This document shows, in pieces, positions 1 through 47,678 of a stretch of 47,678 nucleotides of DNA. The stretch is taken from contig CAIMSU010000050.1 in NCBI GenBank assembly GCA_903844155.1, forward strand, positions 1 through 47,678. The letters run 5' to 3'. Source of the DNA: an uncultured Pseudomonadota bacterium (lineage in GTDB: Bacteria > Myxococcota_A > UBA796 > SXON01). A program made the translations under genes and the position numbers. Under the pieces are notes generated by a model that made no database searches, was not told where the DNA came from, and saw only the letters and a program-made list of their open reading frames with translations. Every line of letters starts with the position of its first letter. The first letter of the stretch is position 1.

Positions 1-184
1 CCTCGGGGGCGGCCTACCCCCCGCTGACCAATTCGATGAATTCCCGGCCACCGAACGGCGCTTGCCTGACGCGGAGTTTCGTCCCTCGTGGGACGGGCGC
101 GCCGCCCGGTGGACGGCTAATACGAAATTGAGTGCGGCGCTCGCCGGTCGGTCGCCTTCCAATCGAGGCGATACCTCCTCTTCT

Positions 185-213
185 GAGGGGGGCGCCTATC
201 CCGCGCCCCCCTC
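185..213. repeat. Perfect 11-bp inverted repeat
   Basis: The arm GAGGGGGGCGC (185-195) is exactly complementary to 203-213, with a 7-nt loop. There is no U-tract on either side, so an intrinsic terminator is not supported. Confidence 0.6.
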
Positions 214-252
214 CGCCGCGCGGGGGCGGCTACCCCCCGGGTCGGGCCCTAA

Positions 253-278
253 CGGCGATTTGGAGTACCCAATCGCCG
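253..278. repeat. Hairpin with GGAGTACCC in the loop
   Basis: The arm CGGCGATT (253-260) pairs perfectly with 271-278. The 10-nt loop contains GGAGTACCC (262-270). The next hairpin, at 282-329, shows the same 9-mer in its loop. Confidence 0.6.
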
Positions 279-281
279 CGA

Positions 282-329
282 CTTTGCGCGGGCGGAAGCG
301 CCGGAGTACCCGCGGCCGCCCGCGCAAAG
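282..329. repeat. Perfect 14-bp hairpin with GGAGTACCC in the loop
   Basis: The arm CTTTGCGCGGGCGG (282-295) pairs perfectly with 316-329 across a 20-nt loop that carries GGAGTACCC at 303-311. It is the second of two adjacent stem-loops presenting the same loop 9-mer. Confidence 0.65.
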
Positions 330-439
330 GTCCGGGCCGGCCATACCTTATTGCACCCGCCCCGCGGCGCTTCCGGGTGGTCGGCGCTTCGTCCATCGGG
401 GGACTGGCCCGCAGGGTGACCGGCTAGCAAGCTTTCAGG

Positions 440-1354
440 TCAGGGGCCGGGCGCCAACGCGCACTTTTGAGCGTCGGCCGCGAGCATCGCACGAACCCGC
501 GCTGCCACCACGTCGGGCCCGATTCGGGTCAGGCAACCAAGCCCGAGAACGCAGGTCTTTCGGTAGCAGGGGCCGCACCAGATCGGCCCGCCGGTGATCG
601 CCTCGCCCGTCCCGGTGAGCGCGGGGTTGGTGGAGCCGTGGATCATGAGGACCGGCACGCCGACGGCGTCGGCGAAGTGCCCCGCGCCGCTGTCATTCGT
701 GACGAACAGGGCGGCGCCTGCGAGGTTGAGGGCGAAGTCTGGGAGGGACAGCCCGGCGACAAGGGGATGCGGGCCGGCGATGGCGCGGACGTGGGCCTCC
801 TCGCCGGGCCCGGCGTAGAAGCGGACCTCGTGGTCGCGGGCGAGGGCCTCGGCGAGGGCGCGGAAATGCGGCCAGCGGACGGTGGGTGTGGGCGACCAGG
901 GGTTGAGGGCGATGAAGCCGCCGGTTGGCTGGGTCGGGTGGCCGACGGAGCGGGGGTCGCCGGCGGCGCGCGAGGCCGTCGGTTCGGCGAGGGCGAGCGC
1001 GGCGCGTGCGACGCGTCCGTACGCGTCGCGGCGGTGCTCGTCGGGACGGGCCGGAACCGGGTCGGTGAGCAGGAGCGCCCGACCGTTCGCTGCGAGCCCG
1101 ACGCGCCGGGGCAGGTGACGCCAGCGCCAGGCTGCGTGAAAGCTGGGCTTGAGCAGTACGCCGACGTCCGCGTCGGGCACCTCGTTCCCGGGGCGCAACG
1201 TGGATGCCGGCATGCTCGTGGCCGCGAGCAGGTCGGCCAGCAGCCGGGGGCCGTGAACCGTCGCGCCCGGGTGCCGGTCGAGCAGCGATCGCAACGCCGC
1301 GAGCGCCATCGTGGCGTCGCCAAGGTGGTCGGGCATGCGGATCGCGAGCTTCAC
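440..1354 (-). CDS. Glycosyltransferase family 9 (heptosyltransferase-like)
   Basis: 304 aa, GTG start at 1354. The protein begins MKLAIRMPDHLGDATMALAAL, the usual N-terminal fold of ADP-heptose:LPS heptosyltransferases (WaaF/RfaF class). The C-terminal half has the family signature TNDSGAGHFADAVGVPVLMI, followed by a Cys-rich CGPCYRKTCVLGLGCL stretch and a terminal IGPDVVAARV helix. Members transfer a nucleotide-activated sugar to LPS core or a related glycan at the inner face of the cytoplasmic membrane; the exact sugar cannot be told. It is slightly shorter than typical WaaF. It is divergent from the PfaD-like gene, and the start codon lies 6 nt after a TAGGTC element, suggesting a leaderless transcript. 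A second GT9 gene lies at 26436-27248. Confidence 0.85.
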   Translation of the reverse strand: MKLAIRMPDHLGDATMALAALRSLLDRHPGATVHGPRLLADLLAATSMPASTLRPGNEVPDADVGVLLKPSFHAAWRWRHLPRRVGLAANGRALLLTDPVPARPDEHRRDAYGRVARAALALAEPTASRAAGDPRSVGHPTQPTGGFIALNPWSPTPTVRWPHFRALAEALARDHEVRFYAGPGEEAHVRAIAGPHPLVAGLSLPDFALNLAGAALFVTNDSGAGHFADAVGVPVLMIHGSTNPALTGTGEAITGGPIWCGPCYRKTCVLGLGCLTRIGPDVVAARVRAMLAADAQKCALAPGP

Positions 1355-1360
1355 CCGCGC

Positions 1361-1366
1361 GACCTA
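1361..1366 (-). promoter_or_regulatory. Putative -10 element (TAGGTC), leaderless
   Basis: On the minus strand TAGGTC is followed by 6 nt and the GTG of the GT9 gene. It lies within the left arm (1364-1373) of an inverted repeat whose right arm (1424-1433) carries the mirror-image element of the divergent gene. Confidence 0.5.
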
Positions 1367-1377
1367 ACGCCCGATGC

Positions 1378-1404
1378 GCCCGATCCGCCTCATGCGGATC
1401 GGGC
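1378..1404. repeat. 27-nt REP-like hairpin, copy 1
   Basis: The 11-bp arms GCCCGATCCGC and GCGGATCGGGC enclose a 5-nt loop, ctcat. The identical stem occurs at 6033-6059 with loop gtgat, and a degenerate version lies at 43696-43722. This copy sits between two divergent promoters. Confidence 0.7.
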
Positions 1405-1430
1405 CTGTCGCGCGGGTCGCGAACGGGCGT

Positions 1431-1436
1431 TAGCCG
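1431..1436 (+). promoter_or_regulatory. Putative -10 element (TAGCCG), leaderless
   Basis: TAGCCG lies 7 nt before the ATG of the PfaD-like gene. Its context GGGCGTTAG mirrors that of the divergent gene. Confidence 0.45.
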
Positions 1437-1443
1437 CGCGACC

Positions 1444-3027
1444 ATGTCGCTTGCTACCGAATCCTTCTTCGACACCGCGGATCTCAAGCGTTCGGTCGAG
1501 CGTGTCCGCGAGCCCACCCACATCGTCCGCCACCCCGCCGGCTTTGTCGGCGTGGCGTTCGGCGATCCGTCTGCCCTGCCGGACGGCTGCGACTGGCTCG
1601 GCACGCTGCCCGCGCTCTACCCCGAGTGGCTTGGTGACCGGTCCTTCCAGGAGGCCCACGGCACGCGGTTTGCCTACATCGCGGGCGCCATGGCGAACGG
1701 CATCGGGTCCACGGAGATCGTCATTGCCATGGCGAAGGCCGGCTGCATCGGCTTCTTCGGCGCGGCCGGTCTGCCGGAGAGCAGGGTGAACGCGGCGATC
1801 GACACGATCCAGGGCGCGCTCGGGAAGGCGGACGACGGCGGCCTGCCACACGGCTTCAACCTCATCCACTCGCCCCAGGAGCCAGAACTTGAGGCGTCCA
1901 TCGCCGATCTCTACCTGCGGCGTGGAATCCGTCGGGTCTCGGCAGCGGCGTACATGGGCCTCACGCCCTGGATCGTCCGGTACGCCTCCACGGGACTCCG
2001 TCGCACGCCCGACGGTCGGATCCACCGCATCAACCACGTCTTCGCCAAGATCTCCCGCCCGGAGGTGGCGCGCCGGTTCATGGCGCCGGCCCCGCCCGAG
2101 CTCCTCGCCCAGCTCGTCCGCGACCGCCTGATCACGCTGGAAGAGTCCGAGCTCGCCCGCCTCGTCCCCGTCGCCGAAGACATCACGATGGAGGCCGACT
2201 CTGGCGGTCACACCGACAACCAGGCCCTCGGCGCGCTCCTCCCCATCCTCCTCCGCCTCCGCGACGACATCGTCGCCCAGCATCGCTACACCCGGCCCCT
2301 CCGCGTTGGTGCAGCGGGTGGCCTGGGTACGCCGAACGCCGTCGCAGCCGCCTACGCGCTCGGCGCCGCCTACGTCCTCACCGGATCCGTGAACCAGGCG
2401 AGCCTCGAAGCCGCCCTCGCGCCGCACGCCAAGGAGATGCTCTGCAAGGCCGACAGCGCGGACGTTGCCATGGCCCCGGCGGCCGACATGTTCGAGATGG
2501 GCGTGGAGGTGCAGGTCCTCAAGCGCGGCACCTTGTTCGCCGCTCGGGGCCACAAGCTCCGCGAGATCTACCGCACCTGCGGCTCGCTCCGCGAGATCGC
2601 GGCCGACGACCGCCTCAAGCTCGAGCGCGACATCTTCAAGGACTCGCTGGAGAACGTCTGGGCGAACACCGAGAAGTTCTTCGCCGAGCGCGACCCCAAG
2701 CAGCTCGCCCGCGCCAAGGCTGACGAAAAGCACCGGATGGCGCTCGTCTTCCGCGCGTATCTGGGTCAGTCGTCCAAGTGGGCCATCGCCGGCACGGCGG
2801 ACCGCGTGATGGACTACCAGATCTGGTGCGGGCCCGCGATGGGCAGCTTCAATCAGTGGGTCAAAGGCAGCTTTCTGGAGCCGGCGAGCGGGCGCTCGGT
2901 CACCCAGATCGCGCTGAACCTGCTGGAGGGCGCTGCGGTGGTGACCCGGTGCGGGCAACTGCGCAGCTACGGCGTGCCGGTGCCGGCCGATGCGTGGGAT
3001 TATCGGCCGCGGATGCTGGCCACGTAG
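1444..3027 (+). CDS. PfaD family enoyl reductase-like protein
   Basis: 527 aa. ATG 1444 is chosen because the frame upstream overlaps the divergent GT9 gene and its leaderless-type promoter. PfaD proteins are FMN-dependent TIM-barrel proteins of the 2-nitropropane dioxygenase fold. They act in trans as enoyl reductases for polyunsaturated fatty acid or trans-AT polyketide synthases. Recognisable segments are the N-terminal FGAAGLPESRVNAAI region, the central RVGAAGGLGTPNAVAAAYALG phosphate-binding loop, TGSVNQASLEA, and the PfaD-specific DMFEMGVEVQVLKRGTLFA block with a long C-terminal helical extension. No pfaA-C or PKS genes are in the window, so it is an orphan here. Its stop lies 3 bp from the stop of the convergent downstream gene. 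Confidence 0.85.
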   Translation: MSLATESFFDTADLKRSVERVREPTHIVRHPAGFVGVAFGDPSALPDGCDWLGTLPALYPEWLGDRSFQEAHGTRFAYIAGAMANGIGSTEIVIAMAKAGCIGFFGAAGLPESRVNAAIDTIQGALGKADDGGLPHGFNLIHSPQEPELEASIADLYLRRGIRRVSAAAYMGLTPWIVRYASTGLRRTPDGRIHRINHVFAKISRPEVARRFMAPAPPELLAQLVRDRLITLEESELARLVPVAEDITMEADSGGHTDNQALGALLPILLRLRDDIVAQHRYTRPLRVGAAGGLGTPNAVAAAYALGAAYVLTGSVNQASLEAALAPHAKEMLCKADSADVAMAPAADMFEMGVEVQVLKRGTLFAARGHKLREIYRTCGSLREIAADDRLKLERDIFKDSLENVWANTEKFFAERDPKQLARAKADEKHRMALVFRAYLGQSSKWAIAGTADRVMDYQIWCGPAMGSFNQWVKGSFLEPASGRSVTQIALNLLEGAAVVTRCGQLRSYGVPVPADAWDYRPRMLAT

Positions 3028-3030
3028 GTC

Positions 3031-3546
3031 CTACTTGGCCGCGTACTGCTGGGCGCACGCCGCGGCCGCCATCAGCTTCTTCTGGACGCCCTTGTTCGCG
3101 TCCCAATCATACGGGCCGCTGGGCAACGGAAACCGGATCGCGGTGACGGGCTGCGCCGCCATCAACGTGAGCGTGGCGGCGTCGAGTCCGATGGCGTACG
3201 GCACCAGCGTCATCACCTGATCCTGCCCGACGTACGAGGTCATCGCGCTGTCGCGGTTGGTCACCAGGGTCTTCACCGTGCCGTCCCCGAACCGGAAGGG
3301 GAGCTCGGCCCCGGCTGCGACCTTGGCGGACACGGCGCCGCCGGTCTTCGCGGTCAACGTGAGCTCCGCCTGACCCGTCTTCACTTCCAGGGTGATGCCG
3401 ATCGCGGTGAACTGCGAGAGCCCCTGAACGTTCGCGGTGACGTTGGTGCCGGCGCCGAACTTGTCCGCTTGAACGTCGAACGCTGCGCAAGCGTCCGCCG
3501 CGTGGGCACGTGGAGCGGTCGACAACGCGAGCAGGATGGAAATCAT
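3031..3546 (-). CDS. Secreted hypothetical protein
   Basis: 171 aa. An N-terminal signal peptide (LLALSTAPRAHA, cleavage near residue 17) is followed by a largely beta-type soluble domain. Two Cys near the ends of the mature chain could form a disulfide. No family is recognised. The ATG at 3546 is preceded by GGAGGG about 3 nt upstream and by a TACGCT hexamer 17 nt further up, so this gene looks conventionally leadered, unlike several neighbours. It lies downstream of the CarboxypepD-like gene on the same strand with a 43-nt gap and may be co-transcribed. The product is probably periplasmic; function unknown. Confidence 0.7.
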   Translation of the reverse strand: MISILLALSTAPRAHAADACAAFDVQADKFGAGTNVTANVQGLSQFTAIGITLEVKTGQAELTLTAKTGGAVSAKVAAGAELPFRFGDGTVKTLVTNRDSAMTSYVGQDQVMTLVPYAIGLDAATLTLMAAQPVTAIRFPLPSGPYDWDANKGVQKKLMAAAACAQQYAAK

Positions 3547-3589
3547 GGGCCCTCCGGTCGTGCAGCGTAATCCGCAGCGTCCGCGCCGG

Positions 3590-5332
3590 TCAACCCCGCC
3601 TCCTCCTCGCCATCACCACCCCTGCGATCACGAGCGCGCCCCAGCCCGCATCCGGCGTTGTCGCACACCCCTTGCACCCGATCCCCGACCCCGTCCCCGG
3701 GCTGTTCGGATCCGTCCCGAGCAGGTATTCTTCGAGGTTGGAGAAGCCGTCGCCGTCGAGATCCTCGGCGGAGTCGTCTCTGGACGTGTCAAGGCCGTTC
3801 GCGCGCTCCCAGGCGTCGCCCATGCCGTCGTGGTCGTCGTCGTCGGGCAGGTGGAAGTCGGTGCCGTCCATCGCCTGACCGGCTGAGAGCAGCTCGGGCG
3901 CGGCGAAGTCCTGGGTGAGGGAGTCGTTCCACCACACCGTCACATAACCACGGTCGGAGGGGCAGTAATTGACGTAGCTCGCCCGGATGGTGTAGTAGCC
4001 CGCGGGGAGGCCGAGCACCGCGTAGTCGCCATTTTCGTCGGCGACGGCGGTGTAGCTGGTGTCCGGACTGTCGGCGGGGAACGCGTATACGTAGCCGCCG
4101 TACACGCCGGCACCGGCGTCGTCGCTGAGGTGGCCGGAGATGCTGGCGCCGAGGGTGAGCGGGACGGTCACGTCGGTCTGACCGTCGACCGCAGCGCCCT
4201 GGACCGCGTAGCCGTCGACAAACCCGCCATCCGAGCCGTAAACATAGAGGTCGTAGCTGCCGGACCACAGCCCACTGATCGTGAACGTGCCGTCGGCGGC
4301 GACAGGCCCGCCATTGCCGACCGTGTGCGAATCGTTGTACAGGAGGACGGAGATGGCGCCGGGGTCGCCGAGACCGGTCGCGTCTGTGAACGTGAGGTTC
4401 AAGGCGCTCTCTGCGGGCATGCTGAGGTCGGCGGTGACGTCGTCGCCCTCGTTCGGTGCGGCTACGCGCGCGTCCGTCGGCCGGTCGCTGTCCGGCCAGT
4501 ACGTCGTCGCGAGGCCGGGGACGGTTGCCCAATTGATGACGTCGCCAGGCGGGAGGCCGTCGGCGACGAAGGTGCCGTCAGCGCCGATCGTGGTGGTGAG
4601 CACCTGGGACGGCGAGTACACGAAGGTGGTGCCGCTGGTGACCGGGCCGTCGGGCCCGGTGATGAGCCCGGAGACGCGGATGCCGTCGAGGAGCGCGTTG
4701 GCGCCTGCGTCCGTGCCGGTCGGCGCTTCGGCCGGGAGGGCGACGCTGAAGGGGGTGGCGTCGGCCTGCGTGTAGGTGCTGCCGAGCCATTGCTTCGGGA
4801 AGCCGTCGAGGTCCACGGAGCACTGCCAGTCCGTCGGCTGGCCAGCATCGGCGTCCAACCCGGTGATCTGGAAGCGGCCGTCGGTGTCGGTGACGGCGTC
4901 GCGCGTGCCGAGCGCCGTGCGCGTGTCGACACCTTCTGCGGTCACGTCCGCGCCGGAGAGGGGCGTGCCGGCGAGATCCGTGAGCGTGCCGCTGAGCGTG
5001 CCGCCGAGCGGGAGGGCGAGGTCGATGCCGGTCAAGTCGGTGCCGTCGATGATCTGGACGGGCGACCCCGAGCAATAATCCCACTCGGACGGGTAGAAAC
5101 GGTCGACATACGCGGATTCTGAGCCCGGGGCGGCGCGGATCCGGTAGTGGCCGGCGGGCAGGTAGTTCATCGACCAGGAGCCGTCGTTCGTGCTCGTGGC
5201 CGTGCCGTAGTTCAGGCGCTCGTCGTAGGCGACGATCTCGACGCCAGCGAGCGGATCGCCGGCCTCGTCCGTGATGGTCCCGCTGATGGTCGTCGCTCGC
5301 GCGAGCGATGGGAGGAGGAGGGCGAGGAGCAT
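3590..5332 (-). CDS. Surface protein with CarboxypepD-like repeats and MYXO-CTERM-like tail
   Basis: 580 aa from ATG 5332; a TTG two codons upstream is possible. A short signal peptide (MLLALLLPSLARA) is followed by several beta-sandwich repeats of the carboxypeptidase regulatory-like type, such as ISGTITDEAGDPLAGVEIVA, LSGTLTDLAGTPLSGADV and ISGHLSDDAGAGVYGGYV. Next comes an acidic thrombospondin-3/EF-like calcium-binding stretch (DDDDHDGMGDAWE, DLDGDGFSNLEEYLLGTDP). The C-terminus has GCKGC, a hydrophobic segment and a terminal RRRR. That layout resembles MYXO-CTERM sorting tails, in which the Cys-containing motif, membrane helix and Arg cluster direct processing and surface anchoring. Role is inferred to be an outer-surface or matrix protein; ligand unknown. 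Confidence 0.8.
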   Translation of the reverse strand: MLLALLLPSLARATTISGTITDEAGDPLAGVEIVAYDERLNYGTATSTNDGSWSMNYLPAGHYRIRAAPGSESAYVDRFYPSEWDYCSGSPVQIIDGTDLTGIDLALPLGGTLSGTLTDLAGTPLSGADVTAEGVDTRTALGTRDAVTDTDGRFQITGLDADAGQPTDWQCSVDLDGFPKQWLGSTYTQADATPFSVALPAEAPTGTDAGANALLDGIRVSGLITGPDGPVTSGTTFVYSPSQVLTTTIGADGTFVADGLPPGDVINWATVPGLATTYWPDSDRPTDARVAAPNEGDDVTADLSMPAESALNLTFTDATGLGDPGAISVLLYNDSHTVGNGGPVAADGTFTISGLWSGSYDLYVYGSDGGFVDGYAVQGAAVDGQTDVTVPLTLGASISGHLSDDAGAGVYGGYVYAFPADSPDTSYTAVADENGDYAVLGLPAGYYTIRASYVNYCPSDRGYVTVWWNDSLTQDFAAPELLSAGQAMDGTDFHLPDDDDHDGMGDAWERANGLDTSRDDSAEDLDGDGFSNLEEYLLGTDPNSPGTGSGIGCKGCATTPDAGWGALVIAGVVMARRRRG

Positions 5333-5338
5333 CGCCAA

Positions 5339-5344
5339 TGCGTA
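5339..5344 (-). promoter_or_regulatory. Putative -10 element (TACGCA), leaderless
   Basis: Minus-strand TACGCA is exactly 6 nt before ATG 5332. The spacing supports that start over the TTG at 5338. Confidence 0.5.
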
Positions 5345-5388
5345 GCATGCGGAGCCGGCAGGCTGCGCCGGTTACCTTGACCATCTCG

Positions 5389-6033
5389 ATGCCGCCTTCC
5401 CTCGCACTCGCGCTGGCCCTCTACGCCTCGGCCCCCGCGCTCGCCGCCCCCGTCGCCGACCCGCAGAGCCTTGTCGTCGACGGCGCGCCGGACTTCTCGC
5501 ACGGTGGGCGGGGTGCGCTCGTCGTCCGGAACACCGGTCCAGTGCCCGTTTCGCTGCAGGCGATTGGCACGTCCGGTCCCCTCAACCTCGTGGCGGCGCC
5601 CAATCTCGCGCCGATTCGGCCCGGAAAAGCCCGGACGATCCAGGTCAGTTGGACCGACCCCACGGGGAGCGCCCCTCAACTGCTCGTCCGCACGGCCGCC
5701 GGCACAGCCGTCCTCCCCCGGCGCGATCCGTCAGCGGCTCCGCGCGCGCAGGAGGCCGACGCCGCCGAGGCAGCCGTGTTCATCCAGGGTTTTGCGCTGC
5801 TCACCTACTGCTACCAGCAGGCGGTGTCCCTTGATCCCAGCATCGCCGGCTTCGTCGAGGCGCAAGTCCGCCTCGGCGCGGACGGGCATGTGGTCGAGGC
5901 CAGCATCCTCGACACCACGCTCCCGAACGGCGACACGGAGGCGTGCCTGACGTCCCGGCTGCTCCAGCTCCAATTCCCGGCGCCGGACGGGGGGGGTGCG
6001 ACGATCCGCTACCCGTTCTCGTTCGTCCAATAG
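5389..6033 (+). CDS. Exported protein with AgmX/PglI-type C-terminal domain
   Basis: 214 aa from ATG 5389. The longer frame upstream overlaps the divergent gene, and a TACCTT hexamer (5373-5378) sits 10 nt before this ATG. A signal peptide (SLALALALYASAPALA) leads into an immunoglobulin-like half with VRNTGPVPVSLQAIG. The C-terminal half has the pattern VEAQVRLGADGHVVEASILD...NGDTEACLTSRLLQLQFPAP...YPF. This matches the TonB-like AgmX/PglI C-terminal domain common in Myxococcota, with the conserved Cys of the 'acl' segment and the final YPFSF strand. In known cases such domains occur in gliding-motility and envelope proteins. Specific role unknown. It ends inside a perfect 15-bp hairpin. Confidence 0.7.
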   Translation: MPPSLALALALYASAPALAAPVADPQSLVVDGAPDFSHGGRGALVVRNTGPVPVSLQAIGTSGPLNLVAAPNLAPIRPGKARTIQVSWTDPTGSAPQLLVRTAAGTAVLPRRDPSAAPRAQEADAAEAAVFIQGFALLTYCYQQAVSLDPSIAGFVEAQVRLGADGHVVEASILDTTLPNGDTEACLTSRLLQLQFPAPDGGGATIRYPFSFVQ

Positions 6034-6063
6034 CCCGATCCGCGTGATGCGGATCGGGCTATT
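6029..6063. terminator. 15-bp perfect hairpin between convergent genes (27-nt REP-like copy 2)
   Basis: Arms 6029-6043 and 6049-6063 are perfectly complementary with loop gtgat. It lies at the junction of two convergent genes, overlapping the stop codon of the left one, which is where a bidirectional terminator would be placed. There is no clear U-tract. Its core (6033-6059) repeats the stem at 1378-1404. Confidence 0.5.
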
Positions 6064-6073
6064 GACGCGTCAA
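6062..6073. repeat. 12-bp palindrome TTGACGCGTCAA
   Basis: This perfect palindrome starts 3 nt after the last base of the 27-nt hairpin core. The same palindrome at the same spacing occurs at 43725-43736. It includes the TGA stop of the minus-strand gene (6070-6072). Confidence 0.7.
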
Positions 6074-6570
6074 GGGTGTGCGGCGGCGACGACGCAGGCG
6101 GCGGCGTCCCCGAGGTCGTTCGCCTGGCGCGGTGGCACCTGCATCTCCAGGTCGCCCGAGGGGAGGACGAGGTGGACGCGGCTCACGCCTCCGCCGGCGG
6201 CGATCGCCCGCATCGCGTCCAGGTCCACCGTTGCCTTCACGTCAAAAAACGTGGTCGGCCCTGCAGTTGTGACCGCAACCCTTCCCGGGGCGGGCTGGAT
6301 CGGCACCACCTGGACCTTCGCGCCATTCGCCAGCTCGACGTCGATGGGCGCGGTCTCCGGGTCTGCGATGGCCCCGGTCGCGCGGACACCAACCTCCCAC
6401 GCCACATTGCCGTCCACGGCCTGCCAGACGCCGATGCTGAGTTCACCGGCGTAGGCAACGATCAAGTGCTGGTGCTCCTTGCCGTTCTTCCCGTCGCCCT
6501 GCCAGTCGCACGATGCCGGTGCGGCATGAGCGATCGGAAGGGCGAGCATGACGATGAGGAGAGCGGGCAT
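6070..6570 (-). CDS. Exported hypothetical protein
   Basis: 166 aa from ATG 6570. The frame stays open upstream to about 6927, but that part is Arg/Cys-rich and overlaps the next gene, while MPALLIVMLALPIAHA after 6570 is a clean signal peptide. The mature chain has two Cys (CDWQGD near the N-terminus, AACVVAA at the C-terminus) that could form a disulfide. It has no family that I recognise. A TACCCT hexamer lies about 22 nt before the ATG. The gene is convergent with the AgmX/PglI-type gene. Probably periplasmic or envelope-associated; function unknown. Confidence 0.65.
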   Translation of the reverse strand: MPALLIVMLALPIAHAAPASCDWQGDGKNGKEHQHLIVAYAGELSIGVWQAVDGNVAWEVGVRATGAIADPETAPIDVELANGAKVQVVPIQPAPGRVAVTTAGPTTFFDVKATVDLDAMRAIAAGGGVSRVHLVLPSGDLEMQVPPRQANDLGDAAACVVAAAHP

Positions 6571-6607
6571 CAGCACCTTGGGTGGCGGGCAAAGGGTAGC
6601 ACGCGTG

Positions 6608-7456
6608 TCAACCGAGCTGCGCGCGCGACGCGGTGACCGCCGCACCGAGCCCGCCCGTCGCCCCGCTCGCGCCGACCAGCCGCACGTCGTAGCCTCGCAA
6701 CACCAGCTTGAGGAGCGCCGGTTTGCGGAGCCAGCGGGCGGAGCGCCCCGTCCAGCGCCAGGGGAGCAGCCTCGGCAGCATCTCCACCCCGTCGCCCGTC
6801 CCCGCAACCCAGAGGATGACCGGCCGCCGCGCGCGCAGCCAGTCCAGGGCGCCGACAAGCCCGCGCCCTTCGCGCTGCGAACCGCCGCAAAGCACGATGG
6901 GCAGGCCGCTTCCGGCGTCTGCCGCAAGTCGGTAGGCGACCGAGACCTCGGGCACCTTCAGGCGGATCAGGAGCGAGGCCGGGAGGACGCCGAGCATGCC
7001 GGAGGCGACGAGGAGGGGGTGCGGGCCTGGCAGCCAGGGCGCTACAGCGAGCACGATCACCAGCGCGGCTCGCGCGAGCGGCAGCGTCGGGAACGGGTTG
7101 TCGGTGGGAATGGCGATGACAGCGCCAGTGGAAGCGTTCACCGAGCCGACGACGACGGCCCAGGTGGGGCGACGGGGGAGCAGGAAGTCGAGGACGCCGA
7201 CGCCGAGGCACTGACCGAGGGCGATGGTCGCCGCAAGCGCGGCTTCCACGCGCACCGCCTGGTCCGAGAGCCCCCCGACCGCCGACAACGCCAGCGCGAC
7301 GAGGCTGACCGCTGACAGGATCGTCTCGACGCCCCAGAGCGGCGCGTCCCCGACCACGCCGACGCAGCGACCGCCGAGGCGTTCCGCCAGGCGCTTCAGC
7401 GACGCTGCCTCCAGCTCCGACCCGGACGGCGCTGGGAGGACGATCTCCGCGGACAT
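6608..7456 (-). CDS. Hypothetical polytopic membrane protein
   Basis: 282 aa from ATG 7456. This start is 4 nt after the stop of the upstream lipoprotein gene, so the two are probably co-transcribed. About five hydrophobic segments are visible: ILSAVSLVALALSAVGGL, VEAALAATIALGQCLGVGVL, TWAVVVGSVNASTGAVIAI, ARAALVIVLAVAPWL and LLVASGMLGVLPASLLI. They are followed by a soluble C-terminal part of about 110 residues with GGSQREGRGLVGALDWLRARRPVILW and a terminal GASGATGGLGAAV. The family is not recognised. Location in the cytoplasmic membrane is inferred from hydropathy only. Confidence 0.65.
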   Translation of the reverse strand: MSAEIVLPAPSGSELEAASLKRLAERLGGRCVGVVGDAPLWGVETILSAVSLVALALSAVGGLSDQAVRVEAALAATIALGQCLGVGVLDFLLPRRPTWAVVVGSVNASTGAVIAIPTDNPFPTLPLARAALVIVLAVAPWLPGPHPLLVASGMLGVLPASLLIRLKVPEVSVAYRLAADAGSGLPIVLCGGSQREGRGLVGALDWLRARRPVILWVAGTGDGVEMLPRLLPWRWTGRSARWLRKPALLKLVLRGYDVRLVGASGATGGLGAAVTASRAQLG

Positions 7457-7460
7457 CGGG

Positions 7461-9647
7461 TCAGATACACCCGGAGGAGGTGCACGAGAAGTCCGTGCCA
7501 ACGGCCTGCGTGCCCGATCCCGCCAGCTCTACCGCCCCGAAGGTGCAGGCGGTCGACGAAAAGGCACCGCCGACGGGGGAGAGTCCGAGATAGGCATCCT
7601 CTGGCGAGCCGGAGGTGAGGGTGGAGTCTGCGCAGGTCGAGCTCCCCGTGTACAGGTCCCCAAGCTGGCCGAGCGCGAGGCCGCCGCCGTGTGAGGACGC
7701 GGTGTTCCCGTCAAAGGTCGTCCGCGCGGCGATCGCGACTGTGCTTGGCCCGTTGCCATAGACCCCGGCGCCGACCTGGGCGGTGTTGTTTCGCAGCTCG
7801 ACGCCGCTCAGGGTGACGGTGTTGGTTGCCCGACGCTGGCCCAGGGCGTACACACCGCCGCCGACCCCGCTCGCTGCATTGCCGTCGAACGTGTCGCCGG
7901 TCAAGGTCAACGTCGAGCTGTCAGCGCAGAGGGCGCCGCCGTTGACGGCCGCGTTCGAGCTGAACATCACGCTGTCGAAGGTGACCGTGGAGGCTGCGAC
8001 ATACGCAGCACCCCCGGTCGAGGAGCTGTTGCCGGTGAAGCTCCCGCCCGTGATGGTGGTGTCCGAAACGGTGTTCAGCCCGATGGCGCCGGCGCCGCTC
8101 AGCGACGTGTTGCCCGTGAACGTGTCGTTGGATGCCTGCAAGCTCGAGGATGCGTCCGCGTAGAGCGCGCCCGAGAGGTCGGTCGCCGAGTTGCTGTCGA
8201 ACGTCGAGTTGCTGATGGTCATCGCCTCGCCAAGCCCGTAGATGGCGCCGCCATCGCCCGCGTTGTTGCTCGAAAACGTCACGTTGTCGAGTGAGAGGCT
8301 GCTGTTCTGGGCGGAGATCGCCCCGCCGAGGTCATTGGCGGCGCAGCCCGTGAACCCGCCGGCGGTAGCTGTGAGCGAAGCGCCGTCGAGGAACACCGCG
8401 CCGCCGTTCGTACCCGCGTTGTCCTGGGAGAAGTCGGCGCCGTCAAAGCTCAGCGTCGCGTTGGACGTCGCGGCGATCGCACCTCCGATCGTTCCGGCCT
8501 GATCGCGCTCGAACACGCTGGTCGTGACGCCGAGCGTCCCGCCCGCGACGGTGACGCCTGCGCCCCCGGCTGTGGCGGTGTTGTCGTCCACCGTCACCGA
8601 CGTGAGCGTGATTGTCGCCGCGCGCGCCGCGATGGCGCCGCCGTTCACCGCACCGTTCGCCGAAAAGCTGGTGTCGGTGACGTCCACGGTTGCGGTCGCG
8701 TCTGCGTAGATGCCCCCGCCGCTGGTCGCGCTGTTGGAGGCGACGGAGCCGCCCGTCAACGTCAACGTCCCGCCGCTCCCGACGTAGATGCCCCCGCCCT
8801 GCGCCGCGGTGCCGCCGGTGAGGTTCACGCTGGTGACGGTGACGTTCGCATCGCTGTCGATCCCGATGTCGCCGCCGTTTCCGGTGCTGCGCCCGCCGAC
8901 GAGATCCATCGTGTCGACCCGGACGATCGCGTGCGCGCCAACGGTGAGGTTGGTCCCGTTGCCCTGCGCGTCGAGGGTGACCGACCCGCTCGTGCCGGGC
9001 GTGCCGAGGAGCGTGACGTTCGCGCCGGCCGCGATGATCGGGCGGAAGAACCAGGTCCCGTCGCAGATCGCCAGCTCACCGTCCCCGGTCAGCGCGAGAT
9101 CGCCGGTGGCCGCGGTCTCATCCGTCGTGGTCCCGTCGGCGCCGAACCAGGTCGCGACGTGACCGTCGATGGTGCCGCCGCAGGTGTTGTCGATGCCGTC
9201 GCACAGCTCGACGGCGCCTGGGTTGACCGCCGGGTTGGCGTCGTCGCAATCGTCGTTGGTCAGGGCGTAGCCGCTCGCCGGGGCCGCGCACAGGGACTCA
9301 CCGCTTCCGGGTGCGCCGTACCCGTCCCCGTCGGCGTCCGGGTAGTAGACGGTCGCGGCCAGGCCCTCATCCACGTGACCGTCGCAGTTGTCATCGATGC
9401 CGTTGCAGACCTCCACCGCGTCCGGATTGACATCGGGGTTGGCGTCGTCGCAATCGCCGTTGATGTAGACGGCTGCCGGATCACCGCAGGTGCTGACCGC
9501 GTCGCCGTAGCCGTCGCCGTCGGCGTCCGTGTAGTAGCCAGCCTGGTCACAGGTCGTGCGTGCGCTGTCGGCCAGGCTTGGGGGGCGGCAGCCGAGCGCG
9601 GCGAGGGCAACAGCGAGCGAGGGGAGGGCGACAAGGCGAATTCGCAT
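7461..9647 (-). CDS. Lipoprotein with MopE-type metal-binding motifs and a Pmp-like beta-helix
   Basis: 728 aa. The N-terminus MRIRLVALPSLAVALAALGC gives a lipobox with Cys20. Residues about 35-130 carry two copies of the MopE 'putative metal-binding' motif (DADGDGYG...GDCDDANPDVNPDAVEVCNGIDDNCDG), proposed to bind Ca or Cu. From about residue 170 onward the chain consists of imperfect repeats such as GGGIYVGSGGTLTLTGGSVA and GGAISAQNSSLSLDNVTFSS. These resemble the GGAI-type repeats of chlamydial polymorphic outer-membrane proteins and predict a right-handed parallel beta-helix. No autotransporter barrel follows; the end is a small Cys-containing tail. Most likely a surface-exposed lipoprotein. 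The ATG is 6 nt after TAGCCT. Confidence 0.8.
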   Translation of the reverse strand: MRIRLVALPSLAVALAALGCRPPSLADSARTTCDQAGYYTDADGDGYGDAVSTCGDPAAVYINGDCDDANPDVNPDAVEVCNGIDDNCDGHVDEGLAATVYYPDADGDGYGAPGSGESLCAAPASGYALTNDDCDDANPAVNPGAVELCDGIDNTCGGTIDGHVATWFGADGTTTDETAATGDLALTGDGELAICDGTWFFRPIIAAGANVTLLGTPGTSGSVTLDAQGNGTNLTVGAHAIVRVDTMDLVGGRSTGNGGDIGIDSDANVTVTSVNLTGGTAAQGGGIYVGSGGTLTLTGGSVASNSATSGGGIYADATATVDVTDTSFSANGAVNGGAIAARAATITLTSVTVDDNTATAGGAGVTVAGGTLGVTTSVFERDQAGTIGGAIAATSNATLSFDGADFSQDNAGTNGGAVFLDGASLTATAGGFTGCAANDLGGAISAQNSSLSLDNVTFSSNNAGDGGAIYGLGEAMTISNSTFDSNSATDLSGALYADASSSLQASNDTFTGNTSLSGAGAIGLNTVSDTTITGGSFTGNSSSTGGAAYVAASTVTFDSVMFSSNAAVNGGALCADSSTLTLTGDTFDGNAASGVGGGVYALGQRRATNTVTLSGVELRNNTAQVGAGVYGNGPSTVAIAARTTFDGNTASSHGGGLALGQLGDLYTGSSTCADSTLTSGSPEDAYLGLSPVGGAFSSTACTFGAVELAGSGTQAVGTDFSCTSSGCI

Positions 9648-9653
9648 CCGCGC

Positions 9654-9659
9654 AGGCTA
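9654..9659 (-). promoter_or_regulatory. Putative -10 element (TAGCCT), leaderless
   Basis: Minus-strand CCTTGATAGCCT lies immediately before 6 nt and the ATG at 9647. It fits the TANNNT form of -10 boxes of leaderless genes. Confidence 0.55.
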
Positions 9660-9675
9660 TCAAGGGGGGAGGCTG

Positions 9676-10095
9676 GGGGGCCAGTGCCGGCGCTGGGCAA
9701 ACATTCACCTCGTAAGTGGCTGAAAGCGCGCGATTGGCGAGGGCAGTGGCCCCCCGGCGCGCGGTTCCGCGCACGAACCGTGCCGGATGGCGTACTCGCC
9801 GGCTGGCGTGGTTCGTGGCCTTGGAACTGCGGGAATTCAGCGCCGAGGCTGGCGCGAGCGGTAGCGAGCGGCGGGATCGGCGGGCCAATCCGTGCGCTCG
9901 ACAAACACAGCGTCTGTATCCTTCTGAAATTACGGAGATGGCTGGTCGGATTGGCCCCCCACGCGGCGTTCCCCGCACGTTCGGTGCCGGCTGCCGTCTT
10001 CGGCGGCTGGCGGCGAACGTGGCCTTGGAACGCCGAAAAATCAGCGCCGAGGCTGGCGCGAGGTGTGCCGAGCGCCGGGATCGGCGGCCTACCCC
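9676..10095. repeat. Two-copy diverged tandem repeat, period about 205 bp
   Basis: Copy A runs roughly 9676-9880 and copy B roughly 9881-10085. Shared landmarks are offset by 204-205 nt: GACAAACA or GGCAAACA near 9697 and 9900; a GGCCCCCC block at 9749 and 9953; CGTGGCCTTGGAAC at 9814 and 10018; a 22-nt identical block at 9838-9859 and 10042-10063; GGGATCGGCGG at 9873 and 10078. Identity is about 80 percent in the best 80 bp and lower elsewhere. Frames here are low-complexity and not convincing. The rest of 9648-10185 shows no gene. Confidence 0.7.
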
Positions 10096-10185
10096 CCGGA
10101 GCGCACGGTTTCTTGATAAGCTGCGTGCTTCCCCGTTCGCCCGTCCCCGGCGCCCGGCTGCCCTTCCCTGCTGAGGCTCCCCAAG

Positions 10186-10947
10186 ATGCGATTTCGCGGC
10201 CAAGAATACTCGGGAAAAGGTCAGGTCATCGCGGTCATCGACAGCGGCGTGGACGTGAACGACGCGCGGCTCAAGGGCTGCGACATCCAGGGCATGTCGA
10301 TCACGATGACAGCGACGCAGCACGTCATGGTCGCCGGCGACCACAAGGACGAGAACGGCCACGGGACCGAGATCGCAGCCGCCATCCACGCGATGGCGCC
10401 GGAAGCGAAGCTCGTCTGCATCCGGATCATGGACGCCCGGCTGCGCACCAGCGCGGATCTCATGGCGTCCGGGATCGAACTGGCGACGCGGTCGGGCGCG
10501 AAGGTCATCAACTTGTCCCTCGGAACGCCGAACATGGGCAAGGCGCTCCTCTTGCGCGACTGCTGCGCCCTGGCCGTCGAGCAGGGCGCGCTCGTCCTCG
10601 CCGCGGCGCACCCCAAGGGCGAACGGGCCTACCCGGCCGACCTCCCTGAGACCATCGGCGTCGCGAGCCACCAGGACTGCCCGATCGACAAATTCTACTA
10701 TTTCGCCGCCCATCGGTTCCCCACCAAGCAGTGGGGCAGCCTGACCGGCAAGTTCCTCGCGCACGGCTACACGCTCCAGCCGGACGGCCTGCGGGGCGCC
10801 TACCGGGGGTCCGGCATTGCGACGGCGTACCTGTCCGCGCGCGCAGCCTGCCTGCAGGAGGCCCTGCCGGGCGAAGGCCCGCTGCAAGTCACGGAGATCC
10901 TTCGGCAAACTGCGCTCACGCCGGTGCCTGAGATCGGCTACGCGTGA
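10186..10947 (+). CDS. Subtilisin-like (S8) protein, probably catalytically inactive
   Basis: 253 aa, without signal peptide or prodomain. The subtilase fold is clear: VIAVIDSGVD with Asp19, DENGHGTEIAAAI with His59, and SGAKVINLSLGT at about 103-113. At the active-site Ser motif (family G-T-S-M-A) this protein reads G208-S-G-I-A-T, so the Ser position is Gly210. The oxyanion-hole Asn region (usually AAGN) reads AAAHPKG near residue 142, with no Asn. Both changes predict loss of normal proteolysis, although Ser209 next door leaves some doubt. The product is likely cytoplasmic. It is first in a run of six genes with overlapping or nearly overlapping junctions; its stop overlaps the GTG of the FadL-like gene. 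Confidence 0.75.
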   Translation: MRFRGQEYSGKGQVIAVIDSGVDVNDARLKGCDIQGMSITMTATQHVMVAGDHKDENGHGTEIAAAIHAMAPEAKLVCIRIMDARLRTSADLMASGIELATRSGAKVINLSLGTPNMGKALLLRDCCALAVEQGALVLAAAHPKGERAYPADLPETIGVASHQDCPIDKFYYFAAHRFPTKQWGSLTGKFLAHGYTLQPDGLRGAYRGSGIATAYLSARAACLQEALPGEGPLQVTEILRQTALTPVPEIGYA

Positions 10948-12443
10948 TCCTGGCGCTCGCGCTCGTTGGCGCTCGCCTGACCCCCCATGCGTTCGCCAGT
11001 CCCACCGAGTTCTACGGCTTTGGGGCTCGAAAGATGGGACGGGCGGGCGCTGGCATGGCGATCGCCGAGGGCACGGACAGCATCCTCTCCGACCCTGCGG
11101 CGCTGCCCGGCATCACCCACCCCGAGCTCTCGGTGGGTTTTCTCGTCGCGAACAGCCAGTTCACCCAGTTTCCGGGGCTCTGGTGGGACACGAACGAGGA
11201 CGGGAAGATCGACGCGACCGACCCCCCGCTGGACGCCGGCCCCAGCTACGACCCCGTCCACGGCGTGATGATCGGGGCCACCCGCCCGCTTGGCGCGAAG
11301 GCGGCGATGGGGCTCGGCCTGTTCATCCCCGCGGAGCGCCTCCTTCGTCTGCAGACCTTTGACCCGTCGATCCCCACGTATTTCCTCTACGCCAACCGCA
11401 CCCAGCGCTACGAGATGGGCGCGGGTCTCGGCTACCGCCCGTTCGCCGGCCTGTCGATCGGCGGCGGGCTGGAGATGATCCCGCGGGCAAAATACAGCCT
11501 CGACGCGACGCTCGATCTCACGGTCTCGGGCGCGACGTCGTCGGACTCCAGCGCCTCGGACATCGTTGGCGTCGGCCTCGACGTGCACCAGATGACGTTG
11601 GACCTCATCCCGGGGTTCTCCCCGAACCTCTCGCTACACTGGGACGCCGGCGAGGCAATCCCGCTCCTGCGCGGCTTGCAGTTGGGCGCGGCCTGGCGCG
11701 GTCAGGCGGGCTTGCCCGTGGACGTTGCCATCAACCTGCAGATCAACGCCGCCACCCAGGACATGGGCAGCATCGGGAACATCACGTTGCCGCTGCTTTT
11801 TGGCGTGGAGCTGGGGGTGTTCGACCACTACGTGCCCGCGGAGCTGAACTTCGGTGGCGCCTACACGATCTCCAACGCGCTCACGCTCTCGTTGGACGTC
11901 CGCCGCACCGCCTGGGACCAGATGGAGGTGAGCATCGCGAAGGTGACGCACTCGACCATCAACGGCGCCGCGGTCGATTTCGGGACCGATCCGGTGACCG
12001 ACGGGAACCCCTACACCGTCCAATTGCAGGCCACCTGGGCGCCCCGACTCGGCGCGGACCTGCGCCTGCCCGCGATCCACACGGGGACGCGGCTCGGCGA
12101 CCTCACGATGATCACCCGCGGTGGGTTCGGCTACGAGCCAACGCCGTTGGTGGCGCAGACGGCGGATTCCGCGCTTCTGGACGCGGACCGGCTCATCTTC
12201 GCGGTGGGCCTGGGCGCCGAGTACGGGGACCCGTTCCGGAAGAAGACGACCCTGGAAATGGGCAGGCCAATCGCCCGGAAGATGCGCGTGGACGGCTTCT
12301 TCCAGTACCACCTGCTCGCGAGCGGCGCTTATGCGCGCCCCACCCCCGCCGTGCCGACCGCCGGTTACAGCGTGGATGGCTCGCCGATCCCCATCGGCGG
12401 CCACTTGCTGGCGGCCGGTCTGCAGTGGAGCTTTGAGTACTGA
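10944..12443 (+). CDS. FadL/OmpP1-family outer membrane protein
   Basis: 499 aa, GTG start overlapping the previous stop (GTGA), so translation is probably coupled. After a signal peptide (LALALVGARLTPHAFA) the mature N-terminus FYGFGARKMGRAGAGMAIAEGTDSILSDPAALPG matches the hatch region of FadL/TodX-type channels for hydrophobic substrates. Strand-like amphipathic segments follow to the C-terminus, which ends LLAAGLQWSFEY with the aromatic last residue typical of outer-membrane barrels. Substrate unknown; the neighbouring polysaccharide genes do not specify it. Confidence 0.8.
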   Translation: MILALALVGARLTPHAFASPTEFYGFGARKMGRAGAGMAIAEGTDSILSDPAALPGITHPELSVGFLVANSQFTQFPGLWWDTNEDGKIDATDPPLDAGPSYDPVHGVMIGATRPLGAKAAMGLGLFIPAERLLRLQTFDPSIPTYFLYANRTQRYEMGAGLGYRPFAGLSIGGGLEMIPRAKYSLDATLDLTVSGATSSDSSASDIVGVGLDVHQMTLDLIPGFSPNLSLHWDAGEAIPLLRGLQLGAAWRGQAGLPVDVAINLQINAATQDMGSIGNITLPLLFGVELGVFDHYVPAELNFGGAYTISNALTLSLDVRRTAWDQMEVSIAKVTHSTINGAAVDFGTDPVTDGNPYTVQLQATWAPRLGADLRLPAIHTGTRLGDLTMITRGGFGYEPTPLVAQTADSALLDADRLIFAVGLGAEYGDPFRKKTTLEMGRPIARKMRVDGFFQYHLLASGAYARPTPAVPTAGYSVDGSPIPIGGHLLAAGLQWSFEY

Positions 12444-13762
12444 TGTCCGGGTCTGACGCGTCGTCGCAGGTTGGTGACCGGATCGTGGCGCTCGGCCACT
12501 GGGCGAGAGCGCTGCGGTTGGCGGACGTTCCGGACGACGTGCAGCGCCTCGCGAGGTTGCAGCTCGCTCACGTTGGAGCGCGCGTCGCCGAGGCCCATGC
12601 GGCCGGCGTCGAGAGCCTCGCGCTCGCTGGGCGGGACGCCGCGACCTACGCCGAGTTTGACGGCGATGGGCACATCTACGGCGGGCGCACGGGCGTCGGG
12701 GTGGCGGTGCTCCGTGAGGCGGCGGGCGGTGGGGCGACGGTCGGGGACCTGGTTCTGGCGGTCGTTGTCGGGATGGAGATCGGCGCTCGGATCGGGCTTG
12801 CAACGCTGTACTCGGACCGGCTGACGGCGAGCAGCCCAGGACCCGGCGCAGCGACGGGTGCGGCGGCGCTCGCGCGGCTCGGCGGCGCGGATGGCGACGC
12901 GATCGCCGCGGCTGTCGTCGGCGCGCTGAACCTCGCGCGGCCGGGCGCGACGGGGGCGGCGTTCGGAACGGGTGTGGTCGAGGCGGCGCTCGGAGGGGCG
13001 GCGGGCCGGGGAGGCACGGATGCAGGGATCCTGTGGCGGGACGTCGCCGAGCCGCTCCCGGACGTGCTTGTGGCGCCTTCGGGCGGCGCGGGCTGGCTGA
13101 CCCGGAGCCTCGTGCTCCCGCGCCTCTGCGCGCCTCCCGCGCTCGCGACGGTGCTTGAGGGGCTGGACGAGATCCTCAAGCGGCACTTCAAGGCGGCGGA
13201 CAAGCGCCTGCGCGCCGAGCAAGTGGAGCGGATCGAGGTGCGCCTTTGCTTGCCAGCGTGGGCCTCTGAGCAGGTGCGGCCCCAGGCGCCGGACCTGATC
13301 GGGCGGCTGGTCGCTTTTCACGCCCTCGGCGTGGCGGAGCGGACGGCGTCGGACGAGCGCGCGGCGGAGGTCGCAGCGGTGGCGGAGCGGGTGGAGGTGC
13401 TGCACGACGTGGTGCTGACGGCCGGGTTCGCCCGCTCCTGCGGGGCCGCGGTGGGCGCGTTGAACCTGCGCCGAATGATGGCGGTTCGTGGGCTGCTTCG
13501 GCACGCTGGCGCCTGGCCCGCCCTCGGCCTTGCGGACGTCGGGGGAGTGGTTCGCGCTCGGCCGGACAGGCTCTTCCGCGCGGCGCCGGCCGGTGGCGGT
13601 GTCGCGCCGCTCGTTTGGCCCGTCCAGATCAAGCTCTACACGACGCGCGGTGGCTGGTGGCCGGAGCGCCGGGAGCGCGCGGAATCGGTCGACGCCGACC
13701 CGGTCGCGCCGTTTGACGGTCCCCTGGCTTCCCCGGCCGGTCCCCTGCTCGGCGCCGCGTGA
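12443..13762 (+). CDS. MmgE/PrpD-family-like protein
   Basis: 439 aa, ATG overlapping the FadL-like stop by one base (TGATG). The N-terminal DVPDDVQRLARLQLAHVGARVAEAHAAG resembles the first helices of 2-methylcitrate dehydratase/cis-aconitate decarboxylase family members. The central GDLVLAVVVGMEIGARIGLATL and SSPGPGAATGAAALARLGG segments resemble the family's second conserved block. The C-terminal half is more diverged and the usual His-rich substrate residues are not obvious, so enzyme activity is uncertain. Family members dehydrate or isomerise small tricarboxylic acids in the cytoplasm. Its place in a run of envelope-related genes is unexpected. Confidence 0.6.
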   Translation: MSGSDASSQVGDRIVALGHWARALRLADVPDDVQRLARLQLAHVGARVAEAHAAGVESLALAGRDAATYAEFDGDGHIYGGRTGVGVAVLREAAGGGATVGDLVLAVVVGMEIGARIGLATLYSDRLTASSPGPGAATGAAALARLGGADGDAIAAAVVGALNLARPGATGAAFGTGVVEAALGGAAGRGGTDAGILWRDVAEPLPDVLVAPSGGAGWLTRSLVLPRLCAPPALATVLEGLDEILKRHFKAADKRLRAEQVERIEVRLCLPAWASEQVRPQAPDLIGRLVAFHALGVAERTASDERAAEVAAVAERVEVLHDVVLTAGFARSCGAAVGALNLRRMMAVRGLLRHAGAWPALGLADVGGVVRARPDRLFRAAPAGGGVAPLVWPVQIKLYTTRGGWWPERRERAESVDADPVAPFDGPLASPAGPLLGAA

Positions 13763-14247
13763 GCGCGCTCGGGCACCTGCTCCTCGCCCTTGCCGGGACC
13801 GTGCACGGCGGCGGGCTCGTGGGTTTTGCGCTCCTGCTCGCTGGGCGCAGGCGGATCCCCTTCGTCGACGACGTCGCGCTCGTGCGTGTCTACCGCGCGT
13901 GGGGTGGCGTGGCGGGCATCTCCCTGGGCCTGTACTGGCTCGCGCTGGCGCTCACCTGGCCGGATGCTCACAACCCTGGCGCGACGACGCTGCTCACGCG
14001 GTTTGCGGTGCCGCTCGACCCTGCGCGCGATCCGGGTGGCGTGCAGCTCGGGCTGCTGCTCGTGTACTGGATCAATTACGTCGCGCTGGAGATCTGGACG
14101 TTGGAACCGTGCCGTCTCCTCGACAAGGACGGCGTCGTGAGCGACCACGCGGCGTTTGCGAGCACGACCTCCAAGGTGGCACGGCACCTTGCCATGAACG
14201 CCGCGCTCTACAACGGCGCGCTCCTGGTGGGGTTGCTCGGGCCGTGA
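13759..14247 (+). CDS. Small hypothetical membrane protein
   Basis: 162 aa, GTG start overlapping the upstream stop (GTGA). Four hydrophobic segments are visible: LGHLLLALAGTVHGGGLVGFALLL, VAGISLGLYWLALALTW, VQLGLLLVYWINYVALEIWTL and ALYNGALLVGLLG. The third segment is followed by EPCRLLDKDGVV. No family is recognised. It is probably translationally coupled to the PrpD-like gene before it and the GT4 gene after it. Inferred to be in the cytoplasmic membrane. Confidence 0.65.
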   Translation: MSALGHLLLALAGTVHGGGLVGFALLLAGRRRIPFVDDVALVRVYRAWGGVAGISLGLYWLALALTWPDAHNPGATTLLTRFAVPLDPARDPGGVQLGLLLVYWINYVALEIWTLEPCRLLDKDGVVSDHAAFASTTSKVARHLAMNAALYNGALLVGLLGP

Positions 14248-15380
14248 GGGTGCTGCTCGCGACGCGGGTGTTCTGGCCGAACCTCGGGGGCATCGAGCGG
14301 CATGTGCAATGGCTCGCGGAATGCCTGGTCGCGAGGGGACACACGGTCGACATCGTGACGTTGGACCGGGCGTTCGAGGACGGTCGTCAACTGCCGCCCT
14401 ATGACCTGCTCAATCACCCAGGCGGAGGATCGTCGCACGTCTGGCGCATCCCGTTCGCCGGGAGCACGCGCTACCCGATCGCCCCGCGCGTCGCCGCCTT
14501 CGTCGCCCGCTACGACCTCGTCCACGTGCACGCCGTCGACTTTCTCGCCGACTGGCTGGTGCTCACCCGGCGCTGGCATCGTCGCCCCGTCGTCCTCTCG
14601 ACCCACGGCGGCTTCTTCCACACGGACTTCCTCCCGGTCGCCAAGAAGCTCTGGTTCCAGACGATGACGCGCCACCTCGTCGGGCGGGTCGACGGGCTGA
14701 TCTACACGTCTGAGCAGGATCGGGCTCTATTTTCCACGCTCACCAACCGCGGCGTGCTCGTGACCACCGGCGTTGCGCTGGACCCGTGGCGCTCTCTCCG
14801 TCGCCAGCCGATCCGCGGTCGCTTCGTCACGGTCGGTCGGATCGACTCGCACAAGGGCATCGGCGCGCTGCTTCGGGCGCTCGCGGTGTACGCGTGCGAA
14901 GAACCTGCATTTTCCATGGAGATCGTCGGCCCTGAAGTGGTCCCCGGGCTGGTGGCGACGTTGAAGGCCGAGGCGGCGGCGCTCGGGCTCGGCGACCGCG
15001 TCCACTTCCATGGGAAGGTCGACGACGACACGCTCCACGACCTCGTCCGCACGGCAGAGCTTGGCCTCTGGCCGGCGGAGTACGAGAGCTTCGGCATCTC
15101 CGTCGTCGAGACGATGGCGGCAGGCCTGCCGCCGGTGCTCAACGACATCGCCGCGTTCCGGTTTTTCCACGATGCAGATGATCGCCCGAACGGGGTGCTC
15201 GTCGACTTCCGCGACGCGCAGGCCACGGCGCGGGCGATACGGGCGAGTCAGGGCGCAGATTCGGCTGTGGCATCGACGCGCGCTCGTGGCGTTGCCGGCT
15301 GCTATTCCTGGGACGAGCTCGTCGGCGACGTCGAGGCCGTGTACCGCGATGCCGTCCGCAGGCGAGGTCGCCGTGGGTGA
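14244..15380 (+). CDS. Glycosyltransferase family 4
   Basis: 378 aa from GTG 14244, which overlaps the previous stop (GTGA); the open frame upstream is a shadow. The GT-B fold is recognisable. The N-terminal VLLATRVFWPNLGGIERHVQWLAECLVARGHTVDIVT has the GG-hinge acceptor loop. The C-terminal domain has FVTVGRIDSHKGIGALLRAL and the E-x7-E donor motif in EYESFGISVVETMAAGLPPVLND. Such retaining transferases add a sugar from a nucleotide donor during glycan assembly on the cytoplasmic side. Followed directly by an O-antigen-ligase-like gene, which supports a role in a surface polysaccharide. Confidence 0.85.
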   Translation: MRVLLATRVFWPNLGGIERHVQWLAECLVARGHTVDIVTLDRAFEDGRQLPPYDLLNHPGGGSSHVWRIPFAGSTRYPIAPRVAAFVARYDLVHVHAVDFLADWLVLTRRWHRRPVVLSTHGGFFHTDFLPVAKKLWFQTMTRHLVGRVDGLIYTSEQDRALFSTLTNRGVLVTTGVALDPWRSLRRQPIRGRFVTVGRIDSHKGIGALLRALAVYACEEPAFSMEIVGPEVVPGLVATLKAEAAALGLGDRVHFHGKVDDDTLHDLVRTAELGLWPAEYESFGISVVETMAAGLPPVLNDIAAFRFFHDADDRPNGVLVDFRDAQATARAIRASQGADSAVASTRARGVAGCYSWDELVGDVEAVYRDAVRRRGRRG

Positions 15381-16884
15381 TCCGCTCCTCGGCCCGAAGA
15401 CCGACTTCGGGAGCGATCCGCTGCGCCAGATCGTGATCCCGGTGCTCGTCGCCATCCCGCTCGTCGGGGCGCTGGCGCTCGGCGGGCCGACGGTGATGGC
15501 TGCGGTCGTGATCATCGGCCTTGGCGCGGGCACATTCCTCGCCAACCCGCGTGTGTTCATCCTCGCGTTCCTCACGCTCATCTCGATGCGCAACTTCATC
15601 GCGGGCGGCGACCGCATGGACACCGGCGCCGGCCTCGATTTTGACCTCGGCGGGCTCGTCAACATCCTCGCCAGCGGCATCGGCTTCGTCTACTTCCTCG
15701 TCCTGTGGAAGAACCCCTTCAAGGGCCGCTCACTCACCGTCCCGTACGGCATCTTCCTCGCCTTGTTCGCCGTCTCCATCTACTGGGCGCCCGATTTTCA
15801 CTGGGCCGTGCGCTTTGTCACCCGCCTCGCAGCGCCGTTCTTCACCTACCTGATCATCTCGGACATGCTCGACGCCAAGATGGAGCGCCAGCTCCTCGCC
15901 GCACTGTATGCGTCCAGCGTCGTGCCGATCGTGTACGGCTACTACCAGTGGGCGACCGGCACCGGGAACGACGTGACCGAGGGGTACAACCGGGTCAATT
16001 CGTCGTTCTTCCATCCCGCGCACTTTGGGATGTACCTCGATTTCATGTTCTGCGTCTGCTACTCGGAGTTCCTGTCGCCGACGGTGCGGCAGAAGGGCTG
16101 GCGGGCGGTCTACCTCGTCGCCATCTCGCTGCTCCAGGTCTCGACCTACACGCGCATCACGTGGGTGTGCATGGTCTTCGCCTTCGTCTACCTGTCGTGG
16201 GTTTACAAGAAGCGCAGTTATATCCTTGCTGTAGCCATCGTCGCGGCGTTCTTGATCATCGGGTTCGGGCATGGCGTTGCCGACCGGCTGGCGAGCATCG
16301 GCGACGACCTTGGGGCCAGCAACGGAACCCCGGACCTCAACACGTCCGTCGGCTGGCGGCTCTACTTCTGGCAGGAGATCGAGCGGCGATGCTGGGACCA
16401 CCCCTGGCTGGGGTTCGGGGCGGGCTCATCGGTCATGCTCGGTGTGGAGCTCTTTGGCGTGGAGGCAGCGCCGCACAACGGGTACCTGCGCGTGCTCTAC
16501 GAGACCGGGTTCATCGGGCTCGCCTCGTTCCTGTACGTCCTGGTGACGATGCTCTGGCAGGGCCTGCGCCTCGTGCGCGCCTCGAACGACACGCGCGTGA
16601 CCTTCATCTCGCACATCTACATCGCGATGACCGTCATCTACATCCTGCTGAACACGACGGACAACATCCTCGAATACTACGAAGTCGACATCTACCAGTG
16701 GGCGATCCTCTCGCTCGTCGAGTTCGCAAACCTGCGTGCGGCGCGACTCGGCGTCATCGCGCAGGCGAGGTGGGAGAAGGACCTGGAGGTCGCGGACGAG
16801 GATCTGGAGGCGCTCCAGACCGTGCTTGACGAGGCGGGCGTCGCTCCTGGGATCGATGGGCCCGGCGCGTCTTCATCCCCGTAG
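15349..16884 (+). CDS. O-antigen ligase/polymerase family membrane protein
   Basis: 511 aa from ATG 15349, overlapping the GT4 gene by 32 nt; GTG 15373 (VGDPLLGPK) is an alternative with an 8-nt overlap. About ten transmembrane segments are visible, with a central periplasmic-loop region containing PWLGFGAGSSVMLGVELFG and APHNGYLRVLYETGFIGLA. That second stretch is the H-N-x-x-L...E-x-G-x-x-G signature of the Wzy/WaaL/O-antigen ligase superfamily. The C-terminal 60 residues are acidic and cytoplasmic. The role is to polymerise or attach lipid-linked glycan at the periplasmic face; whether ligase or polymerase cannot be told. Last gene of the 10186-16884 run. Confidence 0.8.
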   Translation: MPSAGEVAVGDPLLGPKTDFGSDPLRQIVIPVLVAIPLVGALALGGPTVMAAVVIIGLGAGTFLANPRVFILAFLTLISMRNFIAGGDRMDTGAGLDFDLGGLVNILASGIGFVYFLVLWKNPFKGRSLTVPYGIFLALFAVSIYWAPDFHWAVRFVTRLAAPFFTYLIISDMLDAKMERQLLAALYASSVVPIVYGYYQWATGTGNDVTEGYNRVNSSFFHPAHFGMYLDFMFCVCYSEFLSPTVRQKGWRAVYLVAISLLQVSTYTRITWVCMVFAFVYLSWVYKKRSYILAVAIVAAFLIIGFGHGVADRLASIGDDLGASNGTPDLNTSVGWRLYFWQEIERRCWDHPWLGFGAGSSVMLGVELFGVEAAPHNGYLRVLYETGFIGLASFLYVLVTMLWQGLRLVRASNDTRVTFISHIYIAMTVIYILLNTTDNILEYYEVDIYQWAILSLVEFANLRAARLGVIAQARWEKDLEVADEDLEALQTVLDEAGVAPGIDGPGASSSP

Positions 16885-16925
16885 GCGCCGCCGATGCGAG
16901 CGCTCCTTGATAGCTCTCCCTCCTC

Positions 16926-19271
16926 ATGTCCACGCCGTCCTCGTCCCCTTCGCCCCCGTCCTCGCCCACGCTGACCGCGTCGGCGGCCTCCCCCGGAAAT
17001 TTTCTCGCCGACATCATCGAGAACGACCTCCAGAGCGGCCGCCACACCACCGTCGTCACCCGGTTTCCGCCCGAGCCGAATGGCTATCTGCACATCGGCC
17101 ACGCCAAGTCGATCTGCCTGAACTTCGGCCTCGCCCGGCAGTTCGGCGGGCGCTGCCATCTCCGCTTTGACGACACGAACCCCTCCAAGGAGGACGACGA
17201 GTACGTCCAGAGCATCCAGAACGACGTGCGCTGGCTCGGCTTTGACTGGGGCGAGCACCTGCACAACGCGAGCGACTACTTCGAGGCCTGCTACCAGCTT
17301 GCTGTCGGCTTGATCGGCGACGGCAAGGCCTACGTGGACTCGCAGACGGACGAGCAGATCCGGGCGACGCGCGGGACGGTGAACGAGGCCGGGCGAGCGA
17401 GCCCCGACCGGGCGCGGACCGTCGAGGAGAGCCTCGATCTCTTCGCGCGCATGCGGGCGGGCGAATTCGCCGATGGCGCGCATGTCCTACGCGGAAAAGG
17501 CGACATGGCGGCCGCGAACATGAAGCTGCGTGACCCACTGCTCTACCGGATCCGCCACGCGCACCACCACCAGACGGGCGACGCCTGGTGCATCTACCCG
17601 ATGTACGACTACGCCCACCCGATCTCGGACGCTCTCGAGCGCATCACCCACTCGATCTGCACGTTGGAGTTCGAGAACAACCGCGACATCTACGACTGGG
17701 TGATGGACAACTGCCGGCTCGGGATCCCGGAGCCCCAGCGCCCGCGGCAGTACGAATTCGCCCGGATGCACTTGAGTTATGTGGTCGTCTCCAAGCGCAA
17801 GCTGCTGCGGCTCGTGCAGGAGCGCCATGTGACCGGCTGGGACGACCCGCGCATGCCCACGCTCGCGGGCCAGCGCCGGCGCGGGGTCACGCCCGAGGCG
17901 ATCCGCCTGTTCTGCGACCGTATCGGCGTCGCCAAAGCGAACAGCCTCGTGGACTATGAGACGTACGAGGTCGCGATCCGGGACGACCTGAACGCCCGCT
18001 CCCCGCGCGCGATGGCCGTGCTGAACCCGCTGAGGGTGACCATCGAGAACTGGCCGGCCGGCACGACGGAGACGCTCGACGCACCGCTCTGGCCAGCGGA
18101 CCTGGACAAGGAAGGCAGCCGCACCCTGCAATTCTCCGGTTCGCTGTGGATCGACCGCGACGATTTTCTGGAGAACCCGCCGAAGAAGTTCTTCCGGCTC
18201 TCGCCCGGCGCGGAGGTCCGGCTCCGCTACGGCTACGTGATCCGGTGTGTCGGCGTTGATCGCGATGAATCCGGCGAGATCGTCGGATTGCGGGCAACGT
18301 ACGACCCGGAGAGCCGTGGCGGCAACACGGCGGACGGGCGGAAGGTGCAGGGGACGATCCAGTGGGTGGACGCGAGCGACGGCGTGGACGCGGAAGTCCG
18401 GCTGTACGAGCGCTTGTTCACGGTTGAACGCCCGGATGCCACGGACGACGACTTCCTCACGTTCCTGAACCCGGGCGCGCTCCGGGTGGTCACTGCCAAG
18501 GTGGAGCGCATGCTGGCGGCTGCGGCCCCGGGCGAGCGGTTCCAGTTCGAGCGCGAGGGCTATTTTGTCGCCGACAGCGTTGATTCGAGACCTGGAAAGC
18601 CGGTTTTCAACCGAACGGTGGCCTTGAAGGACTCGTGGGCGAAGCAGACGGCGCCGGTCCCCGTCCTCGGACGCGTGGGCGACCGCCAGCCCGACCGTCC
18701 CCGCGCGGAGGTCGCCCGTCCGACCGTCAGTCGGCCCAGGGACAGCGTCGGCACGCAGCTCTTCGACCGCTACGTGCTGCTCGGCCTCTCGGGCATGGAC
18801 GCCGCCGTGCTCGCCGACGATCCGCCGCTCGCGCTGATCTTCGACGAAGCCCTCCGCGCGTTCGACGACGCGAAGGCGGTCGCCAACCTCGTCATCAACG
18901 ACGTTGCCGCGCTGCGCAAGGGCAAGGGCTTCAAGGCCGCGGCCACGCAGATCGGTCGGGTCGCCGCGCTGATCGACGATGGCGTGATCACCAGCCCGAC
19001 CGCCAAGAACCTGCTCGCCGTGCTGGCGACGGAGGGGGGCGACGCGGCGGCGATCGTGAAGGCGCGGGGCTGGACAGTGACCAACGACCGTGGCCCTATC
19101 GAGACGGCGGCGCGAGAGGTGCTCTCGGGCCACCCCACCGAGGTCGCGCAATACTGCGCCGGCAAGACGAACCTCCTCGGCTTTTTCGTCGGCAAGGTGA
19201 TGAAGGCGACCGGCGGCAAGGCGCAGCCGCGGCTGGTGCAGGAAGTGGTCTTGAGCATGCTGGATGGCTGA
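16926..19271 (+). CDS. glnS: Glutaminyl-tRNA synthetase with C-terminal YqeY-like domain
   Basis: 781 aa, longer than the 550-residue E. coli enzyme. A Ser/Pro-rich leader of about 24 residues precedes the class I catalytic core: FPPEPNGYLHIGHAKS (HIGH at about 57-60), RFDDTNP, the GlnRS-specific YDYAHPISDALE segment, and SKRKLLRLV as the KMSKS-equivalent near residue 290. The anticodon-binding beta-barrels follow. The last roughly 165 residues (ALIFDEALRAFDDAKAVANLVINDVAAL to the end) resemble GatB/YqeY tRNA-binding domains. This architecture is known from Deinococcus and other bacteria, where the appendage aids tRNA-Gln binding. The ATG follows a TAGCTC hexamer by 9 nt. The stop abuts the stop of the convergent gene with no spacer. 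Confidence 0.92.
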   Translation: MSTPSSSPSPPSSPTLTASAASPGNFLADIIENDLQSGRHTTVVTRFPPEPNGYLHIGHAKSICLNFGLARQFGGRCHLRFDDTNPSKEDDEYVQSIQNDVRWLGFDWGEHLHNASDYFEACYQLAVGLIGDGKAYVDSQTDEQIRATRGTVNEAGRASPDRARTVEESLDLFARMRAGEFADGAHVLRGKGDMAAANMKLRDPLLYRIRHAHHHQTGDAWCIYPMYDYAHPISDALERITHSICTLEFENNRDIYDWVMDNCRLGIPEPQRPRQYEFARMHLSYVVVSKRKLLRLVQERHVTGWDDPRMPTLAGQRRRGVTPEAIRLFCDRIGVAKANSLVDYETYEVAIRDDLNARSPRAMAVLNPLRVTIENWPAGTTETLDAPLWPADLDKEGSRTLQFSGSLWIDRDDFLENPPKKFFRLSPGAEVRLRYGYVIRCVGVDRDESGEIVGLRATYDPESRGGNTADGRKVQGTIQWVDASDGVDAEVRLYERLFTVERPDATDDDFLTFLNPGALRVVTAKVERMLAAAAPGERFQFEREGYFVADSVDSRPGKPVFNRTVALKDSWAKQTAPVPVLGRVGDRQPDRPRAEVARPTVSRPRDSVGTQLFDRYVLLGLSGMDAAVLADDPPLALIFDEALRAFDDAKAVANLVINDVAALRKGKGFKAAATQIGRVAALIDDGVITSPTAKNLLAVLATEGGDAAAIVKARGWTVTNDRGPIETAAREVLSGHPTEVAQYCAGKTNLLGFFVGKVMKATGGKAQPRLVQEVVLSMLDG

Positions 19272-22025
19272 TCAGCGGATCGTCCACCAGCCGGCGTAGG
19301 CCACTGCCACCGTCCAATACGTCTCCCCGGGCGCCTTTGGCCCCTCGCGCGCCTCGAACTTCCGGGCCACGGAGACGGTTGGTAGCACACCCACTGTTCC
19401 GGTGATCGGCGTGAGCGACGGGCGATGGGGCCAGAGGAACGTCACGTAGACCTGGACGGGGGCGAGGCCCGCCGGGCCCAGCCCACCGACCACGGTGCCG
19501 TAGCCATCGCCCCGAAACAGCGTCCCCGCGCGGATCGTCGGGCCCGCCACCACCAGGCGCCCGACCAAAGCATCGTCCGGTGTGTGCCGTTCGAGCGACA
19601 CCGCCGGGTCCGGTGGGCTGCCGAGCACGTCCACGACCAGATCGCCGGCAGTTCCGCTCCCGCCAACGACCGCCTCCAGGCGGGGCGTCACGATCGTGAG
19701 CGGCGCGATGAGAGATGTCGGCGACCACGCGAACTGCGCTGGATCGGGCTCCGTTCCTTCGTGCGGGGCCGGAGGTTCCTCGGTGTACGCGCTCCTCACC
19801 CGCTGGCGCGTGAGGCTCGCAGGGTCCGTGAATTCCGCGAGCCAGAGGCCGGGCTGCTCGGCGAGATCCCGGCGCAGGCCGGCCGGGCTCCACCAGCGAT
19901 CGAATTCGTGCCCAAGCTCCTCGACCGCCCCCGAGCGAAAAAGCCAGGCGGCGGCTGGCATCTGCATCATCGTCCCCCAGCGCCCCTCCAGGTCCAGCGC
20001 CCCGACCGGGCCATCCGGGTCGCGCCTCGCCGTCGCATGCGACCAGGCGAACCACGTCACCGCGTCGATCCCCTGGCGGCTCGCGAGCCCCGACCAGAAC
20101 AACGGCGCCTCCTGCGCGTGCCGGTTCGGGAAGCTCTCCTGCACCTCGGTCATGATGCACGGCTTCCCCGCTTGACATGCCCCGAATCGCTCCAGGAAGC
20201 GCCCGGCCCAGGGGGCCCGCAACAGGGAATTGTCGGTGAAGACGTTGGTCTCCGAGATGTTGTCCCAGTACAGGTGCAGGTCGATGACGTCGCAGCGGGC
20301 GAGCAGCACGTCCGCCTGGGGGACGCCAAAGGCGGTGTTGCAGATGAGCGGGCCCTTGAACCCAAGGTCGTTCCGGACGAAAGCAGTGAGCCTGGCCTCG
20401 TGTTGCAGCTCGAGCTCGCTGTAGAATTGCACGAGGTCGATGGCGCGTTGCGTGGGCCACTGGTCCGTGCGCGTGCGCTGGTCGGGCACGCGCCGGATGG
20501 TGCTTGCGACCAGCAGCTCCGTCGGCCCCAGTCCGGGGTTGAGCGAGCCCGACCAGGCGGCGGCGATCTTCGCGTCGGTTCCGTACTTTTTCGCGAGCCA
20601 GCCATTCCACACCGCATCGAGCTGGTCCTGGTGCGCGCGCGGCAGCCGCTCCAGTTGCCCCGCCGACCATGCTGTCACCAGGCTGTTCTCGTTCTCCAGC
20701 TCGATCATGGCGACGTGCGGATCGTCGGCGTAGCGCAGCGCCGTGTACGGATTCACCCGGCCCCAGACCGCGCGGGCCCAGGCTTCCTCGGCGTTCTCCC
20801 AGTCATCCTCGAAGTTCGTGACCCACTTGTAGCCGGCCACGACGTTGGCGGGGTGGTTGACGCCTTCGGCCGTCCGGAACGGGTGTTGGGTGACGAGCTC
20901 GAGCTCCTGAAAAACACCGGCGTCGTCGAGCGCGGCGGTGAAGTGGTCGAGGCGGTCGAGCGCCTCGGCGTTCGTGAGGGGTTCCTGCGTGCCGTCTGCG
21001 CGGACGTCGCCCCGATGCGGATCCGCGATCATGTCGTCGGTGTCGATGTGGTGGAGGCGGACGAGGTTGAAGCCGAGCGCTGAGAGGTGGTTCGCGAAGC
21101 CCGCGGCGTCGTCGACGGCAGGGAGCGCGGCGCCTCCGACGAGGTTCACGCCCCAGAACCGCGCGGGTCTGCCGTCCGCGAAGGTGAGGTGGTCCGCGGT
21201 GACGCGCACAGGCCCGATCTCCGCGGGCATCTCCGGAAGCAGCGAGCGCGTGAACCAGCCAGACCACCGGAAGGGCGTGAGATTGGCCGCGTCGTAGCGC
21301 GTGGTCGGGAGGCCGGCGTCCGCGACCTTCCCGGCCAGGATCGCGTCCAGCAGCACCAGGTTGAGCCCTCCGCGCGCGTGCAGGTGCAGCGCCGTCGGCG
21401 TCGCCCCCGGGTTCGGCGGCACCAGCGGCACGCGCATGAGCGAGGCGGTGACGACGTCTCCCGCGGCGTCGACCCCAAGCTCGACGGCGTCCGCCCCACG
21501 ACCCGTCGCCCCGGCCCACGTCGGCCACGCCTGCTCGCCCACCATCCACTTGAGCGGCTGCTCGGTGCCGTCCGACCAGACGATCGTGCCGTCCGCAGCG
21601 ATGCCGTGCGCGTCCACAGGCCCCTGCGCGGCGGTCAGGAGCGCCAGCGTGCGCGTGGGGCAGGGGAGGGCGGGGATCGGCAGGGTGAGGTCGGCGATGG
21701 CGACGCCGTCGGGGTTTGCGGCGGCGTCAAAGGTCAGGCCGGGGACCTCGGTGGCGAGGACGGCGGGGTCCGCCCGGGTGACGAGCCGCACGTGGGGGCC
21801 GGTCGGATCCGGCGAACCGGGGACCGCGTAGAGGTCGGTGTCGCGGGGGAGGGGGAGGGTGACGAGGCAGGCCGGATCAGCGTCGGCGACGGCGGCGGGG
21901 GACGTCGCGCCACCGGCCGCGGCGGGAGGCGACGACCGGGCGACGGCCACGAGGAGCGCCGTGAACGCGACGCCGAGGACCAGTGAGGAGGGGGCCTGCC
22001 ATCGTCGGCGGAGTGCCGGCCTCAT
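19272..22025 (-). CDS. Putative secreted glycoside hydrolase, clan GH-A (GH5-like)
   Basis: 917 aa. The N-terminal signal anchor (SSLVLGVAFTALLVAVA) is followed by about 220 residues of beta-type sequence. A TIM-barrel-like region starts at about 260: FWGVNLVGGAALP, LSALGFNLVRLHHID, then the acid/base-type MIELENENS near residue 443, and the nucleophile-type CIMTEVQESFPN near residue 625. These match the N-E and E positions of clan GH-A enzymes. The C-terminal 200 residues look like accessory beta domains. Substrate unknown. Its ATG overlaps the stop of the upstream flippase gene (ATGA), so it probably works on the same polysaccharide, in trimming or modification (inference). Confidence 0.7.
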   Translation of the reverse strand: MRPALRRRWQAPSSLVLGVAFTALLVAVARSSPPAAAGGATSPAAVADADPACLVTLPLPRDTDLYAVPGSPDPTGPHVRLVTRADPAVLATEVPGLTFDAAANPDGVAIADLTLPIPALPCPTRTLALLTAAQGPVDAHGIAADGTIVWSDGTEQPLKWMVGEQAWPTWAGATGRGADAVELGVDAAGDVVTASLMRVPLVPPNPGATPTALHLHARGGLNLVLLDAILAGKVADAGLPTTRYDAANLTPFRWSGWFTRSLLPEMPAEIGPVRVTADHLTFADGRPARFWGVNLVGGAALPAVDDAAGFANHLSALGFNLVRLHHIDTDDMIADPHRGDVRADGTQEPLTNAEALDRLDHFTAALDDAGVFQELELVTQHPFRTAEGVNHPANVVAGYKWVTNFEDDWENAEEAWARAVWGRVNPYTALRYADDPHVAMIELENENSLVTAWSAGQLERLPRAHQDQLDAVWNGWLAKKYGTDAKIAAAWSGSLNPGLGPTELLVASTIRRVPDQRTRTDQWPTQRAIDLVQFYSELELQHEARLTAFVRNDLGFKGPLICNTAFGVPQADVLLARCDVIDLHLYWDNISETNVFTDNSLLRAPWAGRFLERFGACQAGKPCIMTEVQESFPNRHAQEAPLFWSGLASRQGIDAVTWFAWSHATARRDPDGPVGALDLEGRWGTMMQMPAAAWLFRSGAVEELGHEFDRWWSPAGLRRDLAEQPGLWLAEFTDPASLTRQRVRSAYTEEPPAPHEGTEPDPAQFAWSPTSLIAPLTIVTPRLEAVVGGSGTAGDLVVDVLGSPPDPAVSLERHTPDDALVGRLVVAGPTIRAGTLFRGDGYGTVVGGLGPAGLAPVQVYVTFLWPHRPSLTPITGTVGVLPTVSVARKFEAREGPKAPGETYWTVAVAYAGWWTIR

Positions 22026-23575
22026 CGCCGCACCTTCGCGCGGATGGCGTCCACCACGACGCGATCGTCGTCATCAAGTCCGAGCACCGCGAGGACCACG
22101 CAAAAGACGAGGAGCGTCAGCACGCTGGCGATTGCAGCGTCGCCCCATCGCCCGGCCAGCCCAGACGCGAGGTGTCCCGCGGGATAAATCGCAGCGACCG
22201 CCCCACCCGCGACCGCCGCGACCATCGCCCGGCCAATCCCGAAGCGGCGGAACGGCGAGATCCCCAAAGCCCACCGCACCTGCGCAAAGCCGACCACGTT
22301 GGCGAACATCATGGCGAGGCCGTTCGCGAGGGCGGCACCGGTCGGACCGTATCGCGGGATGAGCAGGTAGCTGGCGAGTAAATTCAGGATCACCGCCGGG
22401 ACGCCGTTCCAGAGCACCAACCGCTGCTGACCCGCCATGATCAGGAGGTAGTTCACGCTGCCGACCGCCGTGCACACGAGCGCCGAGACCGTCGCGATGC
22501 GCAGGGCGGGCACCGCGTCCATCGATCCGTGCGGCCACAGGCCGATCACCAGCTCGGGGCGGGCGAGCGCGAACACGGTCGGGGGCAGCGCGAGGATGAC
22601 GGCCCAGCGCGTGACCGTGCGGTAGAGTGCCTCCAATTCCAGGCGGCGTGAGGGGGGATCGCCCTCGTGCGGGACCCGCTCGGCGATCATCGGCGCGAAC
22701 ATGCCGTTGAGCGCGCCGAGCCCGAGGCCGAAGATCGGCGTGATCGTGGCGACGGGGCCGTAGATCCCAGCCTCCTCCGCGCTGCGCAGCCCGGCGAGCA
22801 GCACCTGATCGGACCACGTGTAGAGCCCCATCAGAATTCCTTGCAGCCAGAGCGGCCACGCAAAACGCAGCAGCTCGCCCGTCGGCACCGGGGCCTCGCG
22901 TGCGGGGTCCCGCGTGCCCGCGTCGGCCCCTCGGCTGGCCCTCCACGCCAGGACGCGCGCCACGCCGGCGCCGAGCACCATCGCGGACGTGTACGCCGCG
23001 GTCACGCCCCGGATGCCCTGACCCCCGAGGCACGCCACGCCCACGATCTGCGCCGCCGGCCACAGCAGGAACAGGACGGTGGCGCGCGGTCGAACGTCCC
23101 CCCACCCCTGCGCCGCCGCCACCGCCACCATCCGTACCCCCGCAAACGGCAGCGAGATCGCCGCGATCTGGAGCGCCAGCGCCGTCGACGGCGAGGGATC
23201 CACCCACGCCGACGTCGCCCCCGCGGTGGCTGTGATCACGACGGCTGACGCCGCCCCCGTCAGCGCGACCAGCCCCGCAGCCCGTCGGGCCACGCCCGCT
23301 CCGATCTCCCGGGATCGCCCGGCGACATAGCGGATCACGGCGTTCTCCATCCCGAGCAGCGTCACGAATCCAGCGAGCGCCATGACCCGGCTCACCGCCT
23401 TGTAGACGCCATAGCCGGCGTTTCCGAGCACGCCGTTCACGTAGAAGTCGAGGCCGAGCAGCAGGACGTTCCCCAGGAGCGTCGCCGGCAGAAGCACGCC
23501 AGCGCCGCGCGCGAGGCGGGCGACGTCCTGCTTTCGCGTGGTTTCGGTCTCCGGCAACGGGCGCTCCGACACCAC
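22022..23575 (-). CDS. Wzx-like polysaccharide flippase (MATE/PST superfamily)
   Basis: 517 aa with about 14 hydrophobic segments. The N-terminal LPATLLGNVLLLGLDFYVNGVLGNAGYGVYKAVSRVMALAG and the repeated FAWPLWLQGILMGLYTWSDQVLLAGL module, with a charged residue in the middle of a helix, are typical of PST/Wzx oligosaccharide flippases. These move undecaprenyl-linked repeat units across the cytoplasmic membrane. Two GTG codons in a row begin the frame, and a start further downstream is possible. Downstream is the GH-A-like gene in a 4-nt overlap. Divergent from the Alg14-like gene. Confidence 0.8.
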   Translation of the reverse strand: MVSERPLPETETTRKQDVARLARGAGVLLPATLLGNVLLLGLDFYVNGVLGNAGYGVYKAVSRVMALAGFVTLLGMENAVIRYVAGRSREIGAGVARRAAGLVALTGAASAVVITATAGATSAWVDPSPSTALALQIAAISLPFAGVRMVAVAAAQGWGDVRPRATVLFLLWPAAQIVGVACLGGQGIRGVTAAYTSAMVLGAGVARVLAWRASRGADAGTRDPAREAPVPTGELLRFAWPLWLQGILMGLYTWSDQVLLAGLRSAEEAGIYGPVATITPIFGLGLGALNGMFAPMIAERVPHEGDPPSRRLELEALYRTVTRWAVILALPPTVFALARPELVIGLWPHGSMDAVPALRIATVSALVCTAVGSVNYLLIMAGQQRLVLWNGVPAVILNLLASYLLIPRYGPTGAALANGLAMMFANVVGFAQVRWALGISPFRRFGIGRAMVAAVAGGAVAAIYPAGHLASGLAGRWGDAAIASVLTLLVFCVVLAVLGLDDDDRVVVDAIRAKVRR

Positions 23576-23700
23576 CTTAGCGCGAGCATCTGCCAGAATC
23601 TGGCCGGAGACCGCTGTGGTCGAGCCCCGCGCATATCAAAACGGACGACGTCACTTTTCGCACATCGGAATGTCTTGCTACGCGCCCGTCTCCGTTCGGA

Positions 23701-23706
23701 TACTCC
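23701..23706 (+). promoter_or_regulatory. Putative -10 element (TACTCC), leaderless
   Basis: TACTCC is followed by exactly 6 nt and the GTG of the Alg14-like gene at 23713. Confidence 0.5.
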
Positions 23707-23712
23707 CGGATC

Positions 23713-24177
23713 GTGCCAGGCCCCCACCGCGTCCTCATCGTCTGTTCGTCCGGCGGCCATCTTGCGCAGCTGCACTGCATGGACGCCTGGTGGAAGCGCC
23801 ACGAGCGCGTCTGGGTGACGTTCGACAAGCCCGATGCCCGCTCGCTGCTCGACGGGGAGCGCGTCGTGTATGGCCATCACCCCACCAACCGGAACGCGAG
23901 GAACGCGGTGAAGAACACCGTGCTGGCCCTGCGCGTGCTCTACCGGGAGCGCCCCGAGCTGATCGTCTCCAACGGCGCGGGCATCGCGGTCCCGTTCTTC
24001 TGGGTCGGGAAGCTGGTTTTTGGGTGTCGAACGGTCTACGTGGAGGTCTACGACCGGATTGACTCGCCCACCGTGAGCGCGCGCCTCGTGAAGCCGGTGC
24101 TGGACCAGATGGTCATCCAATGGGAGGATCAACGGACGTTCTACCCGGACGCCGCTTACCTCGGAGCGGTGCTGTGA
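23713..24177 (+). CDS. Alg14/PssD-like glycosyltransferase subunit
   Basis: 154 aa from GTG 23713. It begins HRVLIVCSSGGHLAQLHCM, the N-terminal Rossmann half of split GT28 enzymes (Alg14, EpsE, PssD), which recruits the catalytic half to the membrane. ELIVSNGAGIAVPFFWVGKL and VYVEVYDRIDSPTVSARL are the acceptor-side family segments. The start of the next gene overlaps its stop (GTGA), so the two subunits are probably made in equal amounts. Together they are expected to transfer one sugar, by analogy with PssDE a glucuronic acid, to a lipid-linked glycan on the cytoplasmic face; the actual sugar is unknown. Confidence 0.85.
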   Translation: MPGPHRVLIVCSSGGHLAQLHCMDAWWKRHERVWVTFDKPDARSLLDGERVVYGHHPTNRNARNAVKNTVLALRVLYRERPELIVSNGAGIAVPFFWVGKLVFGCRTVYVEVYDRIDSPTVSARLVKPVLDQMVIQWEDQRTFYPDAAYLGAVL

Positions 24178-24656
24178 TCTTCGCGACCGTGGGCACGCAC
24201 GAAGACCCGTTCAACCGCCTGATAGTCGAGTTGGAACGCCTGCAACCCGGGCTGGCGGAACCGGTGGTGATCCAGTCGGGGTACAGCACGGCCGCCGCGC
24301 CGCATTGCACCGTCGTGCCGATGATGACCTTCGCGGAGCTGCAGGACCACATGGCCCGCGCTCGCGTCGTGGTGACCCACGGCGGGCCGGCATCGATCAT
24401 GCAGGCGTTGGCCCACGGGAAGGTGCCGGTGGTGGTGCCGCGCCAGGCGAAGTTTGGCGAGCATGTGGACGACCACCAGGTGCGGTTCTCGGCGCGGATC
24501 GCCGACCGCGTGGTGCGGGTCCTCGACATCGGGGAGCTCTCCGTCGCGCTGACCACCGCTGCCCGGCGGTCCACCGCGTCCAACGCCAATCCGGCCGCGG
24601 CGTTCGCGGCCCGTTTTGATGGTCTGTGCGAGGAGGTCCTCGCCCGCCCCCGCTGA
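24174..24656 (+). CDS. Alg13/PssE-like glycosyltransferase catalytic subunit
   Basis: 160 aa from GTG 24174. It is the C-terminal, donor-binding half of a split GT28 enzyme: MIFATVGTHEDPFNRLI at the start, VVTHGGPASIMQALAHGKVPVVVPR as the nucleotide-sugar-binding G-loop, and FGEHVDDHQ. In the family this half binds the UDP-sugar and depends on the Alg14-like partner encoded just upstream. The frame is open further upstream but overlaps the partner gene. It ends 23 nt before the kinase gene, which has its own promoter-like element. Confidence 0.85.
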   Translation: MIFATVGTHEDPFNRLIVELERLQPGLAEPVVIQSGYSTAAAPHCTVVPMMTFAELQDHMARARVVVTHGGPASIMQALAHGKVPVVVPRQAKFGEHVDDHQVRFSARIADRVVRVLDIGELSVALTTAARRSTASNANPAAAFAARFDGLCEEVLARPR

Positions 24657-24665
24657 TCGGCGTGC

Positions 24666-24671
24666 TACATA
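24666..24671 (+). promoter_or_regulatory. Putative -10 element (TACATA)
   Basis: TACATA lies 8 nt before the kinase ATG at 24680, giving an mRNA with essentially no leader. Confidence 0.45.
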
Positions 24672-24679
24672 CACCCTGC

Positions 24680-26485
24680 ATGAGTACGCCCGCTGCAGAG
24701 TCGCTGGCCCAGGGCCGCTTTCAGCTCCTTGAGGTGCTTGGTGAGGGCGGCATGGCCACCGTCTACCGCGCGTTTGACCGGCGGTTGCAACGGCACCGGG
24801 CCATCAAGATCCTCGCGCCGGCGCTCGCCCAGCGGGAGACGCTGCGCCGGCGGTTTCTCTCCGAGGCACAGACGATGGCAACGCTCGAGGAGAGCCGCGT
24901 CGTGCGCGTGTTCGACATGGGGGAGGACGACGGGCGCGTCTACATCGTCATGGAGCTGGTGGACGGCGGCTCGTTGGTGGACAGGCTCAACGGGGGCGGG
25001 CCACTGCCCCCTCAGCTCGCGGCGCAGGTTGGCGTTCAGATCGCGGAGAGCTTGCACGTTGCGCACCAGGCCGGCGTCATTCATCGCGACATCAAGCCCC
25101 ACAACATCCTCCTCACCCGCACGGGCGAGATCCGGATCACCGATTTTGGGATCGCGCAGGTGAACAGCGACGAGGGCGCGGGGATGACGCGCACGGGAGC
25201 TGTGATGGGCACCTGGGGATTCATGGCCCCGGAGCAGCGGAACAACGCGAAGGGCGTCGATGCGCGCGCGGACGTGTTCAGCACCGGCGCAACGCTCTGG
25301 GCGCTCCTGAAAGCGGACACACCGCCCGAGCTCTACGCCGAGGAGGGCGCGTTCGCGGACATCCCCGCGGCCCTCGCGGACGTGCTGCGTATCGCCACCC
25401 GGTACCGTCGTGAGGATCGCTACCCGACGGCGCAGATGCTCGCGGATGCCCTGCGGGAGGCCCTTACACGGCTGCCCGCCGACCCCGAGTTCGTGCCGCC
25501 GTTGGTGCTCCCCAAGGCCTACCGGGTGAGCGGGCCTCCGGTTGACACCGTGACCATCGATTCGGTCGAGGACGGGCCGAATGCGATGCCGCCGACGATG
25601 GTGCCGGACCTCGGCCCCGACCCGTCGCTGTCGCTGAAGCGGACCTCGTCGGAAAAGACGACGACCGCGCCCGCGCCGGATCGGAGTGCCACGCAGCACA
25701 TGAGCCTGCCTCCGCCTCGCCGGGTGAGCATGCCGGAGGCGATCGAGCCCGCCCCGCCAAGGGGCACCCGGCCGGGCGTCTGGCTCGCGTTTGCGGTCGC
25801 CGGCGTCGTCGCGTTTCTGGGCATCGCCCTCATCGGGGCCGGGACCTGGTGGCTGCATCGGGGTGCAGGCGAAGTTCCCGTGGTGAACGGCGGCGATGTC
25901 GCCGCCACGGGTATCGGCGATGCCGTCCCCGCCGACCCGCCCGTCGCCGACGCGGCGGTGACGGCACCGCCCGCGCCCGCCAATCCGACGGACGTCGCTC
26001 CGGTGTCCGCCCCGCCGACTGTGCCCGTAGTCCCATCCAATTCCGGGACGACTCCGTCCAAGGGAAAGCCGCAGTCAACGCAGCCACCGGTCGTCTCCAA
26101 CGTCGACCCGGGGGAGGCGCGCACCCTCCCGAGCCTCGCCCCCACGCCCGTCACCCCTACGCCCGTCGCGCCTCCACCCGCGCCCATCGACACCGTCCCC
26201 ACCCTGCGCCACACCCCGCCGACCAGCGTCCCGACAGGCGGCGCCCTCACGCTCACCGCCACGGGTTCACCAGGTTGGACCGTCAAAGTCTACTATCGGC
26301 CGGCGTCCGGCGGCGCGTTCCACGACAAGCTCATGAACGCATCCGGCGGGACCTACACCACCACCCTGCGTGCCACCGACGATCTCGCAGGTGGCATCGA
26401 GTATTTCCTGCAGGCCGCGACCCCGGACACCACGCTCAAGGACGGCTCGGCGTCGAGCCCGCACCGGGTAGCCGTCGGGCCCTGA
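24680..26485 (+). CDS. Transmembrane serine/threonine protein kinase
   Basis: 601 aa from ATG 24680. The PKN2/PknB-type kinase domain occupies about 14-270: Gly loop GEGGMATVY (21-29), AIK with the ATP Lys at 43, catalytic HRDIKPHN, DFG in ITDFGIAQV, and an activation segment ending MGTWGFMAPEQ. All key residues are present, so it should be active. A cytoplasmic linker rich in Pro and Thr follows, then one membrane helix near 365-390 (LAFAVAGVVAFLGIALIGAGTWWL). Next comes a long Pro/Thr/Val-rich extracytoplasmic stretch and a C-terminal beta-sandwich of about 90 residues that may sense a ligand. The last 50 bp overlap the 3' end of the convergent GT9 gene. Confidence 0.9.
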   Translation: MSTPAAESLAQGRFQLLEVLGEGGMATVYRAFDRRLQRHRAIKILAPALAQRETLRRRFLSEAQTMATLEESRVVRVFDMGEDDGRVYIVMELVDGGSLVDRLNGGGPLPPQLAAQVGVQIAESLHVAHQAGVIHRDIKPHNILLTRTGEIRITDFGIAQVNSDEGAGMTRTGAVMGTWGFMAPEQRNNAKGVDARADVFSTGATLWALLKADTPPELYAEEGAFADIPAALADVLRIATRYRREDRYPTAQMLADALREALTRLPADPEFVPPLVLPKAYRVSGPPVDTVTIDSVEDGPNAMPPTMVPDLGPDPSLSLKRTSSEKTTTAPAPDRSATQHMSLPPPRRVSMPEAIEPAPPRGTRPGVWLAFAVAGVVAFLGIALIGAGTWWLHRGAGEVPVVNGGDVAATGIGDAVPADPPVADAAVTAPPAPANPTDVAPVSAPPTVPVVPSNSGTTPSKGKPQSTQPPVVSNVDPGEARTLPSLAPTPVTPTPVAPPPAPIDTVPTLRHTPPTSVPTGGALTLTATGSPGWTVKVYYRPASGGAFHDKLMNASGGTYTTTLRATDDLAGGIEYFLQAATPDTTLKDGSASSPHRVAVGP

Positions 26486-27248
26486 ACGCCGCTACGATGA
26501 CGTTGGGGTCGACCTCCCAGTCAAACGCCATGGCGCCGTCCGGGACCCACGGCGGGCTTTCGGGGCGCGCGACCACGCCAACGCGAGCGCCCATCAGCGC
26601 GGCGAGGTGACTGGTGCCGCTGTCTGCGCCGAGCCAGGCATGACAATCAGCCGCGATGGCCATCAATTCGGGCAACGCGGGGCGGTCGGTCGCCCAGGGC
26701 TCCAACGGGCCGCCCAGCCAGCGGACGTGGAAGCCGAGCGCTCGGAAGCCTTCGTCCACCTCGCGCCAACGCGCCAACGGCCAGACCTTCTCGATGCCCG
26801 CGGAGCCTGGAGCGATGACGATGGTGGCGCTGCGGGCACGATCAGGCTGAAGCTCTGGCGCCCCACAGCCGGGCCAGGCCGACCGGAAGTGGTCTGCCGC
26901 CCGCACGCCCGCCGGTGGGCGCGAGGCGACAGCGCGGATCTCCGGGATGCCAAGCGCAACGAGCGCTTCCCGGTGGCTCGCCGAGAACGCCACCCCCAAC
27001 CCAAACGGCGGCGCCGACCCCGACCCGCCGTAGAGCCACAGCGACTCCGTCCCCGCCCCGTCCCAAAGCCGTCCCCGGACAGCGTTCGGCACGGTCCCAG
27101 CAACGTGATCGACGATCGGCGCGAAGCGCGGCTCGCACATCACCTCCACGCGTCGGCCGGTCGCGTACGCCGCCGCCAACACGGGCGCTGTCAGGCAGAA
27201 GTCGCCGAGGGCGCCAGTCCGCACGAACAGGATCGGCGCCCTGTCCAC
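26436..27248 (-). CDS. Glycosyltransferase family 9 (second copy)
   Basis: 270 aa from GTG 27248, chosen because GGAGG lies about 6 nt upstream and the protein then starts at APILFVRTGALGDFCLTAPVLA, the GT9 N-terminus. The frame upstream runs into the DUF2079 gene. C-terminal landmarks are APGSAGIEKVWPLARW and HAWLGADSGTSHLAALMGARV, the heptosyltransferase donor-site motifs. It is shorter than WaaF/WaaC and lacks the Cys-rich stretch of the first GT9 in the window. Twelve nt downstream of the DUF2079 stop, hence the same operon. Its 3' end overlaps the kinase gene by 50 bp tail to tail. Confidence 0.8.
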   Translation of the reverse strand: MDRAPILFVRTGALGDFCLTAPVLAAAYATGRRVEVMCEPRFAPIVDHVAGTVPNAVRGRLWDGAGTESLWLYGGSGSAPPFGLGVAFSASHREALVALGIPEIRAVASRPPAGVRAADHFRSAWPGCGAPELQPDRARSATIVIAPGSAGIEKVWPLARWREVDEGFRALGFHVRWLGGPLEPWATDRPALPELMAIAADCHAWLGADSGTSHLAALMGARVGVVARPESPPWVPDGAMAFDWEVDPNVIVAAFRARRLPGAGSTPSRP

Positions 27249-27259
27249 GCGGGCCTCCG

Positions 27260-28759
27260 TCAGTCGAGCTTCCAGAGCTCGTACGACTTCGTCTCGCCGA
27301 TCTTGGCGCCGCCGGGCCACTGTTGCGCGCGTTGGACCCAGCTGATGTCGGTCTTCCGGACGAGGAGGTACTGGACCGCAGCGAGCCCACGGCCCGGCGC
27401 CTTGTCCTTGAGGGAGTCGTCGTAGGTGTAGGCGGAGTGGCGGCCGGAGACGAGGAGTGAGCCCACGGTGTCCGTCGCGATGCTCGCATCCGCGGGGACA
27501 TTGTCTGCGAGCAACTTCCACTCCGGGGCTGGAGCGGCGGTGCCGAAGGGGCTGATGGCTGGCGAGACGTGGATCCAGTCGAGCACGCGCCGGGTGTCGG
27601 CAGCGCCCCAGGCTCCGACCGCTCCGACGCCGAGGAGGAGGCCCATGGCAGCGAGCTTTCCGACGCCGCCGCGCCGCGCCAACGCCCGCGCTGCATTGGC
27701 GACGCGTCCGAACCCCAACGTCATCCCCACCGCGAGCACCGCGCAGATCGGCGCCATGTGGTGGATGTGGCCGTTCCACATGGCATCCACGCCGTCGCTG
27801 GGCGGCGAGCCAGCGTGCACGGACCATGCGAGGGCCAGGGGGAGCAGCGTCAGGGGCGAGAGGATCCCCAGCCACCCGTACGGCTCAAGAAAGTGCGCGT
27901 AGAACCACCGTAGATCCGTGTACGTCCGGGTGAACGGCGGAGGCCACCGCAAGAGCGCCTGCACCTCGTCGAGGAGCGGGGTGCCGTGCTGCGACGTCGC
28001 CGCCGCGCGCATCCGGACCTCTGCGAGGAACGCGAGGTACGGCACCACACAAAGCGCCAGGACGCCCGCCTGCCGAAGCTTCTCCCGCGCCGCACCTGGC
28101 GCCGCGAGCGGCACGAAAGGCAGGAGCATCAGCCACTCTTCCCGGGCAGCCCCCGCGAGCAGCGCGAACACGGCCATCGGGAACGCCCGCCCGCTCTGGC
28201 TCGCCGCGTAGGCCGCGATGAGAAATGGAACGCCAAGCACGAGATCCTGGTAGTCCGACAACGCGACGGCCCAGAGCGCCGGCCAGGCGAGGTACGCGAG
28301 GCTGGCGAGCAAGGCGCCCGCCCGGTCATCGATCGCGCGTCGGCCAAGGAAGTAGAGCGGGAACGCGCCCGAGACCACTGCGGCGATCTGCACCCAGGCG
28401 AGCGTTGCTGCACCCGGAAACACCTTGTAGATCGCTGCGATTGGGAACATCCACAGCGCGACGTGGCCTGACCAGTCCCACGAGTTGTCGTACCCGACGT
28501 GGATCGTCTGGTACCACTGCCCGGTGTGGGCGTAGTTCCAGATCTGCTGGTCGTACACGGCCCAGGCATAGTTCTCGACGCCCCGGAGCGTGGCCAGCTT
28601 GTCCTGCGCGCGCGCTGCGAGCGGTGCCCAGACCGCCCACGATGCGACCGCCAGAACCGCCATCGCCGCCCAATCCCCGCGCGTCCACGGGAGGGGATCG
28701 GGCGACCAGCCGAGGCGCCGGCCGAGCCCCAACGGCGTGCGAATCGACCACGTCGGCAC
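27260..28759 (-). CDS. DUF2079-family membrane protein
   Basis: 499 aa with about ten hydrophobic segments. ATLRGVENYAWAVYDQQIWNYAHTGQWYQTIH and DNSWDWSGHVALWMFPIAAIY near residues 55-105 are characteristic of DUF2079, a family related to GT-C-type membrane glycosyltransferases. An acidic motif DYQD follows in a loop after the next helices, and a soluble C-terminal domain of about 110 residues is present. The GTG at 28759 directly follows the TAG of the TonB-receptor gene. The GT-C relation suggests use of a polyprenyl-linked sugar at the periplasmic face (inference). Confidence 0.75.
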   Translation of the reverse strand: MPTWSIRTPLGLGRRLGWSPDPLPWTRGDWAAMAVLAVASWAVWAPLAARAQDKLATLRGVENYAWAVYDQQIWNYAHTGQWYQTIHVGYDNSWDWSGHVALWMFPIAAIYKVFPGAATLAWVQIAAVVSGAFPLYFLGRRAIDDRAGALLASLAYLAWPALWAVALSDYQDLVLGVPFLIAAYAASQSGRAFPMAVFALLAGAAREEWLMLLPFVPLAAPGAAREKLRQAGVLALCVVPYLAFLAEVRMRAAATSQHGTPLLDEVQALLRWPPPFTRTYTDLRWFYAHFLEPYGWLGILSPLTLLPLALAWSVHAGSPPSDGVDAMWNGHIHHMAPICAVLAVGMTLGFGRVANAARALARRGGVGKLAAMGLLLGVGAVGAWGAADTRRVLDWIHVSPAISPFGTAAPAPEWKLLADNVPADASIATDTVGSLLVSGRHSAYTYDDSLKDKAPGRGLAAVQYLLVRKTDISWVQRAQQWPGGAKIGETKSYELWKLD

Positions 28760-30961
28760 CTACATCTCCCCGCGCAGGCCGACGAGCGGGATGAACCCCG
28801 GACCCCGCACAGGCTCGACCTGGTCGTAGTCGTAGCTCCAGGCCAGGTACATCACGTTCGCGGACTTCGGCACGTACCAGGCCTCCAGGTACGGCGTGAG
28901 CGTCATCGTGCGCAGCTCGAACTTCTTCTCGACGTGCAGGTCGACCTTCTGGTAGGGCGGCATGCGCGCGCTCTCCGTCGGCCCGTAGACCGGCGCGTAG
29001 CTGTCAGAGGAGGCGAGGTAGAGGCCATCCGTGATCGGGGTGTAGGGCAGGCCCGCCGAGATGCGGTAGCGCAGGCCCACGTTCCAGGTCGGCAGGAAGG
29101 TCCAGCTTGCGACGAGGTTGACGGCGTAGGGCTGATCGTAGGGGGAGGGGGCCCAGCCAGCGCCGCCGCCGGAGTCCGCCGCGGAGGGGTCGTCGACGAA
29201 GGCACGGCCGAGGTCGACGGAGGCCCAGGTGAAGAAGACGTCGCGGAGACGGTAACGGGTGCTGAGGGAGAGGCCGTAGGCCTTGGAGCGGTGCGCGCCG
29301 ACGGGCGCTTCGCCGGTGTCCGTGGTGATGACGTCGTGGGCGAATTTCCCCCAGCCATCGAGCGAGAACTCCCAGCGGCCGGCGATGGCCTGGTCGATGC
29401 CAGCGGCGACCTGGTCGCTGCGGGTGGGGGCGAGTGAGGGGTCGCCGAGGATGGGAGAGAGCTGGACCACCGTCGGGAATTGCGTGTAGATGCCGGTCGC
29501 CGCGCGTAGCCAGGTGTCCTTCGCGGGGTGCAGGCGCACGCCCAGTCGCGGGTCTGCCTCGACCAGATCCGTCAACGTGTCCGCGAGCACGCGAACGCCT
29601 GGTTGGACGCGGACGATCCCGTCCTCCCACCGTGGCTCGACGTAGAGCGCGCCCGTCATCCTCAGCACGTCCTCGTGGTCGCTCAGGCCGCGCGCCAGCA
29701 GCTCGGACTCCTGCGAGACCTCGCTCCAGGCCTGCGTCGTCGCCACGTCCACGCGATCCTGTGTGCCCACGGCCTCGCCGCCGACCGCCACGCGCAGGTG
29801 GTCGCCAAGCTTGCGTTGGGCGTCCTCGCGGAGGGCGAGCGTGCTGACCCCGTGGAGCGAGGTGGCGTCGGGCAGATCGCCGGAGACGCGGTAGTTGGTG
29901 AAGGACAGGCTACCGCGGACGCTGTCGGTCTCCCGCGCGCCGATGTGCTGGAGTGCGGCGACCTGGAACTCGCGATCGTAAGTGAATTCGGGGTTCTGGG
30001 ACTGCTGGTACGGGTCGAGCGCCGTGGGCTCGCCCGCGTAGCGCACGTAGGTGTCGCCCGCGCCGAAACCGACCACAGACCAACGCCGCCCTTTGGCATC
30101 GGTGTGCTCGAGCCGGCCGAACCAGTCGGAGAACACCGGAAAGCTGGTGTATTGCAGGCTGGAGCTGGAGAAGAGGTCGAGGTAGCTGCGACGACCGTTC
30201 GCGCGAAAGACCCACGCCGGCTTTCCGGGCTTGGAGAGGGGGACGTCGATGCCGCCTGCCGCCATGATCAGCGAGAGGTTCGCCGAGCCGTGGACGCGGT
30301 CGGGGGTGTCCCAGGTGCTCGTGGCGTCGATCACAGCACCCGTGGCGTTCCCGAAATTCGAGGCGTAGGTCGAGGGATAGAGCGTCAGCTCGTCGACGAT
30401 GCGGGTCGGCAGCACGCTCGCGTAGTTGTTGTAGTGGAAGAGGTAGGGGAGCTCGATGCCGTCGAAGTAGTAGTGGTTGTCGCCGGGGAACGAGCCACGA
30501 ACGGCAATGTCGCCGGCCTTGGGCGAGTATTCGGGGGTCTGGGCTACCCCGGGGAGCGACTGAACGAGCCGAATCGCGTCGTCGTAGGTGCCTGGCGTCT
30601 GGTTCACCCGCTCGCTGTCGAGGCGTTGCTCGCTGACGACGGGGTCGTCGCGACGGGCCTCGACGACGACCTCGCCCGACCCGGCGCCGGCGCGCAGCCA
30701 GACCTTGAATGGCTTTGGATTGTCGGGGTTCGGAGCAGGAAGTACGGTCGAGGCGAACCCGGGCGCGGTGACCGTGATCGACGTCCCAACCGGGACCTCG
30801 AGGGTGAAATGCCCCTTCGCGTCCGCCTCCACGGCAGAGCCGTCGGGCAACAGGATCGTCGCGCTGATCGGCGCGCCCGTGCCCTGCTCGTAGACCGTTC
30901 CCTTCAGCGGCGTGCCGGCGATGGCCAGGGCGGGCCAGAGCAACGCCAGTGCTGGGAGCAT
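28760..30961 (-). CDS. TonB-dependent receptor with N-terminal CarboxypepD-like domain
   Basis: 733 aa from ATG 30961; this start lies 2 nt after the stop of the upstream lipoprotein gene and begins a signal peptide (LPALALLWPALAIAG). Residues about 18-95 form a carboxypeptidase regulatory-like beta domain (KGTVYEQGTGAPISATILLPDG). The plug follows with TYDDAIRLVQSLPGVAQTPEYS and DIAVRGSFPGDNHYYFDGIELP, then the barrel, which ends with the short tail GLRGEM. TonB-dependent receptors import bulky ligands across the outer membrane using energy from TonB/ExbBD, none of which is encoded here. Ligand unknown; the adjacent lipoproteins may cooperate. Confidence 0.88.
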   Translation of the reverse strand: MLPALALLWPALAIAGTPLKGTVYEQGTGAPISATILLPDGSAVEADAKGHFTLEVPVGTSITVTAPGFASTVLPAPNPDNPKPFKVWLRAGAGSGEVVVEARRDDPVVSEQRLDSERVNQTPGTYDDAIRLVQSLPGVAQTPEYSPKAGDIAVRGSFPGDNHYYFDGIELPYLFHYNNYASVLPTRIVDELTLYPSTYASNFGNATGAVIDATSTWDTPDRVHGSANLSLIMAAGGIDVPLSKPGKPAWVFRANGRRSYLDLFSSSSLQYTSFPVFSDWFGRLEHTDAKGRRWSVVGFGAGDTYVRYAGEPTALDPYQQSQNPEFTYDREFQVAALQHIGARETDSVRGSLSFTNYRVSGDLPDATSLHGVSTLALREDAQRKLGDHLRVAVGGEAVGTQDRVDVATTQAWSEVSQESELLARGLSDHEDVLRMTGALYVEPRWEDGIVRVQPGVRVLADTLTDLVEADPRLGVRLHPAKDTWLRAATGIYTQFPTVVQLSPILGDPSLAPTRSDQVAAGIDQAIAGRWEFSLDGWGKFAHDVITTDTGEAPVGAHRSKAYGLSLSTRYRLRDVFFTWASVDLGRAFVDDPSAADSGGGAGWAPSPYDQPYAVNLVASWTFLPTWNVGLRYRISAGLPYTPITDGLYLASSDSYAPVYGPTESARMPPYQKVDLHVEKKFELRTMTLTPYLEAWYVPKSANVMYLAWSYDYDQVEPVRGPGFIPLVGLRGEM

Positions 30962-30963
30962 CC

Positions 30964-31974
30964 TCAACGGATCTCCCCGTTGAGGACGACTGAATGTCCG
31001 ATCATGTCGCCCCGGGGGCACCAACCCTCGACCATCGGGCCGAAGTCAAACGCCGCTCCCGCGTCGTTCCCGCACAACGCCGGCGAGGCGCTCGCGTCTG
31101 CGACCGGGGCCACGTTCGTGAGCGTCACGCCGGCCGTCGACGCGGCTTCGGCGACAGTCGCGGCGTAGAACCCCGCGGATGGCTCGGTCAGGTCTACGGG
31201 CAGGATGCGACCCGCGGTGTAGAGCATCGGCCCAGGCGTGGCCGCATCGTCCACGTCCACGTCGATCCAGTACCAACTGTTGTCGCCCGCACCGTCGATC
31301 ACCAGCGCCAGGAGCGTGTAGACGCCGGGATCGATGTTCGTCGTGCTCGTGACGGCGTTGCTGCTCGAAAACGTCGCCGTCCCCGCGAACCAGTCGGTGG
31401 TGCGGTAGTCAAGCTCGGCGAACTGGCCGCCGGTGCCCATCCAGTGCACGGTGGTCCCGTCGGCGACGCCCAGCGTCAGCCGCACCGCGCTGCCAGGGAC
31501 GACCGGGACGTCGGAGGTCGGGGCGACGGCCTCGCGCGTGGCGATGGGGTCCCCGATATGCGTGATGTCGAGGTCGACGGCCTCCCGGACGAAGCCGGAG
31601 ATCGGCGGGGCGACGGCGCCGGCCGCGAGGTCAAGCTGGGCCGTCTCGGTGCCGACCTCGGCCGACCCGGTCGCCGCCTCGGCCGTCAAGTCGACGCTCC
31701 CGGGCACCGCGAACGCCAGCGTGGCGTCCTCGCCAAGCGCGGTCACCGTCGTGTCACCGGGCGCGCTCCAGCCGAGCACGGGCGGGACGTCATGCCACGC
31801 GCCGAGCCCCGACCACACAGCCGCCCGCAAGCGCGTCGACCCGCTCGCGTCGGTCGAGCCCGACACACCCGCGATGCGAAAGCTTGCCAGATCGTGGCGA
31901 TCTTCCGCGAATGGGTCCTGGCAGGCTAGCAGCGACCAGAACGACAGGAGGGCGGGGAGCACGAGGAACGGCAC
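30964..31974 (-). CDS. Hypothetical lipoprotein upstream of TonB receptor
   Basis: 336 aa, GTG start. The N-terminus MPFLVLPALLSFWSLLAC gives a lipobox with Cys18. The mature chain is acidic, rich in Ala/Thr/Val, and looks like tandem beta-sandwich domains. A WYWIDVDVDDAATPGPMLY segment and two late Cys (ALCGND, GWCPRG) are notable. No family is recognised. Its stop is 2 nt before the TonB-receptor ATG, so it is surely in the same operon and may be a surface or periplasmic binding partner. A TAAGCC hexamer lies 9 nt before the GTG, so an internal promoter is possible. Confidence 0.7.
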   Translation of the reverse strand: MPFLVLPALLSFWSLLACQDPFAEDRHDLASFRIAGVSGSTDASGSTRLRAAVWSGLGAWHDVPPVLGWSAPGDTTVTALGEDATLAFAVPGSVDLTAEAATGSAEVGTETAQLDLAAGAVAPPISGFVREAVDLDITHIGDPIATREAVAPTSDVPVVPGSAVRLTLGVADGTTVHWMGTGGQFAELDYRTTDWFAGTATFSSSNAVTSTTNIDPGVYTLLALVIDGAGDNSWYWIDVDVDDAATPGPMLYTAGRILPVDLTEPSAGFYAATVAEAASTAGVTLTNVAPVADASASPALCGNDAGAAFDFGPMVEGWCPRGDMIGHSVVLNGEIR

Positions 31975-31997
31975 AGCGAAGTGGGCTTACCCCGGGT

Positions 31998-33446
31998 TCA
32001 CCGCGCCGGCACGATCACTACCGCGCTGATCTGCCCGGAATCGTTCGATCCGTACCCGCCCGCGATCAGCAGGACGCCGTCGGGCAGCACGCTCATCGTG
32101 CACCCGGGGCGTTGCCGGTCGAGGTCGAGCAGCAGGTCGGTGTTGTAGGTGTGGTCGATGAGCTCGACGCTGCCGGTGCCTGCGAGCTCCTCGGCGTCCG
32201 TGTAGCCGCAGCCGACCGCGTCCACGCCGTCGTCGAGCCAGTGCTGCACGACCGGGGCGACGCGCGGCGCGCCGAGGGGCTCGGGTGCTGAGAAGTGGGA
32301 GCTGCCGGGGTCGAACACCCAGGAGCTGTCGACGGCCTCGCCGTTTGGGCTCACTCCCCCGACGATCCACACGGTGCCGCCGTCGCGGGTGCGGACGGTC
32401 GCTTCGCGCACGAAGGGGTCGCCTGCCGTGCTGCTGAGCGGCGTGAACGCGATCTGCCCGGCGTCGGGGTAGTCAAAATAGCCGGTGCTCGCTGCGTTCT
32501 CTCCCAGGATGAGCACCCGGCCGCCCTCGACGCCGATGCACTCATCTGCGAGCCGCCCGTCGAAGCCCTGCACGCCCGAGGCCTGGAAGGTCCACGAGGT
32601 TGTCCCGTAGATCATGACGTCCACGGTCGTCACCCCCGAGACGGGGTCGACGCCGCCCATCACCACGCCTTTCTGGTCGCCGACCCGCCCGACGCAGCCG
32701 CCCGACCGGGGCTCCGGGAGGTCGTTCTGCGCTTCCATCGCCCCTTGTGCGCCCTCCGAGTCAACGGTGTACGACCACGCGTTCGACAGGCGACTGCCGT
32801 TCGCCTCGGCGCCGCCGACCATGAGCAGATCGCCGTCGACCTCATCGACCGTGGCCGCGCCGACGGGGATGACCGACGCGGTCGTGTCGAGCGCAAACGT
32901 GTGGGTGTCGGGGTCGAAGACCTCGACGGAGTCGAAGCGTTGGGTGCCCGACGGGTCGACGCCGCCGATCAGCGCCACCAGCCCGTCGAGGCGCGTGAAC
33001 GCGATCTGGCGGGAGCGCTCGAGGCTCATGCCGGCGGTGAGGGCGATTGGCTGGTTCGCGGGGAGGAAAAGCATCGGGACGTTCGTGGGAACGCCGGGGG
33101 CGATGGTGAAGGGCGCGGTCCGGCCGACGCTGAGCACGCGGCCGCTGTTGAGGCCCGTGAGCTCCACTCGGACGACGCCGAAGCCATCGAGGTCGGGGAG
33201 CGTTGGCGCCTCGCCGGGCCAGGTCGCGCTCGTGGACGCCAGGACTTCGGCGGTGCCCGGGCGGACGACGTCGAGGCGAAGCTGGTTGACGTCGGCGAGG
33301 GGGTCGCAATTCGAGCAGGTGGTCGGGTTGACGAGCGTGATCGTGACGTCGGCGTTCGGGCCTGCGATCGTCTCGACGCCGCGCCTCTTGCAGCCGGCGC
33401 TGAGCCCGGCGAGCAGGAGGACGACGAGGGCGCGGGCGGCGGGCAC
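31998..33446 (-). CDS. Kelch-type beta-propeller lipoprotein
   Basis: 482 aa, GTG start. A signal peptide ends in the lipobox LSAGC (Cys19). Residues about 30-140 form a beta-sandwich with a CSNC pair. From about 145 to the end, repeats such as LVALIGGVDPSGTQRFDSVEVFD, DLLMVGGAEANGSRLSN and VWIVGGVSPNGEAVDSSWVFD show the kelch pattern (GG doublet, then spaced aromatic residue), predicting a beta-propeller. Lipid-anchored, and probably first in the minus-strand operon that runs to 26436. The GTG is 6 nt after TACCTC. Molecular role unknown. Confidence 0.78.
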   Translation of the reverse strand: MPAARALVVLLLAGLSAGCKRRGVETIAGPNADVTITLVNPTTCSNCDPLADVNQLRLDVVRPGTAEVLASTSATWPGEAPTLPDLDGFGVVRVELTGLNSGRVLSVGRTAPFTIAPGVPTNVPMLFLPANQPIALTAGMSLERSRQIAFTRLDGLVALIGGVDPSGTQRFDSVEVFDPDTHTFALDTTASVIPVGAATVDEVDGDLLMVGGAEANGSRLSNAWSYTVDSEGAQGAMEAQNDLPEPRSGGCVGRVGDQKGVVMGGVDPVSGVTTVDVMIYGTTSWTFQASGVQGFDGRLADECIGVEGGRVLILGENAASTGYFDYPDAGQIAFTPLSSTAGDPFVREATVRTRDGGTVWIVGGVSPNGEAVDSSWVFDPGSSHFSAPEPLGAPRVAPVVQHWLDDGVDAVGCGYTDAEELAGTGSVELIDHTYNTDLLLDLDRQRPGCTMSVLPDGVLLIAGGYGSNDSGQISAVVIVPAR

Positions 33447-33452
33447 CGTGGA

Positions 33453-33458
33453 GAGGTA
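33453..33458 (-). promoter_or_regulatory. Putative -10 element (TACCTC), leaderless
   Basis: Minus-strand GGATACCTC is followed by exactly 6 nt and the GTG at 33446. Confidence 0.5.
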
Positions 33459-33477
33459 TCCGAAACCGCAGCGACCG

Positions 33478-33506
33478 GAGGGGGCCGCAGGACCGGCGGC
33501 CCCCTC
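33478..33506. repeat. Perfect 11-bp hairpin in divergent intergenic region
   Basis: The arm GAGGGGGCCGC (33478-33488) pairs perfectly with 33496-33506, loop of 7 nt. On the plus strand it is followed by AGAAAAAGG. It lies between two divergent genes, so it is not at a gene end. Role unknown. Confidence 0.5.
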
Positions 33507-33571
33507 AGAAAAAGGCCGTAGCTGTCAATCTGAACGCGATCGACCGCCAACCGTCCCGCGGTTTTCCTTGA

Positions 33572-33577
33572 TACGCC
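33572..33577 (+). promoter_or_regulatory. Putative -10 element (TACGCC), leaderless
   Basis: CCTTGATACGCC is followed by 6 nt and the ATG at 33584. The same CCTTGATA core precedes the genes at 9647(-) and 16926(+). Confidence 0.5.
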
Positions 33578-33583
33578 GCGTTC

Positions 33584-33898
33584 ATGCCCACGCAAGCCCA
33601 CCTCATCCTCAACGGCCTCGCCGCCCGGTTCCTCCCCGGAAAGGCCAGCAAGACCGTCCGCTACTACTTCTCCGTCGGAGATGACAAGTACACGATGGTC
33701 CTCTCGCCCACCGCGTGCACGGTCACGGCGGGCCGGGATGGTGACGCAGACTGCGTCGTCAAGGCCCATCCAGACGTGTTTTCCGACCTCGTGCTGAAGA
33801 ACAAGGCCCCCGGCGCCCTCGATATCGCCCGTGGCCGTTTCAAGACCAACGACCCCGGCCTGCTCCTGCTCCTCAAGGACTGCTTCAAGCCGCTCTGA
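33584..33898 (+). CDS. SCP2 sterol-binding-like small protein
   Basis: 104 aa. The sequence (VRYYFSVGDDKYTMVLSPTACTVTAGRDGDADCVVKAHPDVFSDLVLKNK) follows the SCP2 fold pattern: beta-sheet, then the D-x-x-V-x-A-x-x-x-x-F-x-x-L helix, ending with a hydrophobic pocket helix. SCP2-type domains bind hydrophobic ligands such as acyl-CoA or sterols in the cytoplasm. No signal peptide. It stands alone 100 nt before rho. Confidence 0.7.
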   Translation: MPTQAHLILNGLAARFLPGKASKTVRYYFSVGDDKYTMVLSPTACTVTAGRDGDADCVVKAHPDVFSDLVLKNKAPGALDIARGRFKTNDPGLLLLLKDCFKPL

Positions 33899-33998
33899 CC
33901 CGCTCCCGGGCGCACCAGCGCTCGTCCCTCTCCCGCAGTGACCTTCCCCGGTCGCTCCCCGTCGCCCCCGCCGCGCCCCTCACGCCTCCCAGGCCCCC

Positions 33999-35183
33999 AT
34001 GCCCGATCTCGGTACCCTACGTGCGATGTCCGCCGCGGAGCTTGTGCAAGTCGCACGCGCCGCGAACGTCGAGAATCCCAGCTCACTCAAGAAGCCCGAT
34101 CTGGTCGCCGCGATCCTCCGCGCCAGCAACGCGGGGCTGCAGAGCACGGAGGGCAACGGCGTCATCGAGATCCTCGCGGACGGCTTCGGTTTTCTGCGCG
34201 CGGCCGAGTACAGCTTTCTGCCCGGGCCGGACGACGTCTACGTATCGCCCTCCCAGATCCGCAAGTTCAACCTGCGTACGGGCGATCGCATCACGGGTAC
34301 GGTGCGCGCCCCCAAGGAGAACGAGCGGTACTTCGCGCTGACCAAGGTCGGCGCAGTGAACGGCGAGGACCCCGAGAGCGCCCGGGACGCCGTGCTTTTC
34401 GAGAGCCTGACTGCGGTCCACCCGACCCGCGCGCTGCTCCTCGGAGGTTCGGGCGATGACCCCGCGGACGACCGCACCGCCCGCGCCATCGACCTGTGCG
34501 CGCCGCTCGGCAAGGGCCAGCGGGTGCTCGTCGAGGGCCCCGCGCGCTCCGGCAAGAGCACCGTGCTTCGCACCATCGCCCGCGGACTATCAGCGTTTCA
34601 CCGCGATGTTCACGTGATGGTGGTGCTCGTTGCTGAACGGCCCGAGGACGTGACGGAGATCGAGCAGTCGCTCTCGGCGGAGGTGCTGGCGACGACGTTT
34701 GATGAGCCCGACGCCCGGCACGTCCAGGTCGCGGAGATGGCGGTCGAGCGGGCGAGGCGACTGGTCGAGCACAAACGCGATGTGGTCGTGTTGCTGGACT
34801 CGTTGAACAAGCTGGTGCAGGCCACGCACGCCACGGTTCCCGCGTCGGGTCGGACGACGGCTGGCTACGATGCCGTCGCGGTGCAACGGGCACGGCGGCT
34901 CCTTGGGGCGGGCCGGGCGCTGCGGGAAGGCGGGTCGCTCACCATGGTGGCGACGCTACAGACCGAGCGAACTCCTGGCCTTGAAGCCGCGTTTCATGGC
35001 ACTGAGAACGTCAGCATCGTCCTCGATGGCGACGCGGCGTTGGCCGGACTCTACCCGGCGATTGATCCCCTCCGAACGCGCACCCACCGCGCTGAGCTGC
35101 TCATCGACGCCGAAGCCCGCCGTGCCCGCCTGAAGGACGTCCGGGACATCGAAGGGCTCCACAAGCTGCTCGGATCGCGCTGA
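33999..35183 (+). CDS. rho: Transcription termination factor Rho with divergent motor loops
   Basis: 394 aa, somewhat shorter than the usual 415-430. The Rho_N helices (LRAMSAAELVQVARAANVEN) and RNA-binding cold-shock domain (GVIEILADGFGFLRAAEYSF, YVSPSQIRKFNLRTGDRI, ENERYFAL) are close to canonical. The ATPase keeps Walker A GPARSGKS (180-187), VAERPEDVTE with the catalytic Glu213, Walker B VVVLLD (262-267) and TFDEPDARHVQVAEM. The Q-loop reads LDSLNKLVQA instead of the usual LDSITRLARA. The R-loop is SGRTTAGYDAVAV instead of the SGKxLTGGVDANAL type. The segment usually reading ALIDTGSRMDE is replaced by a shorter LQTERTPGLE. Synteny with rpmE-prfA-prmC argues that it is the genuine rho. ATG 34026, 7 nt after TACCCT, is an alternative start. 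Confidence 0.88.
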   Translation: MPDLGTLRAMSAAELVQVARAANVENPSSLKKPDLVAAILRASNAGLQSTEGNGVIEILADGFGFLRAAEYSFLPGPDDVYVSPSQIRKFNLRTGDRITGTVRAPKENERYFALTKVGAVNGEDPESARDAVLFESLTAVHPTRALLLGGSGDDPADDRTARAIDLCAPLGKGQRVLVEGPARSGKSTVLRTIARGLSAFHRDVHVMVVLVAERPEDVTEIEQSLSAEVLATTFDEPDARHVQVAEMAVERARRLVEHKRDVVVLLDSLNKLVQATHATVPASGRTTAGYDAVAVQRARRLLGAGRALREGGSLTMVATLQTERTPGLEAAFHGTENVSIVLDGDAALAGLYPAIDPLRTRTHRAELLIDAEARRARLKDVRDIEGLHKLLGSR

Positions 35184-35188
35184 GCCCC

Positions 35189-35216
35189 TTGACAACCGCG
35201 GCGTGACGGGTGAAAT
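35189..35216 (+). promoter_or_regulatory. Putative sigma70-type promoter of rpmE
   Basis: TTGACA (35189-35194) is followed after 16 nt by TGAAAT (35211-35216). The predicted transcript has a leader of about 18 nt. This is the clearest -35-containing promoter seen in the window. Confidence 0.4.
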
Positions 35217-35240
35217 CGTCGCCCTTCGCCAGGACCCGTC

Positions 35241-35489
35241 ATGAAAGAGAAGATCCATCCCGCGCTCCACCCCGTCGTCTTCGTCGATACGGGCGCCGGT
35301 ACCGAGTTCGTCACCCGTTCCACGCTCACGTCCAAGACCTCGCGGGACATCGGTGGCGTCAACCACTACGTCGTCCAGGTGGACATCTCGTCGGCCAGCC
35401 ACCCGTTCTACACGGGCAAGCAGCGCGCGATCGCTGTGGACGGGCGCGTCGAGAAGTTCAACAAGAAGTACGGAATCGCGAAGGGCTAG
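35241..35489 (+). CDS. rpmE: 50S ribosomal protein L31 (Cys-free type)
   Basis: 82 aa. It begins MKEKIHPALHPVVFVDTGAG and has the L31 signature SSASHPFYTGKQ, then GRVEKFNKKYG. It contains no Cys at all, so it belongs to the zinc-independent (C-minus, type B-like) forms. These often replace the zinc-binding L31 under zinc limitation. An AGGA (35231-35234) precedes the ATG as ribosome-binding site. It sits between rho and prfA, a conserved bacterial order. Confidence 0.92.
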   Translation: MKEKIHPALHPVVFVDTGAGTEFVTRSTLTSKTSRDIGGVNHYVVQVDISSASHPFYTGKQRAIAVDGRVEKFNKKYGIAKG

Positions 35490-35608
35490 CGCCCGTCGTT
35501 GGTCGACCTCGTGTCGGCCGCACGCCCCCGCTCGGCTCACCCCGGCGGGGGCTTCGTGTATCTGCCCTTTCCCGTTAGCCACCGACCCCCCACACTCGCG
35601 GAACGACC

Positions 35609-36712
35609 ATGTTCCTACGTGCCGAAGACCTCGAAAACCGCCTCGGTGAGCTGGACCGCCAGCTCATGGACCCGTCCATCTCGGGCCAGCGCGACCGCTA
35701 CCGCCAGGTCACCCGTGAGCACGCGGAGGTCTCGCGGATGGTGGACGTTGTGCGCCAGCTTCGCGCAGCCGAGCAGGAGCGCGCGGACCTCTCGGAGCTG
35801 CTCGCGGACCCGGACATGCGCGAGATGGCGCTCGTGGACAAGGAGCGCCTCGACGAGCAGATCCCGGCGTTGGAACAGCAGCTCCGGCTGATGATGCTGC
35901 CGCCGGATCCCTACGAGGGACGCAACGTCATCCTCGAGATCCGCGCGGGCACCGGTGGCGACGAAGCCGCGTTGTTCGCCGGGGATCTCTTCCGGATGTA
36001 CATGCGCTACGCCGACACGATGCGGTGGAAGACCGAGATCCTCTCCAGCTCGGACATCACGGTCGCTGGCTCGGCGAACGGCTTCAAGGAGGTGATCGTC
36101 CTGATCACCGGCGACACCGTCTACCGCCACCTCAAGTACGAAGCCGGCGTTCACCGTGTACAACGCGTACCTGTGACGGAAACACAGGGGCGCGTCCACA
36201 CCTCCGCCGCGACCGTGGCGCTGCTGCCCGAGGCCGACGAGGTCGAGATCAAGATCCGCGAAGGCGACCTTCGCACCGATGTTTTCCGCTCGGGCGGCCC
36301 GGGCGGACAGAGCGTGAACACCACCGACTCGGCGGTGCGGCTCACGCACATCCCGACGGGCATGGTGGTGATCTGCCAGGACGAAAAATCGCAGATCAAG
36401 AACAAGGCGAAGGCCTTGAAGGTGCTTTCCGCGCGGCTCCTGGAGCGCGAGCGCTCGCAGCAGGCGGCGGCGGAGGCGGCGGATCGCAAGGCGCAGGTCG
36501 GGTCGGGCGACCGGTCGGAGCGCATTCGTACGTACAACTTTCCGCAGAACCGGTTGACGGATCACCGGGTCGTCGGTTCGGACGGGTCGACGTTCACGTT
36601 GTACAAGCTGGACAAGATCATCACCGGTGACCTGGAGGAGGTGATCACCGGGGTGACCGCGCACTTCCAGGCCGAGCAGCTTCGGAGCGCCGAGACGGAC
36701 GGCGGCGGGTGA
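35609..36712 (+). CDS. prfA: Peptide chain release factor 1
   Basis: 367 aa, normal length for RF1, which reads UAA and UAG. The N-terminal coiled-coil domain is followed by the PCRF domain and the recognition motif region RVPVTETQGRVHTSAATVALLP. RF1 has P-x-T here, which supports RF1 rather than RF2. The catalytic GGQ is in RSGGPGGQSVNTTDSAVRL at about 229-247, followed by HIPTGMVVICQDEKSQ. A TTAGCC hexamer lies about 27 nt upstream of the ATG. Its stop overlaps the start of prmC, whose product methylates the GGQ glutamine. Confidence 0.95.
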   Translation: MFLRAEDLENRLGELDRQLMDPSISGQRDRYRQVTREHAEVSRMVDVVRQLRAAEQERADLSELLADPDMREMALVDKERLDEQIPALEQQLRLMMLPPDPYEGRNVILEIRAGTGGDEAALFAGDLFRMYMRYADTMRWKTEILSSSDITVAGSANGFKEVIVLITGDTVYRHLKYEAGVHRVQRVPVTETQGRVHTSAATVALLPEADEVEIKIREGDLRTDVFRSGGPGGQSVNTTDSAVRLTHIPTGMVVICQDEKSQIKNKAKALKVLSARLLERERSQQAAAEAADRKAQVGSGDRSERIRTYNFPQNRLTDHRVVGSDGSTFTLYKLDKIITGDLEEVITGVTAHFQAEQLRSAETDGGG

Positions 36713-37572
36713 TCACGCTCGTCGAGGTGCTCACGCGCACCACGGCGTTCTTCCAGTCCCGCGGCATCCCAAGCGCGCGATTGGACGCGCAATTGGTGGT
36801 CGGCAGCGTCATAAACCTCGATCGCGTGGCGTTGTACCTGAACTTTGACCGCCCGATGACCGAGCCCGAGCTGGAGACGCTGCGCGGGCTCGTGCGTCGG
36901 CGCGGCGACCGCGAGCCGCTCGCGTGGGTGCTCGGAACAAAGGAGTTCTATGGCCGGGAGTTTCTCGTCGGGCCGGGCGTGCTCGTGCCGCGGCCGGACA
37001 CGGAGACGCTGGTCGAGGCCGTGCTCGCGGCGATCGCGGAGCCTGCAGGTGAGGAGCCGGCGCTGGTGTACCTGGCGGACGTCGGCAGCGGGTCGGGGTG
37101 CATCGGGATCTCGCTCGCGTTGGAGCGCGCCAGCGTGCGCGTTTACGCGATCGACGCCTCGCCAGACGCGCTCGCCTGGACACGTCGCAACGTGGAGAAG
37201 CACGGGCTGACCGACCGCGTCGCTGTGCTGGCCGGCCGGGATCTGGCGGTTCCCGCGAGCCGACTCGTCGACTGGCTGGTCTCAAACCCGCCCTACATCC
37301 CAACCGGCGAGATTACGGCGTTGGCAGCGGAGGTCTCACGACACGAGCCCAGGTTGGCGCTCGACGGGGGCGCGGACGGGCTGGAGGTCTACCGGCGGTT
37401 GATCCCGCGGGCGGCCGAGCGCGTCCGCGTGGGCATGGCCTTTGAGGTCGGCGCGGGGCAGGCGGGCGCGGTGGCGGAATTGATGGAGCGGTCGGGGTTC
37501 GCGGCGGAGATCCGGAAGGATCTGGCTGGCACCGAGCGGGTCGTGATCGGGCGCAGGGTCGCCTCCGGCTGA
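36709..37572 (+). CDS. prmC: Release factor glutamine methyltransferase PrmC
   Basis: 287 aa, GTG start overlapping the prfA stop (GTGA). The N-terminal helical domain is SARLDAQLVVGSVINLDRVALYL, and the SAM-binding domain has LADVGSGSGCIGISLALE. The catalytic NPPY at about residue 192 (WLVSNPPYIPTGEI) is diagnostic for N5-glutamine methyltransferases. The substrate is the GGQ glutamine of RF1/RF2. Translational coupling with prfA matches many bacteria. Confidence 0.93.
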   Translation: MITLVEVLTRTTAFFQSRGIPSARLDAQLVVGSVINLDRVALYLNFDRPMTEPELETLRGLVRRRGDREPLAWVLGTKEFYGREFLVGPGVLVPRPDTETLVEAVLAAIAEPAGEEPALVYLADVGSGSGCIGISLALERASVRVYAIDASPDALAWTRRNVEKHGLTDRVAVLAGRDLAVPASRLVDWLVSNPPYIPTGEITALAAEVSRHEPRLALDGGADGLEVYRRLIPRAAERVRVGMAFEVGAGQAGAVAELMERSGFAAEIRKDLAGTERVVIGRRVASG

Positions 37573-37601
37573 TCGCGAGTGGGTTGGACGCCCCGAAGAT
37601 A

Positions 37602-37666
37602 CCACAATTGCAGAGAGCATTTCTGGTACATCGGAGATGTACCAGAAATGCTCTCCGCAATTGTGG
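37602..37666. repeat. Near-perfect 30-bp inverted repeat, AT-richer than its surroundings
   Basis: Arm 37602-37631 matches the reverse complement of 37637-37666 with one mismatch, and the loop is 5 nt (cggag). Pairing continues imperfectly for a few more bases outward. GC content in the arms is near 47 percent in a genome of about 70 percent. It starts 29 nt after the prmC stop. No U-tract follows on either strand. It could be a terminator, a palindromic mobile unit or a structured RNA. Confidence 0.8.
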
Positions 37667-37741
37667 CATCCTGTCGTCAGTGCGCCGCCGCTTGCAGTCG
37701 CGCGATTCTCAGGGCATGTTCCGGCGCTTCCCGGCATCACC

Positions 37742-38182
37742 ATGCTCCTCTCCCTCGTCCTCGCCGCCATCGCTCCTGCCCACGCGCTCGTCGACCTGCG
37801 CCTCACCGGCGGCGGTGGCGTCAGCGCCTGGGGGCCTGCCGGCCGCATCGGCCTTGACGGTGAGGTCTGGTTCGGCAAGCACTGGGGCATCGGCGCACGC
37901 GTCGCGGGCGGGCTCGACGGCACCAGCCCCCTCGTGGTCCTCGGCCCGCAGGTCCCGATCCGCCTGCTCGGCGGCAAGACCGTGGCGTGGATCGTCGAGC
38001 CGGGCCTCGGCGTCGCGGCGGACCTCGATGTCAACCAGAACGCGCTCTTGAACCTCGGCGTGTTCACCGGCGTGCAAGCAAAGCTCCTGTTCCTCTCCGG
38101 CTCGGCGGGTATCCGCCTTGAGACCTACGGTTTCCAGGACAGCGCGGCCACGCTGGAGCTAGGCTTCGGCCTTGGGATCTGA
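37742..38182 (+). CDS. Small exported outer-membrane barrel-like protein
   Basis: 146 aa from ATG 37742. The open frame upstream runs through the inverted repeat and is not plausible. A signal peptide (LLSLVLAAIAPAHA) is followed by alternating-polarity strands with many Gly residues: LRLTGGGGVSAWGPAGRIGLDGEVWF, WGIGARVAGGLDG, VAWIVEPGLGVAADLDV and AATLELGFGLGI. This looks like a small beta-barrel. No family is named with confidence. Short gap (37 nt) to argG, which has its own promoter-like element. Confidence 0.6.
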   Translation: MLLSLVLAAIAPAHALVDLRLTGGGGVSAWGPAGRIGLDGEVWFGKHWGIGARVAGGLDGTSPLVVLGPQVPIRLLGGKTVAWIVEPGLGVAADLDVNQNALLNLGVFTGVQAKLLFLSGSAGIRLETYGFQDSAATLELGFGLGI

Positions 38183-38207
38183 CCTCGCCGTCGCCCGCCG
38201 GATCGCT

Positions 38208-38213
38208 TAGCGG
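38208..38213 (+). promoter_or_regulatory. Putative -10 element (TAGCGG), leaderless
   Basis: TTAGCGG is followed by exactly 6 nt before the argG ATG. The same TTAGCGG-N6-ATG arrangement precedes the aspartic protease at 46916(-). Confidence 0.5.
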
Positions 38214-38219
38214 CGCCCC

Positions 38220-39395
38220 ATGCGCATCCTCCTCGCCTTCTCCGGCGGCCTCGACACCAGCTACCTCCTTCGCCGGTTCGTCCGCGAGGGGCACCGCGTC
38301 TACGCCGTCATCGTCGACACGGGCGGGCTGGACGACGCTGAACGGGGGCGGATCGCCGACCGGGCGACGGCGCTGGGAGCCGCAGAATTCCGGTGCGTCG
38401 ACGCCCGGCAGCGCGTCTACGATCAGCACATCGCCTGGCTCATCCGCGCGAACGTGAAGCGCGGCGGCGTGTACCCGCTGTGCGTTGGCGCCGAGCGCGT
38501 GGTCCAGGCCCAGGTCGTCGCCGAGCAGGCGCTGGGCATCAACGCCGATGCCGTCTGCCACGGCTCGACCGGCGCCGGCAACGACCAGATCCGCTTTGAC
38601 GTCGCCATCCGCACGCTCATGCCAGGCGCCCGCATCCTCACCCCCATTCGGGATGAGCGCATCTCGCGGGAGACCTCCGCCGCCTTCCTCGCCAGCGAGG
38701 GCTTCCCGATCTCCGCCGCGCGCAAGGACTACTCGATCAACCAGGGTTTGTGGGGCGTGACCATCGGCGGCCGCGAGACGCATGACGCCTGGCAGTACCT
38801 GCCCGAGGAGGCGTGGCCGACAACGACGTCGCCGTCCAGGGCGGACGCGAACGGTGTGGACGTCCTCGTCGCGTTCAAGAACGGCTTGCCGGAGGGTGGG
38901 CTCGAGACGATCGAGGCGCTCAACGCGCTTGGGGCAAAGCACGGCGTTGGTCGCGGGATCCACCTTGGCGACACCATCCTCGGCATCAAGGGGCGCATCG
39001 CGTTTGAGGCGCCAGCCGCCGCGATCCTCATCGAGGCGCACCGGGAGCTGGAGAAGCTGGTGCTCACGCGCTGGCAGCTCACGCAGAAGGAGATGCTTGG
39101 CAGCTTCTACGGGCAGATGCTGCACGAGGGCAACTGGTTTGACCCGGTGATGCGCGACATCGAGGCGTTCCTGACGTCCTCGCAACAGCGGGTGACGGGC
39201 GAGGTGCGCGTGCACCTGTGCCAGGGGCGCGTGGAGGTGCACGGCGTGCGCTCGCCATGGAGCCTGATGGACGCGGGCGCTGGCACCTACGGCGAGGAGA
39301 ACCGCCTCTGGTCTGCGGAGGATGCACGTGGGTTTTCGGCGGTGTGGGGCATGCAGGGCGTGCTCGCTGAGCGGGCGCGCGGGCGCGCGGGTTGA
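38220..39395 (+). CDS. argG: Argininosuccinate synthase
   Basis: 391 aa. It joins citrulline and aspartate using ATP, the penultimate step of arginine synthesis. The N-terminal PP-loop is LLAFSGGLDTSYLL. The citrulline/aspartate site region is present as HGSTGAGNDQIRFDVAIRTL, YSINQGLWG and the late GEVRVHLCQGRVEVHG. The VKRGGVYPLCVGAERVVQA and IRDERISRE segments look more like the divergent (type 2) branch seen in Bacteroidetes than the E. coli-like or Bacillus-like forms; this subgrouping is from memory. No other arg genes are in the window. The alpha/beta hydrolase start overlaps its stop. Confidence 0.92.
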   Translation: MRILLAFSGGLDTSYLLRRFVREGHRVYAVIVDTGGLDDAERGRIADRATALGAAEFRCVDARQRVYDQHIAWLIRANVKRGGVYPLCVGAERVVQAQVVAEQALGINADAVCHGSTGAGNDQIRFDVAIRTLMPGARILTPIRDERISRETSAAFLASEGFPISAARKDYSINQGLWGVTIGGRETHDAWQYLPEEAWPTTTSPSRADANGVDVLVAFKNGLPEGGLETIEALNALGAKHGVGRGIHLGDTILGIKGRIAFEAPAAAILIEAHRELEKLVLTRWQLTQKEMLGSFYGQMLHEGNWFDPVMRDIEAFLTSSQQRVTGEVRVHLCQGRVEVHGVRSPWSLMDAGAGTYGEENRLWSAEDARGFSAVWGMQGVLAERARGRAG

Positions 39396-40324
39396 CGCCT
39401 CCGACCACAAGAACGCGGCTCTGGCCGCAGCGATCCCGACGGGATCTCGCGGGGTGGCTCTCGGCTGCAGGGCGGGCGCTCCTCTACTTTCATGGCTTTC
39501 GCGGCCGGATGTTGCCAGGGGGGCTGCATGTGATGGAGCGGTCCGCGACGGTCCGCGGTCCGCGCGCGACCCGCACCCTGCCCGAGGGCGAGACCGCACT
39601 CGTCGGCCGCGACCTGCTGTTCATCCACGGGATCGGCGCAGACGCCGCGAGCTGGGTTTCGCTGGTGCCCTACCTCGGCCGCACGCACACGCTGCGGTTC
39701 CTCGACCTGCCCGGGCACGGCGCCAGCGACGACTTTCCCGACGAGGGCGACCGGCTCGTCGACTCGTTGGCCGACACCGTCGTCGCTGCGGTCGAAGCGC
39801 TCCCGTCCTCCGTTGTCATCGGCAATTCGCTCGGCGGCGCCATCTCTTTGTTGCTCGCCGTCCGGCTGCCGTCCAAGGTGCAGTCGCTGTTCCTGCTCAG
39901 CCCGGCCGGGCCGCCGCTGGATCGGGAGGTGTTCGAGGGCGTCATCGGACAATTCGACATCCGCACCACGTCGCAGGCCCGGGTCTTCCTTCGCAAGTTG
40001 TTCGCCACCTTCCCGTACAACAGCGTGATGCTCGCGCCACTGATCCTTTCGGTGTGGGCGCGCCCGGGGTTGCACAGGTTGCGGCTCGCGTTCTCGCACG
40101 AAGGGCTGTTCTCGGCAGACGACGTCCGCAAGTTCCAGGTGCCCGTGCACCTCTCCTGGGGCGAGCAGGACGGCGTCCTGCCGCGACAGGCCCGTGACTG
40201 GCTCCTGGAGCACCTTCCACGCGTCGAACGTGCCGATCCGGCCGACGAAGCGAAGGAGGGGCACTCCCCGCAGATCGAGCGTCCGCGCAGCGTCGCGCGG
40301 CGGATTCTGCGCTTCGTCGGGTAG
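39392..40324 (+). CDS. Alpha/beta hydrolase
   Basis: 310 aa from TTG 39392, which overlaps the argG stop (TTGA). ATG codons at residues 40 and 48 are alternatives that still leave the fold intact. Oxyanion motif is FIHGIGADAASW, nucleophile elbow GNSLGG with Ser146, an Asp candidate in WGEQDGVLP, and a His candidate in EGHSPQIERP near the end. A lid region lies between about 175 and 240. No signal peptide, so cytoplasmic or peripherally membrane-bound through the basic N-terminus. The substrate cannot be told; the layout resembles carboxylic-ester or C-C bond hydrolases such as MhpC. Confidence 0.8.
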   Translation: MTPPTTRTRLWPQRSRRDLAGWLSAAGRALLYFHGFRGRMLPGGLHVMERSATVRGPRATRTLPEGETALVGRDLLFIHGIGADAASWVSLVPYLGRTHTLRFLDLPGHGASDDFPDEGDRLVDSLADTVVAAVEALPSSVVIGNSLGGAISLLLAVRLPSKVQSLFLLSPAGPPLDREVFEGVIGQFDIRTTSQARVFLRKLFATFPYNSVMLAPLILSVWARPGLHRLRLAFSHEGLFSADDVRKFQVPVHLSWGEQDGVLPRQARDWLLEHLPRVERADPADEAKEGHSPQIERPRSVARRILRFVG

Positions 40325-40373
40325 CGAGCCCAGTCGGACGATATACGCGCCGCCCTTCCCGGACGTCGCCCGC

Positions 40374-41429
40374 ATGAAAGTCCATCTCAACAAGATCACC
40401 TCCTCCACCCGCAACGCCCGCCTCTCGCGCGATGTGGTGGTCGGCTCGCGGATCATCGCGGAGGAAGGCTCGATCCTCGCCGTTCGCGCGCTGGACCGGA
40501 AGAGCACGTACAACGAGGTGGAAGACGTGCACGGGCGCATGGCCACGGTGAACCAGGGCGACACGCTGGCCGGTGTCCTTGGCGAGCGACGCGCGCTCCA
40601 CGGCTATTCAGGGATCATCCCCGAGAAGGTCGACGTCGGCGACGTCATCCACCTGCTGAACCTCGGCGGCGTGCTCGGGCTCTGCACCTCCGCCAATCCG
40701 GACGTCGGTCCGGCCTGCCGCGTGGAAGTCCTCGGCCAAATCCAGCATTTCCCCCACCTCGGCGAGCGCGTGGGCCAACCGGCGACGATCCGCACGAACG
40801 CGATCCCGCCCGTCGCGAGCATCGGCGCGTCGATCCCGCTGGTCTACGTGTCGGGAACGTGCATGAACGCCGGAAAAACGTTCGCGGCCTGTGAGATCAT
40901 CCGCGGGTTGACCACGCGCGGACTTCGCGTTGGCGCGGCCAAGCTCACTGGCGTCAGCCTGCGCCGGGACACGCTGAAGATGACCGACGTCGGGGCGTTG
41001 ATCGCGCTGAACTTCAATGACGCCGGCATCGTCTCCACGCGCCCGCAGTCCGCGCCCGCCGTTGCTCGCAGCCTCGTCGCCGCCCTGAACGCGCCCATCG
41101 AAGGCGCGCCGCTGGACTGCATCGTCATGGAGCTCGGCGACGGCATCATGGGCGAGTACGGCGTGCAGGAGATCCTCCGCGCGCCCGACCTCATGGCGCA
41201 CACGCGCGCGCACGTGCTCTGCGCGAACGACCCCGTCGGCGCCTGGGGTGCCAAGGAGTGGCTGCGCAACGAGCTTGGGCTGGCGCTCACCGCCATCTCC
41301 GGGCCGACGACGGACAACTCGGTCGGCCGCAACTTCGTCACCGAGAAGCTCGGACTACCGGCGGTCAATGCCCGTTCTGCGGGGGATGAGCTCGCGGGGG
41401 TCGTCGCGAAGGCGTTGGGGCGCGGGTAG
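40374..41429 (+). CDS. P-loop protein of DUF1611/BioD-like fold
   Basis: 351 aa from ATG 40374; the longer frame overlaps the upstream hydrolase. The N-terminal 140 residues are a beta-type domain (VVVGSRIIAEEGSILAVRAL and following). The C-terminal domain has a Walker A motif SGTCMNAGKTF at about 160-170, VGAAKLTGVSLRRDTLKMTDVGA, and a Walker-B-like CIVMELGDGIMGEYG. The layout recalls dethiobiotin synthetase-like and DUF1611 proteins, in which the P-loop domain activates a substrate with ATP. The family assignment is tentative. TATACG at about 40351 could be a -10 box with a short leader. Confidence 0.6.
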   Translation: MKVHLNKITSSTRNARLSRDVVVGSRIIAEEGSILAVRALDRKSTYNEVEDVHGRMATVNQGDTLAGVLGERRALHGYSGIIPEKVDVGDVIHLLNLGGVLGLCTSANPDVGPACRVEVLGQIQHFPHLGERVGQPATIRTNAIPPVASIGASIPLVYVSGTCMNAGKTFAACEIIRGLTTRGLRVGAAKLTGVSLRRDTLKMTDVGALIALNFNDAGIVSTRPQSAPAVARSLVAALNAPIEGAPLDCIVMELGDGIMGEYGVQEILRAPDLMAHTRAHVLCANDPVGAWGAKEWLRNELGLALTAISGPTTDNSVGRNFVTEKLGLPAVNARSAGDELAGVVAKALGRG

Positions 41430-41452
41430 CGGCCCGCGGCTGGCGACCGGGG

Positions 41453-43672
41453 CTACTTGGAGCACACCGACAGCACCTGCGCAAGGTCGGTGTCGCCCGC
41501 GAGGATCTTCTCGATGCCGTCCTGAACGAGGCTGTGCATCCCCTTCGCCGCCGCCGCGAGCCGCAGCTCGGCGACGGGCTTGCGGTGCTGGATGAACGGC
41601 TTGAGGTCGTCGTCCAACGCCATCAATTCGTGCAGTGCGACGCGGCCCTTGTACCCTGTGCCGCCACACTTCGGACAGCCGACGGCGGTCCAGATCGTCT
41701 GAGCCGACGTCCACGGTCCGACCAGCGCCTCCCACTCCTTGACCCCGTAGCGCCCCCCGACCTGATCGTAATCCGACTGGGACAACGGGGTTTTTCGCTT
41801 GCACTCCTTGCAGAGCCGACGCGCCAGACGCTGGGCCAGCACCCCAAGCAGCGCGTCCGCGAAATTGAAGGGGTCCAACCCCATGTCCAGCAGGCGGGCG
41901 ACCGTCTCGGGCGCGCCGTTGGTGTGGAGGGTGGAGAGGACGAGATGGCCCGTCAGCGACGCTTCGACGCCGATGGACGCCGTCTCCTTGTCGCGCATCT
42001 CGCCGACCATGATGACGTCCGGGTCGGCACGGAGAAATGCCCGAAGGACCTTGGCAAAGTCGAGCCCCACCTTGGACTGGATCTGCACTTGCCGCAGCCG
42101 CACCTGCGTAATCTCGACCGGGTCCTCCGCGGTCCAGATCTTCGTGTCCGGGGTGTTCAACGCCGAGAGTACGGAATGGAGCGTGGTGGTCTTGCCGGAG
42201 CCGGTGGGACCTACGCAGAGGAAGAGCCCGTACGGCTGGGCGATGATCTGGCGGAGATTGTAGAGGTTCAGGGCTGACAAGCCCGCCTTGTCAATCGGCA
42301 GCGGCGTCGACCCGGCGAGGATGCGCATGACGACGTCTTCGTTGCCGCCGACGGTCGGGATCGTCGCAACCCGAAGCTCCACCCAGCGATCCGGCAGGCG
42401 AAAGCGGATCTTTCCATCCTGCGGCTTGCGACGCTCAGAGATGTCGAGGTTGGCAAGGATCTTCAGGCGTGCCGTGAGCGTTGCGCGTACGGTGGGCGGT
42501 AGCTCCAGGTGGGTGCGGCAGTCACCGTCTACACGAAAGCGTACCAGCAACTTGCCTTCGTCGCCGTTCGGCTCGATGTGGATGTCGGAGGCGCCTGCCT
42601 TGATGCCATCGATGATGATCTGGTTCGCGAGGCCGATCGTCTCGTGCTCGACCTCGGGTTCTCCAGTTTCAATGTGGATGACCTCCACGTCGATCGGGGC
42701 GGGTGTGCGCGGTGGCGGGGCTTCCTCCGGCGTGCGCAGCCAGTCTGCCACATGGCGACGAAGTTGAGAGGGTGGGGCGAGGACCACCGCGAACCGCTTG
42801 CTGCGGAGCGTGAAGCCGAGGATGTTGTGAAGGTCGCGGACGAGCGGGTCGGCGATGGCGACGATCACGCGCCGTCCGTCGAGGCCGATGGGCAGCACGC
42901 CGTAGCGCTCGATGACCTCGCGCGGGATGGCGCGCGCGGCTGCGGGGTCGATTGCGTAATTGGACAGGTCGACGACGGGGAGCTTGAACTTGCGGCCGAG
43001 CAGCTCGACCAGCGTCCCCTCGCTGAGCGCGCCCTGTTCGACGAGGATCTCGCCGATTTTTCGGTCCCTGCGCCGCGCCTGCTCGGCGAGGGCGCTCGCG
43101 ATCTGGGCGGGCGTCGCCAGGCCGGCCTCGACCAGCAGCTCCCCGATGCGGCTTTTGGTCTTCTTCTGCAGCTCGGCGGCTGCTTCCAGCAGGTCCTCGG
43201 GGATGCCTTCGCTCTCGTGGAGGATGGTGCCGATGCGCACCTGTTGGCTCTGCAGGGCGGCGTCCACGTCGGCCTCGGTGACCTCTCCGGCGGCGATCAG
43301 CAGGTCGCCGGTGAGCGAGTCCTCCTCGATCGCCTGCAAAGCGGCGCGGTAGACGAACCGGGCGCGGAACGGGGAGTCGGGGTCGATGGGCCAGGTGTAG
43401 AAGCCGAGGTTGGCGCCCTCAGCGTCCACGGTGCGCATCCGGACGATGAGCATGTGCCCACCGGCGAGGTGCAGTCGGAAGTGCCCAACGTGGGCATCGT
43501 CCGGAGCGGGGGTCGCGGCATTATCGCGGAGGAACGCGATGAATGCGACGCGATCGACGGCGATGGGTGCAGCGCCACCTTTGAGGTGGAGCTGGACGTT
43601 CCGCACGCTGAATGATTCAAGCTGGACCTCCAGGGTCCGTCCACTCACCAGCGCAATTTCTGCCGGAATCAT
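41453..43672 (-). CDS. GspE/PilB-family secretion ATPase with extra N-terminal domain
   Basis: 739 aa. Residues 1-115 form a PilZ-like or DUF6982-like beta domain not found in classic GspE. Two GspE-N/MshEN-type repeats follow (RIGTILHESEGIPEDLLEAA, RIGELLVEAGLATPAQIASAL, KIGEILVEQGALSEGTLVELL). The T2SSE ATPase has Walker A GPTGSGKTT near 487, an Asp box (EDPVEI), Walker B PDVIMVGEMRD, a His box (STLHTNGA), and a four-Cys zinc motif CKEC...CPKC at about 620-670. It powers assembly of a type II secretion or type IV pilus-like filament. No other components of such a machine are near. The ATG is 6 nt after TACCGA. Confidence 0.88.
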   Translation of the reverse strand: MIPAEIALVSGRTLEVQLESFSVRNVQLHLKGGAAPIAVDRVAFIAFLRDNAATPAPDDAHVGHFRLHLAGGHMLIVRMRTVDAEGANLGFYTWPIDPDSPFRARFVYRAALQAIEEDSLTGDLLIAAGEVTEADVDAALQSQQVRIGTILHESEGIPEDLLEAAAELQKKTKSRIGELLVEAGLATPAQIASALAEQARRRDRKIGEILVEQGALSEGTLVELLGRKFKLPVVDLSNYAIDPAAARAIPREVIERYGVLPIGLDGRRVIVAIADPLVRDLHNILGFTLRSKRFAVVLAPPSQLRRHVADWLRTPEEAPPPRTPAPIDVEVIHIETGEPEVEHETIGLANQIIIDGIKAGASDIHIEPNGDEGKLLVRFRVDGDCRTHLELPPTVRATLTARLKILANLDISERRKPQDGKIRFRLPDRWVELRVATIPTVGGNEDVVMRILAGSTPLPIDKAGLSALNLYNLRQIIAQPYGLFLCVGPTGSGKTTTLHSVLSALNTPDTKIWTAEDPVEITQVRLRQVQIQSKVGLDFAKVLRAFLRADPDVIMVGEMRDKETASIGVEASLTGHLVLSTLHTNGAPETVARLLDMGLDPFNFADALLGVLAQRLARRLCKECKRKTPLSQSDYDQVGGRYGVKEWEALVGPWTSAQTIWTAVGCPKCGGTGYKGRVALHELMALDDDLKPFIQHRKPVAELRLAAAAKGMHSLVQDGIEKILAGDTDLAQVLSVCSK

Positions 43673-43678
43673 GTCGGA

Positions 43679-43684
43679 TCGGTA
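43679..43684 (-). promoter_or_regulatory. Putative -10 element (TACCGA), leaderless
   Basis: Minus-strand GTTACCGA is followed by exactly 6 nt and the ATG of the GspE/PilB-like gene. Confidence 0.5.
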
Positions 43685-43695
43685 ACGCGAAGCGC

Positions 43696-43736
43696 GCCCG
43701 ACATGAGCTGTTCAGATCGGGCTCTTGACGCGTCAA
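43696..43736. repeat. 27-nt REP-like hairpin copy 3 plus TTGACGCGTCAA
   Basis: Bases 43696-43722 form a 27-nt hairpin (9 of 11 stem pairs, loop gctgt) with the outer arms GCCCGA and TCGGGC of copies 1 and 2. Two nt later TTGACGCGTCAA (43725-43736) follows, at the same spacing as at 6062. It lies in the divergent region between the ATPase and the serpin. Confidence 0.6.
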
Positions 43737-43811
43737 CCCGTGTCCCGGAGCCGCGTCAGCGCGATCGCGGGTGGCGTCCCTGATGGCGAAAAAACTGGCG
43801 TTCGACGTCAC

Positions 43812-43827
43812 TGGCACGCTACGTGCT
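43812..43827 (+). promoter_or_regulatory. Candidate sigma54 promoter upstream of the serpin
   Basis: TGGCACGCTACGTGCT matches the -24/-12 consensus (TGGCACG-N4-TTGCW) at all fixed positions except one T to G, with GG and GC 10 nt apart. The predicted start is about 20 nt before the ATG. An overlapping TACGTG could instead be a sigma70-type -10 box. No enhancer-binding protein gene is in the window. Confidence 0.4.
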
Positions 43828-43856
43828 TTGACGTCCGGCGCACCCTGGAGCTTCGC

Positions 43857-45104
43857 ATGAATCGCCTTCTTCCCGTCACCCTCTCGGTCCTCCTCCTCGC
43901 CGCCTGCTCGCCCGCCGTCAAGACCCCCGGGGTCGAGGTCAAGGGTTCGACGGCCCGCGAGATGGGCCCCGACACCAGCGACGTCGCCACGCTCGCGAGC
44001 GAGAACAGCGACTTCTCCTTTGATTTTCTGCGTACGGTGGACGCGCAGGCGCCCGGTAACGAGGTCGTCTCGCCCTGGAGCCTCCAGGTCGTGATGGCCC
44101 AGGTCTACGACGGCGCCGCTGGCGACGCGAAGACCGCCATCGCCTCGACCTTCGGCTGGGATCTCGCCGATGACGCCTTGAACGCCGCCTTTGACGCCTC
44201 CGACCTCGACGTCACGGGTCACGACGACGCCTCCGCCGATCCCCCCGTCGTCGTCACCACGACCAACCAGATCTTCGTCGCCAACGGCTACGATCTCGGC
44301 GCTGACTGGCTCAACACGCTTTCGGGTTGGTACGGCACTGGCGTCCAGCAGATGGACTTTGTCGGCGACCCCGCCGGCACGGCCGACGACATCAACGCCT
44401 GGATCGCCGACCGCACCGGCGATCACATCAAGGATCTCGTGACCTCCGACGTCATCAGCAACTCCAAGATGCTGCTGGCGAACGCGCTCTACTTCAATGC
44501 TGCCTGGGAGCTGCCGTTCGACGCTTCCAACACGAAGGACGCGCCGTTCACGCTCGCCGACGGCTCCGTGGTGAACGTGCCGACGATGAACGGCTCCGTC
44601 GTCGTCGACGGCTACCAGGCCGACGGCTTCTTCGTCGCCGACATGCCCTACTCCGACCCCGGCCTGACCATGACCATCGTCCTGCCCGACGCCGGCCAGT
44701 TCGACGCCGTCCTCGCCGGCCTGAACGACGCCACATTATCGGCCGCCATCGCCGCGGAATACCCGTGCAGCGAGTGCTCCGTCGCCCTCCCGAAGTTCGA
44801 GGTCTCCTCCAAGCCGGACGTGACCGGCGCGCTGACCACGCTCGGCATGGGTGCGGCGTTCTGGGGCGATTATTCCCCGATCAACCCGGAGCTCACGCTC
44901 GCCCAGGTGGAACAGGAGGGCTTCGTCTCCGTCAGCGAGAACGGCACCGAGGCCGCGGCCGCCACCGTCGCCGAGTTCACGGACGGTGCCATCGAGGAGC
45001 CGCCGTTCGGCCCGATCGTCGTCGACAGGCCGTTCCTGTGGCTGGTGCGCGAGCCGACGAGCGGGGCGGTGCTGTTCGCGGGGGTGGTGCGGGACCCGAG
45101 GTGA
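43857..45104 (+). CDS. Serpin (serine protease inhibitor), lipoprotein
   Basis: 415 aa from ATG 43857. The signal peptide ends in lipobox LLAAC (Cys17), so the inhibitor is lipid-anchored. Serpin landmarks are VVSPWSLQVVMAQVYDGAAG at 70-89, LLANALYFNAAWELPF at 206-221, and PYSDPGLTMTIVLP. The reactive-loop hinge ENGTEAAAAT at 361-370 has the short side chains needed for loop insertion, so it should be inhibitory. The exposed loop (about 371-389) has no Arg or Lys, and acidic, Gly and Pro residues lie at the likely cleavage positions. The sequence ends with DRPFLWLVREPTSGAVLFAGVVRDP, a normal serpin C-terminus. The target protease is unknown. Confidence 0.92.
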   Translation: MNRLLPVTLSVLLLAACSPAVKTPGVEVKGSTAREMGPDTSDVATLASENSDFSFDFLRTVDAQAPGNEVVSPWSLQVVMAQVYDGAAGDAKTAIASTFGWDLADDALNAAFDASDLDVTGHDDASADPPVVVTTTNQIFVANGYDLGADWLNTLSGWYGTGVQQMDFVGDPAGTADDINAWIADRTGDHIKDLVTSDVISNSKMLLANALYFNAAWELPFDASNTKDAPFTLADGSVVNVPTMNGSVVVDGYQADGFFVADMPYSDPGLTMTIVLPDAGQFDAVLAGLNDATLSAAIAAEYPCSECSVALPKFEVSSKPDVTGALTTLGMGAAFWGDYSPINPELTLAQVEQEGFVSVSENGTEAAAATVAEFTDGAIEEPPFGPIVVDRPFLWLVREPTSGAVLFAGVVRDPR

Positions 45105-45152
45105 AGGGGGCGGGGAACCGGGTTAGTCCCCGGAAGCCCCGGAGCCTTTTGC

Positions 45153-46022
45153 ATGAGCGCATCGACCCCCGCCTACTCTGTCACGCCCACGCACACCCCC
45201 GCAACGCGCACGCGCGTGGTGTCCGCGTCGATCGCGACAGCCCCGAAGACGATGCTCGCGTCCCCGTTCATCGTCGGCGTCTTCCGGGTGACCTCCAACG
45301 GGAAGACGGTCGCGCTCATCCAGTCGAGGTTCGTTGCGGGGATGCCGGCGGGTTCGCTCGGGTCAATCTCGGAGACGTGGGTGCTCTACTCCGGCAGCAC
45401 CGGGACGCGCACCCTGACCTTCACGGGGAGCTACGCGACCCTCTTCGGCAACAACGGCGTCGTGCAGCTCTGGCCGTTCCCGAACCGCCTGCCGTGGACG
45501 AGCGGGCCATCGCAGAACCTGAATTCCACCCAGATCGTCTATGAGCTCATCTCCACCACGGTCCCCGCCACAGACCTGATCGCCGCAGCGAAGGCGGCGT
45601 TACCCTCCGTCTACACGGGGATGGAGTGTACGACGACGCTCGCGCCCGTGTACGTCTCGCCCGCGAACGTGCCCGTGGACGCCGTGAACCTGCCGAACGG
45701 GACGCCCCGGGACTGGATGGAGCGGCTCGATGACGTCAACGGGGCCGCTGTCGGGTATGTGTATGCCGAGGCCCAGCAGGCGTCGCCCCTCGCGAATTAC
45801 AGTCGCCGAACGCACATCTCCGAGCTCGTCAAGTTCGACGGCAACCTGAACAATCCCGGGCTGGCGTTCGCGAAGTTCCAAAGCTCCTGGACCTTCCTCC
45901 TAAGCAAGCCCGCCGATCGCGCGGCCTGGTACCAGCGAGCGGCCTCGAACCTGAGCACCGTCCAGACGGTGTTCATTGAGGGCGACTTCGACGGCGCCGA
46001 CCTCACGCCGACGAAGCCGTAG
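45153..46022 (+). CDS. Hypothetical protein, intact member of a local paralogue pair
   Basis: 289 aa from ATG 45153. No signal peptide or membrane helix is seen. The N-terminal half looks beta-rich (VGVFRVTSNGKTVALIQSRF, TRTLTFTGSYATLFGNNGV). A WPFPNRLPW motif lies in the middle, and the C-terminal half is mixed, ending AAWYQRAASNLSTVQTVFIEGDFDG. No family is recognised. The same layout appears in degraded form on the minus strand at 46981-47672: PFPDRLPW, an HW-x-E-x-L segment, SAWYK and a similar end. A TTAGTCC lies about 24 nt upstream. Function unknown. Confidence 0.65.
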   Translation: MSASTPAYSVTPTHTPATRTRVVSASIATAPKTMLASPFIVGVFRVTSNGKTVALIQSRFVAGMPAGSLGSISETWVLYSGSTGTRTLTFTGSYATLFGNNGVVQLWPFPNRLPWTSGPSQNLNSTQIVYELISTTVPATDLIAAAKAALPSVYTGMECTTTLAPVYVSPANVPVDAVNLPNGTPRDWMERLDDVNGAAVGYVYAEAQQASPLANYSRRTHISELVKFDGNLNNPGLAFAKFQSSWTFLLSKPADRAAWYQRAASNLSTVQTVFIEGDFDGADLTPTKP

Positions 46023-46043
46023 CTTCGCGCCGGTCCGCGGCGA

Positions 46044-46916
46044 CTACTCCCAGCCGACCACGTGGTGCCGCGGGTCGACGAGGATCGTGCCGTGGCCAAG
46101 CAGATCGACGCCGAGGATCGCCGCTGGTCCCTTCATCCGCAGCGTCGCCCAGATCGGCAAGTCGGCGACGTTGAGGGCGACGTCACCGAAGGTGTGCGGG
46201 CCGAGAGAAACGGACAGCGGAGCGACGCAATCAAGCTGCAGCGCATGCTCATCCGCCCCCACCGCCTTCCGTCCACAGTCGGGCTGACGGGTCGCGCCGA
46301 CGAGGGCCAGCGCATCTGCGTTGAGGATCGTGGCCGCCGCGCCGAGGTCGAGGACGCCCGGGAGCATCTTTCCCGAGATGGTCAGGTCGATCCCCATCAA
46401 TCCACCGCGAAGGCGACGGGTGGTAACGCTGGATTTGGGCACGGGCGGAGTCGTGCCCGCGCCGTAGAACCGGGCGACGTGCGTGTCGAAATCCAGCTCG
46501 GTGACGTAGTTGCGGAGCAGATCGTCGCCGAGGATGCCACCGAAAGCGGCGGCCTGGCCCGGCGCGGGTGCCTCGGCCGCGACGGCCATCTCGACCATGT
46601 ACCCGACGTCGACCGTCGCCCCGCCGATCGTGATCGTCGGGACGTGGACGACGCGCACGCCGCTCACGGCGCCGCCCGCGCCTTGCCCTGCGATCTTCAG
46701 CCCGTGGTCGGGATCGTGGCCGGTGGCCTCCCAAACTGCCGGGAGCACAACGCTTACCGATGCGCCGGTGTCGAGGATGAAGGGCGTGCTGATCCCGTCG
46801 ATGGTGACGGGGATGAGGATGTGGCCGGTGTCGAGCTGCGTGAAGGGGACGGAGATGGGGGCGGGCGCGACGGGAGCGGCCGCGAGGGCGAGGGTGGGGA
46901 GGAGCGGCAGGGCCAT
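46044..46916 (-). CDS. Retropepsin-like aspartic protease with two halves
   Basis: 290 aa with an N-terminal signal-like segment (LPLLPTLALAAAPVAPAP). The first half has the active-site motif FILDTGASVSVVLP (Asp49) and a flap-like region, ending with GGILGDDLLRNYVTELDFD. The second half repeats the layout with GVLDLGAAATILN near residue 190 and ends AAILGVDLLGHGTILVDPR. The second motif reads D-L-G instead of D-T-G. If the halves pair as in pepsin, one catalytic Asp site has a Leu where Thr normally shapes the fireman's grip. Probably periplasmic or surface-located. The ATG is 6 nt after TAGCGG. Confidence 0.78.
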   Translation of the reverse strand: MALPLLPTLALAAAPVAPAPISVPFTQLDTGHILIPVTIDGISTPFILDTGASVSVVLPAVWEATGHDPDHGLKIAGQGAGGAVSGVRVVHVPTITIGGATVDVGYMVEMAVAAEAPAPGQAAAFGGILGDDLLRNYVTELDFDTHVARFYGAGTTPPVPKSSVTTRRLRGGLMGIDLTISGKMLPGVLDLGAAATILNADALALVGATRQPDCGRKAVGADEHALQLDCVAPLSVSLGPHTFGDVALNVADLPIWATLRMKGPAAILGVDLLGHGTILVDPRHHVVGWE

Positions 46917-46922
46917 TCCGCG

Positions 46923-46928
46923 CCGCTA
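46923..46928 (-). promoter_or_regulatory. Putative -10 element (TAGCGG), leaderless
   Basis: Minus-strand TTAGCGG is followed by exactly 6 nt before ATG 46916, the same arrangement as in front of argG. Confidence 0.5.
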
Positions 46929-46980
46929 ACACTCGTTCAGGGGCCCAGAGCCTCCCGGCAACGGGCGGATGTCCGTATGG

Positions 46981-47672
46981 TCACGACGGCGCCTTGGTCA
47001 GGTCGTCGTACGCATCGACGTTCCCCTGAATCAGCGTGACGGGGCCGGACTTGAAAAGTAGCGCGTACGCAGCCTTGTACCAGGCCGAGAGCGTTGTCGG
47101 CTCAGCGGCGTCTTGCATCCCGGGCCAGCCTCGATTTGCGTTTTCGATTCCGGATGCACCGTTTCCCAGGTAGGACGCCGTGAGAATCAGCTCAGTCACT
47201 CGCATTGTGCGAGAGGCGGTGTTTGTGGGTGGTTGCGTCCACTCCCCATACGCGAACGCCACGGGCCTGCCGCCTGACTAAAGCACTTCATTCCAGTGCC
47301 GTTTTGCCCCAATAAGCGGCGGTTCGTAAGGCATCTTCGCATCTGCGCCTGGCGTGTTGTTGATCACCCCGCACGCATGAATGTACTCCAAGGTCTCCGT
47401 GGCGGCCCCCTGGGCGGCCTTGACAGCCGCCAGAAAGTCCCCGTCCTTGGCATTGGCCGAGTTCGGATCGATTACAAATGACACGGGGTGGTTGAGGTTG
47501 GTGGCGTTGTTCCCCGCCCAGGGCAAGCGATCTGGAAAGGGTGCGGCTGAGATCCGACGACAGCAGTATTGTGTAATATCAATATGTTAGGCACGATTTT
47601 GCCTAGACAAAGGGCGGTTTCCGGGGTAGATTCGAGGTTGGAACCAACAGAATCCCCAGGAAACGCACCCAT
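46981..47672 (-). pseudogene. Decayed paralogue of the 45153-46022 protein (frameshift plus in-frame TAG)
   Basis: Two same-frame pieces (47278-47526 and 46981-47277) are separated only by a TAG at 47278-47280. Read through, they give PFPDRLPWAGNN, then HWNEVL, the stop, SGGRPVAFAYGEW, TASRTMRVTELI, SAWYKAAYALL and a VDAYDDL end. These match in order the 45153 protein's PFPNRLPW, DWMERL, AAVGYVYAEAQ, SRRTHISELV, AAWYQRAASNL and DFDGADLTP. The upstream part (AFPGDSVGSNLESTPETALCLG, from ATG 47672) matches MPAGSLGSISETWVLYSG but lies in another frame, so a frameshift exists near 47540-47560. GC is lower than in the neighbours. Because it touches the window edge, assembly error is a possible cause. 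Confidence 0.6.
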
Positions 47673-47678
47673 GACCGC

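Follow-up and report, generated by a model that had tools for sequence, protein, structure and literature searches.

The subtilisin-fold protein encoded at positions 10186–10947 of the window, by which we mean the whole 47,678-nucleotide stretch of DNA analyzed here, very probably descends from QhpE and no longer works as a classical serine protease. QhpE is described in PMC7876137 as a cytoplasmic subtilase that cleaves off, in a single turnover, the 28-residue leader of QhpC, the gamma subunit of quinohemoprotein amine dehydrogenase (QHNDH). Descent from QhpE and the loss of catalysis are well supported, and the explanation that we favor, with moderate confidence, is that a QhpE lost its catalysis along with the loss of QHNDH and was retained as a pseudoprotease that binds peptides in the cytoplasm, its gene usually paired with that of a FadL-type porin. 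That the window protein works by non-catalytic binding of a putative ligand is a component of this reading toward which we lean slightly.

Residues 10–243 of the protein match the Pfam family Peptidase_S8 (PF00082; E 7e-20, 71.9 bits against a cut-off of 21.8), and an AlphaFold2 model computed with a 40-sequence alignment (mean pLDDT 92.8, pTM 0.92) has the subtilisin fold, which together place it in the S8 fold family. The original prediction had proposed structure prediction and superposition as a check, and in VIA-align model residues 1–248 indeed superpose on residues 13–259 of subtilisin BPN' with a Z of ~27 over ~218 residues and an rmsd of ~2.5. The 50 matches listed in a fold search are subtilisins; CspC was absent from those 50, which has no bearing on its relation to the window protein, and no structure named as a QhpE was present among the 60 of 109 matches listed. 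With the sites numbered as Ser221, Thr220 and Asn155 of BPN', the nucleophile motif GSGIATA places Gly210 (codon 10813–10815) in the Ser221 column and Ser209 in the Thr220 column in both pairwise and multiple alignments, with Pro143 in the Asn155 column. The Asp-His-Ser triad of an active S8 peptidase is thus incomplete, in agreement with the earlier reading that the Asp19 and His59 motifs are intact and that glycine has replaced the serine. The claimed lack of a signal peptide and a prodomain also stands, because the N terminus has no hydrophobic stretch (MRFRGQEYSGKGQV) and residue 1 of the model already pairs with residue 13 of mature BPN', leaving no prodomain. Just upstream of the gene, a 133-base repeat occurs twice in direct orientation (9751–9883 and 9955–10087; 80% alike, 204 bases apart), and a scan for promoters and terminators gave no signal above that of shuffled sequences.

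Table 1. Positions of the S8 gene, its diagnostic sites and its landmark neighbors in the window.
Feature	Positions	Strand	Evidence
Pseudo-QhpE, cytoplasmic subtilisin-fold protein, 253 aa	10186..10947	+	ORF; Peptidase_S8; NF049966 best NCBIfam profile; AlphaFold2
Asp19 codon (BPN' Asp32), VIDSGV, retained	10240..10242	+	D in 50/51 distinct order sequences
His59 codon (BPN' His64), NGHGTE, retained	10360..10362	+	H in 51/51
AAAHPKG, residues 139–145, QhpE-type replacement of oxyanion AAGN	10600..10620	+	P143 in 51/51; Paracoccus AAHPARG/AAYPARG
Ser209-Gly210, with Gly210 at the nucleophile place	10810..10815	+	G210 in 50/51, S209 in 47/51
FadL/TodX-type outer membrane protein, 4-base overlap with the S8 stop	10944..12443	+	PF03349, 40.5 bits
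C2, carboxypeptidase-regulatory-like repeat protein, divergent landmark in relatives	3590..5338	-	PF13620

The relation to QhpE and QHNDH, which was absent from the first reading of 10186–10947, emerges from profiles and trees. The best NCBIfam profile for the protein is that of QhpE (NF049966, 127.9 bits), followed by mycosin at 92.4 bits; the score is below the equivalog cut-off of 165, as is that of a homologue from a sister order (L043, 136.1), and the Novosphingobium protein passes with 178. The references were taken from four Paracoccus plasmids with annotated qhp operons, from a Cupriavidus plasmid on which the S8 gene is flanked by genes for an ABC transporter and an FAD monooxygenase, and from a Novosphingobium plasmid whose qhp operon is unannotated but recognizable. 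In a 48-row maximum likelihood tree, QhpE and the window clade stand apart from eight generic subtilases with support of 99/97 (95 in a quick tree), that is, they share an ancestry that excludes the generic enzymes. The window clade itself (support 100/99) has a stem 2.17 changes per column long, with short branches after it, and it joins Ser-bearing homologues from other orders of the class with support of 95/84. Rows excluded from the 48-row tree were L044, L052, two long generic ones, L004 (generic) and L006 (a duplicate of the window); both trees were computed without 15 close members of the order, and four generic subtilases lacking the trimming motif were not used. In an AU test, the arrangement with all Ser-bearing QhpE in one clade and the window clade as its sister is not rejected (p-AU 0.204), and under either the nested or the sister placement the sequences place the loss of the serine on the stem of the window clade. 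Ser-bearing S8 homologues are found in five of the eight other-order genomes of the class, with those of the sister order retaining GPS or GAS at the nucleophile. No plasmid-borne close relative of the window protein (>60% identity) was present among the 15 records with a match.

All the plasmid-encoded QhpE proteins keep the serine, in a GAS or ISF context, and all lack the oxyanion Asn: the segment reads AAHPARG in three of the four Paracoccus proteins and AAYPARG in the fourth, AACPAQG in Cupriavidus and AAREAGG in Novosphingobium. Since the Asn is also missing from these Ser-bearing enzymes, its absence characterizes the family and is no lesion specific to the window protein. The Paracoccus, Cupriavidus and Novosphingobium sequences thereby rule out the missing Asn as a sign of death, and the use made of it in the original prediction has to be given up.

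The ancestral context of the gene can be seen in the sister order, where locus L043 (genome G065) carries, in this order, C2 on the minus strand, a radical-SAM protein, the gamma subunit, a second subunit candidate, a 235-aa protein, an ABC exporter, a Ser-bearing S8 protein and a FadL-type protein. The radical-SAM protein (QhpD) scores 367.9 bits to the QHNDH maturase profile TIGR03906, below its cut-off of 453, and the gamma subunit (QhpC) 58.7 bits to NF037958, above its cut-off of 50. At this orthologous locus, qhpD-C-B-X-F sit between C2 and qhpE-FadL. Searched against the 8.1-Mb genome of the window (E 0.001), the C2 and FadL proteins of L043 each have a single match, at window positions 3587–5266 (−) and 10956–12437 (+), respectively. 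Because both flanking landmarks map to the window locus, the qhp cassette is what is missing there, and the Ser-bearing QhpE ancestry of the remaining S8 gene suggests that the cassette was lost in the window lineage rather than inserted in the sister order. The QHNDH-type clusters of these uncultured Myxococcota (L043, 3044–10870; L041, 2169–9663) contain QhpD, QhpC, the exporter and QhpE; within the stretch read, neither an alpha subunit nor qhpG is obvious. The 235-aa protein of the L043 cluster is Cys-rich and of unassigned family.

We searched 71 genomes of the class, 63 from the window's order and 8 from other orders. QhpC was found in none of the 63, whereas it was present in six of the eight, and the same six have QhpD at 344–373 bits, against a best score of 145.1 bits within the order, so that no genome of the order has a QhpD-grade match. 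The seven-sequence QhpC alignment recovers all six carriers at E 1e-38 or better, including three that contributed no row to it. A QHNDH hidden elsewhere in the order was ruled out by searches with PF08992, this alignment and TIGR03906.

The FadL-type gene has mostly stayed with the S8 gene. We counted neighbors in 48 of the 49 order loci (omitting L138), of which 47 could be assessed downstream, L131 having no downstream sequence: a same-strand FadL gene directly follows S8 in 39 of the 47 and does not in 8, and C2 is among the three genes upstream of S8 in 31 of the 48. In L136, 89 bases separate C2 from S8. The four-base S8/FadL overlap of the window recurs in L042 and L043 of the sister order, and the presence of the pairing in these two loci makes it older than the loss of the serine. 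Beyond FadL the genes vary between families of the order, and the clusters containing the glycosyltransferase and O-antigen-ligase-like genes of the window are common to one other locus of 34. Of the tight envelope operon that the S8 gene had been said to head, the FadL junction is therefore conserved and the surface-polysaccharide-like portion is not. The gene that follows FadL in the window (12443–13762) encodes a conserved 439-aa protein with no Pfam match (E 0.001) and no PDB match (E 1), which may resemble MmgE/PrpD. Six bins with the same Myxococcota-type locus (L093, L096, L101, L104, L122 and L139) are titled Bifidobacterium breve, Klebsiella pneumoniae or Rhodobacterales and are probably mislabeled.

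An alternative is that the S8 protein is a dedicated partner of the FadL-type porin encoded with it, regulating or escorting the porin or its precursor. The 39 of 47 loci with adjacent genes, the overlap shared by the window, L042 and L043, and a pairing that predates the serine loss are all in keeping with it, but S8 occurs in 8 of 47 loci without FadL as the next gene, and FadL-type proteins are exported, while the S8 protein carries no signal peptide. We consider this alternative unlikely. For the pseudo-QhpE that we prefer, co-expression with FadL suggests a link to the uptake of small hydrophobic molecules.

We read the four sites (Asp, His, Ser and oxyanion) in 51 distinct sequences of the order, those with E 1e-60 or better, a threshold outside which the homologue of genome G042 and fragments fall. 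The pattern was D/H/G/P in 49 sequences, D/H/S/P in one and G/H/G/P in one. The single sequence with Ser at the nucleophile column, L034 (genome G029, 1501–2259), reads SSSMATAY; it is a nested member of the clade, and its serine is probably a later change, possibly a regain. Three members of the order have a GPG motif, which fits a GPS ancestor, four of the five sister-order homologues reading GPS.

A protein that keeps Asp19 in 50/51 sequences, His59 in 51/51 and Ser209 in 47/51 might still be a protease, with Ser209 or another residue as the nucleophile of the Asp19-His59 pair; L034 has a serine at 210, and the Ser-bearing QhpE without the oxyanion Asn make the absence of that residue compatible with activity. 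We judge this improbable. Residue 209 is Pro in three and Thr in one of the 51 sequences, with the remainder of the motif unchanged, and replacement in these four makes a catalytic role unlikely, so that conservation speaks against Ser209 as a shifted nucleophile, the possibility that the original prediction had named as its refutation. The clade-specific Cys127 and Cys222 lie inside model helices 121–132 and 209–226, and neither is invariant.

Strong S8 matches without stop codons are present in 55 of the 63 genomes of the order, in two of them in pieces. The others comprise a fragment at a contig edge (G025), a diverged copy (G042) and six genomes without a close homologue, which are 73–91% complete and in 380–1040 contigs each. 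In G026 the gene is split over two separate stretches (G026:C53:5775–6862), possibly by a frameshift or insertion. The G042 homologue (L044, 7972–8667) has lost Asp, His and Ser, yet FadL follows it with a four-base overlap. The dN/dS of the window gene against four congeners is 0.062–0.073, and over 28 pairs, for which dS is high, it is 0.05–0.31. Purifying selection maintains the gene, and the description of a conserved dead subtilase is borne out by this low dN/dS together with Gly at the serine site in 50/51. That the gene is a functionless leftover of the qhp operon in the course of decay, as the vanished substrate, the loss of the whole triad in G042 and the 6/63 genomes without a close homologue might imply, is very improbable and largely refuted by the within-genus dN/dS of 0.06–0.07, and is further opposed by the invariant His59, the stop-free matches in 55/63 genomes, the long stem followed by short branches and the incomplete, fragmented state of the six genomes without the gene.

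The best conserved stretches in the order are residues 107–128 (around LSLGTPNMGKALLLR) and 139–156 (AAAHPKGERAYPADLPET), which flank the substrate groove. Alignment A3 was built from the window sequence and those of 39 of the 49 loci of the order. The 25 groove columns, chosen from BPN' contacts, have a mean entropy of 0.29 compared with 1.04 elsewhere (block-permutation p 0.0003), a difference that is only suggestive because structural Gly and core residues contribute to it.

The preferred explanation, a QhpE retained without catalysis, can be put as a sequence of events. The ancestor of the order would have lost the QHNDH genes, and the maturase would have lost its serine on the same stem. 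The fold may have been kept because the groove, formed by the Asp-His pocket, the AAHP loop and the SLGTPNMGKALLLRD segment, would now hold a different peptide ligand and leave it uncut. In that case the pseudo-QhpE would serve in the cytoplasm as an escort or sensor, and translational coupling would tie its production to that of the FadL-type porin. A binding or regulatory role, as first proposed for this gene, is reasonable as a hypothesis. The more specific proposal, that loss of the nucleophile along with the operon created a non-cutting binder throughout this order of uncultured Myxococcota, with a putative new ligand in the leader groove and a tie to the FadL-type porin, is tentative, and we would not expect it to hold in full. 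Several points count against the preferred explanation: the NF049966 score below the cut-off, the AU p of 0.204, the serine of L034, the 8 of 47 loci in which FadL is not next, and the genomes G042 and G026.

A literature search, beyond whose reach most subscription papers lay, found no report of a pseudoprotease derived from QhpE and no QhpE homologue without a qhp operon. The accessible part of PMC8172795 names QhpE in passing only, and qhp does not occur in the review PMC10885120. Few subtilisin-type pseudoproteases have a demonstrated role, the bacterial cases found in the search being CspA and CspC of Clostridioides difficile. As the parent enzyme is known by name here, along with the substrate that was lost and the locus of origin, the change from single-turnover maturase to non-catalytic protein is directly testable. 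The comparison also corrects a reading trap: subtilases of the QhpE branch ordinarily lack the oxyanion Asn, and its absence is no sign of a dead enzyme.

Among known systems, BPN' and thermitase share the fold over model residues 1–248 (Z ~27) but, unlike the window protein, have an active triad and the oxyanion Asn, and they are secreted with a prodomain. With QhpE the window protein shares its size, its cytoplasmic build without signal peptide or prodomain, the Asp and His motifs, the replacement of AAGN by an AAHP loop with a conserved Cys farther downstream, and its placement in the tree. It differs from QhpE in the Gly that replaces the nucleophile, the absence of QhpC and QhpD from the genome and the NF049966 score below the cut-off, and it has ~10 extra residues in the 170–190 region and a conserved GTPNMGKALLLRDCC segment of its own. 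CspC and CspA of C. difficile resemble it as subtilisin-fold pseudoproteases with a biological role, and CspC, for which PMC6636752 gives Gly485 at the Ser position, is by analogy the closest precedent for a functional subtilisin pseudoprotease that has Gly at this site. CspC, in contrast to the window protein, has also lost its His (Thr170), carries a prodomain as well as an S8 domain with a jelly-roll insertion, and is a spore protein; the 253 residues of the window protein, aligned to mature subtilisin over 1–248, leave no room for either addition.
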